A DNA stretch of 64,000 nucleotides from Pseudorhodobacter wandonensis (GTDB lineage: Bacteria > Pseudomonadota > Alphaproteobacteria > Rhodobacterales > Rhodobacteraceae). Below are positions 1 to 64,000 of this stretch, piece by piece. The position numbers were made by a program, and so were the translations under genes. Location of the stretch: assembly GCF_001202035.1 (NCBI RefSeq), contig NZ_LGHT01000025.1:124001-188000 (forward strand), read 5' to 3'. Positions within the stretch are counted from its first letter, which is position 1, and every line of letters begins with the position of its first letter. The notes below the pieces were generated by a model. That model saw nothing but the letters and a program-made list of their open reading frames with translations. It made no database searches and was not told the origin of the DNA.

Positions 1-107
1 AAGCAAGGCGCACTTTTTTTACCATTAGGTCATAAAAATACGATCATGGGTCTGGCGCGAGACCAAAAATGCGTTAGCGTAGTGCCAATTGCTTTGGAGG
101 GCATTGC

Positions 108-1169
108 GTGACTGAACAGCTGCATCCGCTGGTTTTTGATGGACATAATGACGTTTTGCTAAAGCTGTACCGTGCAGGCGGGGTTTCGGCGGCGGCCAGT
201 TTTCTGACAGGTTGCCCCGGTGCGGTTGATGTGCCCTCGGCCAAGGCTGGCGGTTTTGGCGGCGGGTTTTTCGCGGTCTATGTGCCGTCACCCACGGATC
301 TGTCGCTAAAGTTTGAAGAGATGACAAAGCCGGAGTATCAGCTGGTTTTGCCTGATGCGATTGACTGGGCCGATGCGGCCCCCGTGGTTATGGCCCAAGC
401 CGCGATTCTGTTTGAAATGGAGCGGATTGGTGCGCTGAAAATCTGCCGCACGGTAGCCGATATTCGCGCGGCTTTGGCCAGCGGTGTCATGGCCGCAATA
501 TTTCATATTGAGGGCGCCGAAGGTATTGACCCCGATCTGCACACGCTTGACGTGCTGTATCACGCCGGCCTGCGGTCTATTGGTCCGGTGTGGAGCAGGC
601 CGACGATTTTTGGTGAAGGCGTGCCGTTTCGGTACCCTTCCAGCCCTGATATCGGCGGCGGCCTGACCGAGGCTGGTGTGCGTTTGGTCAAGCGCTGTAA
701 CGACTTGAAGATCATGCTAGATCTGTCGCATCTGAATGAGGCCGGTTTCTGGGATGTGGCGCGGATATCAGACGCGCCTTTGGTGGCCACCCATTCCAAC
801 GCCCATGTGATTTGCCCGCATTCGCGCAACCTGACCGACATGCAGTTGGCAGCCATTCGCGAAAGTGACGGGATGGTGGGTTTGAACTTTGCTGTGGCTT
901 TCTTGCGCGATGATGGCAAGATGCTGGCAGATGTGCCGCTAACGCAGATGTTGCGGCATCTGGACCATTTGATCGAACATGTCGGCGAAGATCGCGTCGG
1001 CCTTGGGTCGGATTACGACGGCGCCGTTGTGCCCGAGGATGTAACGAGTTGTGCAGGCCTGCCTGCATTGCGTGCAGCGATGATCCAACACGGATATGGC
1101 AAGGCATTGGTTGCCAAGCTTTGCCATGAGAACTGGCTTCGGGTGCTGGAGAAAACCTGGGGGGCGTAA
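108..1169 (+). CDS. Membrane-type dipeptidase (peptidase family M19)
   Basis: This is a 353-residue zinc dipeptidase of the renal dipeptidase family, which hydrolyses dipeptides. The M19 metal-site signatures are visible: H13 and D15 in GHND, E135 in HIEGAEG, H208 in DLSHLNE, H229 in ATHSNAH, and D302 in GLGSDYDG. Length is normal for bacterial members. It starts at a GTG with TGGAGGG six bases upstream. No signal peptide is apparent, so it probably acts in the cytoplasm. It lies just ahead of a peptide ABC importer on the same strand, so it likely cleaves the imported peptides. Substrate preference, including D-amino-acid dipeptides, cannot be read from the sequence. Confidence 0.9.
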   Translation: MTEQLHPLVFDGHNDVLLKLYRAGGVSAAASFLTGCPGAVDVPSAKAGGFGGGFFAVYVPSPTDLSLKFEEMTKPEYQLVLPDAIDWADAAPVVMAQAAILFEMERIGALKICRTVADIRAALASGVMAAIFHIEGAEGIDPDLHTLDVLYHAGLRSIGPVWSRPTIFGEGVPFRYPSSPDIGGGLTEAGVRLVKRCNDLKIMLDLSHLNEAGFWDVARISDAPLVATHSNAHVICPHSRNLTDMQLAAIRESDGMVGLNFAVAFLRDDGKMLADVPLTQMLRHLDHLIEHVGEDRVGLGSDYDGAVVPEDVTSCAGLPALRAAMIQHGYGKALVAKLCHENWLRVLEKTWGA

Positions 1170-1217
1170 CCCCTACCCTGCCCCGAAGAAATGCTAATCA
1201 ACAGAGAGGTTTACGTT

Positions 1218-2813
1218 ATGAATATTTGGAAACATACACTTGCGGGTGCCACGATGGCTGTGGCGCTTAGCTTTACATCCGTGGCTACTTTTGCCGAAAC
1301 ACCGGCGAATATGTTGGTTGTTGCCAACCGGATTGATGACATCACCACGATGGACCCTGCGCAAAGCTTTGAATTTGCAGGGTCAGACGTGAATCAGAAC
1401 ATTTACAGCAAACTGGTAAACTTTGACCCGTTGGATTACAGCAAAGGCTATGTGCCTGACCTGGCCGAAAGCTGGGCCGTGTCTGAGGACGGAAAATCCA
1501 TCACCTTTACCATGCGCGAAGGTGTTATGTTCCAGTCGGGCAACCCTGTGACGGCAGAAGATGCCGCTTGGTCGCTGCAACGCGCTGTTTTGCTGAACAA
1601 GACACCTGCATTTATTTTGACGCAATTCGGGTTCACGCCTGAAAACGTGGCCGAGATGATCAAGGCTGATGGCAATACGCTGACCATCACCACCGACAAA
1701 CGCTATGCGACATCTTTCGTGTTGAACTGCCTGACTGCAACGATCGGCTCGGTGGTTGATAAGAAGCTGGCGATGGAGCACGAAGTCGATGGCGATATGG
1801 GCAATGCCTGGCTTGCGACCAACTCGGCCGGTTCTGGCCCCTATTCGCTGGTTAGCTGGAAGCCGAACGAATCTGTGACCATGCAGGCCTTTGACGGCTA
1901 TTACGGCGGCAAGCCAGCGATGGAGCGCGTGATCGTGCGCCATGTACAAGAAAGCGCCAGCCAGCGTTTGCTGCTTGAGGCCGGCGATATTGACGTGGCC
2001 CGCAACCTGAACCCCGAAGATGTGGCCGGTGTGCGGTCTGCGGCAGGTGTGACCATTCAAGAAGAGCTGAAAGGCCGCTTGATGTATCTGGGCCTGAACC
2101 AGACGCACCCCGTACTGTCAAAGCCAAAAGTGCGCGAAGCGTTCAAGTATCTGGTCGATTATGAAGGCATGCAAAACAGCTTTTTGAATGGTCAGTATAC
2201 GACCCATCAGAACTTCTTGCCTGCAACCTATCTGGGTGCCTCAAATGAAAATCCGTATAGCCTGAACATTGAAAAGGCTAAGGAATTGCTGAAAGAGGCA
2301 GGGGTTGAAAACCTTGAAATCGAGGTTGGCGTGCGTGAAGCGCAGGAACGCATCGAGATTGCGCAATCCTTCCAAAACACTGCCGCGCAGGCGGGCATCA
2401 AGGTGAATATCACAGTCGGAACCGGCAAGCAGATCCTTGACCGTTATCGCGCGCGTGAACTGGATATGTCTTTGGAAGCTTGGGGCCCGGATTACCCCGA
2501 TCCACAAACCAACGCAGGCACATTCGCCTATAACCCTGACAACAGCCTGGAAGCCAAAGCAACCGGTCTGCTGGCATGGCGTCTGGCTTGGGACACAGAT
2601 GGTCTGACACCTTTGACCGAAGCTGCCGTGACCGAAGGCGACACAGAAAAGCGGATTGCACTGTATCAGGAAATTCAGGCAAAATTCCGTGAAACCTCGC
2701 CCTTTGTCATCATGTTCCAGCAAATTGAACAGGATGGCGTGCGCGACAATGTAAAGAACTTCACCACCGGTGAAGCGATCAGTTCGGCTGACTACAAAAA
2801 AGTCACCAAATAA
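1218..2813 (+). CDS. Peptide ABC transporter substrate-binding protein (SBP_bac_5)
   Basis: This is the periplasmic solute-binding protein of a Dpp/Opp-type importer, about 531 residues. A Sec signal peptide covers roughly residues 1-26 (hydrophobic core AGATMAVALSF, likely cleavage after TFAE). The body has the family-5 pattern, with YVPDLAESW near the N-terminus and a later LKEAG and PDYPDP region. An upstream in-frame ATG at 1191 exists, but the ATG at 1218 is preceded by AGAGAGG and begins right at the signal peptide, so I chose it. The stop overlaps the permease start as TAATG, which indicates translational coupling. Peptides are the likely cargo given the dipeptidase upstream; other solutes of this family are possible. 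Confidence 0.9.
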   Translation: MNIWKHTLAGATMAVALSFTSVATFAETPANMLVVANRIDDITTMDPAQSFEFAGSDVNQNIYSKLVNFDPLDYSKGYVPDLAESWAVSEDGKSITFTMREGVMFQSGNPVTAEDAAWSLQRAVLLNKTPAFILTQFGFTPENVAEMIKADGNTLTITTDKRYATSFVLNCLTATIGSVVDKKLAMEHEVDGDMGNAWLATNSAGSGPYSLVSWKPNESVTMQAFDGYYGGKPAMERVIVRHVQESASQRLLLEAGDIDVARNLNPEDVAGVRSAAGVTIQEELKGRLMYLGLNQTHPVLSKPKVREAFKYLVDYEGMQNSFLNGQYTTHQNFLPATYLGASNENPYSLNIEKAKELLKEAGVENLEIEVGVREAQERIEIAQSFQNTAAQAGIKVNITVGTGKQILDRYRARELDMSLEAWGPDYPDPQTNAGTFAYNPDNSLEAKATGLLAWRLAWDTDGLTPLTEAAVTEGDTEKRIALYQEIQAKFRETSPFVIMFQQIEQDGVRDNVKNFTTGEAISSADYKKVTK

Positions 2814-3871
2814 TGGCGCAGGCCAGTGAAAACGGGGGGGCGCGCAGCCGTGCGCCTCTTCCCCTTTGGGTGACCGGCACGTTGAAAACTGTCGGCTCTA
2901 TTGCGGTTACGATGCTGGGCTTGGTGTTTATCACCTTTGTCATCGGACGGGTGATGCCGATTGACCCGGTGTTGGCGATTGTAGGCGAGCGTGCCTCGCA
3001 ATCGACCTATAATGCCGTTTACACGCAACTGGGTCTGGATAAGCCGGTCGTTGTGCAATTTGGCTATTACCTGTGGGATGTGATGCACGGCGATTTCGGC
3101 ATGTCCTTGCTGAACGCGCGGCCTGTTTCTGAGGATATTGCGCGGGTGTTTCCGGCCACGTTAGAACTGGCGACCTTGGGTGTGTTTTTCGGGATATTCC
3201 TTGGCGTGCCTTTGGGCGTGGTTGCGGCCGTGCGCAAAGGGTCGTGGATTGACCAAGTGGCACGGGTCGTCGCACTTGTTGGATATTCAATGCCTATTTT
3301 CTGGCTGGGCCTGATGGGTTTGCTGGTATTTTACGGTATGCTCGGCTGGGTTGGCGGGCCGGGACGTGTGGGTATTTTCTATGAAGATATCGTGCCATCC
3401 GTCACGGGGATGATCTTGGTTGATAGTATCCTTGACCGTAACTGGACGGTGCTGAAAGACGCCTTCAGCCATATCGTGCTGCCGGCATCATTACTGGGTT
3501 ATTATTCATTGGCCTATATCAGCCGGATGACGCGCAGTTTCATGCTGGAGCAAATGAGCGCAGAATATATTACCACCGCCCGCGTCAAAGGCATGTCGGA
3601 ATGGGATGTGGTGTGGAAGCATGCTTTCCGCAACATCCGCGTGCAATTGATCACCGTGATTGCGTTGTCCTATGCGGGGCTGCTGGAAGGTTCGGTTCTG
3701 ACCGAGATTATCTTTAGCTGGCCGGGGATTGGCAGCTATATCACCACGGCGCTGCTGTCGGCGGATATGAATGCAGTTCTGGGCGGTACGGTTGTGGTGG
3801 GCCTTGTGTTCATCTTGTTGAACATATTTTCCGACCTGCTGTACAAGGTCTTTGACCCCCGTGCGAAATAG
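2813..3871 (+). CDS. Peptide ABC transporter permease, DppB type
   Basis: This inner-membrane permease of 352 residues has a first transmembrane segment around residues 25-45 (SIAVTMLGLVFITFVIGRVMP), then a periplasmic segment and the BPD_transp_1 core. The cytoplasmic EAA loop is recognisable as TTARVKGMSEWDVVWKHAFRN near residues 240-260, the site that contacts the ATPase. An unusual periplasmic/loop segment (FYEDIVPSVTGMI) lies before the last helices, as in many DppB-like proteins. It overlaps the binding-protein gene by one base and is followed 12 bases later by the second permease, so it belongs to a five-gene operon. Confidence 0.9.
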   Translation: MAQASENGGARSRAPLPLWVTGTLKTVGSIAVTMLGLVFITFVIGRVMPIDPVLAIVGERASQSTYNAVYTQLGLDKPVVVQFGYYLWDVMHGDFGMSLLNARPVSEDIARVFPATLELATLGVFFGIFLGVPLGVVAAVRKGSWIDQVARVVALVGYSMPIFWLGLMGLLVFYGMLGWVGGPGRVGIFYEDIVPSVTGMILVDSILDRNWTVLKDAFSHIVLPASLLGYYSLAYISRMTRSFMLEQMSAEYITTARVKGMSEWDVVWKHAFRNIRVQLITVIALSYAGLLEGSVLTEIIFSWPGIGSYITTALLSADMNAVLGGTVVVGLVFILLNIFSDLLYKVFDPRAK

Positions 3872-3883
3872 AAGGGCTAAATA

Positions 3884-4792
3884 ATGGCCGAGCAATCTTT
3901 GCGGCAATGGCTGCTGACCGATACCCCCACCTCGCGCAGACATGCCAAGCTTTCAGCGCTGTATCATGGCTGGTTGTCTTTTCGCGGCAATACGATGGCG
4001 ATGATAGGGTTGTGCATTTTGCTGGCGCTGGTGGCGGTTGCGCTGTTTGCGCCGCTTTTGGCCCCGCATGACCCGTTTGTGCAGGATTTAGGCAACCGAT
4101 TGGCACCTTTGGGCACCGATAGCCATGTGTTGGGTACCGATAGTTTGGGGCGTGATATTCTGTCACGACTGATCTATGGCAGCCGGATCACCCTTTATAT
4201 CGTGGCACTGGTTGCGCTGATTGCGCCTGTGGCGGGGCTGCTGGTTGGCACTGTTTCGGGCTATGCGGGCGGCTGGGTTGATGTGGTCTTGATGCGCATC
4301 ACCGATATTTTTCTGGCCTTTCCACGGCTGGTTCTGGCGCTGGCCTTTGTGGCGGCGATGGGCGCTGGCATTGAAAACGCGGTGCTGGCGATTTCGCTGA
4401 CCGCTTGGCCCCCTTATGCACGGATTGCGCGGGCCGAAACGCTGACCATTCGGGCGGCTGACTATATTTCGGCAATCCAGCTGCAAGGGGCCGGTGCGAT
4501 GCGGATTATCACGCGCCACATCTGGCCTTTGTGCATATCCAGCCTGATTGTGCGGGTAACGCTGGATATGGCTGGCATCATTCTGGCAGCGGCCGGACTC
4601 GGCTTTCTTGGCCTTGGTGCGCAGCCCCCGAGCCCCGAATGGGGGGCGATGATTTCCGAAGGGCGCAGGTTTATTCTGGACCATTGGTGGGTTGCGACCA
4701 TGCCCGGCCTTGCAATCTTTACCGTGTCTTTGGCGTTCAACCTGCTGGGGGATGGCCTGCGCGACGTGCTGGACCCGAAAGGCGGTGAATAA
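3884..4792 (+). CDS. Peptide ABC transporter permease, DppC type
   Basis: This is the second permease subunit, 302 residues. The N-terminal cytoplasmic part is followed by a transmembrane helix (IGLCILLALVAVALFAPLLAP) and the OppC-type signature LGTDSLGRDILSRLIYGSR near residues 82-100. The BPD_transp_1 domain follows, with an EAA loop around ADYISAIQLQGAGAMRI. It would heterodimerise with the DppB-like subunit. Its TAATG junction at 4790-4794 overlaps the next ATPase gene by one base, again suggesting coupled translation. Confidence 0.9.
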   Translation: MAEQSLRQWLLTDTPTSRRHAKLSALYHGWLSFRGNTMAMIGLCILLALVAVALFAPLLAPHDPFVQDLGNRLAPLGTDSHVLGTDSLGRDILSRLIYGSRITLYIVALVALIAPVAGLLVGTVSGYAGGWVDVVLMRITDIFLAFPRLVLALAFVAAMGAGIENAVLAISLTAWPPYARIARAETLTIRAADYISAIQLQGAGAMRIITRHIWPLCISSLIVRVTLDMAGIILAAAGLGFLGLGAQPPSPEWGAMISEGRRFILDHWWVATMPGLAIFTVSLAFNLLGDGLRDVLDPKGGE

Positions 4793-5649
4793 TGGAAACC
4801 TTGCTGGATGTAGAGGACCTTTGGGTCAAGTTTCCGTCTCGCCAGGGGGTGTTTGATGCCGTGCGCGGCGTGTCATTCACGCTGGGGCGCGAACGGCTGG
4901 GAATTGTGGGCGAATCTGGTTCGGGCAAGTCGATGACCGGTCGCGCCATTTTGCGCCTAATCCGTTCGCCCGGGATTGTTGAGGCCACGCAGATCAGCCT
5001 TGGCGGTGACGATCTGATGAAAAAGACGGAAAAAGAAATGCGTGCTGTGCGGGGCAAGCGCATTTCAATGGTGATGCAAGACCCCAAGTTTTCGCTGAAC
5101 CCCGTGATGACCATTGGCGCCCAAATCATCGAGGCGTATCGCCAGCATAACAAGGTTAGCCACGCTGATGCCTATGCGAAAGCCTTGGAAATGCTAGAGG
5201 CGGTTTCGATCCGCGACGCCGAGCGCGTGATGCGCGCCTATCCGCATGAGATGTCGGGCGGCATGGGGCAGCGGATCATGATCGCGATGATGCTGATTCC
5301 AAACCCCGAGATTCTGATCGCGGATGAGCCGACATCGGCGCTGGATGTTTCCGTTCAACGGCAAGTGTTGGACATCATGGATAAACTTGTCAAAGACCGT
5401 GGCATGGGGCTGATATTCATCAGCCATGATCTGAACTTAGTCGCCGATTTTTGCGACCGTGTATTGATTATGTATGCAGGCCGGATAGTCGAGATCTGCA
5501 AAGCGGATAAATTGAACGAGGCCAAGCACCCCTATACGCGCGGCCTGTTGAATTCATTGCCGCGATTGGATGCACCACGCGATCATTTGGAAGTGTTGAA
5601 ACGTGACCCTGCGTGGTCAGAGGCGCCAAGCGTGAGTGGCCGAGTATGA
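4792..5649 (+). CDS. Peptide ABC transporter ATPase, DppD type (short C-terminus)
   Basis: This ATPase of 285 residues powers peptide import. Walker A is GESGSGKS near residue 41-48, the signature is MSGGMGQR, Walker B is ILIADEPTSALD and the switch His is in FISHDLN. DppD/OppD proteins usually run to about 320-330 residues and end in an oligopeptide-transporter C-terminal region with Cys motifs. Here that region is cut to about 45 residues after PYTRGLLNSLP and no Cys cluster is seen. The downstream ATPase is also short, so this looks like a property of the subfamily rather than a broken gene. The stop overlaps the next start as ATGA. Confidence 0.88.
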   Translation: METLLDVEDLWVKFPSRQGVFDAVRGVSFTLGRERLGIVGESGSGKSMTGRAILRLIRSPGIVEATQISLGGDDLMKKTEKEMRAVRGKRISMVMQDPKFSLNPVMTIGAQIIEAYRQHNKVSHADAYAKALEMLEAVSIRDAERVMRAYPHEMSGGMGQRIMIAMMLIPNPEILIADEPTSALDVSVQRQVLDIMDKLVKDRGMGLIFISHDLNLVADFCDRVLIMYAGRIVEICKADKLNEAKHPYTRGLLNSLPRLDAPRDHLEVLKRDPAWSEAPSVSGRV

Positions 5650-6386
5650 GCATGTTAGAGATTGAAAAACTGAACGTCTGGTTTGGTCATGGGCGTGACC
5701 GTGTGGATGCAGTTAAAGACGCCAGTTTCACGGTGGCCCGGGGCGAGAGCTTCGGCCTTGTCGGCGAAAGCGGGTCGGGCAAATCGACGATTTTGCGCGC
5801 GATTTCGGGTCTGGCGCCATTGTGGTCGGGGCGGATGGTTGTCGATGGTTTGGCACTGGGCAAGGTGCGGCCAAAGACGTTTTATAAGACGGTGCAGATG
5901 GTGTTCCAGGACCCTTATGCCTCGCTTCATCCGCGCCACTCGGTTGATCAGGTTTTGGGAGAAACCCTGCAACTGCACGGGTTTAAGGATATCGACGCGC
6001 GGGTGGTCAAGCTGCTGGATGATGTCGGCCTTGGGCAAAAGTTCCGCTTTCGTTATCCGCATCAGCTGTCAGGCGGGCAACGCCAGCGCGTGGCGATTGC
6101 GCGGGCCTTGGCACCGCAGCCCGCGCTGCTTCTGCTGGATGAACCTACCAGCGCCTTGGACGTATCCGTGCAGGCCGAGATTTTGAACCTGTTGGTCGAT
6201 CTGCGCCGCGAACATGCGCTGACCTATGTGATGGTATCGCATGATTTGTCGGTTGTGGGCCACATGTGCGAACGGCTGGCAGTGATGAAGGGGGGCGAGA
6301 TTGTCGAGGTGATGGGTGTGGACACCTTGCGCCGGATGGAGGCCAAGCACCCCTATTCACAAAGCCTGCTTGCCGCGTCTGTTTAG
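5646..6386 (+). CDS. Peptide ABC transporter ATPase, DppF type (short form)
   Basis: This second ATPase of the importer is 246 residues from the ATG at 5646, which overlaps the previous stop as ATGA; a longer in-frame start at 5613 lies inside the upstream gene and is less likely. Walker A (GESGSGKST), Q-loop (MVFQDPYASLHP), signature (LSGGQRQRVAIARAL), Walker B (LLLLDEPTSALD) and H-loop (VSHDLSVV) are intact. Typical DppF proteins are 310-330 residues, so the C-terminal domain is largely missing, as in the partner ATPase. The stop codon overlaps the convergent aroB stop within TTAG at 6383-6386, leaving no room for an intergenic terminator. Confidence 0.88.
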   Translation: MSMLEIEKLNVWFGHGRDRVDAVKDASFTVARGESFGLVGESGSGKSTILRAISGLAPLWSGRMVVDGLALGKVRPKTFYKTVQMVFQDPYASLHPRHSVDQVLGETLQLHGFKDIDARVVKLLDDVGLGQKFRFRYPHQLSGGQRQRVAIARALAPQPALLLLDEPTSALDVSVQAEILNLLVDLRREHALTYVMVSHDLSVVGHMCERLAVMKGGEIVEVMGVDTLRRMEAKHPYSQSLLAASV

Positions 6387-7498
6387 CGGCCCCGCAAAGC
6401 ATCCGTCAGCAAGGCCAAAACCACATCACCCGGCACATCGCTGGCGACAAGACTTTCGCCAATGCCGCGCGCAAGGATAAAGCGCAGCTGGCCATCGACC
6501 ACCTTTTTATCCTGTGCCATCAGCGCAAGCAGCCCTTCGGCAGAAGGCAGGTCGCCTTTAATATCGGCAATATCGACCTTCATCCCCATAGCCCGCAAAT
6601 GCGCGCGCACACGGCTGGGGGCCTCTTGGCTGCACAGGCCAAGGCGCATGCTCAGCTCAAATGCCAGCGCGCAGCCAACTGCCACGCCTTCGCCATGCAG
6701 CAAGCGATCGCCAAAACCGGTGGCATGTTCCAACGCGTGGCAGAATGTATGGCCAAGGTTTAAAAGCGCGCGGTCGCCTTCTTCGGTTTCATCGCGCGCG
6801 ACAATCTCGGCCTTCATTTCAACCGAGCGTTTTACGGCATATTGACGCGCGGCCACATCGCCTGCAGCCAAAGCGGGGCCATTTTTTTCCAACCACGTAA
6901 AAAACGCCTCATCACCCAGCAGGCCGTATTTTGCCACCTCACCATAGCCCGACAGAAAATCGCGCGGGGTTAGGGTGCCCAGCAGGCCAATATCGGCCAG
7001 TACCAAAGTCGGCTGGTGAAAGGCCCCGATCAGGTTTTTGCCTTGGGGTGCGTTTATGCCGGTTTTACCGCCGACCGAGCTGTCAACCTGCGCCAGCAAC
7101 GAGGTCGGGATTTGCACAAACCCCACGCCACGGCGCAAAACAGCCGCAGCAAAGCCGACCAGATCACCGATCACCCCGCCGCCAAAGGCGATGACCAAAT
7201 CCTTGCGTTCGACCTTTTGATCCAGCAGCCATTCCACACAGCGCGTAAACTGCGGCCAGGCCTTGGTACCTTCGCCCGGGGGCAAGGCCAGAGCCGTGCT
7301 GTCGATGCCATGCGCCGAAAGGGCTGCCTGCAGACGCGCAAGGTGCAACGCACCCACCGTTTCATCGGTGACAATCGCGGCGCGGCGCCTGCGCAAGAAC
7401 GGCGCGATTTCGGCCCCTGCCCGATCAATCAGGCCATCCGCGATGCGCACGTCATAGCTGCGCGATCCCAGCTCTACCCTCACGATATCGGTCTGCAT
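6383..7498 (-). CDS. aroB: 3-dehydroquinate synthase
   Basis: AroB converts DAHP to 3-dehydroquinate, the second step of the shikimate pathway, in the cytoplasm with NAD+ and a divalent metal. The 371-residue length is typical. Family signatures are AFGGGVIGDLVGFAAAV for NAD binding, IPTSLLAQVDSSVGGKTGIN for the active site, and LNLGHTFCHALE, which contributes a metal-binding His. It follows aroK after a 3-base gap, so the two form an operon for consecutive-pathway enzymes, as in many proteobacteria. The gene ends tail-to-tail with the peptide-importer operon, with a 4-base overlap of stops. Confidence 0.96.
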   Translation of the reverse strand: MQTDIVRVELGSRSYDVRIADGLIDRAGAEIAPFLRRRRAAIVTDETVGALHLARLQAALSAHGIDSTALALPPGEGTKAWPQFTRCVEWLLDQKVERKDLVIAFGGGVIGDLVGFAAAVLRRGVGFVQIPTSLLAQVDSSVGGKTGINAPQGKNLIGAFHQPTLVLADIGLLGTLTPRDFLSGYGEVAKYGLLGDEAFFTWLEKNGPALAAGDVAARQYAVKRSVEMKAEIVARDETEEGDRALLNLGHTFCHALEHATGFGDRLLHGEGVAVGCALAFELSMRLGLCSQEAPSRVRAHLRAMGMKVDIADIKGDLPSAEGLLALMAQDKKVVDGQLRFILARGIGESLVASDVPGDVVLALLTDALRGR

Positions 7499-7501
7499 CT
7501 T

Positions 7502-8038
7502 TTACCCTTCTAAAACATCAGGCCGCGTCAGCAGCGCCTCGCGCACCCTATTCGCCATTTCGTCGATAGACAGCTCTGGCGCAGCATCTACTTTCAGATC
7601 TGCCAACGCGTAAACCGGCACACGCAAATCATAAATCTCTTTCAATGTGGCGCGTGGGTTGGATGTACGCAGCAATGGCCGCGTGGTTTTGTGCCGCACG
7701 CGTTGCCACAACAGATCAAGATCAGCACAAAGCCAGACCGAAACCCCCTGGGCAGCCATCATCTGCCGGTTTAAGGGTGACATGAACGCCCCCCCACCGG
7801 TTGACAGCACACAAGGCGGGCCTTCGAGCAAACGCCCGATCACCTGAGATTCCTTTTGCCGGAAAAACGGTTCACCATCACGTTCAAATATCTCGGCGAT
7901 ACTGCGGTTGGCGGCGGCAACGATGGCATCGTCTGAATCGATAAAAGGCACCGAAAGAATCCGTGCAAGTTGCGTGCCGACGGCGGTTTTTCCCGCCCCC
8001 ATCATGCCAACCAAAACGACGGACTTCTTAAGCCTCAT
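7502..8038 (-). CDS. aroK: Shikimate kinase
   Basis: AroK phosphorylates shikimate with ATP. I place the start at the ATG at 8038, giving 178 residues, because it leads directly into the nucleotide-binding fold (VLVGMMGAGKTAVG, P-loop near residues 11-18) and has an AAAAAGG ribosome site about 11 bases upstream. The open frame extends to 8320 but that extension has no family resemblance. FIDSDD supplies the Mg/shikimate-binding Asp region, and STGGGAF is the substrate-binding glycine-rich motif. It is the first gene of the aroK-aroB pair and is divergent from the small-ORF/xerD group. Confidence 0.95.
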   Translation of the reverse strand: MRLKKSVVLVGMMGAGKTAVGTQLARILSVPFIDSDDAIVAAANRSIAEIFERDGEPFFRQKESQVIGRLLEGPPCVLSTGGGAFMSPLNRQMMAAQGVSVWLCADLDLLWQRVRHKTTRPLLRTSNPRATLKEIYDLRVPVYALADLKVDAAPELSIDEMANRVREALLTRPDVLEG

Positions 8039-8303
8039 CCCAAACGTAACCTTTTTACGAAAACCATCTCTTCCCAATAGCGGCCATCGTTGTTGCGTGT
8101 CCAGTCCCGCATTGCCTGCTTTGGCGGGAAAATCGGCGCAGCACCGCCATTCTGCCCGCAAAATTTTGCGCAAGGGCGTGAACTCGGCTATGAATGCGTG
8201 TATAGCGAAATGGGAAAGACCGGAACGCCGTTGATTGCAGGGGATGAAACCCCACATCAATGGAAGATTTCGGCATCTGGGGCGCGGGCAAAAAGGCGAT
8301 GGC

Positions 8304-8438
8304 ATGAAACTGATATTCAAAGGTGTGGTATTCTTGGTGGTACTGGGGCTGATTGGCCTGACGGGTTTTGCCTATTTGGGTGATTTGTCGCCGCAACAAC
8401 AAATTGTAACCAAACCGGTGGTTCTGGATGGGCAGTAA
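8304..8438 (+). CDS. Small single-pass membrane protein, 44 aa
   Basis: This short gene encodes a Lys-led N-terminus (MKLIFKG), one hydrophobic helix of about 18 residues (VVFLVVLGLIGLTGFAYL) and a short polar tail ending VVLDGQ. The start at 8304 has AAAAAGG eight bases upstream. It overlaps the next gene by 11 bases, and that gene is coupled to xerD by ATGA, so the three appear to be one operon. I recall similar small proteins in the same position in other Rhodobacteraceae but cannot confirm this without a search. Its function is unknown; the topology fits a membrane anchor or a small regulator of an envelope protein. Confidence 0.6.
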   Translation: MKLIFKGVVFLVVLGLIGLTGFAYLGDLSPQQQIVTKPVVLDGQ

Positions 8439-9996
8439 CGCCAAACTAACCTTTGGCCGACCGATTTGGCGTCTATGTGCATTGGTCACGGGAATTGGGC
8501 TGACGCCTTGTACAGTGGGGGCCGAGGCACCGATGTCGGCAATCGACTGGCTTTCAAGCTCGGTCTCAACCCCGGCGCAACCGCTACCGCCTTCCGAGCC
8601 GGACGTAACTGGCGCGGGCGGCGCCATCCCTGAAAACGTGATCGTCTCGGTTCTGGGTGGGCCATCGCCAGATTCTGCGGGTATTTTGCCGCCCCGCGTG
8701 ACCGGCTTGCCAAATGATCTTTGGGGTTTGGGTGAAACCGAGAAAATTGCCGCGTTGATTTCGCAAAAGCGCGATGATTCTCTGCCATCTTTGCAGCAGG
8801 TTTTGATGACACTCATGCTTGCGCAGGCGGCAGCGCCGGCCGATGCGGGAGGGCGCGGGATTTTGCTGCGCGCGCGCATTGACAAGTTGTTAGAGATGGG
8901 CGCCTTGAACGAAGCGGATGCTTTGGTGAAAGCCTCGGGTAAAATGCCGCCCGACATCTTTCGCCGCTATTTCGACATTGCCATGCTGACCGGCCAAGAG
9001 GATCAAGCCTGCACCTATCTGCGCGAGACGCCAGATCTTGCCCCGACCTATCCTGCGCGGATCTTTTGTCTTGCCCGCGCGGGCGATTGGGCCGGCGGTG
9101 CGCTGACACTGCGGATGGCGCAGGCTTTGGGTTATGTGGATGCGGCGGATGATGCGCTGTTGTCGCGGTTCCTGGACCCAGACCTTTTTGAAGGCGAGCC
9201 GCCACTGGAACCGCCATCGCCCGTAACGCCGCTAGCATGGCGGATGCTGGAAGCGATTGGTGAAGGCCTACCGACTGCACCGCTGCCGCTGGCCTTTTCA
9301 CATGCAGAACTGCGCGAGACAGCTGGTTGGAAAGCACAGCTAGAGGCGGCGGAACGGCTGGGCCGCGCCTCGGTTTTAGCCCCGAATGCCTTGCTCGGCA
9401 TTTATACGCAGCGCCTGCCTGCGGCGTCGGGCGGGGTGTGGGACCGGGTTGAGGCGTTTCAGCGCTTTGATACCGCTTTGCAGGCTGCCGACCCGGGTGC
9501 CGTTGCTGAAAGCCTGCCCAATGCATGGAAAATGATGGAACAGGCAGGGCTTGAAGTGACCTTTGCCGAACTGTTTTCGGAACGGCTCATGCGTTTGCCG
9601 TTGACCGATGCCGCAGCAGCTTTGGCGTTCAAAGTAGAGCTGCTGTCATCGCGCTATGAACAAGCTGCCAACCGCCGGACTGCCGCCGACACGGCCGAGG
9701 CCTTTCTGATCGGGTTGGCCAAGGGCAACTTGCAAGGGGTAACGCCGCCCAATAGTCTTGCCCGCGCGATTGCACCTGCGTTTGTGCGCCCTGCCCCGCC
9801 GACAGATCTGATGGCGCTCTTGGCTGAAAAGCGCTTGGGTGAGGCGATTTTACAAGCGGTTGATCTGATACAACGCGGGGTGAACGGCGATTTGCGTGGC
9901 GTGACCGATGGATTGGCGCTGTTTCGCCAAGTGGGGTTGGAAGACCTTGCGCGGCGCACCTCGCTTGAACTGATGCTATTGGAGCGGCGCGGATGA
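8428..9996 (+). CDS. Exported protein of unknown function, Ala/Leu-rich helical
   Basis: This 522-residue protein has an N-terminal hydrophobic signal-like segment (residues about 13-33, ending VGAEA) and a Pro-rich linker (PAQPLPPSEP). A long Ala/Leu-rich body follows that looks like helical repeats without a recognised domain. I do not recognise a catalytic motif. Its start overlaps the preceding small membrane-protein gene and its stop overlaps xerD as ATGA, so all three are probably co-translated. A periplasmic scaffold or TPR-like adaptor role is possible, but that is inference from composition only. Confidence 0.7.
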   Translation: MGSNAKLTFGRPIWRLCALVTGIGLTPCTVGAEAPMSAIDWLSSSVSTPAQPLPPSEPDVTGAGGAIPENVIVSVLGGPSPDSAGILPPRVTGLPNDLWGLGETEKIAALISQKRDDSLPSLQQVLMTLMLAQAAAPADAGGRGILLRARIDKLLEMGALNEADALVKASGKMPPDIFRRYFDIAMLTGQEDQACTYLRETPDLAPTYPARIFCLARAGDWAGGALTLRMAQALGYVDAADDALLSRFLDPDLFEGEPPLEPPSPVTPLAWRMLEAIGEGLPTAPLPLAFSHAELRETAGWKAQLEAAERLGRASVLAPNALLGIYTQRLPAASGGVWDRVEAFQRFDTALQAADPGAVAESLPNAWKMMEQAGLEVTFAELFSERLMRLPLTDAAAALAFKVELLSSRYEQAANRRTAADTAEAFLIGLAKGNLQGVTPPNSLARAIAPAFVRPAPPTDLMALLAEKRLGEAILQAVDLIQRGVNGDLRGVTDGLALFRQVGLEDLARRTSLELMLLERRG

Positions 9997-10928
9997 ATGC
10001 CGAACATGGGCGCTGGGTATCTGTCTTCCTTGAGGCGATGGCCGCAGAATTGGATGCAGCCCGCAATACAAGGCTGGCTTATGGCCGAGATTTGCTTGAT
10101 TTTTCCGAGTGGCTGGAAGCGCGTTCGGACGGCCTTCGGACCGTTGAGCGCGAGGGCATAGAGGCTTATCTGATTTATTGTGATGCACAGGGATTATCCA
10201 AATCCACGCGCGCGCGCAGGCTTTCTGCTATTCGGCAGATGATGCGCTTTGCCTTTGAAGAAGGCTGGCGCGAGGATAACCCGGGCTTGCGCATCAAAGG
10301 GCCGGGCAAGGCCGCGACCTTGCCAAAAACGCTGGATCTGGCTGCGGTAAATGCCCTGATTGCAGCCGCCCCGCAAATCGGTCGCACCACCGAAGAGGCC
10401 ACCCGCAACCGGTGTTTGATTGAAATGATCTATGCCACTGGCATGCGGGTATCAGAGTTGGTCGAACTTCCCGTCGCCGCAGCGCGTGGCGGTCCAGCCA
10501 TGATCTTGGTGCGCGGCAAAGGCGGCAAAGAACGGATGGTGCCACTGTCAGCCCCCGCCAAGGCTGTTTTGGCCGAATGGTTGCACGTGCGGGATGCTGC
10601 CGACAAGGCTGCACATGCCAAAGGCGCCAAGGCCTCAAAGTTCTTGTTTCCCGGCCGTGGTGCCGCAGGGCATTTGACCCGACAACAGTTTTTTGTGCTG
10701 CTAAAAGCGATTGCGCTAAAGGCCGGGCTGGACCCCACGTCTGTCACACCGCACACACTGCGCCATGCCTTTGCGACGCATCTTTTGGCAGGTGGGGCCG
10801 ATTTACGGGTGATCCAAACTTTATTGGGCCATGCCGATCTTTCATCGACTGAAATCTATACCCATGTGCTGGATGAACATCTAAAAGCACTGGTGCTGAA
10901 CCACCACCCTTTGGCGCGCAAAGGCTGA
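9993..10928 (+). CDS. xerD: Site-specific tyrosine recombinase XerD
   Basis: XerD works with XerC at dif to resolve chromosome dimers at division. The protein is 311 residues, with an N-terminal SAM-like core-binding domain and a C-terminal catalytic domain. The catalytic set is present: R152 in ATGMRVSEL, K177 in RGKGGKE, H254 and R257 in PHTLRHAF, H280 in LLGHADLS and the nucleophile Y289 in EIYTHV. No mobile-element context is seen, which supports the housekeeping assignment over a phage integrase. The start overlaps the upstream gene as ATGA. XerC versus XerD cannot be settled by motif alone, but length and sequence favour XerD. Confidence 0.9.
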   Translation: MNAEHGRWVSVFLEAMAAELDAARNTRLAYGRDLLDFSEWLEARSDGLRTVEREGIEAYLIYCDAQGLSKSTRARRLSAIRQMMRFAFEEGWREDNPGLRIKGPGKAATLPKTLDLAAVNALIAAAPQIGRTTEEATRNRCLIEMIYATGMRVSELVELPVAAARGGPAMILVRGKGGKERMVPLSAPAKAVLAEWLHVRDAADKAAHAKGAKASKFLFPGRGAAGHLTRQQFFVLLKAIALKAGLDPTSVTPHTLRHAFATHLLAGGADLRVIQTLLGHADLSSTEIYTHVLDEHLKALVLNHHPLARKG

Positions 10929-10965
10929 ACCCGCGCCGGGGCATTGCAACGATAGGAAATTCGAC

Positions 10966-12270
10966 GTGACCGACAGTATTTTTGACACCGGACTTTGGCT
11001 GACTGCAGGAGCAATTCTTTGCCTGTTGGTGCTCTCTGCTTTTTTCTCGGGGTCGGAAACAGCGCTGACGGCGGCATCGCGGGGTAAGTTGAGGTCACAG
11101 GCCGATCGTGGTTCGGCTGGGGCTGCCACGGCGCTGAAAGTGACCGATGATAGCGAAAAGCTGATCGGCGCATTGCTGTTGGGCAATAACGTGGTAAATA
11201 TTTTGTCGGCCTCATTGGCGACGGCCTTGATGACGCGCCTGTTTGGCGAAAGCGGCGTTGCAATGGCGACGCTGGTGATGACTGCACTTGTGCTGATCTT
11301 TGCGGAAGTTTTGCCCAAAACTTATGCCATCACCAATGCGGAATCTGCCGCGGCAAGGGTTGCCCCTGTTATCCGCCTTATCATTCCGATTTTTTCGCCG
11401 GTGGTGAATTTGGTGCGGGCCTTGGTGCGGGGGATTTTGTATGTTTTTGGCGTGCGCACAGACCCTGACAGCAATATCCTTGCCATGCGCGAAGAAATTG
11501 CCGGCGCTATCGCACTTGGCCATTCCGAGGGTTCGGTCGAAAAAGAAGACCGCGACCGTCTGCTGGGTGCGCTTGACCTGAATGATCGCACCGTCGAAGA
11601 AATCATGCGTCACCGCCGCGATATCGAGATGATCGACGCAGAAAAATCTCCGGGAGATATTTTAAGCCAGGTCCTTGCCTCGCCGCATACGCGCCTGCCA
11701 GTGTATCGGGGCGACGACGAAAACATCCTTGGAGTAGTGCATGCCAAAGACCTGCTGCGCGAGGTGGACAGGCTGTTGCGTACCGGCGCAGGGCGGATTG
11801 CCAAACTGACCGATCTAGACATCCTCAAGGTCGCGATGAAGCCGTATTTCGTGCCAGACACGACCCCGTTGGATGAGCAAATGCGCCAGTTTCTGAAGCG
11901 GCGCACGCATTTCGCTCTGGTGGTTGATGAATATGGCGCCCTCCGCGGCTTGATCACGCTGGAAGATATTCTTGAGGAAATCGTCGGCGAAATTCGTGAC
12001 GAGTTTGACGTTGTGGAAAAAGACCACGCGCTTGCCCGTACCGATGCCGGCGATTACATCGTCGAAGGCGCGATGACGATCCGCGACTTGAACCGGATCA
12101 CTGATTGGGGCCTTGCCGATGACGAAGCAAACACCGTTGCAGGCTTTGTCATCCATGAGGCACAGCTGATCCCGAATGAAGGCCAGGTGTTCAGCTTTCA
12201 CGGCTTTCGGTTTGAGGTAGTGACGCGCAAGGAAAACCGCATCACCATGCTGAAAATCCGCCCTTTATAG
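10966..12270 (+). CDS. CNNM/CorC-family membrane protein with CBS domains (hemolysin-like)
   Basis: This 434-residue protein has the CNNM (DUF21) membrane domain at residues about 1-190 with several helices (AGAILCLLVLSAFFSGSETAL opening the domain). A CBS pair follows around 205-330, and a C-terminal CorC_HlyC domain after about 345 (EGAMTIRDLNRI). Relatives act in Mg2+/Co2+ efflux or divalent-cation homeostasis; the old hemolysin name is misleading. The start is a GTG at 10966 preceded by GATAGGAAA. It lies 37 bases after xerD and may be read through from it. The actual ion is not shown by the sequence. Confidence 0.88.
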   Translation: MTDSIFDTGLWLTAGAILCLLVLSAFFSGSETALTAASRGKLRSQADRGSAGAATALKVTDDSEKLIGALLLGNNVVNILSASLATALMTRLFGESGVAMATLVMTALVLIFAEVLPKTYAITNAESAAARVAPVIRLIIPIFSPVVNLVRALVRGILYVFGVRTDPDSNILAMREEIAGAIALGHSEGSVEKEDRDRLLGALDLNDRTVEEIMRHRRDIEMIDAEKSPGDILSQVLASPHTRLPVYRGDDENILGVVHAKDLLREVDRLLRTGAGRIAKLTDLDILKVAMKPYFVPDTTPLDEQMRQFLKRRTHFALVVDEYGALRGLITLEDILEEIVGEIRDEFDVVEKDHALARTDAGDYIVEGAMTIRDLNRITDWGLADDEANTVAGFVIHEAQLIPNEGQVFSFHGFRFEVVTRKENRITMLKIRPL

Positions 12271-12397
12271 CCTGAAATGATCTATCTGGTCAGGCCGCCG
12301 TTCGATCGCGGCGAAACCGACCGTGAATTGCCGCTTTAAGGCATTGCTATGGGCGCACCACAGCCTAGAACGATGTGGGACAAAGTAAGGATTAGCT

Positions 12398-14434
12398 ATG
12401 ACCACCCCTGATGCATTGGTAATTTTCACCCCTTCGGGCAAGCGTGGGCGCTTTGCGCTGGGAACGCCGGTTCTAGCTGCTGCACGGCAGCTGGGGGTCG
12501 ATCTGGACTCTGTCTGTGGGGGGCGCGGGATTTGTTCCAAATGCCAGATCAGCCCCGGCTATGGCGAGTTTGCCAAGCATGGGGTGACAGTGTCCGAAGG
12601 CGCGCTGTCGGAATGGAACGCTGTCGAGGAACGCTATAAATCCAAGCGCGGGTTGATTGACGGGCGGCGGCTGGGCTGTCAGGCCAAGGTGCAAGGCGAT
12701 GTGGTCATTGACGTGCCGCCTGAAAGCCAGGTTCATAAGCAGGTTATCCGCAAGCGGGCCGAGGCACGGCAAATCCATCTCGATCCATCTGTAACATTGC
12801 ATTACGTCGAAGTGACCGAGCCGGATATGCACGACCCCTCGGGTGATTTTGAGCGGCTGTCGATGGCGCTGCGCGACCAATGGCAGGTTGCGGCGGTACG
12901 GGCCGATCTGTCGGTTTTAACGCGGTTGCAAACCACATTGCGCAAGGGCGAATGGAAGGTCACAGTTGCCCTGCACCGCGAACGCGATGACGAGGTTCCG
13001 CGCATCATGCACCTCTGGCCGGGCCTGTATGAAGGCACGATATACGGCGTTGCGGTTGATTTGGGGTCAACGACCATCGCGGGGCACTTGTGCGATTTGC
13101 GCTCGGGCGAAGTATTGGCATCATCGGGCCTGATGAACCCGCAAATCCGCTTTGGTGAGGATTTGATGAGCCGCGTCAGCTATTCGATGATGAATGAGAC
13201 AGGCGCGGCCGAAATGACTGCTGCCGTGCGCGCGGGTATGAACACGTTGTTCGCCAATATCAGCGAAGAAGCGGGCATCGACAAAGGCCTGATTATGGAT
13301 GCAGTCTTTGTCTGCAACCCGGTGATGCACCACCTGTTCTTAGGGATCGACCCATATGAGCTGGGCCAAGCGCCCTTTGCGTTGGCCACTTCGGGCAGTT
13401 TGCACCTGACCGCCCGCGATCTGGATTTGCAGCTGCACCCCTCGGCGCGGGTCTATATTCTGCCCTGCATCGCAGGTCATGTCGGCGCAGATGCGGCAGC
13501 GGTGGCCCTGTCCGAGGCTCCGGAAAAGTCAAAAGATCTGGTGTTGGTGGTTGATGTTGGCACCAATGCCGAAATTCTGTTGGGAAATGAGGAAAAGGTT
13601 TTGGCCTGTTCCTCGCCCACCGGCCCCGCCTTTGAAGGCGCGCAAATCAGTTCCGGCCAACGTGCCGCCCCCGGTGCGATTGAGCGGGTTGAAATTGACC
13701 CCGTGACCAAAGAGCCGCGTTTCAAGGTGATCGGGTCGGATCTCTGGTCAGATGAGGCAGGCTTTGACGCGGCCATTGCCACAACAGGCATCACTGGTAT
13801 TTGCGGCTCTGGTATCATCGAGATGGTCGCAGAAATGCGAATGGCGGGGTTGGTCGATGGGCCGGGGTTGATTGGCTCGCCCGAGCAGACCGGCACCGAC
13901 CGGATTTTTCAAGACGGTCGCACGCATTCCTATCTAATCTGGGATGGCACGGCCGAAGGTGGGCCGCGCATAACTGTGACCAACCGAGATATTCGCGAAA
14001 TCCAGATGGCCAAAGCGGCGCTCTATTCTGGCGCGCGTTTGCTTATGGACAAATTTGGCGTTGATAAAGTCGATCGTATCGTGCTGGCCGGCGCGTTCGG
14101 CGCGCATATCAGCCCTAAACATGCGATGGTGTTGGGCATGATCCCCGATGTGCCGCTGAACAAGGTTTCCTCGGCTGGGAATGCTGCAGGTACCGGCGCA
14201 CGCATTGCACTGCTGAACCGCAAGGCGCGGGCCGAAGTGGAATATACCGTCAGCCAGATCCACAAGATTGAGACCGCGATTGAGCCGCGTTTTCAAGAGC
14301 ATTTTGTGAATGCATCAAACATTCCGAACGCCGTGGAAAGCTTCCCCAACCTGTTTTCCATCCTCACCCTGCCGGATGTGAACTTTAACACCGGCGATGG
14401 CGAAGGTGGCGGACGCAGGCGGCGGCGCGGCTAA
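12398..14434 (+). CDS. RACo-like corrinoid-activating ferredoxin/ASKHA ATPase
   Basis: This protein of 678 residues has an N-terminal plant-type [2Fe-2S] ferredoxin domain with C40, C46, C49 and C94. A linker leads to a C-terminal DUF4445/ASKHA ATPase domain with phosphate-binding segments VDLGSTTIAG near 225 and VDVGTNAEILLG near 383. Characterised relatives (RACo, RamA-like in concept) reduce inactive Co(II) corrinoids on methyltransferases in an ATP-dependent way. The usual partners, a corrinoid protein and methyltransferases, are not in this window, so the client lies elsewhere in the genome. The gene has its own 127-base upstream gap and GTAAGGA ribosome site, and stands between a CNNM gene and a sigma factor. 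Confidence 0.88.
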   Translation: MTTPDALVIFTPSGKRGRFALGTPVLAAARQLGVDLDSVCGGRGICSKCQISPGYGEFAKHGVTVSEGALSEWNAVEERYKSKRGLIDGRRLGCQAKVQGDVVIDVPPESQVHKQVIRKRAEARQIHLDPSVTLHYVEVTEPDMHDPSGDFERLSMALRDQWQVAAVRADLSVLTRLQTTLRKGEWKVTVALHRERDDEVPRIMHLWPGLYEGTIYGVAVDLGSTTIAGHLCDLRSGEVLASSGLMNPQIRFGEDLMSRVSYSMMNETGAAEMTAAVRAGMNTLFANISEEAGIDKGLIMDAVFVCNPVMHHLFLGIDPYELGQAPFALATSGSLHLTARDLDLQLHPSARVYILPCIAGHVGADAAAVALSEAPEKSKDLVLVVDVGTNAEILLGNEEKVLACSSPTGPAFEGAQISSGQRAAPGAIERVEIDPVTKEPRFKVIGSDLWSDEAGFDAAIATTGITGICGSGIIEMVAEMRMAGLVDGPGLIGSPEQTGTDRIFQDGRTHSYLIWDGTAEGGPRITVTNRDIREIQMAKAALYSGARLLMDKFGVDKVDRIVLAGAFGAHISPKHAMVLGMIPDVPLNKVSSAGNAAGTGARIALLNRKARAEVEYTVSQIHKIETAIEPRFQEHFVNASNIPNAVESFPNLFSILTLPDVNFNTGDGEGGGRRRRRG

Positions 14435-14472
14435 CGGATTGACGGCACATGCAAGCCTGATAGGGTCGCGCC

Positions 14473-15018
14473 ATGACCGATGATCCGATAGCCACGCTTC
14501 TGACCCGCATCGCCGCGCAAGACCGCGCGGCGTTTCGTGATATCTATTCGGCAACATCTTCGAAACTTATGGGCGTTCTGCTGCGTATCTTGGGAAATAG
14601 ATCCGAGGCAGAAGATGCATTACAAGAAGTTTACACCCGAGTATGGCTGCGTGCTGCCCGCTTTGATGCGGACAAAGGTCGTGGCATGACTTGGCTCATC
14701 ACCATCGCGCGAAACCATGCGATTGACCGCCTGCGCAGCCGATCCGTGCAGTCGAACAATGACGATGGCGAAGCCGTGGCGCAAGTGGCCGACAAAGGCC
14801 GCGGCGTGTTGCAATCGCTGATGGCCGAGGGCGAGGCACGCCGCGCAGTTAAATGCTTTGGTGAACTTGCACCTGATCGTTCTGCGGCTGTGCAGGGTGC
14901 CTATCTTGAAGGCCTGTCTTACGAAGACTTGGCCGTGCAATTTAGCGTGCCGCTGAACACCATGCGCACATGGCTGCGCCGCAGCCTTCTAGCCTTACGG
15001 GAGTGTTTGGACCGATGA
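14473..15018 (+). CDS. ECF-type RNA polymerase sigma factor
   Basis: This 181-residue extracytoplasmic-function sigma factor has region 2 (residues about 25-95, with SEAEDALQEVYTRVW and MTWLITIARNHAIDRLR) and region 4 (about 125-178, with LSYEDLAVQFSVPLNTMRTW forming the DNA-recognition helix-turn-helix). It overlaps the anti-sigma gene by four bases as ATGA, the usual sign of a sigma/anti-sigma pair. Because the next gene is RskA-like and is followed by a fasciclin protein, the closest functional analogue is SigK of mycobacteria. The inducing signal is not evident. Confidence 0.92.
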   Translation: MTDDPIATLLTRIAAQDRAAFRDIYSATSSKLMGVLLRILGNRSEAEDALQEVYTRVWLRAARFDADKGRGMTWLITIARNHAIDRLRSRSVQSNNDDGEAVAQVADKGRGVLQSLMAEGEARRAVKCFGELAPDRSAAVQGAYLEGLSYEDLAVQFSVPLNTMRTWLRRSLLALRECLDR

Positions 15019-15680
15019 CCGAACCTGACATCCCCGAAAAAGACGCAACAGACCTGCTTGCCGCCGAATATGTGCTTGGCACCCTGACGCTGCAGGAACG
15101 CGAGGTCGCAACCACCCGCATCAGGCGTGACGCGCATTTCGCGCTGGCCGTCGAACGGTGGCAGGCGCGGCTAGCACCTCTGAATGCCGATTATGCAGAT
15201 GCCCCTGCCCCTAATCTGCTGCCACAGATAGAAGCGCGCATATTCGGTGTGCCGTCCAAGCCTAAGCATAGGTTGTCGTATTGGAAAAGCTGGTTTGGCG
15301 GTGCATCAATTGCAGCGGCATTGGGTGTGGCCGTGCTGATCTATTTGCCAAGCGCGCCGCTGCCCTTTACGCCGCTGACCACGCTTGCCGCCGAAAACAG
15401 CGATCTGCGCTATCAAGTGGGCCTGCGCGGCAATGAATTGCATATCACCCGTATTTCAGGGTCAGAGGCCGAATCTGGCCGCGTGCATGAGCTGTGGTTG
15501 ATTGTAGGCAATGCAGCACCTGTGTCATTGGGCCTGATTACCGGTACAGATCAAACCTTAGCCACAACCGGCCTTGCGCCCGGCATGGTACTGGCCGTTA
15601 GCCTAGAGCCTGCGGGCGGTTCGACCACCGGTGCGCCGACAGGTCCTGTCTTGGTGACAGGCGTTATCGAAAAAATCTAA
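15015..15680 (+). CDS. RskA-like membrane anti-sigma factor
   Basis: This is a 221-residue single-pass anti-sigma factor. The N-terminal cytoplasmic zinc-less anti-sigma region (AAEYVLGTLTLQERE near residues 16-30) binds the sigma factor. A transmembrane helix lies around residues 100-120 (SIAAALGVAVLIYL). The periplasmic part carries the RskA C-terminal signature (GRVHELWLIVGNAAPVSLGL, then GAPTGPVLVTG at the end). I start it at 15015, where ATGA overlaps the sigma stop, and not at the upstream in-frame ATG. Characterised relatives are degraded by regulated proteolysis, including site-2 proteases; an rseP gene is present in this window at 59.9-61.2 kb, but a functional link is inference. Confidence 0.88.
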   Translation: MTEPDIPEKDATDLLAAEYVLGTLTLQEREVATTRIRRDAHFALAVERWQARLAPLNADYADAPAPNLLPQIEARIFGVPSKPKHRLSYWKSWFGGASIAAALGVAVLIYLPSAPLPFTPLTTLAAENSDLRYQVGLRGNELHITRISGSEAESGRVHELWLIVGNAAPVSLGLITGTDQTLATTGLAPGMVLAVSLEPAGGSTTGAPTGPVLVTGVIEKI

Positions 15681-15698
15681 AAGTTTTTTCACTGCGCT

Positions 15699-15726
15699 GA
15701 AACTTTCCCACAATCGCCTCCGTAAC
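15699..15726 (+). promoter_or_regulatory. Candidate ECF-type promoter for the fasciclin gene
   Basis: A GAAACTT element at 15699-15705 and a CGTAAC element at 15721-15726 are separated by 15 bases. This resembles the GGAAC/GAAC -35 and CGTC/CGTA -10 pattern of many ECF sigma promoters. It lies 48 bases upstream of the fasciclin start and just downstream of the anti-sigma stop, so the neighbouring sigma factor is the natural candidate to read it. It is a sequence match only. Confidence 0.5.
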
Positions 15727-15774
15727 TTCGAGCATACCAAAGGGATTGGCCCTTGGATGAAACGGAGAAACACC

Positions 15775-16326
15775 ATGTTGACCAAACGTATCGCTTCCCT
15801 CACCGCTGCTTTTGCTTTGATGTCGGGGATGGCGCTGGCCGAAAACCCGATGGTTGGCGGCGCTGCCATGTTCGAAGACAAAAACATTGTTGAAAACGCC
15901 GTGAACTCGGCAGATCACACCACGCTGGTTGCGGCTGTCACAGCAGCTGGCCTTGTTGAAACGCTGCAAGGCAAAGGCCCGTTCACCGTGTTTGCGCCCA
16001 CCAATGACGCATTCGCCAAATTGCCAGCAGGCACCGTTGAAACCTTGATCAAGCCGGAAAACAAAGATCAGCTGACCAAGATTTTGACCTGCCATGTCGT
16101 TGGCAAGGCTGTGATGTTGGACGCGCTGAACAAAATGATTGCCGATGATGGCGGCAAGCACCCTGTGCCAACGCTTGGCGGCTGCACATTGCAGGCAAGT
16201 TATGAAGGCGACATGGTCAAACTGACGGATGAAAACGGCAATGTTGCCACCGTCACGATCGCTGACGTCAAGCAATCCAACGGTGTGATCCATGTGATCG
16301 ACACTGTCATGCTGCCAAAAATGTAA
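15775..16326 (+). CDS. Secreted fasciclin (FAS1) domain protein
   Basis: This 183-residue exported protein has a Sec signal peptide (residues about 1-22, AAFALMSGMALA) and one FAS1 domain. The conserved H1 segment is FTVFAPTNDAFAKLP and the C-terminal H2 segment is GVIHVIDTVMLPK. FAS1 domains mediate adhesion or matrix interactions. The start at 15775 has GGAG seven bases upstream; the in-frame ATG at 15757 has no better site. It follows an ECF sigma/RskA pair and has its own ECF-like promoter, so it is probably the main target of that sigma factor. A strong hairpin follows at 16412-16445. Confidence 0.92.
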   Translation: MLTKRIASLTAAFALMSGMALAENPMVGGAAMFEDKNIVENAVNSADHTTLVAAVTAAGLVETLQGKGPFTVFAPTNDAFAKLPAGTVETLIKPENKDQLTKILTCHVVGKAVMLDALNKMIADDGGKHPVPTLGGCTLQASYEGDMVKLTDENGNVATVTIADVKQSNGVIHVIDTVMLPKM

Positions 16327-16411
16327 TTGCTTTGGGGCGGTGTTCCTGTCCCCCTTGCCCGCCCCGGCTGGTTCGGTTTTTACGAGTATGCATCGATGTG
16401 TCGACCGAACC

Positions 16412-16445
16412 AAAAGCCCTCTGGATATTTTTCCAGGGGGCTTTG
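16412..16445 (+). terminator. Hairpin terminator after the fasciclin gene
   Basis: AAAGCCCTCTGG at 16413-16424 pairs with CCAGGGGGCTTT at 16433-16444 (12 bp with one G-U), with an AT-rich 8-base loop. It lies about 86 bases downstream of the fasciclin stop. The T-run is short, so efficiency is uncertain. Confidence 0.65.
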
Positions 16446-16672
16446 AACAATTTGTTCTTCTGCAGCATGATGCCGCCCGTTTGGGCCGCGAAGACCCACT
16501 ACGCCCTAAAATACAATGCTTGCCGCCAAATTTGGGCACATACATTTCCGGCAAATCCATGGCGGCGGTTGCAAATCGTCCACGCATAGCAACGCAACCA
16601 AGATGCATTTCCCCTCCCGACCGCGCATCTTGCTTGACGGCGGCGCGCGGCTGTCCTATTTGGGCGAAAGAT
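16446..16672. other. Gene-free spacer before tRNA-Gly
   Basis: Together with the fasciclin terminator this makes a gap of about 345 bases between the fasciclin stop and the tRNA. Open frames run across it, but they read through the tRNA gene and have neither a ribosome site nor a recognisable product. I see no further feature, apart from the assumption that the tRNA promoter lies here. Confidence 0.5.
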
Positions 16673-16746
16673 GCGGGTGTAGCTCAATGGTAGAGCAGCA
16701 GCTTCCCAAGCTGAATACGAGGGTTCGATTCCCTTCACCCGCTCCA
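16673..16746 (+). tRNA. tRNA-Gly (anticodon CCC)
   Basis: A complete 74-base tRNA cloverleaf including the encoded CCA can be read. The acceptor stem GCGGGTG pairs with CACCCGC, the D-arm is GCTC..GAGC, the anticodon loop is TTCCCAA giving anticodon CCC, and the T-arm contains GGTTCGATTCC. The outermost anticodon-stem pair (G-A) is a mismatch. The sequence resembles the E. coli tRNA-Gly(CCC) gene in layout. Confidence 0.95.
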
Positions 16747-16848
16747 ATCCCAAAACCTAAGCTTTTAACGCACGTGCTATGGCAGCCCCCTTTTCATGCC
16801 GCTCTGCTCAGGCTAGGCAGTGGTATTGCATGCATAAAGGAGCATCCC

Positions 16849-17199
16849 ATGGCAGAGATTACCCGTATCGGCGTTGGCCCGCGTATGAGCGAAGCAGTTG
16901 TTCACAATGGCACTGTTTACTTGGCCGGTCAGGTTGGCACGCCAAACGCGTCCGTCACTCAGCAAACTCAGGATTGTCTGGCCGAGGTTGACCGTATTCT
17001 GGCAGCCGCCGGAACCGATAAAACCCGCATGCTGATGGTACAAATCTGGCTGGCCGATATGGCGGATTTCGCTGAAATGAATGCGGTTTGGGATGCTTGG
17101 GTACCGGCTGGCCACACGCCTGGCCGTGCAACGGGCGAATCCAAATTGGCAGCGCCGGCCTACAAGGTCGAAGTAATCGTGACCGCTGCTTTGCCTTGA
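16849..17199 (+). CDS. RidA/YjgF-family protein
   Basis: This 116-residue protein belongs to the Rid family, whose canonical members hydrolyse reactive enamine/imine intermediates made by PLP enzymes. The body shows the family pattern NGTVYLAGQVG near residues 20-30 and the C-terminal PGRATGESKLAAPAYKVEV, with the substrate-binding Arg in GRAT and the Glu in KVEV. The start at 16849 has an excellent AAAGGAG site six bases upstream; the long upstream open frame runs through the tRNA and is not real. It ends convergently with pgi, separated by a bidirectional terminator. It may be a RidA paralogue rather than RidA proper. Confidence 0.88.
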   Translation: MAEITRIGVGPRMSEAVVHNGTVYLAGQVGTPNASVTQQTQDCLAEVDRILAAAGTDKTRMLMVQIWLADMADFAEMNAVWDAWVPAGHTPGRATGESKLAAPAYKVEVIVTAALP

Positions 17200-17222
17200 T
17201 GCAAGAACGGTGCAGAAATTAG

Positions 17223-17253
17223 AAAGGGCGGGTCAATCAAGACCCGCCCTTTT
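17223..17253. terminator. Bidirectional terminator between the RidA-like gene and pgi
   Basis: A perfect 12-bp stem, AAAGGGCGGGTC (17223-17234) with GACCCGCCCTTT (17241-17252), encloses a 6-base loop. A T-run follows on the + strand. It sits between two convergent genes and can serve both. Confidence 0.85.
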
Positions 17254-17256
17254 TGC

Positions 17257-18870
17257 TTACTTGTCGGCAGGTGCCATCAGATAGTTTACAAGCATCTGCG
17301 TTGACGCATCCTTGCTGGTCGCAGTTTCCTTGCCTTCAAGGATTGGCTGCAAGGCCACGGCCAACTCTTTGCCCAGCTCAACACCCCACTGGTCAAAGGA
17401 ATTCAGCCCCAAAATTACGCCTTCGACAAACACGCGATGTTCGTACAAGGCAACAATCTGGCCCAGCGTAAACGGCGTCAGCTTTGGAATTGCCAGTGTG
17501 GTCGAAGGCCGGTTTCCGGGAAATACTCGGTGACGCGCCTGGCGATCCAATTCCGCACCGGTCAGGCCCTTTTTCGCCATGATAGCAGTCGCTTCGGCCA
17601 AGGAACGGCCACGCATCAGCGCTTCGGATTGAGCAAGGCAGTTGGCAACCAACAACAGGTGCTGATGTGCCAAGTCAGGTTCATGCCCTTGGCGGGTCAC
17701 GATAAATTCGCAAGGCACGATGCGCGTGCCTTGGTGGATCAGCTGATAGAACGCATGTTGACCGTTTGTGCCCGGCTCGCCCCAAACCACAGGGCCAGAG
17801 TGTTCCGCCAGATCAGCGCCATCCATCGACACGCGCTTGCCGTTGCTTTCCATTTCCAGCTGCTGCAAATAAGCGGGCAACCGTGTCAGGCGCTGGTCAT
17901 AGGGCAGCACGGCGCGGGTGGTGTAGCCGCAAATCTGGTTGTGCCAGATGCCAACCAAGGCCAGCAAAATGGGCAGGTTTTGCGCAGGCGCGGCATGGCG
18001 GAAATGCGCGTCCATATCGGCGGCACCCGCCAGAAAATCATCAAAACCCGCAGGCCCGATTGCCAGCATCAACGACAGGCCAATCGGCCCCCACATCGAA
18101 TAGCGCCCGCCAACCCAATCGTCAAAACCGAACACCCGTGCGGCATCAATGCCAAAAGCCGCGGTTTTCTCGGCCGATGTTGAAACAGCCGCAAACTGTG
18201 CCGCAGGGTCAGAAACCTTTGACGCAATCCAGACCCGCGCGGTTTCGGCGTTGGTCATAGTTTCAATGGTGGTAAAGGTTTTCGAGGCTACGATAACAAG
18301 CGTGGTTTCGGGGTTCAGCCCCCGCAACGTATCATGAATATGCGCGCCATCGACATTGCTGACAAAATGGCAGCGCGGCCCGTCAGCAAAAGGCGCCAGC
18401 GCCAGATAGGCCATCGCGGGCCCCAAATCCGATCCGCCAATCCCGATATTCACCACATCGGTATAGGCACCACCCTGGCCTTTGATCTTGCCTTCACGAA
18501 TGTCACGGGCAAATGCGACCATGCGGGCATAAGTGGCACGCACGGGCGGCATGACGTTTTCGCCATCAACCTTTACGGCCGCATTCAGGTTGCGCAGGGC
18601 CGTATGCAACACAGCACGGCCTTCAGTTTCATTGATCTTGGCGCCGGAAAACATCGCCTCGCGCTTTTGCGCGACACCGGCTGTTTCGGCCAGGTTCAGC
18701 AACTGTGCCATTGCCGTAGCATCAATGCTGGTTTTCGAATAATCGAAAAGCATATCACCGTGCCGCAGCGAAAAATCGCTGGCGCGGGTCGTGCCTGCCA
18801 ATGAGGCTGCGATGCTGTGGCCTGCAAGTTTCTCTTGATATGCGCGAAGCGCTTGCCATTGTTGTTTCAT
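17257..18870 (-). CDS. pgi: Glucose-6-phosphate isomerase
   Basis: Pgi interconverts glucose-6-phosphate and fructose-6-phosphate in the cytoplasm. The protein is about 537 residues from the ATG at 18870, with the phosphosugar-binding motif GIGGSDLGP, the [13 protein letters not shown] loop and the family signature [10 protein letters not shown] near the C-terminus. The in-frame start at 18885 lies inside pgl, so 18870 is preferred; it follows the pgl stop by two bases. It is the third gene of zwf-pgl-pgi, which feeds glucose-6-phosphate into the Entner-Doudoroff/pentose route; edd and eda are not in the window. Confidence 0.96.
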
Positions 18871-18872
18871 CG

Positions 18873-19544
18873 TTATTCCGCCCAATGGATTGTTGCATCG
18901 TCAAGCACACAGCGCACTGGTGCCTCGGTCACCGGCAGCTTGGCTGCACGTTCAAGGGCATCGCGTTTGTCAGCCCCTGTGATCAGAATATGGATGTGCT
19001 GTGCGCCCTTTAACACGGGCGCGGTCAGTGTGATCCGTGGCTCACCCGCACCATCCGCGCGCATAGGCAGCAGGTTTGGCGCATCATCGGCCAATGCCTC
19101 TGCCAGCCGATCAGCGCCCGGGAAAAGAGAAGCCGTGTGCATATCGGCGCCCATCCCCAGCAGCAAAACAGAAATTGGTAAATGCGGGGTAATGCCATCC
19201 GACAGTGCAACCATCGATTCTTCGGGCGCGTCAGTTGGCGCGTAGAGCGGCACCAGTTGCGCGGCCGCCGCATTGCTTTGCAACAACCGCTGGCGCAAAA
19301 GCCGCGTATTCGACCGCGGGCTGTCTTCATTCACCCAGCGTTCGTCGTTCAAAAACACAGCCACATTCGCCCAGTCGAGCGTGGTGGCCGAAAGCATGTC
19401 AAACACCGGACCCGGCGTAGTGCCGCCGGGAACAGACAGGCTCGCCCGCCCTTTTTGCCGCAACACATCCCCCAATTGGCCAGCGATTTTATTGGCCAGC
19501 GACATCATCAGCATTTCACGATCAGCATATTCGATGAGGTTCAT
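18873..19544 (-). CDS. pgl: 6-phosphogluconolactonase
   Basis: Pgl hydrolyses 6-phosphogluconolactone to 6-phosphogluconate, following Zwf. The 223-residue protein is of the DevB/SOL type, with the N-terminal [15 protein letters not shown] phosphate-binding motif and [17 protein letters not shown] as the catalytic segment. Its start overlaps the zwf stop by four bases (19541-19544) and its stop is two bases before the pgi start, so the three genes form a tight operon. Confidence 0.94.
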
Positions 19545-20995
19545 TCGCGTATCTCCCGCCAGCGCCGCCCGTCGCGGTGCATCAACATCAATGCATCTTC
19601 GGGGCCCGAGGATCCCGCATCATAGCCTTTTGGCTTGTCACCGCGGGCTTCCCAGCCTTGGATGATCGGGTCAGTCCAGGCCCAAGCAGCCTCGACCTCA
19701 TCTCCCCGCATGAACAACGTCTGGTTGCCACGGATCACATCCATAATCAGCCGCTCATAGGCATCAGGAATATCCGCGCCGTCTTCGCCCAAGGCATCGG
19801 CAAAGCTCATGTCCAAAGGTACTTGCGTCAAACGCATACCGCCCGGCCCCGGTTCCTTGATCATCACCATCAGGTTCATGCCTTCATTCGGCTGAAGCCG
19901 GATGACAAGCACATTCTCGCGCCAACCTTCGGCATCGTCAAAGATCGAATGCGGCGGCTCGCGGAAAGTGATCGCGATCTCAGAAGCACGGGCGCGCAGA
20001 CGTTTGCCTGTGCGCAGATAGAACGGTGTACCTTTCCAACGCCAGTTGGAAACATTTACTTTCAGCGCGATATAGCTTTCGGTTTTGCTGGCGGGGTCTT
20101 CGGAATGCTCAACATAGCCGCCCTGCCCGTTGCCTGCCAAATACTGGCCGCGCACAATATCCTCGGGTTTTACCGGGTCCAACGCGCGGATAACCTTCAG
20201 CTTTTCGTCGCGCACGGCATCGGGGTCGAAATGGTATGGCGGCTCCATCGCGATAAGGCACAAAAGCTGCATCATATGGTTTTGCACCATATCACGCATC
20301 GCGCCCGACTTATCGTAATAGGCGCCGCGCCCATCAACCGAGACGGTTTCGGCCACCGTGATTTGCACATGGTCGATATATTCAGATTTCCAAAGCGGCT
20401 CGAACAGAATATTGGCAAAACGCACTGCCATCAGGTTCTGCACCGTTTCTTTACCAAGATAGTGGTCGATCCGGTAAATCTGGGTTTCGTCAAAATGCTT
20501 AGCCAGAACGGCGTTCAACGCCTTGGCGCTTTCCAGATCGCGGCCAAAAGGCTTTTCGACAACTACGCGGCTGCTTTTGTTGGCGATCTTATGGTCATGC
20601 AGCCGCTCGGCCAAATCGCCAAACAACGACGGCGCAACCGAGAAATAAAACGCGTGCACGACATTCGCGCGCATACGTGATTTCAGCGCGGCCCATCCGT
20701 CCTTGCCCTTGGCATCAATTGCGACATAGCCCAGACGTGCGATAAAGGCATCGATGGTTTCGGGGTCACATTTATCTTTGGCGACGAATTCGGCAATGGC
20801 GGCACGTGCCAGATCTTGAAAGCCTTTGTCGTCAAGTTCTGACCTTGCCGCACCAATAATATTACTATCGGCCGGAATCTGCCCCGCCCAGAAACGCCGG
20901 TACAGGCCCGGGATGATTTTGCGTTGTGCCAGATCTCCGGTGCCACCAAACACCACAAGATCAAAGGCTTCCACCGGAATGACGCGCGAGACCAT
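19541..20995 (-). CDS. zwf: Glucose-6-phosphate 1-dehydrogenase
   Basis: Zwf oxidises glucose-6-phosphate with NAD(P)+ to the lactone. The protein has 484 residues. The Rossmann motif is FGGTGDLAQRK near residues 15-25 and the catalytic segment is RIDHYLGKETVQNL around 175-188, which includes the active-site His. It is the first gene of zwf-pgl-pgi. An AGAGAGGAAG ribosome site precedes the ATG, and a consensus-like promoter with a LacI-type palindrome lies immediately upstream, so the operon is probably repressed or activated by a sugar-responsive regulator. Confidence 0.96.
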   Translation of the reverse strand: MVSRVIPVEAFDLVVFGGTGDLAQRKIIPGLYRRFWAGQIPADSNIIGAARSELDDKGFQDLARAAIAEFVAKDKCDPETIDAFIARLGYVAIDAKGKDGWAALKSRMRANVVHAFYFSVAPSLFGDLAERLHDHKIANKSSRVVVEKPFGRDLESAKALNAVLAKHFDETQIYRIDHYLGKETVQNLMAVRFANILFEPLWKSEYIDHVQITVAETVSVDGRGAYYDKSGAMRDMVQNHMMQLLCLIAMEPPYHFDPDAVRDEKLKVIRALDPVKPEDIVRGQYLAGNGQGGYVEHSEDPASKTESYIALKVNVSNWRWKGTPFYLRTGKRLRARASEIAITFREPPHSIFDDAEGWRENVLVIRLQPNEGMNLMVMIKEPGPGGMRLTQVPLDMSFADALGEDGADIPDAYERLIMDVIRGNQTLFMRGDEVEAAWAWTDPIIQGWEARGDKPKGYDAGSSGPEDALMLMHRDGRRWREIRE

Positions 20996-21023
20996 GAGCT
21001 TCCTCTCTGGGTATCCAAGAATT

Positions 21024-21035
21024 GTTAGCGCTAAC
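21024..21035. promoter_or_regulatory. Candidate LacI-family operator for zwf-pgl-pgi
   Basis: GTTAGCGCTAAC is a perfect 12-bp palindrome with a central CG, the hallmark of LacI/GalR-family operators. It lies 29 bases upstream of the zwf start, just downstream of the predicted -10, where binding would block transcription initiation. No LacI-family gene is present in the window. Confidence 0.6.
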
Positions 21036-21042
21036 GAGCCTG

Positions 21043-21071
21043 TATTTACCCTGCTATGCCGCCCCTGTCTA
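21043..21071 (-). promoter_or_regulatory. Candidate sigma-70 type promoter of zwf-pgl-pgi
   Basis: Read on the minus strand, TAGACA (21066-21071) and TAAATA (21043-21048) are spaced by 17 bases, close to -35/-10 consensus. The expected start point falls at or next to the GTTAGCGCTAAC palindrome. Confidence 0.55.
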
Positions 21072-21180
21072 GCACTGAGATGTTAAAGACAGAACCGTCT
21101 TTTGAAAATGGGCAGTGTTTGGCTCAGGATTACTTGCCAAGTGCTGCCCGGTTTAACGCGATTTACCTGAAACCATGAAA

Positions 21181-21209
21181 AAAGGCCGCCCAAACCGGGG
21201 GCGGCCTTT
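21181..21209 (-). terminator. Terminator of the TRAP operon
   Basis: AAAGGCCGCC (21181-21190) pairs with GGCGGCCTTT (21200-21209). On the minus strand the hairpin is followed by a run of Ts, and it lies 20 bases after the DctM-type gene stop. Confidence 0.8.
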
Positions 21210-21228
21210 GGTATTCAGGGCGTTTTAG

Positions 21229-23586
21229 TTAACCCGCCAAGAGATTTGGCACAATCGTGACCACCCAAGGGAAGAGGTACAACAGCAACAATGCCCCGAC
21301 CTGGATCAGCACAAACGGCACCACACCGCGATAGATATGGGCAGTTGTCACCTCTTTTGGTGCCACGCCACGCAGATAGAACAGCGCAAAGCCAAAAGGT
21401 GGCGTCAAGAACGAGGTTTGCAAGTTGACCGTAATCATGATCGTTACCCAGCTTGGGTCGAACGTGCCGCCATAGATGACGGGGCCGACAATAGGCACCA
21501 CGATGTAAATGATTTCAAGGAAATCAAGAACAAAACCCAGAACGAACAGCACAAGCATCACGATCAGGAACACTGTAAGCTCATTATCAAAGCTGCGTAG
21601 GAAGCTTTGAATGAACTCCTCGCCCCCGAACGAGATCAACACGAGGTTCAAGATCTGGCTGCCGATCAGGATGGCAAACACCATCGAAGTGACCTTGGTG
21701 GTTTCGCGCATAACCGGTGTCAGCACCTTGTTGCGCCACAGCACCCAGCAGGCATAGAGCAAACCAAACATCGCAAAGGAATAGGTCGCCTGGGCAACGC
21801 CCCATGCGATCCATTGTTCGGTGGTGGTAACACCCAACCCCACGCGCAAGTCAAAGTTCACGCCGACAAGGATCATAATGACAATCGCAAAAGCGCTCAT
21901 CACGATAATGCTGCCCGATTTGTTCAGGTCACCCAGTTTGCGATAGGCCGCCAACAAGATGGCACCACCAGCCCCCAATCCTGCAGCAGGTGTCGGGTTT
22001 GTAATACCGCCAAGAATCGATCCTAGAACCGCAATGATCAGGATCAGCGGCGGGAAAACCACGCGGATCAGTTCATTGCGGGCCAGCATTCCGGCAGCGT
22101 GGTAACAGCCATAAAACGCCAGCACCAACGGGATGGCCAGAAAGACCAGCGTCATTCCAGGTGTCGCATCAGGTGCAACCAGCGCGGCATCGACAAGCAG
22201 ACCCAGTGCCACACCGCCAAGACCGATCCATATCGGGCGATGATCGGCCGAAGGGGCAACACCACGCGCAGTCGTCAGCGTAAGCGCCAGCAACAAAAAG
22301 ATAACCGCCACGCCAGTACCAATCGGCGCACGCGACGCAAGCTTTTCTGCATGCGCGGTCGTCAATTCGGCATCGGTCAGTGCCACCGATTTTGCGACGC
22401 CACCTGCGGCATCAATCTCGGCTTGTTGCGCTACAGCGGCATCCCACTTCGCCTGGCCGTGCAGCTCAATCATTGAGGCCTTGCATTGATCAGACACACG
22501 GGTCCGCAAGGAGGCCGTTTGGCCAGCGTCGGAATAGCTGTCAACCGTCAGGTCTTGGTTGCCAATCAAATTGATCTGCATCGACAGAAACAGGCCAGCG
22601 ATCAGCGCAACCGGCAGCCCAAGGAACCACAGGGTCGCTTCATTGCGTGTAATGATCTCACCTCGGCCAGTGTTTTCGACATGCACGGCCGGCGCTTTTG
22701 ATGGATTTAGCAACGCATACCCAAAAGCATAGCCAGCATAAAGCACAGCCAACAAAATCCCGGGCAAAATAGCTGCTTGGAACAACGTACCGACCGACAC
22801 AACCGCAGCCGAGCCCAGATAGGTCAGCGCATCGGAACAGCCCGCCGTTTGGGCGCGGATCTCTTGGCCAGCGGCATAAAGATCACCCGCCATGGTGCCC
22901 AATAGCACGATGACGATGGAGGGAGGGATAATCTGACCCAGCGTGCCAGAGGCGGCGATAACACCGGTCGCCAGTTGTGGCGAATAGCCAGCCCGCAGCA
23001 TAGTTGGCAACGACAGCAACCCCATTGTCACCACTGTGGCACCCACAATCCCGGTCGAGGCAGCCAAGAACGCCCCCACGACCACAACCGCCACAGCCAA
23101 ACCACCGGGCAACGGGCCGAACACCCGCGCCATCGTGGTCAGCAAATCATTGGCGATTTTTGATCGCTCCAAGACAATGCCCATCATCACGAACATCAGC
23201 ACGGCCAGCAATGTCTCAATCGACGCGCCCGCGATCACGCGTTCGTTCATCCGGTTCACGATGAACGACAAGTTGCGATCCATCGCCACTTCCCAACCTT
23301 GCGGGAACAGCGCCTGCTGTACCTGCGGCAAGTCAGGATATCTGAAGTGCGAAATGTCGATCTGATTCACGCCCGAAGCGATCAGCGCGCGATAGGCATC
23401 GGATGACGTATCAATCGCGTTGTGGATCAAGAGGCCAGCGCCGTCGAGCATCGCAATGATGCCAAACGAGATGATCCCCGCGCCGCCAATGGCAAACGCC
23501 ACCGGAAAGCCTGAGATAATGCCCGAAAACAGGCACAGAAATACGATGATGAGGCCGACCTCGATCCCGTCAAGTCCGAATAACAT
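21229..23586 (-). CDS. TRAP transporter large permease (DctM family, long form)
   Basis: This sodium-coupled membrane subunit has 785 residues, whereas classical DctM proteins are about 430. Transmembrane stretches flank two non-membrane insertions: one after the first helices (about residues 55-105, SSDAYRALIASGVNQIDISHFRYP region) and one around 345-430 (polar and Ala-rich, with VDSYSDAGQTASLR). Extra membrane helices also lie between the N- and C-terminal DctM parts. The family signatures AASGTLGQIIPPSIVIVLLG and TPPFGFALFYLRGVAP are intact. It is the last gene of the TRAP operon, 30 bases after the small permease. Long forms like this occur in the TakP-type subgroup. Confidence 0.9.
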   Translation of the reverse strand: MLFGLDGIEVGLIIVFLCLFSGIISGFPVAFAIGGAGIISFGIIAMLDGAGLLIHNAIDTSSDAYRALIASGVNQIDISHFRYPDLPQVQQALFPQGWEVAMDRNLSFIVNRMNERVIAGASIETLLAVLMFVMMGIVLERSKIANDLLTTMARVFGPLPGGLAVAVVVVGAFLAASTGIVGATVVTMGLLSLPTMLRAGYSPQLATGVIAASGTLGQIIPPSIVIVLLGTMAGDLYAAGQEIRAQTAGCSDALTYLGSAAVVSVGTLFQAAILPGILLAVLYAGYAFGYALLNPSKAPAVHVENTGRGEIITRNEATLWFLGLPVALIAGLFLSMQINLIGNQDLTVDSYSDAGQTASLRTRVSDQCKASMIELHGQAKWDAAVAQQAEIDAAGGVAKSVALTDAELTTAHAEKLASRAPIGTGVAVIFLLLALTLTTARGVAPSADHRPIWIGLGGVALGLLVDAALVAPDATPGMTLVFLAIPLVLAFYGCYHAAGMLARNELIRVVFPPLILIIAVLGSILGGITNPTPAAGLGAGGAILLAAYRKLGDLNKSGSIIVMSAFAIVIMILVGVNFDLRVGLGVTTTEQWIAWGVAQATYSFAMFGLLYACWVLWRNKVLTPVMRETTKVTSMVFAILIGSQILNLVLISFGGEEFIQSFLRSFDNELTVFLIVMLVLFVLGFVLDFLEIIYIVVPIVGPVIYGGTFDPSWVTIMITVNLQTSFLTPPFGFALFYLRGVAPKEVTTAHIYRGVVPFVLIQVGALLLLYLFPWVVTIVPNLLAG

Positions 23587-23616
23587 AGGGTGTCCGTCCT
23601 TTAGTTTATGCCTGAA

Positions 23617-24564
23617 TTAGTGGGTGCCTGTGGCCGCACTATCGCTCGCCGCATCCAGGTCCAGATATTTGCCATCTGCCTCTTCACCTTCGCGCCATTC
23701 CAGCATCGAGCGGTAAAAGAACGCGACCGCGTGAATAAAGACGAGCGCCGTAAATGTAAGCATCAGGATCTTGAACAGGTAATAGGCATCAAAGCCATTC
23801 GGCGAAAAGCCGATTGTCTCAACATTCCAACGCAGCACTTTTGCCTTGCGCATGATTTGTTCCAAGCTGTCGGATGCCGAGATTTTCGGCGTCAACAGGT
23901 GGCGCCACATAAAGAACCACGCGAACAGCCAGGTCATAATGGCGCCGGGCATCATAAAGATCAGACAGCCCGCCATATCAACCACCCGTTTAGCGCGGTA
24001 GCTGAGCTTGGCATAGACAAGGTCAACACGCACATGGCCGCCTTGCACGAAAGTATAGCTGATGCACAGACAAACGATCATGGCGTTGTACAGCTTCAGC
24101 TCTTCGGACCACCAGCTCAGGTCATGCGACACGAAAGAGTAGCCATCCCAAAGCTTGTACCCAAAGGGGGCGAAAGGGCCGAAATCGATCGTCGCCACGC
24201 GGAAAATCCGCTGCAAAAAGATGATTACGATCTGTTGCAGCACCATCAACAACCCGATCCAGGCGACGGTACGGCCAATCCCGTTGGCAAACCATTCAAG
24301 GCCGCGCACCACGCTCCACATGACCGATTTGCGCCAGATACCAACAGCTGTCAGGATCAGAAAGGCCGTAAAGACGACGTAGAAAAAATCTTCGCTAGCA
24401 CCGTAAAAGATGAAGCGACCAAGGGATTCTTTTGCCTCGGGCGTCTCAAACTTGGTCATTTCAGTAACCCAGGACAACCATTCCCCCGGGTGCGTGACCG
24501 CGTAGAAAAAGTTGACGATGGCCATGGCGATATTTGTGAAAACTGTAGAAATGCTGCTGAGCAT
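23617..24564 (-). CDS. TRAP transporter small permease (DctQ family, extended)
   Basis: This small membrane subunit has 315 residues, nearly twice the usual 160-180 of DctQ. The N-terminal part (about residues 1-110) adds hydrophobic segments, and the DctQ core follows, with helices around SYTFVQGGHVRVDLVYAKLS and AGCLIFMMPGAIMTWLFAW. A charged tail rich in Asp and Ala ends the protein. It lies between the binding protein and the large permease and would form the membrane complex with the latter. Confidence 0.85.
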   Translation of the reverse strand: MLSSISTVFTNIAMAIVNFFYAVTHPGEWLSWVTEMTKFETPEAKESLGRFIFYGASEDFFYVVFTAFLILTAVGIWRKSVMWSVVRGLEWFANGIGRTVAWIGLLMVLQQIVIIFLQRIFRVATIDFGPFAPFGYKLWDGYSFVSHDLSWWSEELKLYNAMIVCLCISYTFVQGGHVRVDLVYAKLSYRAKRVVDMAGCLIFMMPGAIMTWLFAWFFMWRHLLTPKISASDSLEQIMRKAKVLRWNVETIGFSPNGFDAYYLFKILMLTFTALVFIHAVAFFYRSMLEWREGEEADGKYLDLDAASDSAATGTH

Positions 24565-24610
24565 TTCGTCCCTCCCCCATGAGGTAGTATGGCATTATGA
24601 TGCGCAAATA

Positions 24611-24639
24611 ACCCCTCCCGGCAATAAACCGGAAGGGGT
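24611..24639 (-). terminator. Intra-operon hairpin between TRAP binding protein and permeases
   Basis: On the minus strand ACCCCTTCCGG and CCGGGAGGGGT pair across a 7-base loop (one G-U), about 20 bases after the binding-protein stop. Such hairpins often lower downstream expression or protect the upstream mRNA, giving binding protein in excess over membrane subunits. No strong T-run follows, so it is likely partial. Confidence 0.6.
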
Positions 24640-24659
24640 GCTGTACCGAGTATTCTCGA

Positions 24660-25748
24660 TTACATAGACTGCGTGCGGGTCCGCTGACGAAGATACGCAC
24701 CGTCCGACTTGTCAATCCAGCTTGCCGACGACTTCATCGAAGCGACATAGCTGTCATAAACGCGCTTATAAAGCTCATCACTCATGTTCTCGTCATGGAC
24801 TTCCTGGCTTGCTTTGGCAAAGGCATCCCAGACGCTGTCAGGGAATTCCAGCGTTTTCACGCCTGCCGCTTGCAACCGTGTCAAAGCTGCCGAGTTGTTC
24901 GACAAGAACTGCGACAGGTTGAACTGGTGGTTTTCGCCAGCGCAGGTTTCAACGATTTTCTGCTGTGCAGGGGTCAGCCCTTCAAACACTTCGCGGTTCA
25001 TTGCCAAGGACAAACCTGCACCTGGCTCGTGGAAGCCCGCAGTGTAATAGAACTTGGTGATTTCCTGGAAACCGGCTTTTTCATCTGCCCATGGGCCGAT
25101 CCATTCAGTGCCGTCGATCGCGCCCGAAGCCAAGGCTTGGTACACTTCGCCGCCTGGAAGGTTTTGCACGGATGCGCCCAGTTTACCCAGCGCTTTACCA
25201 CCAAGGCCCGGCATACGGAATTTCAAACCGTTGAAATCCTCGGCCGAGGTGATTTCTTTGCGGAACCAACCACCAGCTTGCGCGCCGGTGTTACCACCAA
25301 GGAAGGATTTCAAACCAAAGGTCTGACCCAACTCGTCGTGGAAGGCAGCGCCGCCATCTTGATAGTACCAGTTCACCAATTCTTGCGCCGTCATCCCCAT
25401 TGGGACGCAGGTAAAGAACGCATAAGCTGGGTGCTGGCCAACAAAATAATAGTCGGCGCCGTGGTACATATCGGCCTGACCCGAGGTCACAGCGTCAAAC
25501 ACCTCGAACGCGCCGACGAGCTCGCCTGCCGCCTTAAGGTCAACGGTCAACTGCCCGTCGGTCATTGCGGTGATCATATCGGCGTTGCGCTGTGCGGCAT
25601 CATGCACACCGGCAAGGCCACGACCCCAGGTGGTCACCATGGTCAAGGTGCGGTTGCCTTGCGCATACATCGGCGCGGCAAGCGTCGAAGCTGCCGCAGC
25701 AGTTGCGCCACCAATCGTGGCTTTTGTCAAAAATGAACGACGGTCCAT
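24660..25748 (-). CDS. TRAP transporter substrate-binding protein (DctP family, TakP-like)
   Basis: This periplasmic solute receptor has 362 residues. It has a twin-arginine signal (RRSFLTK at residues 3-9, then an Ala-rich hydrophobic region, cleavage near MYAQG), so it probably folds before export. The DctP fold is recognisable from GELVGAFEVFDAVTSGQADM and AGGWFRKEI, and the central PGLGGKALGKLGA segment resembles 2-oxoacid-binding proteins such as TakP. A keto- or hydroxy-monocarboxylate ligand is therefore likely, but this is family inference. It is the first gene of the operon, with GGGAGGAG ahead of its start, and diverges from a two-component system. Confidence 0.9.
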   Translation of the reverse strand: MDRRSFLTKATIGGATAAAASTLAAPMYAQGNRTLTMVTTWGRGLAGVHDAAQRNADMITAMTDGQLTVDLKAAGELVGAFEVFDAVTSGQADMYHGADYYFVGQHPAYAFFTCVPMGMTAQELVNWYYQDGGAAFHDELGQTFGLKSFLGGNTGAQAGGWFRKEITSAEDFNGLKFRMPGLGGKALGKLGASVQNLPGGEVYQALASGAIDGTEWIGPWADEKAGFQEITKFYYTAGFHEPGAGLSLAMNREVFEGLTPAQQKIVETCAGENHQFNLSQFLSNNSAALTRLQAAGVKTLEFPDSVWDAFAKASQEVHDENMSDELYKRVYDSYVASMKSSASWIDKSDGAYLRQRTRTQSM

Positions 25749-25842
25749 ATAGATTCTCCTCCCATGAGAATTCCCACCATTTAGAGGTGGGCATACTTTT
25801 AAGAGCCTTGACCTTAGCCGCGGTTTTCACCGCAAGGAATAC

Positions 25843-25856
25843 CTAGTACTACGTAG
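25843..25856. promoter_or_regulatory. Palindromic motif in the TRAP/two-component divergent region
   Basis: CTAGTACTACGTAG contains the perfect palindrome CTACGTAG (25849-25856) next to a CTAG. It sits about 95 bases upstream of the TRAP start and 155 bases upstream of the kinase start in a 262-base divergent gap. It is a candidate site for the adjacent LuxR-type response regulator; no regulator is proven. Confidence 0.35.
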
Positions 25857-26010
25857 AGATGCCTGATCTGGCCAGAAAACCGGACCAGTTGCCTGCATTG
25901 CGGACCAAACAAGGTGCCTTTGGGTCGCAACGGAGCGTTCTTGACGCCACCACAACATCAAGGCCATCTTGTGATTCGAATACAAAGGCCATGGGCCGAA
26001 GGAGCAGTGC

Positions 26011-27441
26011 TTGCGGCATAGGCTAGCAAAACTTTTTAGCGTTGAGTTAAGCTATGGTCAGAAGATTTTTCTTTTGGCCACTGTGCCGCTTGTGCTGGCG
26101 ATGCTGACGGTGGGCCTATTGGTTTTGCGCGAGTCGCGCGATATGGCTGACCGCGAAATTGCCGGGCTAGAGGCCCAGTTGATTTCGGCCAAGAAAGCCG
26201 AGCTGAAAAACTATCTGTCGATTGCCCGCACCGCTTTTGGCCCGATTTACGGTAACGCCTTGCCGAATGATGAGGCCGCCAAGCGGCAGGTTTTACAGAT
26301 TTTGGCGGCCATGACCTATGGCACCGAAGGTTTCTTTTTCGTCTATGATTACGACGGCAAAAACCTTGTCAGCCCGCGCCAGACCTGGCTGATTGAGAAA
26401 AACTGGGCCGGTCTAAGCGATGCCGAAGGCACACCCGTGGTCGATGAATTCATCCGCTTGGCGCGGCAGGGTGTAGGCTTTCATACCTATGTCTGGCCCA
26501 AGCCCAGTTCGGGGCAATCTGCGACGATGGTGTCTTATGTCGTAGGGCTTCAAGATTGGCGTTGGGCGATCGGGACGGGCGTTTTCATCGATGATGTCTT
26601 GGGCTCGGTCGCGGCTGCGCGTGCCGAAACCGAGGCGCGGGTGCAAAGAACCTTTCTGAATATTGCCGCCATAACACTGGCATCGGTGTTTTTGGTGTTT
26701 TTGTCGGGCCTGTTTTTGAACTTGCGCGAACGGCGATTGGCCGAAGATAAACTGAAAGCGCTGACTCAAAGGGTATTTGACACCCAGGAAGAAGAGCGTG
26801 GCCGCGTTGCACGGGAATTGCATGACAGTATCAGCCAGATTCTGGTCGGCGTGCGCTATACATTTGAGCTGGCACGCCGCAGGCAAGCCACGGGCGACGC
26901 GCGCGCCAGTGAAAGCCTGAGCAGCGGCATCGAACATCTGAACGGCGCCATACAAGAGGTACGCCGGATCAGCCGTGACCTGCGGCCAGGCGTTCTGGAT
27001 GATTTGGGTCTCGGCCCTGCGCTGAAATCGATGGCCGAAGAATTCGGCAAACGCACCGGAATCAAGGTGAATTATGAGACCAACCCGTTCCGCAACCGTT
27101 TGGACCAAGACAGCAAGATCGCATTGTTCCGGATTGCACAAGAAGCCTTGACCAATGTCGAAAGGCATTCCGGGGCAACAGAAGTCAATATGCTCGTACG
27201 TGGTACAAAGGCAGGGGCCATTTTGCGGGTGCAGGATAATGGCCGCGGGATGAACACGACCGCTGCGGAATCCGCCGGATTGGGCCTGCGCAACATGGCC
27301 GAACGCATGGAACGCCTGGATGGCACCTTGCGGATTTTGACAACAAAAAGCGGGATGATGATTGAAGCACAAGTGCCGCTAAGCCATATGTTGCCCCCAG
27401 CAAGCAAGACCCCTGCCCCAAAAACGAAGGCAAGCGCATGA
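26011..27441 (+). CDS. Sensor histidine kinase with extracytoplasmic cache domain (NarL-type kinase)
   Basis: This 476-residue membrane kinase has TM1 (about 20-39), a periplasmic single-cache sensor domain (about 40-205, with FFFVYDYDGKNLV and WRWAIGTGVFIDDV) and TM2 (about 217-237). A HisKA_3 domain follows with H271 in ARELHDSIS, then the HATPase domain with N382 in EALTNVERHSGA and DNGRGM at 409-414. The start is a TTG at 26011 with AAGGAG six bases upstream; no ATG in frame precedes TM1. The response regulator overlaps by four bases. The cache type often senses small carboxylates, fitting control of the divergent TRAP operon. Confidence 0.88.
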   Translation: MRHRLAKLFSVELSYGQKIFLLATVPLVLAMLTVGLLVLRESRDMADREIAGLEAQLISAKKAELKNYLSIARTAFGPIYGNALPNDEAAKRQVLQILAAMTYGTEGFFFVYDYDGKNLVSPRQTWLIEKNWAGLSDAEGTPVVDEFIRLARQGVGFHTYVWPKPSSGQSATMVSYVVGLQDWRWAIGTGVFIDDVLGSVAAARAETEARVQRTFLNIAAITLASVFLVFLSGLFLNLRERRLAEDKLKALTQRVFDTQEEERGRVARELHDSISQILVGVRYTFELARRRQATGDARASESLSSGIEHLNGAIQEVRRISRDLRPGVLDDLGLGPALKSMAEEFGKRTGIKVNYETNPFRNRLDQDSKIALFRIAQEALTNVERHSGATEVNMLVRGTKAGAILRVQDNGRGMNTTAAESAGLGLRNMAERMERLDGTLRILTTKSGMMIEAQVPLSHMLPPASKTPAPKTKASA

Positions 27442-28076
27442 CAAAACAAATCCGCGTTTTGATTGTGGACGACCACCCGATGGTCGCCCAAGGCATCAGT
27501 GCCATTCTGGAAACTTATGATGACATCAATGTTGTCGGCACATTGTGCAACGGCCGCGATGCGATTGACCAGATCTCGCAGCTTGATCCCGATGTAGTGC
27601 TTTTAGACTTGAACATGCCGTTGATGAACGGACTAAACACAACCGAGATCATTCTAGAGCAGCGGCCAGACACACGCATTCTGATTTTGTCGATGCACGA
27701 TAGCCCTGAATATATCAGTACCGCACTTAGCCATGGCGCGATGGGGTATTTACTAAAAGACGTGCCAACCGAAGAAATAAAATTGGCAATAGATGCCGTG
27801 ATGGGCGGTGCGCGGTATTTATGCGCGGGTGCCGAGATCGCGATCAAGCCTGTCGAGGGTGGCATGCGAGAGGCCTTGACCAGCCGCGAACAGACAATCC
27901 TTTTAGAGCTGGCGCTCGGAAAGTCGAACAAAGACGTGGCCTGTGCCCTCGACATTTCGGTGCGCACGGTGGAAACGCATCGTAAAAACATAAAACGAAA
28001 ACTGGGGATTGCCTCAACGGCCGGATTGACGCGCTATGCGATGGAGCATGGCGTGTTGCAAGGAACAGGAAACTAA
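27438..28076 (+). CDS. LuxR/NarL-family response regulator
   Basis: This 212-residue regulator has a receiver domain with acidic residues D11-D12, phosphoacceptor D57 (VLLDLNM) and the switch Lys in LLKDVP. A LuxR-type helix-turn-helix follows from about residue 148 (LTSREQTILLELALGKSNKD) with the recognition segment DISVRTVETHRKNI. The ATGA overlap with the kinase stop makes them an obvious pair. The likely target is the divergent TRAP operon; the sequence gives no direct evidence beyond a palindromic motif in the shared region. Confidence 0.9.
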   Translation: MTKQIRVLIVDDHPMVAQGISAILETYDDINVVGTLCNGRDAIDQISQLDPDVVLLDLNMPLMNGLNTTEIILEQRPDTRILILSMHDSPEYISTALSHGAMGYLLKDVPTEEIKLAIDAVMGGARYLCAGAEIAIKPVEGGMREALTSREQTILLELALGKSNKDVACALDISVRTVETHRKNIKRKLGIASTAGLTRYAMEHGVLQGTGN

Positions 28077-28481
28077 GCCGGATAAGGCAGCAATTGTGCC
28101 GCAAACCATGCGTATCGATGGCATTGCCAAACGGATATGGAAGGTAGACAAGCATTGCCAGAACGGCTTTTTGGCCCGTGCCCATAAATGGCAGATTGCT
28201 TTCCCACCGGCCCCCCATCAGGACCGCCGCAAGCCAAGTCAACGCAAAGACTATGCTCTGATTGCGCCAATATGATGGGCCACTTTTCTTGACCACACCT
28301 AAGTGCGACCCGGTTGGCCACAAATTCAAAGCGGCCAAATGTGATGTCGCCCCGCACAAATTCAGCCCCCGCAGAGCTTGGAGCGACCTAACATTTGCGT
28401 TTCTTACGCTCGCATCGCACGTTTGGTAATTTTATGTCTGTTTTTTTACGCCGCGCGACACTTTGTTCCGTCTTTTCGGTG
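28077..28481. other. Gene-free region between the response regulator and the ilv promoter
   Basis: About 400 bases contain no convincing gene. A minus-strand frame with a hydrophobic stretch (FALTWLAAVLMGG) crosses it, but it runs on into the response regulator, has no proper end and no ribosome site. It could be a remnant of a small membrane protein gene. I see no hairpin terminator for the two-component operon. Confidence 0.45.
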
Positions 28482-28510
28482 TTGACGCGCCTTTTCACCC
28501 ACCATATGGT
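28482..28510 (+). promoter_or_regulatory. Promoter of the ilvI-ilvN operon
   Basis: TTGACG (28482-28487) and TATGGT (28505-28510) are separated by 17 bases. Transcription would start near 28517, just ahead of the leader peptide ribosome site AAGGG at 28525-28529. Confidence 0.7.
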
Positions 28511-28536
28511 CGCCCTCGCACTTGAAGGGTATGCAA

Positions 28537-28584
28537 ATGAACAATCTAGTGGTCGTCATTTTAATAAGGCGTATGGGCCGGTAG
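28537..28584 (+). CDS. ilv attenuator leader peptide, 15 aa
   Basis: This tiny frame encodes MNNLVVVILIRRMGR, in which seven consecutive codons are Leu, Val, Val, Val, Ile, Leu, Ile, the products of the operon it precedes. An AAGGG site lies seven bases upstream. Ribosome stalling at these codons when branched-chain aminoacyl-tRNA is scarce is the classical signal for ilv attenuation. It is far too short for routine gene finding, but its codon content, its placement between a promoter and a terminator, and the ilvI-ilvN genes behind it make it convincing. Confidence 0.88.
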   Translation: MNNLVVVILIRRMGR

Positions 28585-28638
28585 CGGAAAACCCTTTCCA
28601 AACCCCATGCGCCCCCGCTTTACCCCCGGGGGCTTTTT
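28568..28638 (+). promoter_or_regulatory. ilv transcription attenuator: antiterminator and terminator
   Basis: Terminator: GCCCCC (28611-28616) pairs with GGGGGC (28628-28633) and is followed by TTTTT. Antiterminator: GGCGTATGGG (28568-28577, inside the leader peptide frame) pairs with CCCATGCGCC (28604-28613) in 10 bp with one G-U, and it takes bases needed by the terminator. A ribosome stalled on the Leu/Val/Ile codons leaves the antiterminator free to form. A ribosome reaching the stop codon covers 28568-28577 and lets the terminator form. This fits high branched-chain amino acids repressing ilvI-ilvN. Confidence 0.82.
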
Positions 28639-28681
28639 GTTGCGATAAGGCCGCGCAATGCGGCGACAGAGGAATGATAGG

Positions 28682-30451
28682 ATGGCACAGGCGAATACTG
28701 GCCCGGAGATGACGGGCGCAGAGATGGTGGTACAAGCCATGAAGGATCAGGGTGTCGAGGTGGTCTTTGGCTATCCCGGTGGCGCGGTCCTGCCGATTTA
28801 TGATGCGATTTTTCAGCAAAATGACATCCGCCATGTCATCGTCCGCCATGAACAAGGGGCCGTACATATGGCCGAAGGTTATGCGCGCTCGACCGGCAAA
28901 CCGGGGGTTGTGCTGGTGACTTCGGGTCCGGGTGCGACCAATGCGGTGACGGGCTTGACCGATGCCTTGATGGATAGCATCCCGCTTGTGGTTTTTACCG
29001 GTCAGGTGCCCACCTTCATGATCGGGACCGATGGGTTCCAAGAGGCTGACACCGTTGGCATCACGCGCCCCTGCACCAAGCATAACTGGTTGGTCAAGGA
29101 CACGGACAAGCTGGCCGAAACCATCCATCAGGCTTTTCATGTAGCGACCAGCGGCCGCCCGGGCCCCGTTTTGATCGACATCCCCAAGGATGTGCAATTC
29201 GCAACCGGCACCTATATGGCGCCGCCAAAGGCCAAGATCAGCCATTATCAGCCCAAATTGAAGGGCGATCTGGATTTGATTACCCGCATGGTCGAGATGA
29301 TGGAAACAGCCGAGCGTCCGGTGTTCTACACCGGCGGCGGCGTTATCAATTCAGGCCCTGCCGCCAGCCAGTTGCTGCGCGAATTTGTCGAGGCAACGGG
29401 TTTCCCGATCACCTCAACCCTTATGGGTTTGGGCAGCTATCCGGCCTCGGGCGACAAATGGTTGGGCATGTTGGGAATGCACGGCACCTATGAGGCCAAT
29501 TTGGTCATGCATGGCTGCGATCTGATGTTGAACATCGGCGCGCGGTTTGATGACCGGATCACGGGGCGGATTGCTGATTTCAGCCCGCACAGCCGCAAGG
29601 TGCATGTGGATATTGACGCCTCGTCGCTGAACAAGGTGATCCGCGTCGATGTGCCGATTTTGGGCGATGTCGGCCATGTGCTGGAAGACGCGCTGCGCCT
29701 GTGGAAAGCCCGCGGCCGCAAGGTCAACAAGTCGGCGCTGGCAAAATGGTGGAAGCAGATTGCCGAATGGCGGGCGGTGAATTGCTTGTCCTACAATAAC
29801 TCGGACAAAGTGATCAAACCGCAATATGCATTGCAGCGTTTGGAAGCCCTGACCAAAGGCATGGACCGGTACATCACGACTGAAGTCGGCCAGCACCAGA
29901 TGTGGGCGGCGCAGTTTCTTGGGTTTGAAGACCCGAACCGCTGGATGACATCGGGTGGTTTGGGCACGATGGGCTATGGCCTGCCTGCGTCGATCGGTGT
30001 GCAAATCGCGCACCCCGAGGCGTTGGTGATCAACGTGGCAGGTGAGGCATCGTGGTTGATGAATATGCAAGAAATGGGCACCGCAATGCAGTTTCGCGCG
30101 CCCGCCAAGCAATTCATCCTGAACAACGAACGCCTTGGCATGGTGCGCCAGTGGCAGCAATTGCTGCACGGTGAACGCTATTCGCAAAGCTGGTCGGAAT
30201 CCTTGCCTGACTTTGTGAAGTTGGCAGAAGCATTCGGCTGCAAAGGCATTCGCTGTTCGGACCCCAAAGACCTTGATGATGCGATCATGGAGATGATCAA
30301 ATATGACGGGCCAGTGATTTTTGATTGCCTTGTTGAGAAGCATGAAAACTGTTTCCCGATGATCCCTTCGGGCAAGCCGCATAACGAGATGCTTTTGGGC
30401 GATGCCGATACGGCGGGTGCGATTGGCAGCAAAGGTGCTGTGTTGGTCTGA
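28682..30451 (+). CDS. ilvI: Acetolactate synthase large (catalytic) subunit
   Basis: This thiamine-diphosphate enzyme makes acetolactate and acetohydroxybutyrate, the first committed step to Val/Leu/Ile. The protein is 589 residues from the ATG at 28682 (an in-frame ATG at 28658 is less likely). GYPGGAVLPIYD (30-41) and the catalytic Glu E57 in HEQGA mark the N-terminal domain. The central FAD domain follows, and the C-terminal domain has NNERLGMVRQW. The metal-binding motif usually written GDG/GDAS reads GEASWLMN here, which I believe is common in Rhodobacterales. It is expressed from the attenuated ilv promoter and is followed by the regulatory subunit. Confidence 0.96.
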   Translation: MAQANTGPEMTGAEMVVQAMKDQGVEVVFGYPGGAVLPIYDAIFQQNDIRHVIVRHEQGAVHMAEGYARSTGKPGVVLVTSGPGATNAVTGLTDALMDSIPLVVFTGQVPTFMIGTDGFQEADTVGITRPCTKHNWLVKDTDKLAETIHQAFHVATSGRPGPVLIDIPKDVQFATGTYMAPPKAKISHYQPKLKGDLDLITRMVEMMETAERPVFYTGGGVINSGPAASQLLREFVEATGFPITSTLMGLGSYPASGDKWLGMLGMHGTYEANLVMHGCDLMLNIGARFDDRITGRIADFSPHSRKVHVDIDASSLNKVIRVDVPILGDVGHVLEDALRLWKARGRKVNKSALAKWWKQIAEWRAVNCLSYNNSDKVIKPQYALQRLEALTKGMDRYITTEVGQHQMWAAQFLGFEDPNRWMTSGGLGTMGYGLPASIGVQIAHPEALVINVAGEASWLMNMQEMGTAMQFRAPAKQFILNNERLGMVRQWQQLLHGERYSQSWSESLPDFVKLAEAFGCKGIRCSDPKDLDDAIMEMIKYDGPVIFDCLVEKHENCFPMIPSGKPHNEMLLGDADTAGAIGSKGAVLV

Positions 30452-30472
30452 CGGATTATCTGTGTTGAGAGA

Positions 30473-30528
30473 GCCGGGGGTTTCACACCCCCGGACCCCC
30501 GTGGGATATTTTTACCGAAAAGAAAGGG
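30473..30528 (+). repeat. GC-rich intergenic repeat, copy A
   Basis: Between ilvI and ilvN lies CCGGGGG (30474-30480) pairing with CCCCCGG (30488-30494), then GACCCCCG and a tail GGGATATTTTTACC leading to AAGAAAGGG. Copies B at 42258-42313 and C at 38860-38920 and a related element at 52481-52512 share the hairpin and/or the GGATATTT-type tail. The tail here provides the probable ribosome site of ilvN. Confidence 0.75.
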
Positions 30529-30536
30529 CGCAAAGC

Positions 30537-31097
30537 ATGTCGCCGTTGAATATTAAACAAGGGTCTACAAGTCACTCGGCCTATGATCTGCGCGATCCGA
30601 ATGGCGACGTGATCGAGCAGCACACACTGGCGGTTCTGGTTGATAACGAGAGTGGCGTTCTGGCGCGGGTAATCGGCCTGTTTTCCGGGCGAGGCTATAA
30701 CATCGATAGTTTAACTGTGGCCGAGGTGGACCATGCAGGGCACCGCAGCCGAATTACCATCGTGACACGCGGCACACCGCAAGTGATTGTGCAGATCAAG
30801 GCGCAGCTTGGCCGGATTGTGCCCGTGCATGAAGTGCATGACCTGACGGTTGAAGGCCCTTCGGTGCAGCGCGAACTGGCGTTGTTCAAGGTTTCAGGCA
30901 AAGGCGACGCACGGATTGAAGCGTTGCGTTTGGCCGAGATTTTCCGCGCCAATGTGGTCGATAGCACGCTGGAGAGTTTTGTCTTTGAAATGACGGGCAC
31001 GCCGGAAAAGATTGATGCTTTTGCGGATCTGATGCGGCCATTGGGCCTGCGCGAAATTGCGCGGACCGGGGTGGCTGCGCTGTCTCGCGGGGCGTGA
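30537..31097 (+). CDS. ilvN: Acetolactate synthase small (regulatory) subunit
   Basis: This is the 186-residue regulatory subunit that confers feedback inhibition and activates the large subunit. An N-terminal ACT domain is evident (LAVLVDNESGVLARVIGLFSG near residues 30-50, then GYNIDSLTV), and the C-terminal ALS_ss_C region includes ARIEALRLAEIFRANVVD. The ATG at 30537 follows an AGAAAGGG sequence contributed by the repeat tail; the earlier frame from 30402 overlaps ilvI. The 85-base gap to ilvI is filled by the hairpin repeat, so the subunit ratio may be tuned post-transcriptionally. Confidence 0.95.
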   Translation: MSPLNIKQGSTSHSAYDLRDPNGDVIEQHTLAVLVDNESGVLARVIGLFSGRGYNIDSLTVAEVDHAGHRSRITIVTRGTPQVIVQIKAQLGRIVPVHEVHDLTVEGPSVQRELALFKVSGKGDARIEALRLAEIFRANVVDSTLESFVFEMTGTPEKIDAFADLMRPLGLREIARTGVAALSRGA

Positions 31098-31117
31098 AAG
31101 ACGGTTGATGATAGATT

Positions 31118-31143
31118 AAGGGCGCCCCATTCGGGCGCCCTTT
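31118..31143. terminator. Bidirectional terminator between ilvN and the EF-hand gene
   Basis: AAGGGCGCCC (31118-31127) pairs with GGGCGCCCTT (31133-31142) around a CATTC loop. It is located between two convergent genes. The T-runs are short on both strands. Confidence 0.7.
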
Positions 31144-31158
31144 GTCATGCAGCAATGG

Positions 31159-31800
31159 TTACTTGCGCGCGAGAAACATCTGCGCCTGACCGGTCATTTC
31201 ATGTGGGTCCCAACCGGCCGAACCATCGGCATCAACCATGTTGAATTCATCTTGGTTGATTGTTGGCGCCACCGCTTTTACCTCGGCAATATCGGCGGAG
31301 CCGTCACCGTTGCTGTCCAGCGTGCCAAGCGACACAAGGCCTTCGGCTTCGGGCATCACCTGACCTTTGGCCAGCAGCATCATGGCCGTGGTTGTGAATT
31401 CGGGTTCTTCCCAGCCGCCCGAGCCATCAGCATCAACCATGTTGAACTCATCCTGATTGACGGTTGGTGAAACGGCCAGCACCTCGCCCATATCGGCAGA
31501 ACCGTTGGCATTGGTGTCAACGCTGCCAAGATCAAGCTTTACCGCAGCACCGCTAGAGGCTGGCGCATGCTTCAGCAACATATCGGCGGCCATGCCGAAT
31601 TCGTTATCGTCCCAGCCGTTGGAACCATCAGCGTCGATCGAATTGAACTCTTCTTGCGAGAGTGTGGGGGCAACCGCGCGGACCTCGGCAATATCGGCCG
31701 AGCCGTCAGCGTTGGAATCGAGTTCGACCAATGTCGCAGCCGAGGCTGTGGCAACAGTAAGGGCAAGGATGGACGCTGTTGTCAGTGCAAGCTTTTTCAT
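31159..31800 (-). CDS. Secreted EF-hand calcium-binding protein with three tandem repeats
   Basis: This 213-residue exported protein has a Sec signal peptide (residues about 1-21, TASILALTVATASA). The rest is three tandem repeats of roughly 60 residues, each with two EF-hand loops, so six loops in total: DSNADGSADIAE, DADGSNGWDDNE, DTNANGSADMGE, DADGSGGWEEPE, DSNGDGSADIAE and DADGSAGWDPHE. The order resembles recent internal duplication. EF-hand loops bind Ca2+, so periplasmic or extracellular calcium buffering or sensing is likely. A GGAAG ribosome site precedes the start. No neighbour reveals a specific role. Confidence 0.88.
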   Translation of the reverse strand: MKKLALTTASILALTVATASAATLVELDSNADGSADIAEVRAVAPTLSQEEFNSIDADGSNGWDDNEFGMAADMLLKHAPASSGAAVKLDLGSVDTNANGSADMGEVLAVSPTVNQDEFNMVDADGSGGWEEPEFTTTAMMLLAKGQVMPEAEGLVSLGTLDSNGDGSADIAEVKAVAPTINQDEFNMVDADGSAGWDPHEMTGQAQMFLARK

Positions 31801-31955
31801 AGTGTTCTTCCTTTACAAGTTGGGCGATGCGGCAGCGGTTGCTTCCGGTATCGCTATGCAAGGATAACACCGCGTGCAGCCTATACGTTCCAAACTATGG
31901 GGAAAAACGGCATGACATTAATGTGACCAGATCAACGCCAATTTTTGGGAACCGA

Positions 31956-32732
31956 TCAGCGCCCTTCGAATTGCGCTTTGCGCTTTTCAAGGAAAGCAAT
32001 CACGCCTTCTTTAAAGTCATGGGTCTGACCACAAGTGCCTTGCAAACGCGCCTCAAGCGCCAATTGTTCATCCAATGTGTTACCGTGACTGCCGCGGACA
32101 GCAGTCTTAACAGCAGCATAGGCCGCAGTAGGGCCCGATGCCAAATGTGCGGCACGGGCCTGCCAATGCGCTGCAAAGCCGTCATCGGGAATGGATTCGT
32201 AGATCATGCCCCAACTTGCCGCCTGATCTGCGCTGATCTTATCGGCAAAGAGCGCGGCGCCCATCGCCCGCGCGGCCCCGATCTGACGGGGCAGCCAATA
32301 GGTGCCCCCCGCATCGGGAATAAGGCCAATGCGCGTGAACGCCTGAATAAAACTGGCAGATTGAGTTGCAATTACCACATCAGCGGCAAGTGCTAGGTTG
32401 GCGCCTGCCCCTGCTGCTGCGCCGTTCACGGCAGAAATTGTCGGGATAGGGCAGCCGTAAATCGCGCGCAATAGCGGCTCATACTCATCGCGCAGTGTGC
32501 GTTCCAGATCGATACTTGCGATCTTGGCACCATCGCCGAGATCTTGCCCCGAGCAAAACGCCCGCCCCGCCCCCGTTAGAACCAAAGCGCGGGCGGTTTT
32601 GCTTGCCGCTTTGACCGCATAGGTCAGTTCGGCCCGCATCTGGCTTGACAGCGCATTCATCACTTCTGGGCGGTTCAGGGTAATCAGGCCCAAGCCATCG
32701 GTTTCTGAATAGGTGATGGTTTCAAAATGCAT
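31956..32732 (-). CDS. paaG: Enoyl-CoA hydratase/isomerase, PaaG-like
   Basis: This crotonase-fold enzyme has about 258 residues from the ATG at 32732; the extension to 32762 lacks family sequence. The oxyanion-hole segments are AFCSGQDL and GAAAGAGANLALAADVVIA, and SFIQAFTRIGLIPDAGGTYWLPR carries the catalytic acidic residue. The pattern closely follows PaaG, the ring 1,2-epoxyphenylacetyl-CoA isomerase of phenylacetate degradation, so I assign that tentatively. No other paa genes are in the window. A general enoyl-CoA hydratase or isomerase remains possible. The C-terminus ends in EKRKAQFEGR, typical of the family. Confidence 0.8.
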   Translation of the reverse strand: MHFETITYSETDGLGLITLNRPEVMNALSSQMRAELTYAVKAASKTARALVLTGAGRAFCSGQDLGDGAKIASIDLERTLRDEYEPLLRAIYGCPIPTISAVNGAAAGAGANLALAADVVIATQSASFIQAFTRIGLIPDAGGTYWLPRQIGAARAMGAALFADKISADQAASWGMIYESIPDDGFAAHWQARAAHLASGPTAAYAAVKTAVRGSHGNTLDEQLALEARLQGTCGQTHDFKEGVIAFLEKRKAQFEGR

Positions 32733-32798
32733 GTCACGGTTCCTTTGCTTTGGTCGCAGCATAGCGACCCAAGCGTCAAGGAACAGAAGAACGATACG

Positions 32799-33263
32799 TC
32801 ACTGCTTCAAAATCTCGGCCAAGCGCTTTTCTTCATCTTCTGACAGCTCGCTTGCCGCAGGATCGCCCGCACCGCGGCGTTTGCGTATATAGGCAACGGC
32901 TACCCCCCCCCCCAGCAGCAACATGGCCGGACCCGCGATCCACAAGATCAGGTTGGCACCTTTAGAGGTAGGGTTCAGCAACACATACTCGCCATAACGG
33001 TCAACAATATAGGCCATCGCAGCCGCGTCGCTGTCGCCGGCGACCAAGCGTTCACGCACCAACAAGCGGATATCGCGCGCCAGATCGGCATTGCTATCGT
33101 CGATGTTTTCATTGCGGCAAACAAGACAGCGCAAGTCTTTGGACAGCGTTCTGGCGCGCGCTTCTAATGCCGGGTCAGACAACACCTCATCCGGCTGTAC
33201 GGCCAGCAAAGGCGTGGCAATCAGAGTAATCGCAAGGACGAGTGCGGGAAAATGCTGTTTCAT
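32799..33263 (-). CDS. ccmH: Cytochrome c maturation protein CcmH
   Basis: CcmH is a membrane-anchored periplasmic thiol protein in the System I cytochrome c maturation pathway. It reduces apocytochrome CXXCH cysteines and works with CcmF. This 154-residue protein has a signal/N-terminal hydrophobic segment (about residues 5-25), the redox motif RCLVCRNENI near residues 43-52, and a C-terminal transmembrane helix (LWIAGPAMLLLGGGVAVAYI) before a charged tail. The start at 33263 overlaps the ccmF stop as ATGA; the longer frame from 33380 lies within ccmF and is not used. Confidence 0.92.
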   Translation of the reverse strand: MKQHFPALVLAITLIATPLLAVQPDEVLSDPALEARARTLSKDLRCLVCRNENIDDSNADLARDIRLLVRERLVAGDSDAAAMAYIVDRYGEYVLLNPTSKGANLILWIAGPAMLLLGGGVAVAYIRKRRGAGDPAASELSEDEEKRLAEILKQ

Positions 33264-35233
33264 TCGGCAGGCACTGCCTTGATATTGCGGGCACGCGCAC
33301 CGGCTGCCACACGGTAACGCCGGTCGGCCAGGCTGATCATGCCGCCTATCGCCATCAACAATGCCCCGCCCCAAATCCAATTGGCAAAGGGTTTGTAATA
33401 GCTACGCACCGCCCAGGAACCGTCATCCTGCGGATCGCCGATCACCAGATAAACATCGCGGGTAAAGCCGTAATCGATGCCGGCCTCGGTCGTCGGCATG
33501 CCTGCCACGGGATAGACACGCTTTTCGGGATAAACCGTGGCGACAACTTTGTCGCCTTTGGCAACGGTCATCGTGGCCATCGTGCTAAAGTAGTTCGGGC
33601 CAGTTTCTTTTGTGACATCGGCAAGCGTGATATTGTAGCCGTGCAGATCAAAGCTGTCACCCACGTTCATCGTGCGGATATCTTCAACCTGCCACGCGTG
33701 CATTGCTGCCACAGCAAAGACCGTGACGCCAAGGCCGGTATGGGCCGTCGATTTGCCCCAATCGGCACGCGGCAATCGCAAGATACGGCCAAAGCGTTGA
33801 CCAATAGGTCCGCGCCCTGCCCGCAGCCATAAATCCACGCCTGCGCCAAACACCACCCACGCGCCAAGTGCAAGGCCGATTGGCCCAAGCGCCGAGCGAC
33901 CGGTTTGCATTGCATAGGCCAACAACCCCAGCGCAACCGCCAAGGCCGCCGCCGGTATCAATGCCCGCATTGGGCGGCCGAGAACCGCACGTTTCCATGA
34001 CAGGATAGCCCCCAAAGGCATCAGCAAAGCAATCACCACCATAAACGGTGTAAAGGCAGCGTTAAAAAACGGCTCGCCGACACTTAACTTACGGTCCCAC
34101 AACAGCTCGGCCACCAAGGGCCAGATCGTACCGACGAAAACGACAAAGCACGCCACGGCCAGCAAAAGGTTATTGGCAACCAGCGCACTTTCACGGCTGA
34201 CTGGGGCAAACAGGCCCTTTGCCTCCATCGCGCCGGCGCGGGCAGCGAACAACATCAACGCGCCCCCCATAAAGATCGCAAGGATAAGTAGGATGAACAC
34301 GCCGCGTTCGGGGTCATTGGCAAAGGCATGAACCGATGTAATCACCCCTGAACGCACGATGAAAGTACCGATCAGCGAAAAGCCAAAGGCAAGGATGGCA
34401 AGCAAAATCGTCCACGCCTTCAATGCCTCGCGCTTTTCCACCACGATGGCCGAATGCAGCAGGGCTGCACCGATCAGCCATGGCATAAAGCTTGCGTTTT
34501 CAACCGGGTCCCAGAACCAAAAACCGCCCCAGCCAAGTTCATAATAGGCCCACCATGACCCCAACGCGATGCCGATGGTCAGGCAAATCCACGCAGCCAA
34601 CGTCCATGGGCGCACCCAGCGGCCCCAAGCAGCATCAACGCGGCCCTCGATCAGCGCAGCTACCGCGAACGAAAACGCGACCGACATGCCGACATAGCCT
34701 AAATACAAGAACGGCGGGTGAAAGGCCAAACCCGGATCTTGCAGCAATGGGTTCAGGTCATGCCCGTTGAAAGGCGGCACAGCCATGCGCAAAAACGGGT
34801 TCGAGGTGAACAGCATGAACGCCAAAAATGCCAGGCCGATACTGCCTTGCACGGCCAAAACCCGCGCCCGCAATGTTGGCGGCAGATTGGTGCCAAAAAA
34901 CGCGACCGACGCACCGAACACAGCCAAGATCAGCGACCACAACAGCAGCGACCCTTCGTGGTTGCCCCAAACGCCCGATACTTTGTACAGCATCGGTTTC
35001 AGCGTGTGCGAGTTATTGACCACCAACGCGACTGAGAAATCCGATATCACAAACGCATAAGTTAGCGCGGCAAAGCTAAAGCAGAGCAACAGCAGCTGCA
35101 CACCCGCAGCCGCCCCACCCACTGCCATCCAGCCAGTCCAACGCTTATGCGCACCGATCAGCGGCATGATAGTTTGGATCAACGCTACCGCGAGGGCGAG
35201 GATAAGGGCAAAATGGCCAAGCTCGACGATCAT
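33260..35233 (-). CDS. ccmF: Cytochrome c heme lyase CcmF
   Basis: CcmF is the integral-membrane haem lyase component that transfers haem to apocytochrome c. The protein has about 657 residues with many membrane helices. The WWD-like motif is GWGGFWFWDPVENASFMPWL near residues 230-250. I start at the ATG at 35233 (MIVELGHFALILA), which matches known N-termini and has AGGA about 11 bases upstream; GTG at 35251 and another ATG at 35242 are alternatives. It is coupled to ccmH through ATGA. The other ccm genes (ccmA-E, ccmG, ccmI) are not in the window. Confidence 0.94.
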   Translation of the reverse strand: MIVELGHFALILALAVALIQTIMPLIGAHKRWTGWMAVGGAAAGVQLLLLCFSFAALTYAFVISDFSVALVVNNSHTLKPMLYKVSGVWGNHEGSLLLWSLILAVFGASVAFFGTNLPPTLRARVLAVQGSIGLAFLAFMLFTSNPFLRMAVPPFNGHDLNPLLQDPGLAFHPPFLYLGYVGMSVAFSFAVAALIEGRVDAAWGRWVRPWTLAAWICLTIGIALGSWWAYYELGWGGFWFWDPVENASFMPWLIGAALLHSAIVVEKREALKAWTILLAILAFGFSLIGTFIVRSGVITSVHAFANDPERGVFILLILAIFMGGALMLFAARAGAMEAKGLFAPVSRESALVANNLLLAVACFVVFVGTIWPLVAELLWDRKLSVGEPFFNAAFTPFMVVIALLMPLGAILSWKRAVLGRPMRALIPAAALAVALGLLAYAMQTGRSALGPIGLALGAWVVFGAGVDLWLRAGRGPIGQRFGRILRLPRADWGKSTAHTGLGVTVFAVAAMHAWQVEDIRTMNVGDSFDLHGYNITLADVTKETGPNYFSTMATMTVAKGDKVVATVYPEKRVYPVAGMPTTEAGIDYGFTRDVYLVIGDPQDDGSWAVRSYYKPFANWIWGGALLMAIGGMISLADRRYRVAAGARARNIKAVPAE

Positions 35234-35340
35234 AAAGGGCATCCTGTTCACATGATTGCGTGCAGCCTAACCGGAAACAGTCGTGGGGCCAATGGGGATG
35301 CGTTAAGCCGTCGCAGGCTGCTGGTATAAACTTGAAGTGA

Positions 35341-35781
35341 TCAACCGCTTTTGCGGGTTCCCGCGCGGCGCGTTGACAGCAGCAGATTGGTTTCCGATGT
35401 GACAACACCGTCGATTTCGCGCACGCGAAACATCACCTCATCCAGTTCCGGCAAAGTGGCCGTGCCAATTTCGGCTATCAGATCCCAGCGGCCATTCGTG
35501 GAATGAACCGCCTGCACAGCCGGAATGCCTGCCAGCCGCGCCATGGTTTTCTCGGCCCCCCGTCCCTCTATCGCGATCATCATCAATGCCCGCACCGGCA
35601 AGGCCGACACATCGCCACGGGTCAGAACGGTAAAGCCGACCACCTCTCCCGCTGCCTGCAACCGCTCCAGACGTGCCCGAACCGTGGCACGCGCCAAGCC
35701 CAGAGTATGTGCAAGATCGGACAATGACGCCCGACCATCGCGGCGCAACGCTGCAATTAAGGATTGGTCAACATCATCCAT
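35341..35781 (-). CDS. Lrp/AsnC-family transcriptional regulator
   Basis: This 146-residue regulator has an N-terminal helix-turn-helix (residues about 4-55, LIAALRRDGRASLSDLAHTLGLARATVRARL) and a C-terminal RAM ligand domain (about 65-140). It is divergent from the arginase operon with a 113-base shared region. Such placement commonly means that it controls that operon, with arginine or ornithine as likely effector. The proposed ligand is inference. Confidence 0.9.
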   Translation of the reverse strand: MDDVDQSLIAALRRDGRASLSDLAHTLGLARATVRARLERLQAAGEVVGFTVLTRGDVSALPVRALMMIAIEGRGAEKTMARLAGIPAVQAVHSTNGRWDLIAEIGTATLPELDEVMFRVREIDGVVTSETNLLLSTRRAGTRKSG

Positions 35782-35802
35782 TTTGATAACCTCGGATTAC
35801 AA

Positions 35803-35820
35803 AATGCACGAAATAGCATT
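35803..35820. promoter_or_regulatory. Candidate Lrp-type binding dyad
   Basis: AATGC (35803-35807) and GCATT (35816-35820) flank the AT-rich spacer ACGAAATA in the Lrp/arginase divergent region. This symmetric AT-centred layout resembles Lrp/AsnC operators. It is a pattern match only. Confidence 0.35.
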
Positions 35821-35894
35821 CAACTTGGCAAATTTATAGCTTCTATCCGCCAGTTTAGCAAAGCAAAACGTATCCAACCTTAACGGAGTATCCC

Positions 35895-36821
35895 ATGGCT
35901 AAAACATGTATTCTGATCGGTGCACCCATTGATGCCGGCCAACAAGTGGCTGGTTGTTTGATGGGGCCTACGGCCTACCGTGTGGCGGGCCTTGCGCAAA
36001 CCTTGCGAGAGCTGGGCCATTCTGTTCAGGATCTGGGCGATGTTTCGATGATCCCGCAAACCGATGCGCAATGCGACAACCTTGCGGTGCATTCACTGGC
36101 CGAGGTTGTAGGTTGGTCTAAAACCCTGCGCAGCGTTACCGATACTGCTCTGAACTCCGGTTTTCCCATCATCATGGGGGGCGATCATTCCTTGGCTCTT
36201 GGCTCTGTTGCAGGTGCTGCAAAACATGCGGCGGCACAGGGTAAGCCACTGTTTTTGCTTTGGCTTGATGCGCATTCCGATTTTCACACACCATTGACGA
36301 CCACCAGCGGCAACCTGCATGGCACACCGGTCGCCTATATTGCGGGGCGCAACGGGTTTGACGCCTTTGGCCCCTTCCCGGCTGTCATTCCACCGGAAAA
36401 CATTTGCCTGTTCGGGATTCGCTCGGTTGACCCTGCCGAACATGCTGCTCTGTTGAACCATGACATTGAAATCAACGATATGCGCGTGCTGGATGAACAT
36501 GGCATCGTCAAACCCCTGCGCGACTTTCTGGAAAAGGTCGAGGCCGCGGGCGGGATGCTGCATGTGTCACTGGATGTCGATTTTCTGGACCCATCAATCG
36601 CACCGGCCGTCGGCACCACCGTTCCTGGCGGCACAACCATTCGTGAGGCGCATCTGGTGATGGAATTGCTGCATGAAAGCGGACTCGTCACCTCGCTCGA
36701 TCTGGTTGAGCTGAACCCGTTTTTGGATGAACGCGGTCGCACTGCACGGCTGATGGTAGATTTGGTCGCCAGCCTGATGGGCCGTAAGGTCTTTGACCGC
36801 CCAACACGGAGCTTTGGTTGA
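35895..36821 (+). CDS. rocF: Arginase
   Basis: Arginase hydrolyses arginine to ornithine and urea in the cytoplasm with a Mn2 centre. The 308-residue length is standard. Metal ligands are visible in GGDHSLALGS (Asp-x-His), LWLDAHSDFHTP (Asp-Ala-His-x-Asp) and SLDVDFLDPSIAP (Asp-x-Asp); the family signature DLVELNPFLD follows. The ATG at 35895 is preceded by ACGGAG. Its stop is two bases before the next gene's preferred ATG (a TTG overlapping the stop is also possible), so rocF heads an arginine-catabolic operon with the Lrp-type regulator diverging from it. Confidence 0.95.
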   Translation: MAKTCILIGAPIDAGQQVAGCLMGPTAYRVAGLAQTLRELGHSVQDLGDVSMIPQTDAQCDNLAVHSLAEVVGWSKTLRSVTDTALNSGFPIIMGGDHSLALGSVAGAAKHAAAQGKPLFLLWLDAHSDFHTPLTTTSGNLHGTPVAYIAGRNGFDAFGPFPAVIPPENICLFGIRSVDPAEHAALLNHDIEINDMRVLDEHGIVKPLRDFLEKVEAAGGMLHVSLDVDFLDPSIAPAVGTTVPGGTTIREAHLVMELLHESGLVTSLDLVELNPFLDERGRTARLMVDLVASLMGRKVFDRPTRSFG

Positions 36822-36823
36822 TA

Positions 36824-37798
36824 ATGGCCATTAAGCCCGCCCCCCTGCGCCGCAACTTGGCCCAGGCGCCCGACGCTGTGATCATGATCCGCCCGCATGC
36901 GTTTCACCCGAACCCGGAAACCCATGCAGACAACGCGTTTCAGCGGCGTGCCGATGCCGCACGCGATGCCGTGTCGGCAAAAGCATTGGCCGAGTTTGAT
37001 GCAGGTGTCGCCCAGCTTCGGTCAGTGGGTGTAACGGTGCACGTGTTTGAAGATGATGGAAGCCGCGACACCCCCGATTCGGTGTTTCCCAACAACTGGT
37101 TTTCAACCCATACTGGCGGGCACGTCGCCGTTTACCCGATGTTTGTGCCCAGCCGACGCCGAGAGCGTCGCCAAGACATTCTCGACTTTCTGAAAACTGC
37201 CTATCGGGTGCAAGATATCATCGATTATTCGGGCCTCGAACAGGACGGATTGGCGCTGGAAGGAACCGGTGCGATGGTGCTGGACCATATCAGCCGCATC
37301 GCCTTTACCGTCAAATCCAACCGTGCCGATCCGATTGCGCTCGAACGGTTTTGCACCAACTTTGGCTATGAACCAATGGTGTTTGACGCCCATGATCATC
37401 AGGGCAAAGAAATCTACCACACCAATGTGCTGATGTGCATTGGCACCGACATGGCGATGGTAGGGTTGGACCAGATCATCAACCCTGCCCGCCGCGCGGA
37501 AATTGTTGAACGGCTTGAGGAAACCGGGCGCGAAGTTATAGCCCTGTCTCCTGCCGAGATTGCCGGGTTTGCCGGTAATGCCATTGAGTTAACAGGCGAT
37601 GACGGGCGGTTCTTATGCCTGTCAGCCACCGCGCGCGACAATCTAAGCCCTGCGAACCGGGCCCGCCTAGAGACAATGATGCCGCTGCTGGCGTTGGAGG
37701 TGCCAACGATCGAACTGGCCGGCGGTTCGGTGCGGTGCATGATTGCAGGTATCCACCTTACACCACGAACCGGGGCGCTGCCCCCAAATGGAGCATGA
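36824..37798 (+). CDS. CtlX-like guanidino/ureido hydrolase (amidinotransferase superfamily)
   Basis: This 324-residue protein belongs to the arginine deiminase/DDAH/amidinotransferase fold. A catalytic Cys is apparent in GGSVRCMIAG near the C-terminus and a likely catalytic His in IYHTNVLMCIG, with conserved acidic residues in SVFPNNWFSTH. It most resembles the citrulline-utilising hydrolase CtlX, which makes ornithine from citrulline. The operon places it between arginase and ornithine cyclodeaminase, consistent with ornithine production. A classical arginine deiminase would be longer (about 400 residues). The true start may be ATG 36824 or TTG 36818. Confidence 0.78.
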   Translation: MAIKPAPLRRNLAQAPDAVIMIRPHAFHPNPETHADNAFQRRADAARDAVSAKALAEFDAGVAQLRSVGVTVHVFEDDGSRDTPDSVFPNNWFSTHTGGHVAVYPMFVPSRRRERRQDILDFLKTAYRVQDIIDYSGLEQDGLALEGTGAMVLDHISRIAFTVKSNRADPIALERFCTNFGYEPMVFDAHDHQGKEIYHTNVLMCIGTDMAMVGLDQIINPARRAEIVERLEETGREVIALSPAEIAGFAGNAIELTGDDGRFLCLSATARDNLSPANRARLETMMPLLALEVPTIELAGGSVRCMIAGIHLTPRTGALPPNGA

Positions 37799-37799
37799 A

Positions 37800-38843
37800 A
37801 TGATTACCCCGTCCAAACAGGCATATGTGCCTTTTGTGAGCGTTGCCAATATGATGAAGATGGTTCTTCATATTGGAATTGAACAAGTGCTGACCGATTT
37901 GGCAGCCGAGATTGAGGCCGATTTCCGCCGCTGGCCTGCCTTTGACAAGACACCGCGCGTGGCAAGCCATTCGGACGTTGGCGTGATTGAACTGATGCCA
38001 ACGTCAGACGGGGAAACCTACGGCTTCAAATATGTAAACGGCCACCCGGCCAACATGAAGAAAGGCCTGCAAACCGTTACGGCCTTTGGGCTTTTGGCAG
38101 ACGTGCAGACCGGCTATCCGATTTTGTTATCAGAAATGACCATTCTGACGGCACTGCGCACAGCGGCAACCTCAGCGATGGCAGCCAAGTGGTTGGCCCC
38201 CAAGAACCCGCGCGTGATGGCGTTGATCGGGAATGGGGCACAAGCAGAATTTCAAGCGCTGGCATTCAAGGCTATTTGCGGGATTACCGAGGTTCGGTTC
38301 TATGATATCGACCCCACGGCCACGGCAAAATGCCTGACCAATTTGCAAGGGCATGGCCTGACGTTGACTGCCTGCAAGACACCGCAAGACGCGATTGAGG
38401 GCGCACAGATCATCACGACTGTGACCGCCGATAAACAATTGGCAACGATTTTGACCGACAACATGGTTGGGGCGGGCGTGCATATTAACGGTGTCGGTGG
38501 TGATTGCCCCGGTAAAACCGAATTGCACCGCGATATCTTGCTGCGTTCTTCCATTTTTGTCGAGTATCCACCGCAAACGCGGGTCGAAGGCGAGATCCAG
38601 CAATTGGCGCCAGACCATCCGGTAACGGAATTGTGGCAGGTGATTGCGGGCCAAACCGAGGGGCGCCGCTCTGCAGCAGAGGTGACGCTGTTTGATAGCG
38701 TGGGCTTTGCCATCGAGGATTTTACCGCGCTGCGCTACATCCACAAAAAAGTGGCGGAAACCGGGTTTTCCGAGCAATTGGACATGGTGGCCGATCCTGA
38801 CGAACCACGGGATCTATTTGGGATGTTGCAACGCGCATCTTGA
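37800..38843 (+). CDS. ocd: Ornithine cyclodeaminase
   Basis: Ocd converts ornithine to proline and ammonia with NAD+. The protein has 347 residues from the ATG at 37800, preceded by GGAG six bases upstream; the earlier frame from 37743 overlaps the upstream gene. The ornithine cyclodeaminase/mu-crystallin fold shows a Rossmann segment (IGNGAQAEFQALAF near residue 140) and the catalytic region around GGDCPGKTELH and FDSVGFAIED. It completes an arginine/citrulline to ornithine to proline route with the two preceding enzymes. A GC-rich hairpin follows. Confidence 0.93.
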   Translation: MITPSKQAYVPFVSVANMMKMVLHIGIEQVLTDLAAEIEADFRRWPAFDKTPRVASHSDVGVIELMPTSDGETYGFKYVNGHPANMKKGLQTVTAFGLLADVQTGYPILLSEMTILTALRTAATSAMAAKWLAPKNPRVMALIGNGAQAEFQALAFKAICGITEVRFYDIDPTATAKCLTNLQGHGLTLTACKTPQDAIEGAQIITTVTADKQLATILTDNMVGAGVHINGVGGDCPGKTELHRDILLRSSIFVEYPPQTRVEGEIQQLAPDHPVTELWQVIAGQTEGRRSAAEVTLFDSVGFAIEDFTALRYIHKKVAETGFSEQLDMVADPDEPRDLFGMLQRAS

Positions 38844-38859
38844 TTGCTTGCAACAACAA

Positions 38860-38920
38860 GGGGGCGCTCGCGCCCCCTCGGGGCATAGGCCCCTCACCCC
38901 CTGAGGATATTTTCAGATAG
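38860..38920 (+). repeat. GC-rich intergenic repeat, copy C, with ocd terminator
   Basis: GGGGGCG (38860-38866) pairs with CGCCCCC (38871-38877), followed by a second hairpin GGGG/CCCC and the tail CCCTGAGGATATTTTCAGA. The tail matches the GGATATTT core of copies A and B. The first hairpin can act as ocd terminator, although no T-run follows directly. Confidence 0.65.
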
Positions 38921-39039
38921 ATGATATCGCGCCGATTTTTTGCGCCATCAATGTCAATAATTTCACAATAAAAGCAGTATATTGCGCGTAGCTGTGCAGC
39001 ATTGGCGCAGGATTGGGCAAATTGGCTGGCTTGGCGGCA

Positions 39040-39069
39040 TTGCACCCCATATCAGGGATGGTCTATAGT
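39040..39069 (+). promoter_or_regulatory. Candidate gyrA promoter
   Basis: TTGCAC (39040-39045) and TATAGT (39064-39069) are spaced by 18 bases and lie about 57 bases upstream of the gyrA start. The rest of the 282-base gap after ocd holds the repeat and no gene. Confidence 0.5.
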
Positions 39070-39125
39070 TTGGGCAACTAGATATAGCCCTGCTGTACGG
39101 GGCCAAGAAAGAAAGAGCGGGAAAC

Positions 39126-41909
39126 GTGGTAGACCGTCCGGAAGACACTGAAAACACTGATGAAACACTTGATACCCAAGCGGTTGATCGGATGGCCCAT
39201 GACGGACCACAGGTTTCCATCATTGATGAAATGAAAACGGCCTATCTGGATTACGCGATGAGCGTGATCGTCAGCCGTGCTATTCCGGATTTGCGTGACG
39301 GCTTGAAGCCGGTTCACCGCCGCATTCTTTACGCAATGAATGAGGTGGGCAATACGATAGACAAGCCTTACCGCAAATCTTCGCGCCCTGTGGCTGATAC
39401 AATGGGTAAGTACCACCCGCATGGTGACAGCGCGATCTATGACGCGCTGGTGCGGATGGCACAAGATTTCAGCATGTCTTTGGTACTGCTGGATGGTCAG
39501 GGCAACTTTGGCTCGATGGACGGCGATAAGGCGGCGGCGTTTCGTTATACCGAAGTGCGGATGGCCAAGACGGCGAACTATTTGTTGGCCGATATCGATA
39601 AAGATACCGTTGACTTCCAAGACAACTATGACGGCAAAGACCGTGAGCCGACGGTTTTGCCGGCGCGTTTCCCGAACATGCTGGTCAATGGCGCAGGTGG
39701 TATCGCCGTAGGGATGGCGACCAACATTCCACCGCATAACCTTGGTGAGGTGATCGACGGCACGTTGGCGCTGATTGCCAATCCTGACATGTCAACCGAA
39801 GCGCTGATGGAAATTATCCCTGCGCCGGATTTCCCGACAGGCGGCGTGATCTTGGGCCGTTCAGGCGCACGCAAAGCCTATCTTGAAGGGCGTGGATCGA
39901 TTGTTATTCGTGCCAAAACGCGGGTTGAGGAAATTCGCAAAGACCGCTGGGCGATTATCATCGACGAGATCCCCTATCAGGTGAACAAGGCCTCGATGAT
40001 CGAAAAGATCGCCGAACTGGTCCGCGAAAAGCGGGTTGAAGGCATCGCGCACGTGCAGGACGAATCGGACCGGATTGGCGTGCGCGTGGTGATTGAGCTG
40101 AAGCGCGATGCGACAGCGGACGTGGTATTGAACCAGTTGTTCCGCTTTTCGCCGATGCAGATCCACTTTGGTTGCAACATGTTGGCGCTGAACTCTGGTC
40201 GGCCTGAACAGCTGACATTGCGCGATTTTCTGACGTATTTCCTGACATTCCGCGAAGAAGTTGTCGCGCGGCGCACAGCTTATGAATTGCGCAAAGCGCG
40301 CGAGCGCAGCCATATCTTGTGCGGCCTGGCTGTCGCCGTTTCAAACGTGGATGAGGTGGTGCAGACCATCCGGTCGTCGGCCGACGCAAGTGAGGCGCGC
40401 GAACGCCTGATGACGCGGCGCTGGCCTGCTGGCGAGATTATTCCGTTTATCCGGCTGATCGACGACCCCAGCCATAAGGTGAACGACGACGGCACCTATA
40501 ACCTGTCTGAAATTCAGGCCCGCGCGATTTTGGACCTGCGCTTGCAGCGTCTGACTGCCTTTGGCGTGAATGAGATCACAGATGAGTTGCAAGAGCTGGC
40601 CGGCAAAATCAAGGACTACCTTGAAATTCTGGGCAGCCGTGAACGGATCATGAGCATTATCGCCGCCGAATTGACTGAGGTGAAAGAGTTGTTTGCCGTG
40701 CCCCGCCGGACCGAGATTTCGGACTGGTCGGGCGATATGGAAGACGAAGACCTGATCGAACGTGAGGATATGGTCGTGACCATTACGAGCGGAGGCTACA
40801 TCAAGCGGACGCCTCTGGTTGAATTCCGCGCGCAAAAGCGGGGCGGTAAAGGCCTGTCGTCGATGTCGACCAAAGAGGACGATGTCGTGACGACGCTGTT
40901 TGTGGCCAACACCCATACACAGCTACTGTTTTTCACCACCGATGGCATGGTCTATAAGCTGAAATGCTGGCGTTTGCCGCTTGCGGGTCGCAATGCACGC
41001 GGCAAGGCGATGGTTAATATTTTGCCAATCGTCGCGGGTGTGTCGATTGCCGCTATTCTGCCGGTCGATGTGCCGGATGATGAATGGGACAATCTGCAGA
41101 TTTTCTTTGCGACATCTGATGGTGATGTGCGGCAAAACGCTTTGTCCGATTTCACCAATGTGATGCGCAACGGCAAAATTGCGATGAAGTTGCCGGAAGG
41201 TGTGTTCCTCGTAAACGCCCGTATTTGTGATGAGAATGATGACATCATGCTTGTCACCTCGGGTGGGCGGGCGATCCGTTTCCCGACGACCGAGGTGCGG
41301 GTCTTCAAAAGCCGTGGATCAACCGGGGTGCGTGGGATCAGGTTGCAGGGGGACGATACCGTCGTTTCAATGTCAGTGATCCGCCATTTTGAGGCAACGC
41401 CGGATGAACGTGCGGCCTATCTGAAAATGCGCCGTCAGCAAGAAGGCGTGATGGATGAGCCGGATACCGAAGACGAAGAACCCGTAGTTGCGGGTGATTT
41501 GTCGGCTGAGCGATTTGCCGAAATGCAGGCGTTTGAGGATTTGATCCTGACGATTACCCAAGGCGGGTCAGGCAAGCTTTCGTCAAGCCATGACTACCCT
41601 GTACGCGGCCGTGGCGGCCAAGGCGTAAAAGCCATGGCAGGACGCAACGGCGCGTTGGTTGCTTGCTTTCCTGTGGACCGGACGGACCAAGTTATGTTGG
41701 CAACCTCAACAGGCCAATCCATTCGAGTACCCGTTGAGGGGATTTCCTTCCGCTCGCGTTCAGCCGGTGGGGTAAAAGTGTTCAACACTGGAAAAGGCGA
41801 GGTTGTGGTTTCTGTGGCGCGGGTTGCGGACCAGACCGAGGACGAGGCCGAAGACGCTGTTATTGCCGATGCAGAAATCGGCGGCGACACCGGCGGCGAG
41901 GCAGAGTGA
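39126..41909 (+). CDS. gyrA: DNA gyrase subunit A
   Basis: GyrA is the DNA cleavage-rejoining subunit of type II topoisomerase that introduces negative supercoils. The protein is 927 residues from a GTG at 39126. The catalytic Tyr is Y141 in RYTE. The quinolone region reads [16 protein letters not shown]102 and D106 correspond to the usual wild-type Ser and Asp (E. coli 83 and 87). A C-terminal beta-pinwheel with repeated motifs (for example KRGGKGL and [10 protein letters not shown]) follows, then an acidic tail. The stop overlaps the next gene as GTGA. Confidence 0.97.
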
Positions 41910-42232
41910 GCTTGCCTGGCCTGGCCGAAGCCCTAGCGGGCTTGGCCACCCGCGGTGAGGTGATGGCCTATGGAGATTTGGCACGGGCACTGGCCCTGCC
42001 AAACCCCGGCAGCATCGCACGGCTAACGGCTGCTTTGGAAGCGATGATGATCGAGGATACCGCGACAGGGCGACCGATGCGTGCCGTTTTGTGCCGTGCC
42101 AAGCTAAATGATTTGCCGGCAGCCGGCTTTTTTGAGCTTGCGACGCAGTTGGGTCGGTTTGATGGACAGGACCCTGTGGGATTTGTCGCGTCCGAGCGGG
42201 CAGCGCTTTTCAACGCGGCGTCTCTGCGTTAA
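41906..42232 (+). CDS. Conserved hypothetical protein, 108 aa, coupled to gyrA
   Basis: This gene begins with GTG overlapping the gyrA TGA stop as GTGA, so it is probably translated by coupling. The 108-residue protein starts [16 protein letters not shown], then [21 protein letters not shown], which recalls the winged-helix DNA-binding segment of alkyltransferase-like proteins, though the PCHR-type Cys motif is missing. I do not know its function. It has no signal or membrane segment. Position next to gyrA suggests a DNA- or RNA-related role, but that is inference. Confidence 0.7.
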
Positions 42233-42257
42233 ATCAGCGATTGGTATTGCGGTCAGT

Positions 42258-42313
42258 GCCGGGGGTTTTGCCCCCCCGGACCCCCGCAGGATATTTGGTC
42301 CAAAGAGAATGGG
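42258..42313 (+). repeat. GC-rich intergenic repeat, copy B
   Basis: CCGGGGG (42259-42265) pairs with CCCCCGG (42273-42279), followed by ACCCCCGCAGGATATTTGGTCC and AAAGAGAATGGG. It closely matches copy A at 30473-30528. The end of the element coincides with the trmFO start codon, so the repeat may supply its translation signal. Confidence 0.75.
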
Positions 42314-43655
42314 ATTTAAGCACTTGGATACGCAAACACTTCACATCATTGGCGGCGGTATGGCTGGGTCAGAGGCCGCTTGGCAAGCTGCGAATATGGG
42401 CGTTCGCGTGGTCATCCATGAAATGCGGCCAAAAGTTGCGACCTTTGCACATCGTACGGGAAATCTGGCAGAGATGGTCTGTTCGAACTCTTTTCGTTCA
42501 GATGATAGCGAGCAGAATGCTGTTGGCCTGTTGCACTGGGAAATGGGTGCCGCAAACGGAATTATCATGGAAACGGCACGGGCCAACCGCTTGCCCGCGG
42601 GGGGTGCGCTTGCGGTGGACCGCGATGTTTTTGCCGAAGCTGTATCGGCAAAGATTCTGGCGCATCCTTTGATTTCTGTTTCCTATGATGAGATTACCGA
42701 ACTGCCGACCGAAGGGCATTGGATTGTGGCGACCGGGCCGCTGACCTCGGGCGCGCTGGCCGAGAGTATTCGCGCCGCTACAGGAGCAGAAGCGCTGGCG
42801 TTTTTTGATGCCATTGCGCCAATTGTTTATGCTGAGAGCGTGGATATGTCAGTGGCGTGGATGCAGTCGCGCTATGATAAGGGCGAGACTGAGGAAGAAC
42901 AGACGGCCTATATGAACTGCCCGATGACCAAGGCGGAATATGAGGCGTTTGTGGATGCGCTGATGGCCGCCGAAAAAACCGAGTTTCATGAAGGCGAGAC
43001 GGCAGGGTATTTCGACGGGTGCTTGCCGATTGAGGTAATGGCGGAACGCGGCCGCGAGACGCTGCGCTTTGGTCCGATGAAGCCGGTGGGGCTGACCAAT
43101 CCGCATAACCCGATGAAACCCTATGCCGTGGTACAACTGCGCCGAGACAACAAGCTGGGCACGCTTTACAACATTGTCGGGTTCCAAACCAAGATGAAGT
43201 ATGGCGCGCAAACCGCTGTTTTCAAAATGATTCCGGGCTTGCAGGATGCGAGCTTTGCACGGTTGGGGGGCATTCATCGCAACACGTTCATCAACTCTCC
43301 TACTTTGCTGGACGACCAGATGCGTTTGAAATCGCGGCCCAATATCCGCTTTGCAGGGCAGATTACTGGGGTTGAGGGTTATGTGGAATCGGCAGCGATG
43401 GGGTTGCTTGCCGGGCGTATGGCGGCAGCCGAGATTTTGGGACGTGATTTACCGCCGCCGCCGCCAAATACCGCGATGGGTGCTTTGATAACCCATATTA
43501 CGGGAGGGGCCGAAGCGAAAACATTTCAGCCTATGAACGTAAACTTTGGCCTGTTCCCACCGATTGACGCCAAGGGTGGCCGTAAGGGGCGCAAAGACCG
43601 CTATAAGGCCTATACCGACCGCGCAAAAGAAGCGTTTACAGCGTGGCTTTCATAA
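42309..43655 (+). CDS. trmFO: tRNA (uracil-5-)-methyltransferase TrmFO
   Basis: TrmFO is the folate/FAD-dependent enzyme that makes 5-methyluridine at tRNA position 54. The 448-residue protein has the FAD motif [13 protein letters not shown] near residues 13-25, CSNSFRSDD containing the conserved Cys, and NFGLFPP near the C-terminus. The ATG at 42309 lies in the end of repeat copy B. Many homologues begin only a few residues before HIIGGG, so a slightly later start (TTG at 42324 or another) is possible. The 3' end overlaps the next gene by 13 bases. Confidence 0.95.
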
Positions 43656-44488
43656 CGCGGTTCGCACCATCACCGACCGGGCCATTGCATTTGGGCCATG
43701 CCTATTCGGCCATTTTTGCGCATGATATGGCACGGGCTGCAGATGGCATGTTCTTGCTGCGGATTGAGGATATTGATCGCGGGCGCTGCCGCCCCGAATG
43801 GGAATCGCAAATCTATGATGATTTGGGCTGGTTGGGGCTGACCTGGCCCCTGCCAGTGATGCGGCAATCAGACCGTTTGGCCGACTATTCAAAGGCCTTG
43901 GATAGGCTCTGGTCGCGCGGTTTATTGTATCGATGCACCTGCACCCGGCGCGATATTGAAACAGCACTGAGCGCCCCACAGGAAGGGGCAGCCCCGCAAT
44001 TCGGGCCAGATGGTTTGATTTATCCGGGTAGTTGCCGCACCGCGCCAATTGGGCAGCGAACAGGCGAGGTTTTGCGCCTGAACATGGCGGCTGCTCTGGA
44101 AAACCTAACCGATCTTAACTTTCTGGAAACTGGGTCGCGCCATGCTGGGCGCATCGCGTTGACGCGTGAAAGTTATTTGGAGGGTATCGGTGACATCGTT
44201 ATCGCGCGGCGCGATATGGGAACATCCTATCATCTTTCAGTGGTTCTTGATGACGCGGCGCAAGGCATAACCCATGTTGTGCGCGGCGAAGACTTGTTTG
44301 AAGCTACGGCCATCCATGTGCTGCTGCAGCGGCTTTTGGAACTGCCAACGCCAGTCTACCATCACCACGCCTTGATCCGCGATGATCAGGGCAAGCGCTT
44401 GGCCAAGCGTGATGATGCAAGGGCTTTGGCCAAATACCGCGCTGATGGTAACAGCCCGGCAGATATTCGGGCAATGGTTGGATTGTAG
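43643..44488 (+). CDS. gluQ: Glutamyl-Q tRNA(Asp) synthetase
   Basis: GluQ is a paralogue of the glutamyl-tRNA synthetase catalytic domain that glutamylates queuosine in tRNA-Asp. The 281-residue length (no anticodon-binding domain) is diagnostic. The HIGH-type motif is PLHLGHA (14-20), the KMSKS-type motif is GKRLAKRD, and Zn-binding Cys are in YRCTCTRRD and YPGSCR. It starts at a GTG overlapping trmFO by 13 bases, and both gene products modify tRNA, which suggests a shared operon. Confidence 0.92.
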
Positions 44489-44509
44489 CCGCGGCTTTTC
44501 GTTGAAAAA

Positions 44510-44872
44510 TCAATCGCTCATGGGGGTGGCGGTTATCACCTCTTCCCCGTTTTGCACCAAAGTATAGAAACATGACCGCCGATTGGTGTGGCACGCGGGG
44601 CCCGTTTGATCGACCTTCAAAAGCAGGCAATCACGATCACAATCAACCCGGAATTCCACCAGTTTTTGCACATGCCCCGAGGTTTCACCCTTGGCCCAAA
44701 ATGACTGACGCGAACGGGACCAATAGGTCACCTGCCCGCTTTCCAATGTCCGTGCGATGCTTTCGGCGTTCATCCACGCCATCATCAGCACTTCGCCTGT
44801 CGCAAAATCTTGCGCAATCGCAGGGATCAGCCCCTTGGCATCATATTTCAGGCTTGCAGGATCAAACGGCAT
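44510..44872 (-). CDS. hisI: Phosphoribosyl-AMP cyclohydrolase
   Basis: HisI opens the purine ring of phosphoribosyl-AMP in histidine biosynthesis. The 120-residue monofunctional form is expected in alphaproteobacteria. Metal ligands are D77-C78-D79 and D81 in VDCDRD, with C94 in PACHT and C101 in RRSCFY. I use the ATG at 44872, which has an AGGAAAAG site and fits homologues; the frame extends to 44899. The gene is away from other his genes. The upstream region is shared with the divergent NifU-like gene. Confidence 0.94.
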
Positions 44873-44938
44873 GGGGCTTTTCCTTTGCATCACAGGCATA
44901 GCCGACTATCTATGCGGTATAGGACGGAGTGAAAAGCC

Positions 44939-45391
44939 ATGAGTGACGCCGAAATGATGAAGCTCTATTCAGGGCGGATACTGGCATTGGCCGCGGATAT
45001 TCCGCATTTGGGGCATCTGCCCGCGCCGCAAGCCACTGTGCGCAAACGCTCGCCGTTATGCGGGTCGGTGGTGACGGTGGATTTGGTGATGCAAGACGGT
45101 CGTGTCAGCGAATATGCCCAAGACGTTAAGGCCTGCGCATTGGGTCAGGCGGCGGCAGCGATTGTTGGGCGGGTAATTATGGGGGCATCGCTGGCAGACC
45201 TGCAAGCCGGGCGCGAAGGTTTGCGCGCGATGCTGGCGGGTGGGCCGGTGCCGCCTGCCCCGTTTGACGGGTTTGCTGTGCTCGAACCCGCACGCGATTT
45301 CCGCAACCGCCACGCCTCTATCTTGTTGGCGATTGAGGCCGCAACCGAAGCTGCTGAATCTGTAGAAAAAAGCCGCCACGCTACCCTTTAG
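44939..45391 (+). CDS. NifU/IscU-like iron-sulfur scaffold protein (third Cys lost)
   Basis: This 150-residue protein belongs to the IscU/NifU N-terminal scaffold family. Two of the three expected ligand Cys are seen: C41 in PLCGS and C66 in KACALGQA. The third, normally in a C-terminal RxxC segment, is replaced around residues 125-127 (RHAS). So either an alternative ligand is used or the protein has a different role, such as a carrier. The start has no other candidate and the frame is complete. It is divergent from hisI by 66 bases. A minus-strand terminator overlaps its 3' end. Confidence 0.85.
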   Translation: MSDAEMMKLYSGRILALAADIPHLGHLPAPQATVRKRSPLCGSVVTVDLVMQDGRVSEYAQDVKACALGQAAAAIVGRVIMGASLADLQAGREGLRAMLAGGPVPPAPFDGFAVLEPARDFRNRHASILLAIEAATEAAESVEKSRHATL

Positions 45392-45403
45392 GCAGGTGGC
45401 GGC
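45366..45403 (-). terminator. Terminator for the SOS-box small gene
   Basis: GCCGCCAC (45372-45379) and GTGGCGGC (45396-45403) form a perfect 8-bp stem. On the minus strand the hairpin is followed by TTTTTT (complement of 45366-45371). It overlaps the NifU-like 3' end and would end a transcript of about 270-290 bases from the small gene. Confidence 0.65.
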
Positions 45404-45420
45404 AAGTGTGCGTATCTGAA

Positions 45421-45480
45421 GGGCGCATTCGGGGTGGGACAACCCCGGCGGATCACCGCGTCGCAAAAATGCGTGCGCCC
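45421..45480 (-). other. Structured 3' untranslated segment downstream of the small gene
   Basis: GGGCGCA (45421-45427) pairs with TGCGCCC (45474-45480), enclosing two further hairpins, GGGGT/ACCCC (45431-45446) and CGG/CCG (45449-45458), a branched fold. It is 26 bases past the small gene stop and before the terminator. It might be an RNA stabilising element or a small RNA; no known family is recognised. Confidence 0.4.
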
Positions 45481-45506
45481 TCGGCAACAGATCGCGGGCA
45501 GTAGTC

Positions 45507-45629
45507 TCAGATAAAAGAGGGCAAAGAGAGCCCGATAACCAGCACGGCAAAAAGTGACAATACACCCAAAGTGTCTTCGATAAGGGTTGAAGAAGAGCGG
45601 GTAACGACGGCTTTCATTTCGGCAATCAT
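45507..45629 (-). CDS. Small membrane protein, 40 aa, preceded by two SOS boxes
   Basis: This gene is short but has a textbook AAGGAGG ribosome site seven bases before its ATG at 45629. The product begins MIAEMKAVVTRSSS, a basic and polar head, then TLIEDTLGV and a hydrophobic helix (LSLFAVLVIGLSL) ending PSFI, so it is probably a single-pass inner-membrane microprotein. Two alphaproteobacterial LexA-type boxes lie in the 90 bases upstream, and a hairpin terminator lies downstream. This points to a DNA-damage induced gene. Caulobacter SidA, a 29-residue SOS-induced membrane division inhibitor, is a conceptual parallel; similarity in sequence is not claimed. Note the SD and stop codon are clear. 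Confidence 0.75.
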   Translation of the reverse strand: MIAEMKAVVTRSSSTLIEDTLGVLSLFAVLVIGLSLPSFI

Positions 45630-45645
45630 GGGAACCTCCTTGCTT

Positions 45646-45660
45646 GTTCCTATATTGTTC
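45646..45660. promoter_or_regulatory. LexA-type SOS box 1
   Basis: GTTCCTATATTGTTC matches the alphaproteobacterial LexA site GTTC-N7-GTTC exactly. It lies 17 bases upstream of the small membrane-protein gene. It overlaps the inverted repeat ATATTGT/ACAATAT (45652-45669). Confidence 0.65.
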
Positions 45661-45683
45661 TCACAATATTAACGCCCTGTAAA

Positions 45684-45698
45684 GAACTTTATAGGAAC
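45684..45698. promoter_or_regulatory. LexA-type SOS box 2
   Basis: GAACTTTATAGGAAC is GAAC-N7-GAAC, which is GTTC-N7-GTTC on the minus strand, the same consensus. It is 55 bases upstream of the small gene. A further GAAC at 45705-45708 is spaced by six rather than seven bases. Confidence 0.65.
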
Positions 45699-45716
45699 AT
45701 ACGTGAACAAAAAGTG

Positions 45717-49951
<4,235 letters not shown>

Positions 49952-49987
49952 TTAGGGGTAGGTTAACGCCACGTCCAGATGCCAGGG

Positions 49988-50701
49988 CTATGCCCCGATG
50001 GCAATGCGGTTTTCCCCTGCGCCCGTCGCGGGATCGCGAAGCACATATCCCCGGCCCCAGACCGTTTCGATGTAGTTCACACCGCCCGTAGCTTCGGCAA
50101 GTTTTTTCCGCAACTTACAGATGAAAACATCAATGATCTTCAGTTCAGGTTCGTCCATGCCACCATAAAGATGATTTAAGAACATTTCCTTGGTCAAAGT
50201 GGTGCCTTTGCGCAGGCTGAGCAATTCCAGCATCTGATATTCTTTGCCAGTCAGATGCACTGTCTTACCTTCGACATCGACAGTTTTGGCATCAAGGTTT
50301 ACACAAACATTGCCCGTCTTGATCATGGATTGCGAATGGCCTTTTGAGCGCCGTATAATTGCATGGATACGAGCGACCAGCTCTTCTCGATGAAATGGCT
50401 TGGTCATATAATCGTCAGCGCCGAAGCCAAAGCCTTTCAGCTTGCTTTCCGTATCATCCGCACCCGAGAGTATAAGGATTGGCGTATCAATCCGCGCCAA
50501 GCGCAGCTGACGCAGTACATCATGCCCACTCATATCCGGTAGGTTAATATCAAGCAGTATCAGATCATAATCGTACAACTTTGCAAGATCGACCCCTTCT
50601 TCCCCCAAGTCCGTACAAAATACGTTCAGGTTTGCATGCGTCAACATTAGCTCAATGCTGCGCGACGTCGTAGGGTCGTCTTCCACCAAAAGGATTCTCA
50701 T
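49988..50701 (-). CDS. ctrA: Cell cycle master regulator CtrA
   Basis: CtrA is an OmpR-type response regulator, essential in Caulobacter and used in Rhodobacterales for motility, gene transfer agents and related functions. The 237-residue protein has receiver acidic residues in LVEDDP and phosphoacceptor D51 (LLDINLP). A winged-helix output domain follows after about residue 125 ([35 protein letters not shown]). The phosphoacceptor position is the same as in the Caulobacter protein. It is downstream of sciP on the same strand with a 95-base gap that includes a possible CtrA site. Confidence 0.97.
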
Positions 50702-50754
50702 AAGGTTAACTCCGCATTTCTCTGCCGTTCGCTAACCACCTTGCAGTCTAATGG

Positions 50755-50769
50755 TTAATTGGGTGTTAC
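50755..50769. promoter_or_regulatory. Candidate CtrA-binding site upstream of ctrA
   Basis: TTAATTGGGTGTTAC is TTAA-N7-TTAC, one mismatch from the CtrA consensus TTAA-N7-TTAA. It lies 54 bases upstream of the ctrA start and would allow autoregulation. Confidence 0.4.
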
Positions 50770-50796
50770 TGTGACATCTGAGTTGAAAAATACAAC

Positions 50797-51075
50797 CTAA
50801 AGTTGTCTATACTTTTGAATTGTTGTAACTTTAAGGGCATTTTCACCATGTGAATCGACGGCGGAACGCCAAGAGGAAAACTCTTCCTCGGATAAAGAAT
50901 AGCGGCTCAAGGCCTCTGATTCGCTTATCAGACCATGGGTCACGGCCTTGACCACAATGGCTTTTCTGCTCGCGACCCACCGGCGCGTATCAACCGGTGG
51001 TAAATCTGCGCGGCTAAGAATCGAACCATCTGGCAGCATTACTTGCCGAAGACCATCAACTTTCTTTAGATACAT
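50797..51075 (-). CDS. sciP: CtrA inhibitor SciP (DUF1153)
   Basis: SciP is a small helix-turn-helix protein that binds CtrA and DNA and represses CtrA-activated genes in Caulobacter. The 92-residue protein has the DUF1153 pattern VMLPDGSILSRADLPP near residues 12-27, then WVASRKAIVVKAV and ISESEALSRYSLSEEEFSSW, the helical DNA-binding region. The ATG at 51075 has AAGAAGGG seven bases upstream; a GTG just before it is less likely. The adjacency with ctrA supports the assignment. Both are on the minus strand. Confidence 0.93.
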   Translation of the reverse strand: MYLKKVDGLRQVMLPDGSILSRADLPPVDTRRWVASRKAIVVKAVTHGLISESEALSRYSLSEEEFSSWRSAVDSHGENALKVTTIQKYRQL

Positions 51076-51140
51076 CACACTACCCTTCTTGATTGTGGCT
51101 AGTTTGAAGGAACAGGCTTAATCAAGCGTGAAACGTGGGG

Positions 51141-51168
51141 TTGAGAGTGTGTTGCATTTTCCTATATT
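51141..51168 (+). promoter_or_regulatory. Candidate mnmA promoter
   Basis: TTGAGA (51141-51146) and TATATT (51163-51168) are separated by 16 bases, about 28 bases upstream of the mnmA start. The region is shared with the divergent sciP gene. Confidence 0.45.
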
Positions 51169-51195
51169 GTGAAACATCACTATAAAGGCGGCAAA

Positions 51196-52335
51196 ATGTC
51201 TCTCGATCACCCCATGAACTCTCTTGGCTTTGCCAAGCCTCCCTCTGAAACGCGCGTCGTTGTCGCTATGTCGGGTGGGGTTGATAGCTCGGCCGTGGCG
51301 GCGCAGCTGGCGTCAGAAGGGTATGACGTGGTGGGGGTGACCTTGCAGCTCTATGATCATGGGGCGGCTCTGGCGAAGAAGGGCGCCTGTTGTGCCGGGC
51401 GTGATATTCATGATGCGCGGCGTGTGGCTGAAACAATGGGGTTTCCGCATTATGTGCTGGATTATGAAAATACCTTTCGAGAAGCGGTGATTGATGAATT
51501 TGCCGATGCTTATCTGGCTGGCGCGACGCCGGTGCCCTGTATTCGGTGCAATGAACGCGTGAAGTTCAAAGATCTGCTAAACACGGCCCGCGATCTTGAT
51601 GCCGATTGCATGGCCACCGGGCATTATATTCAGCGCAAGGATGGCGCCTTGGGGCCGGAACTCCACATGGCTGCCGATCATGCGCGCGACCAGAGCTATT
51701 TTCTGTTTTCGACCACGGCCGAGCAGCTGGCCTATCTGAGGTTCCCGCTGGGGCATTTGCAAAGCAAATCGGAAACACGGGCATTGGCCGGGAAATTCGG
51801 GCTGACCGTTGCGGATAAACCCGACAGTCAGGATATTTGTTTTGTTCCGAACGGAAACTATGCGGCGGTGATTGAAAAGCTGCGGCCCGGTGCTGCGGAT
51901 CCGGGTGATATTGTCGACATGGACGGCAACATTTTGGGGACACATCGCGGGGTCATTCACTATACGATCGGGCAGCGGCGCGGGCTTGGGATTGGCGGGC
52001 TGGAAGATCCGCTTTATGTGGTGAAACTAGATGCCGATTCAAAGCGGATTGTGGTGGGGCCGAAAGAGGCGCTCTCGACCCGGATCGTGCCGCTGCGCGA
52101 GATAAACTGGCTGGGCGATGCCCCGCTGGACAGCCGAAAAGAATGGCCCATCATGGCCAAGGTTAGGTCTACCCGCCCGCCGCGTGAGGCGATTTTGCGC
52201 CCGATTTCTGCGACCGAAGCCGAAGTAGAATTATTGAGCCCCGAGGAAGGGGTTTCGCCCGGGCAGGCCTGTGTTTTCTATGCGCCCGAAGGCAGCCGCG
52301 TTTTGGGTGGGGGCTGGATCTGGCGCGGATATTAA
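51196..52335 (+). CDS. mnmA: tRNA-specific 2-thiouridylase MnmA
   Basis: MnmA thiolates U34 of Lys, Glu and Gln tRNAs. The 379-residue protein has the PP-loop SGGVDSS (26-32), catalytic Cys in PCIRCN and in [11 protein letters not shown], and the C-terminal beta-barrel. The start at 51196 has AAAGG upstream; the frame from 51169 is longer but less likely. The gene diverges from sciP. Confidence 0.96.
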
Positions 52336-52480
52336 GGGCAATGACCGCGCGCGGACGTTTTTGTAAGTATATGTAATTACAGGATTACCTTGATAATCTT
52401 TACCAAAAATTAACCCCTTGCCGCACGTCGCGGCTGGTTGGTCATGACCTTTCAGAACAGGCTTTGTGGTACTGGCGGAT

Positions 52481-52512
52481 GCCTGCGGCGCAGGTATTTG
52501 GGCCAAGATGAA
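52481..52512 (+). repeat. Intergenic repeat, related copy D
   Basis: CCTGC (52482-52486) pairs with GCAGG (52490-52494), then GTATTTGGGCCAAGATGAA. The tail is close to GGATATTTGGTCCAAAGAGAA of copy B. It lies in the 282-base gap between mnmA and the DUF2059 gene, which holds nothing else recognisable. Confidence 0.5.
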
Positions 52513-52617
52513 ATTGCGGCGCTTTGGTGACCAATAGCTGCGGATGGGGTTGAAGGCGGGGTGCAAACGGGCTTAGTGCGGGCTATGCAGCCAGACTGCA
52601 GTTTTAGGGAGTGTTCG

Positions 52618-53103
52618 ATGCGTCTTTGTCTGAAACCCGTTGCCATTGCGCTTTGCTTTTTGGCCCCGTTGCCTGTGCTGGCCCAGGATGACCATGCGGC
52701 CCGTTTGGCGGCCGCGCAAGACTATGTGGCGGCAGCGGTGGCCGATATGGATATGCCCCGCCTGATTGAACAAATGTGGCGGCCCATGGTGCCGCAAATC
52801 GAGGCCTCTACCGGCAAGCCCTTGAGCGCAGAACAATTGCAAAAGATTGACGCGGTTTATCAAGACAGCTTTACCGGCCCGCTGAAAGAGATTTTGACCC
52901 GTCAGGATGTGGTTATGGCCGACAATCTGACGTTGCCGCAGATCGAGGCGTTGCGCGATTTTTATGCGTCTGAAAACGGTCGGGCCGTGATGATGAAAAT
53001 GCCGGATATTATGGCAGCGCAGCAACCGCAAATCATGGGGTTGATGCAAGACCTGATGCCGGTGGTTATGCCGAAACTTCAGGCGATTGTCGCAGGTCAA
53101 TAA
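52618..53103 (+). CDS. Exported DUF2059 domain protein
   Basis: This 161-residue protein has a Sec signal peptide (residues about 1-23, PVAIALCFLAPLPVLA) and a DUF2059 domain with SFTGPLKEILTRQDVVMADNL and IEALRDFYASENGRAVMMKMP. The family is common in proteobacterial periplasms and its function is not known to me. The ATG at 52618 has GGGAG upstream; an earlier frame from 52561 is not used. The gene is convergent with lpxB. Confidence 0.85.
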   Translation: MRLCLKPVAIALCFLAPLPVLAQDDHAARLAAAQDYVAAAVADMDMPRLIEQMWRPMVPQIEASTGKPLSAEQLQKIDAVYQDSFTGPLKEILTRQDVVMADNLTLPQIEALRDFYASENGRAVMMKMPDIMAAQQPQIMGLMQDLMPVVMPKLQAIVAGQ

Positions 53104-53141
53104 GTTATTTCGTGGGGAATGGCGTCTTGGATCAGCTGTGA

Positions 53142-54281
53142 TCAGCTGTGATCCGGGGCGCTTTGCCCCTGCCCGAGGGCGGCGAGAACAGAGCGGGCGG
53201 CGCGTAGGCCCGGCGCCTCGCCACCTTTGCCCAAGCGCTGCATTGTGACCGCCATCGCGGCAAGTTGCGCGTCGCGCGCGGGGCCAGGTTGCATCAGCGC
53301 CAAAAGCGCCGGCGCGATTTTTGCAGGCTGACAATCAGGGCCCAGAAATTCCGGCACATGGCGGGTTTCTGACACCAGATTGACCAATGTAACCGTATCG
53401 ACCAGTGCTGCGCGTTTCATCAGCCACATGGTGATCGGGTGCATGCGATAGGCGATAACCATCGGGCAAGCATTGGCGGCCAGTTCCAGCGAGACGGTGC
53501 CCGAGGCTGCGATGGCAACGGTTGCATTGGCAAAAGCGCTGCGCTTTTGAGTCAAATCCTCGATAATTTCCGGTTGGATTGGCCAGTTGTAGGTCAGATC
53601 ACGCACCAAATCGGTCAACCCGTGCAGCGTGGGAAGCGCAACGCGGGCGGTGGGGTGGGCAGCCTTGATCGCGTGCAATGTGGCGCCGATCACCGGAGCC
53701 AGACGCGTGACCTCGCCGCGCCGCGACCCCGGCAAGGCAAGGATAAGCGGGCTGGATTGCTGGGTTTTTTGTGCCAACGGCTCGGCCACAACGGGGTGGC
53801 CGACGAAATCGCAGGTCATGCCGGCAGCCTGCATCAAAGGCGGCTCGAACGGCAAAAGCGCCAGAACATGGTCGATGTAGCGCGCCATTTTGGCAGCGCG
53901 GCCGGGGCGCCATGCCCAAACCGAAGGCGCGACATAATGGATGGTTTTCAGATCAGGTTGGGTGGTTTTGACGATTTTCGCGACGCGCAGGCAGAAATCG
54001 GGGCTGTCGATGGTGATCAGCGCATCGGGATTGGTGGCCAGAGTGGCGGCAGCGGTTTGGGCGATTCGCGCTTTGAGCTGGCGGTATTTCGGCAAAATCT
54101 CGGCGATGCCCATGACCGAAAGCTCTTGCATCGGGAAAAGCGAGGTCAGCCCTTCGGCCTGCATCAGCGGGCCACCGATACCGCTGAACTCGGGGTTTGG
54201 CAGCAGGGTTTTAAGCGCGGCCATCAGTGCTGCACCCAGCTTGTCGCCCGAAGGCTCGCCCGCGATGAGGGTGAATTTCAT
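53142..54281 (-). CDS. lpxB: Lipid-A-disaccharide synthase LpxB
   Basis: LpxB condenses UDP-2,3-diacylglucosamine with lipid X to make the lipid A disaccharide at the inner membrane. The 379-residue protein shows the N-terminal AGEPSGDKLGAALM, SPDFCLRVAKI, and the central YVAPSVWAWRPGRA, which are family signatures. The start overlaps the lpxI stop by four bases. The stop lies in a 10-base tandem duplication. It is the last gene of the envelope block. Confidence 0.95.
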   Translation of the reverse strand: MKFTLIAGEPSGDKLGAALMAALKTLLPNPEFSGIGGPLMQAEGLTSLFPMQELSVMGIAEILPKYRQLKARIAQTAAATLATNPDALITIDSPDFCLRVAKIVKTTQPDLKTIHYVAPSVWAWRPGRAAKMARYIDHVLALLPFEPPLMQAAGMTCDFVGHPVVAEPLAQKTQQSSPLILALPGSRRGEVTRLAPVIGATLHAIKAAHPTARVALPTLHGLTDLVRDLTYNWPIQPEIIEDLTQKRSAFANATVAIAASGTVSLELAANACPMVIAYRMHPITMWLMKRAALVDTVTLVNLVSETRHVPEFLGPDCQPAKIAPALLALMQPGPARDAQLAAMAVTMQRLGKGGEAPGLRAARSVLAALGQGQSAPDHS

Positions 54282-55093
54282 GGATCAGCCACAGGGCGCG
54301 ACCAGAGGAACAGCCCAAGGTCACTGGCGCGCGCGATCATGGCTGCCTGATCAAGCAAGATGACGCCGCCGGATTGGAAAGCAATGCCGCCGAGACCCGC
54401 TTTGGCAACCATTTCAATGGTTTGCAAGCCAATGGTCGGCAAGTCGATGCGCAGGTCTTGGGTAGGTTTTGGCGCCTTGTAGAACAGGCCTTTGGTGGAA
54501 TTTGGGCGCAGATTTTGGGGAATTAGCGCCGTTTGGGCCAGCATTGCATCGGTGCCGGTGATGGTTTCGACGGCTAGGCAGAGCCCCGCCTGCACCACCG
54601 CGCCCTGCCCGACATCAACGCGGCCCAAGGCGGAAACGATGGCAGCGGCGCGGGTTGCGTCTGATTCGTCGGGCGCGGTGAGATGGCCTGTAAGGATGCC
54701 CGCTGCGGGGGTGAGGTTGGGGGCGAGATCGGTGGCACTGAGAATTTCCAGATCAAATTCCTGGAAAATTTTAAGCACTTCGCGCAAGGTAGCATCGTCA
54801 CCCGCCTGCATCGCGGCCAGCAAACGCGGCACCATTTGCGCGGTCAGCGGATCAAACAGCGATGGGTCAAGGTTGGGGCGTTGCACGGCGCCTGCAAAAC
54901 AAACTTGGGTAACGCCCTGATCTAACAGGTGATTAAGGAAAGGGACCAAGCGTTCAACGCGAAAGGTGATGTCGGGTGTGACGCCGGTTGGGGTAAAGCC
55001 GTCCAGCGCCGCGACAAGTGGTTTTTCGGGCATTGCAGCCATGAGTGTGGCAGGCAGCGCCCCTGCCCCTGCGATGATGGCAAGCCGGGTCAT
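54278..55093 (-). CDS. lpxI: UDP-2,3-diacylglucosamine pyrophosphatase LpxI
   Basis: LpxI (DUF1009) hydrolyses UDP-2,3-diacylglucosamine to lipid X, replacing LpxH in alphaproteobacteria. The 271-residue protein begins with the AGAGALPATLM segment and has the C-terminal DLPTIGLQTIEMVAKAGLGGIAFQSGGVI signature. Both ends overlap neighbouring genes by four bases, and it lies between lpxA and lpxB, in pathway context. Confidence 0.93.
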   Translation of the reverse strand: MTRLAIIAGAGALPATLMAAMPEKPLVAALDGFTPTGVTPDITFRVERLVPFLNHLLDQGVTQVCFAGAVQRPNLDPSLFDPLTAQMVPRLLAAMQAGDDATLREVLKIFQEFDLEILSATDLAPNLTPAAGILTGHLTAPDESDATRAAAIVSALGRVDVGQGAVVQAGLCLAVETITGTDAMLAQTALIPQNLRPNSTKGLFYKAPKPTQDLRIDLPTIGLQTIEMVAKAGLGGIAFQSGGVILLDQAAMIARASDLGLFLWSRPVADP

Positions 55094-55875
55094 TTCGGGG
55101 TCAGGAAAGAGCGGTCGGTGGCGGAAAGGATGAAATCTGTCATCTCGCGCACATGCTTGCTGTCGGTTTCCTCGGCCAGTTTGCGGGCGCGATCGAGGAA
55201 AGTGCCTTCGCCTTGGGCCAGCATTTGATAGCCAGCACGCAAGGCGGTGATTTCCGAGCGCTCGACGCCGCGGCGTTTCAGACCGACGAGGTTAAGACCG
55301 TCCAGCTCGCCGCGCGGGCCTTGGACGAGACCATGCGGCAGCACGTCATTCGTGACCATGGTGACCGCGCCGATAATGGCACCGTGGCCAATGCGGACCC
55401 ATTGATGCACACCGGAAAGCCCGCCGATGATAACGTCATCGCCAAGGTGGCAATGGCCGGCAATCGCGGCTTGGTTGGCAAGAATGACGCGATTGCCGAG
55501 GGTAGCGTCATGGCCGACATGGCTGCCAGTCATCAGCAGGCAATCATCGCCGACGCGGGTAATACCGCCGCCGCCTTCGGTGCCGGTGTTCAGCGTCGCG
55601 CCTTCGCGGATGCGGCAGCGTTTGCCCACGATCAACCGCGTGCGTTCGCCTTTGAATTTGAGGTCTTGCGGCACTTCGCCAACACAGGCGAAAGGGAAAA
55701 CCACTGTCTCGTCGCCGATTTCGGTCCAGCCGGTGACGACGGCATGGGATTTCAGCTCGACCCCCGCCCCGAGGGTGACTTCGGCGCCGACCATGCAGAA
55801 CGGGCCGATTTTACAGCCCGGGCCAATCGTGGCACCAGGTTCAACGATGGCGGAGGGGTGGATTTGTGCGGTCAT
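55090..55875 (-). CDS. lpxA: UDP-N-acetylglucosamine acyltransferase LpxA
   Basis: LpxA adds the first 3-hydroxyacyl chain to UDP-GlcNAc. The 261-residue protein is a left-handed beta-helix of hexapeptide repeats (for example [21 protein letters not shown]) with a catalytic His in [15 protein letters not shown] and a C-terminal helical domain. It overlaps fabZ and lpxI by four bases each. The acyl-chain length selectivity cannot be read with confidence. Confidence 0.96.
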
Positions 55876-56345
55876 GCTTTGGGCAGGTCCATCATGGCGG
55901 TGAATTCAGCCTGAGCGCAGAGCTCGCCATCCACAGTGGCGCGTCCTTCAAATTTCCAGACCTTGCCGCCGCCGCGTTTGACGGTGACATGCAGTTCCAT
56001 CACATCGCCAGGTACAACCATGCGGCGGAATTTTACCGCGTCGATGCCCATGAAATAGACCAGCAGGTTTTTATCGGCCAGATCCATCGACACGCCGACC
56101 AGAATGCCCGAGGTTTGCGCCAAGGCTTCGATGATTTGCACACCGGGAAACACCGGCTTGCCAGGGAAATGGCCCTGAAACTGCGGCTCATTCATGGTGA
56201 CGCATTTGATGCCGACAGCCGATTGGTTTGGCACGATGTCACGCACTTTATCAACCAAAAGAAAAGGATAGCGATGCGGCAGGATCCGTTGGATCAGGTC
56301 AATATCAGCAGTGGTTGGCAAAGGCGTTGCGGCATCGGTCATCAC
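55872..56345 (-). CDS. fabZ: 3-hydroxyacyl-ACP dehydratase FabZ
   Basis: FabZ dehydrates 3-hydroxyacyl-ACP in fatty acid synthesis, competing with LpxA for substrate. The 157-residue protein has the hotdog-fold signatures [14 protein letters not shown] and the catalytic H59 in [15 protein letters not shown] with E73 in IIEALAQ. The start has GGAAC upstream. lpxD, often found between ompH and fabZ, is absent here. Confidence 0.96.
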
Positions 56346-56420
56346 TTTGTTCCTTCAGGGCCGGGACTTTCTTATCAAATGATTAGCAAGTCGGGCGGCC
56401 AGAAACAAGCCAGTGAAAAC

Positions 56421-57080
56421 CTAAGGCTTTGGCGCCGCAGTTTCGGGCGCAGATGCTTCGGGGGCGGGTGTTTCAGGTGCGGGCGTGTCGGGCGCCGTCG
56501 TTGGGGCCGCAGGGCTGGCCAAAGCGCTGTTCACGCGCTCTATCGCAACATTGGTAATATCGACCCGATCCAGACTGAGGATCACGGTTGATTGGTCCAC
56601 CAGCAATACGGCGCCGGCCTCTTGCATCATGGCGGCCAGAATTGGCACCGCCGAGTCGAAGAATGTTTTTTGGTCTTGCTCGCGCTCTCGCTTTAGGTCG
56701 CGGTCTTTTTGTTCCCACGCGGCACGAATTTTCTCGACTTTATCGTCGAACTCACGGGCCATAGGCTGAAATTCGGCCGGCGAAAGCCCGGCGCGGCGTT
56801 CGGTCAGCAGCCGCTCTTCGATTTCAAGATCGGCCTCGACCTTGCGGATTTCAACTTGCAGATTGCGTGCATCGGCTTCGAGCCTGGCAAGCGAGGCCTT
56901 GCCGAAAGCGGAATCCTCAAAAAACCGTTGTTGATTGATCGTCAGAACCGGAGACTGGATTATCTGTACCTGCGGGGCAGCATCGGCCGCAGGCAAAGCG
57001 GCCCCCTGTGCAAGCACAAGTTGGGGGCCGCCTATTGCCGCAAACGCCATCAACGACGCTGCTGCCAACCGCTTCCGCAT
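56421..57080 (-). CDS. OmpH/Skp-family periplasmic chaperone
   Basis: This 219-residue periplasmic chaperone has a signal peptide (residues about 1-25, AAASLMAFAAIGG) and a coiled-coil body (about 55-145, rich in Glu, Lys and Arg) typical of the OmpH/Skp family that escorts outer-membrane proteins to BamA. The C-terminal 40 residues are a Pro/Ala-rich tail with repeated PAPET units, which is unusual for Skp and probably disordered. It is adjacent to bamA: its start abuts the bamA stop (57080). Confidence 0.88.
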   Translation of the reverse strand: MRKRLAAASLMAFAAIGGPQLVLAQGAALPAADAAPQVQIIQSPVLTINQQRFFEDSAFGKASLARLEADARNLQVEIRKVEADLEIEERLLTERRAGLSPAEFQPMAREFDDKVEKIRAAWEQKDRDLKREREQDQKTFFDSAVPILAAMMQEAGAVLLVDQSTVILSLDRVDITNVAIERVNSALASPAAPTTAPDTPAPETPAPEASAPETAAPKP

Positions 57081-59431
57081 TAGAATTCGGACGAGATCGT
57101 CAAGTCGAAGCTACGGGTCTTATCGTAGGTTTCTTTCTTGAGCGCTTTGGAGAAGTTAAACCGCAGCGGCCCGATAGGCGTTGTCCAGAACAGCGAAACA
57201 CCGACGGAAGCACGCAATTTCATGCCGTCATCAACAATATCCGCCCCAGCCAAACCACCGTTCACGTTATCCAGGCTCCAGACCGAACCCACATCAAAAA
57301 ACGCGCCGCCCTTGATGTTGTATTCTTCGGGCAAGCCGATCGGAAATTCGGATTCGAACCGCGTAACGGCATACATATTGCCGCCCAAAGCGTCCTGGTT
57401 GGTCGCGTTCAAATCACGCGGGCCAAGGCCATTTGCTTCAAAGCCACGGATTTTGCCATTTCCAAAGAAACGCTCGGTCACCCGGGAGTCGCCTTTGATC
57501 ATGTTAAGCATGCCGCCTTCGAACACTGCGCGCAGGGTCAAATCGTCATTCATCACCCGACGCTCGGCCACGGCCAAGGCGCTGGTTGTGATCGAACGCT
57601 GATCGCCGCCAAAACCGGCGAGATCCTGACCAAAGCGCAGCAAGATACCGCCGTTCGGGTCAAGCCCACCTGTCCGCGTGTCATAGCTGAAGGAATAACC
57701 CAGAGAGGACGCGAATTGCCCGCCCATGGCATCCTCGGCCTGCAGAATTTTCGACGACCCCGAATCCACGTTGTTAACGGCGTTGTTCGCAAGCTTGTAG
57801 TTCAGGCTCAGGCGGCTGTAATCACCGATCGGGAAGCCGATACCAAAGCCAATCGAAGCGGTGCGCGTGTCGTAATTGGCGTTGTCCGATGTGGTTTCGG
57901 CATAGTCACCGCTGATTGAGAACGACAGGTCACGGCCAAGGAAGGCAGGTTCAACAAAGCTGGCGCTGGCACTTTTGGATGAGGACGCAGTAGAGATGCT
58001 GAGGCCGACAGACTGACCACGGCCAAGGAAGTTAGCCTCTGAGAAGCCGACAGTCAGACCAATACCGGAATCAGCCCCGTAGCTGGCACCAAAAGACAGC
58101 GAGCCGGTTGGCTGTTCCTGAACATCAACGTTGACGATAACCTGATCGCTTGCGCTGCCTTGTTCGGTATCAACCTTGGCTTCTTTGAAGAAACCAAGTG
58201 CCCGAATGCGCTCTGCTGCGCGGCGCACCTCGCCCGGGTTGAAGGGGTCACCTTCAGCGTTGCGGAACTGGCGGCGGATGACCTCATCCAGCGTGGTGGT
58301 ATTGCCTTCGATATCAATGCGTTCCACGAAAATGCGGGGCGCGCGCGAGATAACAAATTCAACATCAAGCGTTTGCTCACGCTCATTACGGGTAATGCGC
58401 GGCTGCACCGACACAAAGTTGAGCGACTTTTTCAACGCAAGGTTTTCAAGCCGCTGGGTGTTGTTGTCGATCACAGTCGGCGAATAGGTGATGCCCGGAC
58501 GCAGCTTTACTTCTTTCTGGAATTCTTCGGCATCAACGCCGTCGATTTCAGAAACGGTCGTCACTTTGCCGACTTTAAAGCTTTGGCCTTCCTGCAGGGT
58601 AAAGGTAACGAAGAAGCCGTCACGTTCGCGGGTTACTTCGCCTACAGCGTCAAGCACCTGAAAATCTGCATAGCCACGGGCCATGTAGAAATCCCTTAGC
58701 AGCTGTTTGTCATACTCGATACGGTCACCGATGAACGTATCGGACTGGATGATGCGGCGGAAAATGCCGGCCTGTTTGGTGGCCAGAACCTGACGCAAGC
58801 GCCGATCGGAAAACGCACGGTTGCCGTTGAAGGTTAGACGCTCGACCTCGACGACATCGCCTTCGCGGATGTCAAACACCAGATCGACGCGGTTGGCCGA
58901 ACGGCGGATGATCTTAGGATCGACAGTGGCGGCGATACGGCCACCTTCCTGATAGGCTTTGACAATCTCGGCGGCATCGGCCTCGGCTTGCGCGGGCGAG
59001 AAAACACGGCGGGACTGGGATTTGACGATCTTGGCCAGAACGTCATCCTTCAGCTTTTTATTGCCTTCGAAATTGATGATACCGATGATCGGAAATTCGG
59101 AAACCTTGATAACAAGCGTATTTCCGTTTGGAACTACCTCGACGGTTTCAAACAGGCCGACGCCGGAAATGCGCTGATAGGCGTCATTCAACTCGCCAGG
59201 CGACACGGATTGACCTGGGCTGATTCCGGCATAGGACAAAACAGTCGCAGTATCGACATTGGTATTGCCGACAACCTGAACCTTTGAAAACTGGTAGGTT
59301 TGCGCCTCGGCCTGCCAGGCATTTCCAAAGCAAGCCATTGAGACGATTAAAGAAACCGACACGATGGCGGAGTGGCGTTTAACCTTGCCCAAGATGTTGC
59401 GGGACATCGAAACCCGATCCGCAATATGCAT
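57080..59431 (-). CDS. bamA: Outer-membrane assembly factor BamA
   Basis: BamA is the essential beta-barrel insertase. The 783-residue protein has a signal peptide (residues about 15-43, ending AEAQ), five POTRA domains (about 45-425) and a C-terminal 16-stranded barrel. The final residues DLTISSEF end in Phe, as required for barrel signals. The ATG at 59431 is used; one at residue 9 (MSRNILG) is another option. It ends adjacent to the OmpH-like gene start and is separated from rseP by about 447 bases including a small open frame. Confidence 0.95.
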   Translation of the reverse strand: MHIADRVSMSRNILGKVKRHSAIVSVSLIVSMACFGNAWQAEAQTYQFSKVQVVGNTNVDTATVLSYAGISPGQSVSPGELNDAYQRISGVGLFETVEVVPNGNTLVIKVSEFPIIGIINFEGNKKLKDDVLAKIVKSQSRRVFSPAQAEADAAEIVKAYQEGGRIAATVDPKIIRRSANRVDLVFDIREGDVVEVERLTFNGNRAFSDRRLRQVLATKQAGIFRRIIQSDTFIGDRIEYDKQLLRDFYMARGYADFQVLDAVGEVTRERDGFFVTFTLQEGQSFKVGKVTTVSEIDGVDAEEFQKEVKLRPGITYSPTVIDNNTQRLENLALKKSLNFVSVQPRITRNEREQTLDVEFVISRAPRIFVERIDIEGNTTTLDEVIRRQFRNAEGDPFNPGEVRRAAERIRALGFFKEAKVDTEQGSASDQVIVNVDVQEQPTGSLSFGASYGADSGIGLTVGFSEANFLGRGQSVGLSISTASSSKSASASFVEPAFLGRDLSFSISGDYAETTSDNANYDTRTASIGFGIGFPIGDYSRLSLNYKLANNAVNNVDSGSSKILQAEDAMGGQFASSLGYSFSYDTRTGGLDPNGGILLRFGQDLAGFGGDQRSITTSALAVAERRVMNDDLTLRAVFEGGMLNMIKGDSRVTERFFGNGKIRGFEANGLGPRDLNATNQDALGGNMYAVTRFESEFPIGLPEEYNIKGGAFFDVGSVWSLDNVNGGLAGADIVDDGMKLRASVGVSLFWTTPIGPLRFNFSKALKKETYDKTRSFDLTISSEF

Positions 59432-59580
59432 TGTTCTGCCCCATAACTAATCCCGTTGCCCCTGACTAACGGGAATGCGGCTGCTTGTCAAAAGGGCAAA
59501 GGCCCATATTGTTTCAATGTGTTAAACATGCACGGGTTTTGACCAAATTTGCTGTGGATAAGTTCCCGAGGCAGCAAAAA

Positions 59581-59608
59581 AGGGCGCCACAACTTTATGC
59601 GGCACCCT
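59581..59608 (-). terminator. Terminator downstream of rseP/small frame
   Basis: On the minus strand GGGTGCCGCA and TGTGGCGCCC pair in 10 bp (two G-U) around a 6-base loop and are followed by TTTTTT (complement of 59576-59581). It lies 29 bases past the small open frame and ends the rseP transcript before bamA. Confidence 0.75.
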
Positions 59609-59636
59609 ACAGGGAACAGTGAATATTCGTTTTATT

Positions 59637-59774
59637 TCAGGGAACCAGAAGAACATGGCCCAGATAGGCCCCGGCCAATAGCCCTGCCAGTACCGTTCCG
59701 ACGCTAAACAGCCGGTCCCAGTTCAATCCCATCAAAAGTGAGATCCCCCGACAACCTTTCATGACCGCTTGCAT
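59637..59774 (-). CDS. Possible small membrane protein, about 45 aa
   Basis: This open frame after rseP encodes a C-terminal hydrophobic helix (VGTVLAGLLAGAYLGHVLLVP) behind a short basic head, so a small membrane protein is likely. Several starts are possible (59843, 59774, 59762, 59732); none has a strong ribosome site, and the ATG at 59774 (weak GGGTG upstream) is used here. A strong terminator after the frame supports transcription. It is tentative. Confidence 0.4.
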   Translation of the reverse strand: MQAVMKGCRGISLLMGLNWDRLFSVGTVLAGLLAGAYLGHVLLVP

Positions 59775-59878
59775 TGGTTTCACCCGTTTACATCTTTCAA
59801 GACCAAGACATTTTACCTGTGAAATGTGGCGTGATTGGGGCAACGGCCCTAATTGTTAAAAACTGGTTAACAATTCAC

Positions 59879-61234
59879 TTACGGGCAAAAGAGATCATTC
59901 CCCAAAGCAAACGCCATCAGAGATAGCAACAAAAGAAGCCCGATTGTCATCAGAATCCGGAGCACAGAGTCGGATGGCGGTTTACCGGTGACGGCTTCAT
60001 AGACGTGAAACACCAGATGGCCACCGTCAAGCACCGGGATCGGAAACAGGTTCATCAAGCCGACTGCCGTGGAAAGCCCTGCAATCATCATCACAAAGGT
60101 CAACCCGCCTTGCGAGGCCGCGGCCGAGGATACTTTGGCAATGCCGATCGGGCCGCTCATGTAGCAAGAGGAAACTTTGCCGGTAACGAGGTGCATGATC
60201 CCCGAAAGATTGGTTGTAATCAGCGACCAGGTACGCTCGACCCCCAGTATCAGGGTTTCAATGGGGCCAGGGGTATAAAGCTCGGGCGTGAAGACCAGAC
60301 CTTCGCCAAGGCCGATCAAATAGCGCTCTTCAAAGCCGCCATCCGCTTTTGGGGTCAGAGATTTGCGCGGGATCAGCGTGGTTTCCATCACCTCAGCGCC
60401 CTGCCCGCCGGTTTCGGGACGCCAGATTTTTAGCGACAGCGGCGTATCTTTGGAATTCTTTACATAGGCAACCATATCGGAAAAGGCGTAAACCGGCGTG
60501 TCGTTGATCGACAACACCACGTCACCGACCGCCAGACCTGCATCTTGGGCCGCGGACTGCAAGCCGATCGAGCCGATCATCGCGGGAAACGGTTGCGGAC
60601 CGGAAATGATTTGCACGGTACCGTCACGAAGGATGGTGTACTCGACACGGGCCGAGGAAGGCAGCGCGCGGGCCACTTCGGCAAAGCTGGTCAGATCAGG
60701 GGTATCGGCACCGTTGATCGCCAGAATATCATCGCCGACCTGCAGGGTTTGGGCGTTGTCAGGCAAACTGGCAACTGCGCCGACCACTGGCCTGTCTGCC
60801 GCGACGCCTGTGTAGAGCGTCAGGACACAAAAGATCGCGATGGTCAGGATGAAATTGGACACCGGACCGGCAAGCACGGTAGAGGCCCGCGCCCAAAGCG
60901 GCGCGCCATGCATACTGCGCCGACGCTCGGCCGCGCTAAGCCTTTTTAGCGCCACCCCGTCCTTGCCCGAGGCTGCATCTGAGTCGCCCAGAAATTTTAC
61001 AAAACCGCCAAAGGGAATGGCGGCCAATTGCCAGCGCGTTCCGCGCTTATCAACACGCGACGCCAGCACCGGGCCAAAGCCAAGCGAAAAAACCTCGGCA
61101 TGAATGCCAGACATGCGCCCGACAATATAATGCCCATATTCATGCACGGCGACGATGATCGCCAAAGCAACAACAAAGGCCGCGGCCGTCCAAGCAAAAT
61201 TGCCGACGGTCGGGAGAACATTCATAAAATCCAC
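59879..61234 (-). CDS. rseP: Site-2 zinc metalloprotease RseP
   Basis: RseP is the intramembrane protease that cleaves anti-sigma factors and remnant signal peptides. The 451-residue protein has the HEYGH zinc motif at residues 31-35 (in a membrane helix), two PDZ-like regions in the middle (residues about 170-270), and NLFPIPVLDGGHL near the C-terminus with the third zinc ligand Asp. The preferred start is a GTG at 61234 with AAGGA ten bases upstream; the frame continues to a TTG at 61258 that overlaps dxr, and an ATG at 61225 is the third option. It could act on the RskA-like anti-sigma factor in this window, but this is speculative. Confidence 0.94.
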   Translation of the reverse strand: MDFMNVLPTVGNFAWTAAAFVVALAIIVAVHEYGHYIVGRMSGIHAEVFSLGFGPVLASRVDKRGTRWQLAAIPFGGFVKFLGDSDAASGKDGVALKRLSAAERRRSMHGAPLWARASTVLAGPVSNFILTIAIFCVLTLYTGVAADRPVVGAVASLPDNAQTLQVGDDILAINGADTPDLTSFAEVARALPSSARVEYTILRDGTVQIISGPQPFPAMIGSIGLQSAAQDAGLAVGDVVLSINDTPVYAFSDMVAYVKNSKDTPLSLKIWRPETGGQGAEVMETTLIPRKSLTPKADGGFEERYLIGLGEGLVFTPELYTPGPIETLILGVERTWSLITTNLSGIMHLVTGKVSSCYMSGPIGIAKVSSAAASQGGLTFVMMIAGLSTAVGLMNLFPIPVLDGGHLVFHVYEAVTGKPPSDSVLRILMTIGLLLLLSLMAFALGNDLFCP

Positions 61235-61239
61235 TACGT

Positions 61240-62424
61240 TTACATTCCTTGCTGCCAAGATTGTACCGCTTCTGCGGCAGTCTTTCTTGCGAGATGGTCC
61301 ATACCAAGCACATCCTCAAGGGTCGTCGCGACAATTTGAAGGCAATTTTGGCACGAAAGACGGGCAAGCGTGTCTTCGACCACCTGCGACATGGCCAAAA
61401 ACGACAAATTGCCTGCAAGAAAATGGTCAAGCGCGATTTCCTTGGCGGCGTTAAAGGCCGCACCCGACAGGCCGCGCGTTTCCATCACTTCACGGGCCAG
61501 ACGCAAAGCAGGAAAACGAACGGGATCGGGGGCCTCAAAGTTCAGCGCGGCAAGGCGGGCCAGATCAAGCCGTTCCACGGGCACATGGCCCCGGCGCGGC
61601 CAATGCAGTGCAAAGCCGATGGCGTGGCGCATATCAGCGGGGCCAAGATGGGCCATGATGCCGCCATCGCTAAAGCCGATCAGCGCGTGGACGATGGATT
61701 GGGGGTGGACGATCACCTCGATCTGATCGGGGCTAAAGCCAAAAAACTCGCGCGTTTCGATCAGTTCCAAGGCTTTGTTGAACATCGAGGCGGAATCGAT
61801 GGAAATGCGCTGGCCCATCGACCAATTCGGGTGCGCCACAGCCTGTGCGGGTGTGATCGCCTGCATCTGTTCCAGCGTGTGGTTGCGAAACGGCCCGCCC
61901 GAAGCGGTGATGATGACACGTTCGACGGCGGCTTTATCCTCGCCCGCCAGCGCCTGAAACACGGCGGAATGTTCGCTATCGACCGGCAGCAAGGTCGCGC
62001 CGTATTTCGCGGCGGTGGCCATCAGCAAAGGGCCGGCGGTAACAAGGCTTTCTTTATTGGCCAGCGCCAATGTGCCGCCGTGGCGCAAGGCGCGCATTCC
62101 GGGCACAAGGCCCGCGGCCCCCACAATAGCCGACATCACCCAATCGGCAGGGCGATCTGCCGCCTCGGCAATCGCCGCCTGCCCTGCGGCTGTGGCGATG
62201 CCTGTGCCCGCCAATGCGTCACGTAGCGCAGGCAGGCAATCCTCATGCGCTGTGACGGCAATTTCGGCGTTCAGCGCGCGGGCCATTTCGGCCAAGCGTG
62301 CAATATTGCGCGCGCCGGTCAGGGCGACGGTGCGATAGGCCGCAGGGCCGCCACCGCGCATGATCAGATCAAACGTGCTTTCACCGATAGAGCCCGTGGC
62401 CCCGAAAATCGAAATGGAACGCAA
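61240..62424 (-). CDS. dxr: 1-deoxy-D-xylulose-5-phosphate reductoisomerase
   Basis: Dxr makes methylerythritol phosphate, the second step of MEP isoprenoid synthesis. The 394-residue protein has the NADPH motif FGATGSIGESTFDL (residues about 8-21) and the metal/substrate segment PVDSEHSAVFQAL. ITASGGPFRNHTLEQM is the active-site loop. It lies three bases after cdsA, in the expected order. The next gene, rseP, begins near its stop. Confidence 0.96.
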   Translation of the reverse strand: MRSISIFGATGSIGESTFDLIMRGGGPAAYRTVALTGARNIARLAEMARALNAEIAVTAHEDCLPALRDALAGTGIATAAGQAAIAEAADRPADWVMSAIVGAAGLVPGMRALRHGGTLALANKESLVTAGPLLMATAAKYGATLLPVDSEHSAVFQALAGEDKAAVERVIITASGGPFRNHTLEQMQAITPAQAVAHPNWSMGQRISIDSASMFNKALELIETREFFGFSPDQIEVIVHPQSIVHALIGFSDGGIMAHLGPADMRHAIGFALHWPRRGHVPVERLDLARLAALNFEAPDPVRFPALRLAREVMETRGLSGAAFNAAKEIALDHFLAGNLSFLAMSQVVEDTLARLSCQNCLQIVATTLEDVLGMDHLARKTAAEAVQSWQQGM

Positions 62425-62427
62425 GGT

Positions 62428-63264
62428 CTAGCCCCCGGTCGGCAGTGGCAAGGCAACAATCAGCGAAAGCAGCATGACCAGCACCACGGCGCCTGACATC
62501 GCGTCAAACCTGTCCAAAAATCCGCCATGGCCGGGAATCAGGTTCGAGCTGTCTTTGACGCCGGTGCGCCGTTTGATCCAGCTTTCGGCAATGTCGCCCA
62601 TTTGGCCCGCGAACGACACAACTGCCGAAAGCAGGATAATGCCTGCCGGTGCGTTGCCCGTTGCCCAGAACGCCAACCCGATACCGGCGGCGCCAAGCCA
62701 ACCGGCGGCTGTGCCGGACCATGTTTTCTTGGGGCTGATTGCCGGCCAGAATTTGGGGCCGCCCAAGCTGCGGCCGGCGAAATAGCCCATGACATCCGAG
62801 ATGACGACAACCAGCACCAGCCAGACAATCACCGCTGTGCCGCCATCCTGACGCAGGCTGATCAGGCCAAACCCCGTGATCATGACGCCTGCCGCCCAAG
62901 CAGCTGCCAAAACGCCGTCTTTGCGCGGTGTCAGCAGGAAGGCCAGCGACGGCACCAAAAGCAGGCCAATTACAACCGCACAAGGTGAGACCAGCGCCAC
63001 TGCAAGGCAAACCGCGCCAAGGGCTGCCAGCAAAAGTGGCAGTTGTACCGGCGAAAGGCCAAAGGGGCCGTAGGTGGTTTTGAGGCCCGTGATATTGGCC
63101 AATTCCCACAGCATGATCGCCGCAAGCACCAGAACCATTGCCGTAAACACGACACCGCCGGCCCAGATACCGATGGTGGCGACACAGATCATCACCGCAG
63201 CCGAGAGCATTCGGGGACGCAGGTCTTGCCAGCGGTTTGCGGGGCTGTTTGCGGGATCTGTCAT
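62428..63264 (-). CDS. cdsA: Phosphatidate cytidylyltransferase
   Basis: CdsA makes CDP-diacylglycerol, precursor of all phospholipids. The 278-residue inner-membrane protein has many transmembrane helices and the family signature KRRTGVKDSSNLIPGHGG then FLDRFDAMSG. The start overlaps the uppS stop by one base. It is in the canonical position between uppS and dxr. Confidence 0.95.
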   Translation of the reverse strand: MTDPANSPANRWQDLRPRMLSAAVMICVATIGIWAGGVVFTAMVLVLAAIMLWELANITGLKTTYGPFGLSPVQLPLLLAALGAVCLAVALVSPCAVVIGLLLVPSLAFLLTPRKDGVLAAAWAAGVMITGFGLISLRQDGGTAVIVWLVLVVVISDVMGYFAGRSLGGPKFWPAISPKKTWSGTAAGWLGAAGIGLAFWATGNAPAGIILLSAVVSFAGQMGDIAESWIKRRTGVKDSSNLIPGHGGFLDRFDAMSGAVVLVMLLSLIVALPLPTGG

Positions 63265-63995
63265 TATGGGGATACCCCTCCGAAACGCCGCTCGCGATTG
63301 CCAAAGCGGACCAAGATGTCAGCCAGTTCCTGCGGGCCGAAATCGGGCCAGAGGGTCGGGGTGAATTCATATTCGGCGTAGATGGATTGCCAGACCAGAA
63401 AGTTTGACGTGCGGGTTTCGCCCGAGGTGCGGATCACCAGATCGGGGTCTGGAATGCCGCCGGTATCAAGCCGCGCCGAGATTGCGTCTTCGGTCACGTC
63501 TTCGGGTTTCAGCCGCCCTTCGGCCACGTCTTGCATCATGCCACGTGTTGCACGCAGAATTTCGTCGCGGCCGCCGTAGTTGATGGCGACTGTCAGGTTC
63601 AGGCGGGAAAATTCGGCGGTGCGCGCCTCGATTCCGGACATCAGCTTGCGCAGCTTGGGGTCGAGTTTCGTGCGATCACCGATAAAGCGCACGCGCACCC
63701 CTTCGGAGGCCATACGGTCAGACTCGCGCTGGATGTAACGCGCGAAAATCGACATGAGGCCGAGGACTTCCTCGGTCGAGCGCCGCCAGTTTTCGGTTGA
63801 GAAGGCAAAAACCGTTAACCACTTGATCCCCAAATCAGGTGCGGCCGTGACGATTTGCTTGACACGTTCCGCCCCTTTGCGGTGGCCAACCAGCCGCGGC
63901 CAACCGCGATTGGTGGCCCAGCGACCATTGCCATCCATAATAATGGCGACATGCTCGACCGGCTGGGCCTTGATGGGGGTTGTAGTTGCTGACAC
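63264..63995 (-). CDS. uppS: Undecaprenyl pyrophosphate synthase
   Basis: UppS makes the C55 carrier lipid for cell-wall synthesis. The 243-residue protein has the diagnostic IIMDGNGRWA segment (catalytic D21) and GHRKGAERVK near residue 38-47, with the C-terminal DLVIRTSGETRTSNFLVWQ signature. The start is a GTG at 63995, five bases before the window end, so its ribosome site lies partly outside. It heads the envelope block as seen here. Confidence 0.95.
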   Translation of the reverse strand: MSATTTPIKAQPVEHVAIIMDGNGRWATNRGWPRLVGHRKGAERVKQIVTAAPDLGIKWLTVFAFSTENWRRSTEEVLGLMSIFARYIQRESDRMASEGVRVRFIGDRTKLDPKLRKLMSGIEARTAEFSRLNLTVAINYGGRDEILRATRGMMQDVAEGRLKPEDVTEDAISARLDTGGIPDPDLVIRTSGETRTSNFLVWQSIYAEYEFTPTLWPDFGPQELADILVRFGNRERRFGGVSP

Positions 63996-64000
63996 TGGCA

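Follow-up and report, generated by a model that had tools for sequence, protein, structure and literature searches.

Immediately behind recG, on the minus strand of the 64-kb stretch of Pseudorhodobacter wandonensis DNA analysed here (the window), lies a 40-codon frame whose translation is MIAEMKAVVTRSSSTLIEDTLGVLSLFAVLVIGLSLPSFI. Upstream of it are two matches to GTTC-N7-GTTC, the LexA motif published for Caulobacter (PMC12700426), and a first-pass annotation read the frame as an SOS-regulated membrane microprotein gene. The locus raises the question of whether this frame is a gene, whether it belongs to the SOS response and what its peptide and its transcript might do.

Table 1. Features of the locus, in window coordinates.
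Feature	Position	Strand	Detail
Microprotein gene (predicted; 40 aa, single-pass membrane)	45507..45629	-	Stop 45507-45509, ATG 45627-45629, AAGGAGG just 5'
Structured 3'UTR RNA, stop codon to T-run	45366..45509	-	R1 52.9 bits, E 2e-14
Terminator hairpin and T-run, 3' end of the RNA	45366..45403	-	Folding; part of R1
LexA box 1, GTTCCTATAAAGTTC	45684..45698	-	Exact GTTC-N7-GTTC, directly upstream of the -35 element
LexA box 2, GTTCCTATATTGTTC	45646..45660	+	Exact GTTC-N7-GTTC facing box 1, covers the -10 element
Third GTTC half-site, 10 bp upstream of box 1	45705..45708	-	
Promoter-like TTTACA-18-AACAAT	45654..45683	-	9/12 matches; shuffles have a mean of 0.3 such sites
recG, conserved upstream neighbour	45717..47804	-	NCBIfam RecG equivalog

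The frame and its AAGGAGG ribosome site, which ends 5 bases before the ATG, are present in the window as first annotated. Comparison of 21 pairs from seven genes of the same genus gave a mean pN of 0.157 and a mean pS of 0.595 (pN/pS 0.26), with pN lower than pS in all 21, indicating purifying selection on the frame within the genus. In the other two reading frames mean pN exceeded mean pS. The length of the microprotein is 38-42 aa in 85/85 genomes. A profile of 28 orthologues (A1) matched 218 of 248 Rhodobacteraceae genomes at E<=0.01 and, at E<=0.001, 139 of 149 genomes from a sample of the order, with all of these matches in the same family; a class sample of 289 genomes gave five matches, namely four family members and one fragment within a long frame. 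About nine of ten sampled genera retain the gene. A spurious frame is ruled out by pN/pS, the near-fixed length and the distribution among genomes.

The position next to recG is also a property of the family rather than of this one genome, recG being found upstream on the same strand at 163 of 165 loci; the two without a recG match are L107 and L113. These loci comprise 85 distinct genomes and a second set of 80 genomes, the two sets partly overlapping (for example L141 and L015), and family identity was taken from the second set, which includes Ruegeria, Phaeobacter, Leisingera, Sulfitobacter and others. In the window, ctrA (NCBIfam CtrA equivalog), ligA, recG and then the microprotein gene occupy 45507-50701 of the minus strand, which brings cell-cycle control, repair and a putative SOS gene together in one cluster. 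On the other side, the locus adjoins a convergent NifU/SufU-like gene (44939-45391, plus strand), the matches for which lie below curated cut-offs. A mobile or phage origin of the microprotein gene was considered and rejected: one DNA query from L158 gave no match in a phage collection, one protein query gave none in a plasmid collection, and the position behind recG is fixed.

The single-pass hydrophobic peptide of the first-pass annotation is borne out by hydropathy and by structure prediction. A 17-residue hydropathy window exceeds 1.6 in 85/85 genomes, strong hydrophobicity extends from about residue 15 to the C-terminal end, and the N-terminus is neutral or positive in 76 of the 85 microproteins. 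The extent of the hydrophobic region and the charge of the N-terminus suggest an N-in, one-pass topology. An AlphaFold2 model shows helices at residues 2-11 and 13-39 with a mean pLDDT of 88.6, and the product is accordingly predicted to be a very small single-pass membrane protein, as is characteristic of the SidA type. The window peptide had no match in Pfam or NCBIfam; the 28 members of A1 had none in Pfam and two in PHROGs, both at chance level (E about 0.04). As it matches neither Pfam nor NCBIfam, the peptide is probably prone to being overlooked or annotated as hypothetical.

Exact GTTC-N7-GTTC occurs only twice in the window, where 1.8 sites would be expected by chance over both strands. 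Hence, although the two boxes are present and clustered as first annotated, their count is ordinary; it is their clustering, which had been called striking, and their position and conservation that are unusual. An exact forward box was found upstream of the gene at 91 of 91 loci, equivalent to 85 distinct genomes after dropping six repeats. These 91 loci were the best profile matches plus 40 chosen down the A1 list to about E 2e-11, weaker ones being reached only via the RNA model described below, and a chance match (L025) had been dropped before the count. In the second set, which is the best 80 of 154 and leans to roseobacters, an exact box was found in 79 of 80 genomes, the exception (L201) having a spacer of 6 instead of 7. 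The search for orthologues with conserved upstream boxes, proposed as a check by the first-pass annotation, therefore gave a clear positive answer, and this conservation rules out chance boxes despite the lack of a genome-wide excess reported below.

The arrangement of the sites is conserved as well as their presence. Box 1 starts 67 to 110 bases before the ATG in the 85 genomes, and an opposed second box with no more than one mismatch is present in 84 of them (7 exact, 77 with one mismatch), compared with 1/85 in equal stretches inside recG. In 81 genomes this opposed box stands at a single offset downstream of box 1, and GTTC is found at the offset of the third half-site in 72/85. The predicted sigma-70-like element TTTACA-18-AACAAT is located between and over the two facing boxes, and TTTAC is conserved in the consensus of the upstream regions.

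Within the own genome, TGTTCN7GTTC occurs at 24 sites as against 29 for the reversed control. As there is no overall excess, single boxes mean little without conservation. Nine of the 24 sites are the two at the microprotein gene and those beside lexA, recA, uvrA, a uvrD/pcrA-like helicase gene, a photolyase-like gene, a PA0069 radical-SAM gene and an SRAP gene; the remaining 15 lie at no evident SOS gene. The uvrA and helicase frames are truncated where their loci end, and the photolyase-like gene scores under its cut-offs. The microprotein gene therefore shares two features of the alphaproteobacterial LexA regulon, a GTTC-N7-GTTC operator at a promoter-like element and the same operator pattern at lexA, recA and uvrA of the same genome. 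Since the same box is found at these and other repair genes, LexA control of the microprotein gene is well supported by the sequence data, and the SOS-regulated microprotein first proposed is upheld to that extent. Elsewhere in the own genome two similar small proteins are encoded beside an AT-rich TGTTCN7GTTC box, one of 97 aa (L030, G000:C5:13337-13352) and one of about 100 aa (L034, G000:C16:15609-15624). Each start adjoins its box, the L030 protein has no family match above cut-off, and both are possible further SOS genes.

Downstream of the stop codon the transcript would carry a folded RNA. A terminator hairpin followed by TTTTTT starts about 100 bases after the microprotein stop; its folded stem is bulged, and a simple terminator scan did not report a hairpin at 45403-45366. 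The first-pass annotation was thus correct that a terminator follows the frame, but not that it is a dedicated one: it belongs to the structured RNA, and the convergent NifU/SufU-like gene has its 3' end within the hairpin, which may thus act in both directions. The 3'UTR, taken to run from the stop codon to a T-run that an automatic rule located in 83 of 85 genomes, has a median length of 175 nt, and 75 of the 83 fall at 120-215 nt. Folding of 15 examples showed a shared architecture of a closing helix, hairpins with CUGUCC/CUGCCU loops and a strong terminator.

Support for the closing helix came from a test that uses no alignment. In the 72 of 85 UTRs with usable arms, the two arms from the same genome paired at -25.8 kcal/mol compared with -17.9 kcal/mol (sd 0.40) for permuted arms, and 0 of 10000 permutations were as good. 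In an alignment of 40 sequences (A4), 84.0% of cells were paired versus 76.6% after shuffling, 22 of 36 pairs had changed on both sides, and no measure was reached by any of 500 shuffles; the tested structure was partly derived from the A4 sequences themselves, which favours it in this test. Sliding the structure by 1-3 columns reduced pairing to 34-48%. Helix 3 of the counted structure paired poorly in A4 (40.2% of cells). The consensus of a more diverse alignment (A2) comprises the terminator only, and the remainder of the fold comes from the more uniform A4 together with the alignment-free test. The new finding here is a conserved, structured RNA in the 3'UTR that combines a closing helix showing covariation with repeated, exposed CUGYCY loops and a terminator.

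A covariance model of this RNA (R1) recovered, at E<=0.01, 70 of the 73 loci that had not been used to train it, where the 73 exclude L070 and L071, include some close kin of training rows and were all chosen for the peptide. There was no R1 match at L008, L102 and L107. L008 keeps both gene and box intact, and offers a natural strain for separating the functions of peptide and RNA tail. Within the window R1 gave one significant match (45366-45509), a second at E 0.93 being chance, and in the whole own genome one match at E<=0.1. The window copy reached no Rfam gathering score; the match to isrK scored 19.3 bits against a cut-off of 50.

We also searched with R1 in 24 genomes in which the match to the peptide profile was absent or weak. 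Sixteen gave a match at E<=0.1 and eight gave none. Five of the 16 were strong (E 3e-7 or better) and were confirmed as the locus; eleven were weak, and the two of these that were inspected (L221 and L222) were not the locus. Consequently 19 of the 24 genomes with an absent or weak peptide match had no strong R1 match either. The five confirmed copies (L215, L217, L218, L219 and L220) encode highly diverged, predicted membrane peptides of 37-42 aa behind recG, with D-x-x-G in four and E-x-x-G in L219, and with a hydrophobic C-terminal half in all five. All five have one or more exact boxes, in one orientation or the other, L215 having the opposed box only. The locus resembles that of DinR in that LexA boxes precede an mRNA whose 3'UTR forms a conserved RNA with an intrinsic terminator.

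The loops themselves carry a repeated sequence. Over the 83 UTRs, CTG[CT]C[CT] occurs 3.11 times per UTR versus 0.46 in dinucleotide shuffles, its reverse complement occurs 0.02 times per UTR, and 0.715 of its bases are unpaired versus 0.39 elsewhere. A partner in cis was not evident in the same UTRs: co-evolved pairing with the ribosome site was no better than in permuted combinations (-26.23 for own versus -26.45 for permuted, 7378 of 10000 as good), and for the coding part 9236 of 10000 permutations were as good.

As a candidate partner in trans, ftsZ, the target of Klebsiella DinR, was chosen beforehand, and RGRCAG, the complement of the loop motif, was fixed before the ftsZ start regions of 30 genomes (L223-L252) were seen. 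A ACAGGCGGACAG-like stretch is conserved just before ftsZ in most of the 30 genomes, and CAGGC is found within -30 to -1 in 29 of them. RGRCAG is present between -60 and +30 in 27/30 and between -30 and -1 in 23/30 (19/26 outside the own genus), the background for the latter interval being 25/357 and 24/345 gene starts in two genomes. GGACAG is present at 18 of 30 ftsZ starts, although ribosome sites in general are not enriched in this word (0.97-fold, rank 2152 of 3675). Among 98 orthologue pairs it was kept in both genomes at ftsZ only; RGRCAG was kept in three, with 1.7 expected. Each genome contains 0 to 3 exact copies of CAGGCGGACAG-ATG. An apparent excess of GGGACAGG before ATG was set aside, since most of it follows from the frequency of ATG, which is 3.3 times that of the control GTA.

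Energy-based measures were less distinctive. By single-loop duplex energy ftsZ ranked 178 of 357 and 130 of 345, which is not outstanding. Own RNA-ftsZ pairs weakly beat permuted pairs in longest run (524 of 10000 permutations were as good, and 294 once the own genus was left out), and for duplex energy 1268 of 10000 permutations were as good, both comparisons including the effect of relatedness. In the own genome GGACAG is missing at ftsZ, and the RNA likewise lacks CTGTCC. Pairing of the 3'UTR RNA with the ftsZ ribosome site is, from these comparisons, a lead with mixed evidence, and we regard action of the RNA in trans as possible but somewhat doubtful.

Collectively, the reading that we favour as probable is of a family-wide Rhodobacteraceae SOS gene with a LexA-operated transcript, whose peptide is most likely a SidA-like checkpoint. 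We are confident that LexA, the peptide and the RNA form one regulated unit. The operators, promoter geometry, coding selection, membrane helix and RNA fold are each supported at the sequence level. In the proposed model, LexA dimers on the two facing GTTC-N7-GTTC operators, with the third half-site, would cover the promoter between recG and the peptide gene, and RecA-driven LexA cleavage would release a single transcript of about 280-300 nt. Translation of the 5' part would yield a peptide in which a polar helix at the N-terminus is followed by a single membrane helix (core D-x-x-G) at the C-terminus, and the 3' part would form the conserved folded RNA with exposed CUGYCY loops and terminator. 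The most likely action of the peptide would be to delay septation during DNA repair in the manner of Caulobacter SidA, and the folded tail may either stabilise the message or be set free as an sRNA during that response. We argue for control of division by the peptide from the analogy with SidA and from the neighbours ctrA, ligA and recG, and give it slightly less than an even chance.

Several other explanations of the locus were weighed against this reading. The GTTC repeats could be bound by a regulator other than LexA, as three half-sites spaced 10 and 11 bp together with an opposed site form something more elaborate than a single SOS box, and a single box is the rule in Caulobacter, at about 97% of SOS promoters (PMC12700426); given the same GTTC-N7-GTTC at lexA, recA, uvrA and other repair genes of the own genome, we consider this very improbable. 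A small hydrophobic peptide encoded behind LexA boxes on a structured mRNA would also fit an SOS-induced membrane toxin that lowers membrane potential and promotes dormancy, with the mRNA structure restraining translation until processing. TisB and DinQ of E. coli are LexA-controlled small membrane peptides of this sort, and are toxins with antisense RNAs. To our knowledge neither is a fixed neighbour of a repair gene, and near-universal fixed presence of the kind seen here behind recG is, as far as we know, unlike most type I toxins. As co-evolved pairing of the UTR was seen neither with the ribosome site nor with the coding part, we do not favour a cis-folded toxin mRNA and regard a toxin as unlikely.

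Doubt of another kind concerns what the RNA contributes to the favoured SOS unit. Long stems and a strong terminator are common at mRNA 3' ends, and the tail might merely stabilise the mRNA and end transcription, its C-rich loops having no partner. The ftsZ tests, which proved no target, agree with this, but the loop sequence itself is repeated, and on a single strand only, so that such a purely structural role appears rather unlikely to us. At the other extreme, the RNA could be the main product, a LexA-controlled 3'UTR sRNA like Klebsiella DinR from the dinI mRNA, with the peptide secondary. DinR represses ftsZ via its ribosome site (PMC10907235), the CUGYCY loops are enriched and unpaired, and R1 found five copies in which the profile had missed the peptide or seen it weakly. 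Against this, the peptide is under purifying selection and is present in 5/5 copies found through the RNA (the 73-locus set, chosen for the peptide, is uninformative here), the RNA-model match is absent at three of the 73 loci, and ftsZ, the trans target tried, gave mixed evidence. A main role for the RNA is in our view not likely, and we place it on a level with the toxin.

The closest known counterpart of the favoured reading is SidA of Caulobacter, a 29-aa SOS inner-membrane protein that inhibits division and binds FtsW (PMC4211646). It is likewise a tiny inner-membrane protein, as predicted here, under LexA in an alphaproteobacterium; the present microprotein, likened to it by analogy, differs in having 40 aa, a fixed place behind recG, two facing operators and a conserved structured 3'UTR. 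A second Caulobacter SOS paper (PMC13384398) has a bearing on SidA only. DidA of Caulobacter (71 aa, acting on FtsN) is also a DNA-damage-induced membrane division inhibitor, but is SOS-independent and driven by DriD (PMC4211646). For the RNA, the nearest likeness is DinR/dinI of Klebsiella, in which a 157-nt RNA from the 3' end of a LexA-controlled small-protein mRNA covers the ftsZ ribosome site (PMC10907235). In DinR, the stretch that pairs with ftsZ is part of a region specific to Klebsiella, and the RNA is excised within the coding region (PMC10907235), whereas the RNA described here begins at the stop codon and is conserved across the family, with ftsZ pairing as a candidate. Within Rhodobacteraceae, UdsC of Rhodobacter sphaeroides is a 3'UTR-derived sRNA behind the hypothetical-protein gene RSP_7527, matured with RNase E, but it has 67 nt and an RpoHII-dependent promoter (PMC8625941, PMC9779115).

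Among the titles and abstract openings of the open-access literature matches listed, none described the microprotein locus, and the matches listed included no SOS division inhibitor of Rhodobacteraceae. The main texts on UTR-derived sRNAs (PMC8625941) and on UdsC (PMC9779115) contain no mention of recG, LexA or SOS, and 'recG' is absent from the main text on D. shibae LexA sites (PMC6473078) and from those on Ruegeria sRNAs (PMC4809877) and Paracoccus sRNAs (PMC5107571).

Both the marine roseobacters and Rhodobacter belong to the Rhodobacteraceae. Action in trans, if real, would place the RNA among very few sRNAs directly under LexA, the lack of others having been remarked on in the DinR paper (PMC10907235). 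It is conceivable, though in our judgement decidedly unlikely, that the locus forms a two-armed checkpoint in which the microprotein blocks the divisome and the CUGYCY loops of a freed 3'UTR sRNA cover the ftsZ ribosome site, which is ACAGGCGGACAG-like in most genera sampled; if true, a single RNA would unite counterparts of SulA and DinR across the family. Present in about nine of ten genera, and combining an elaborate SOS promoter with a conserved RNA tail, the microprotein gene is a strong candidate for an SOS division checkpoint of the family.
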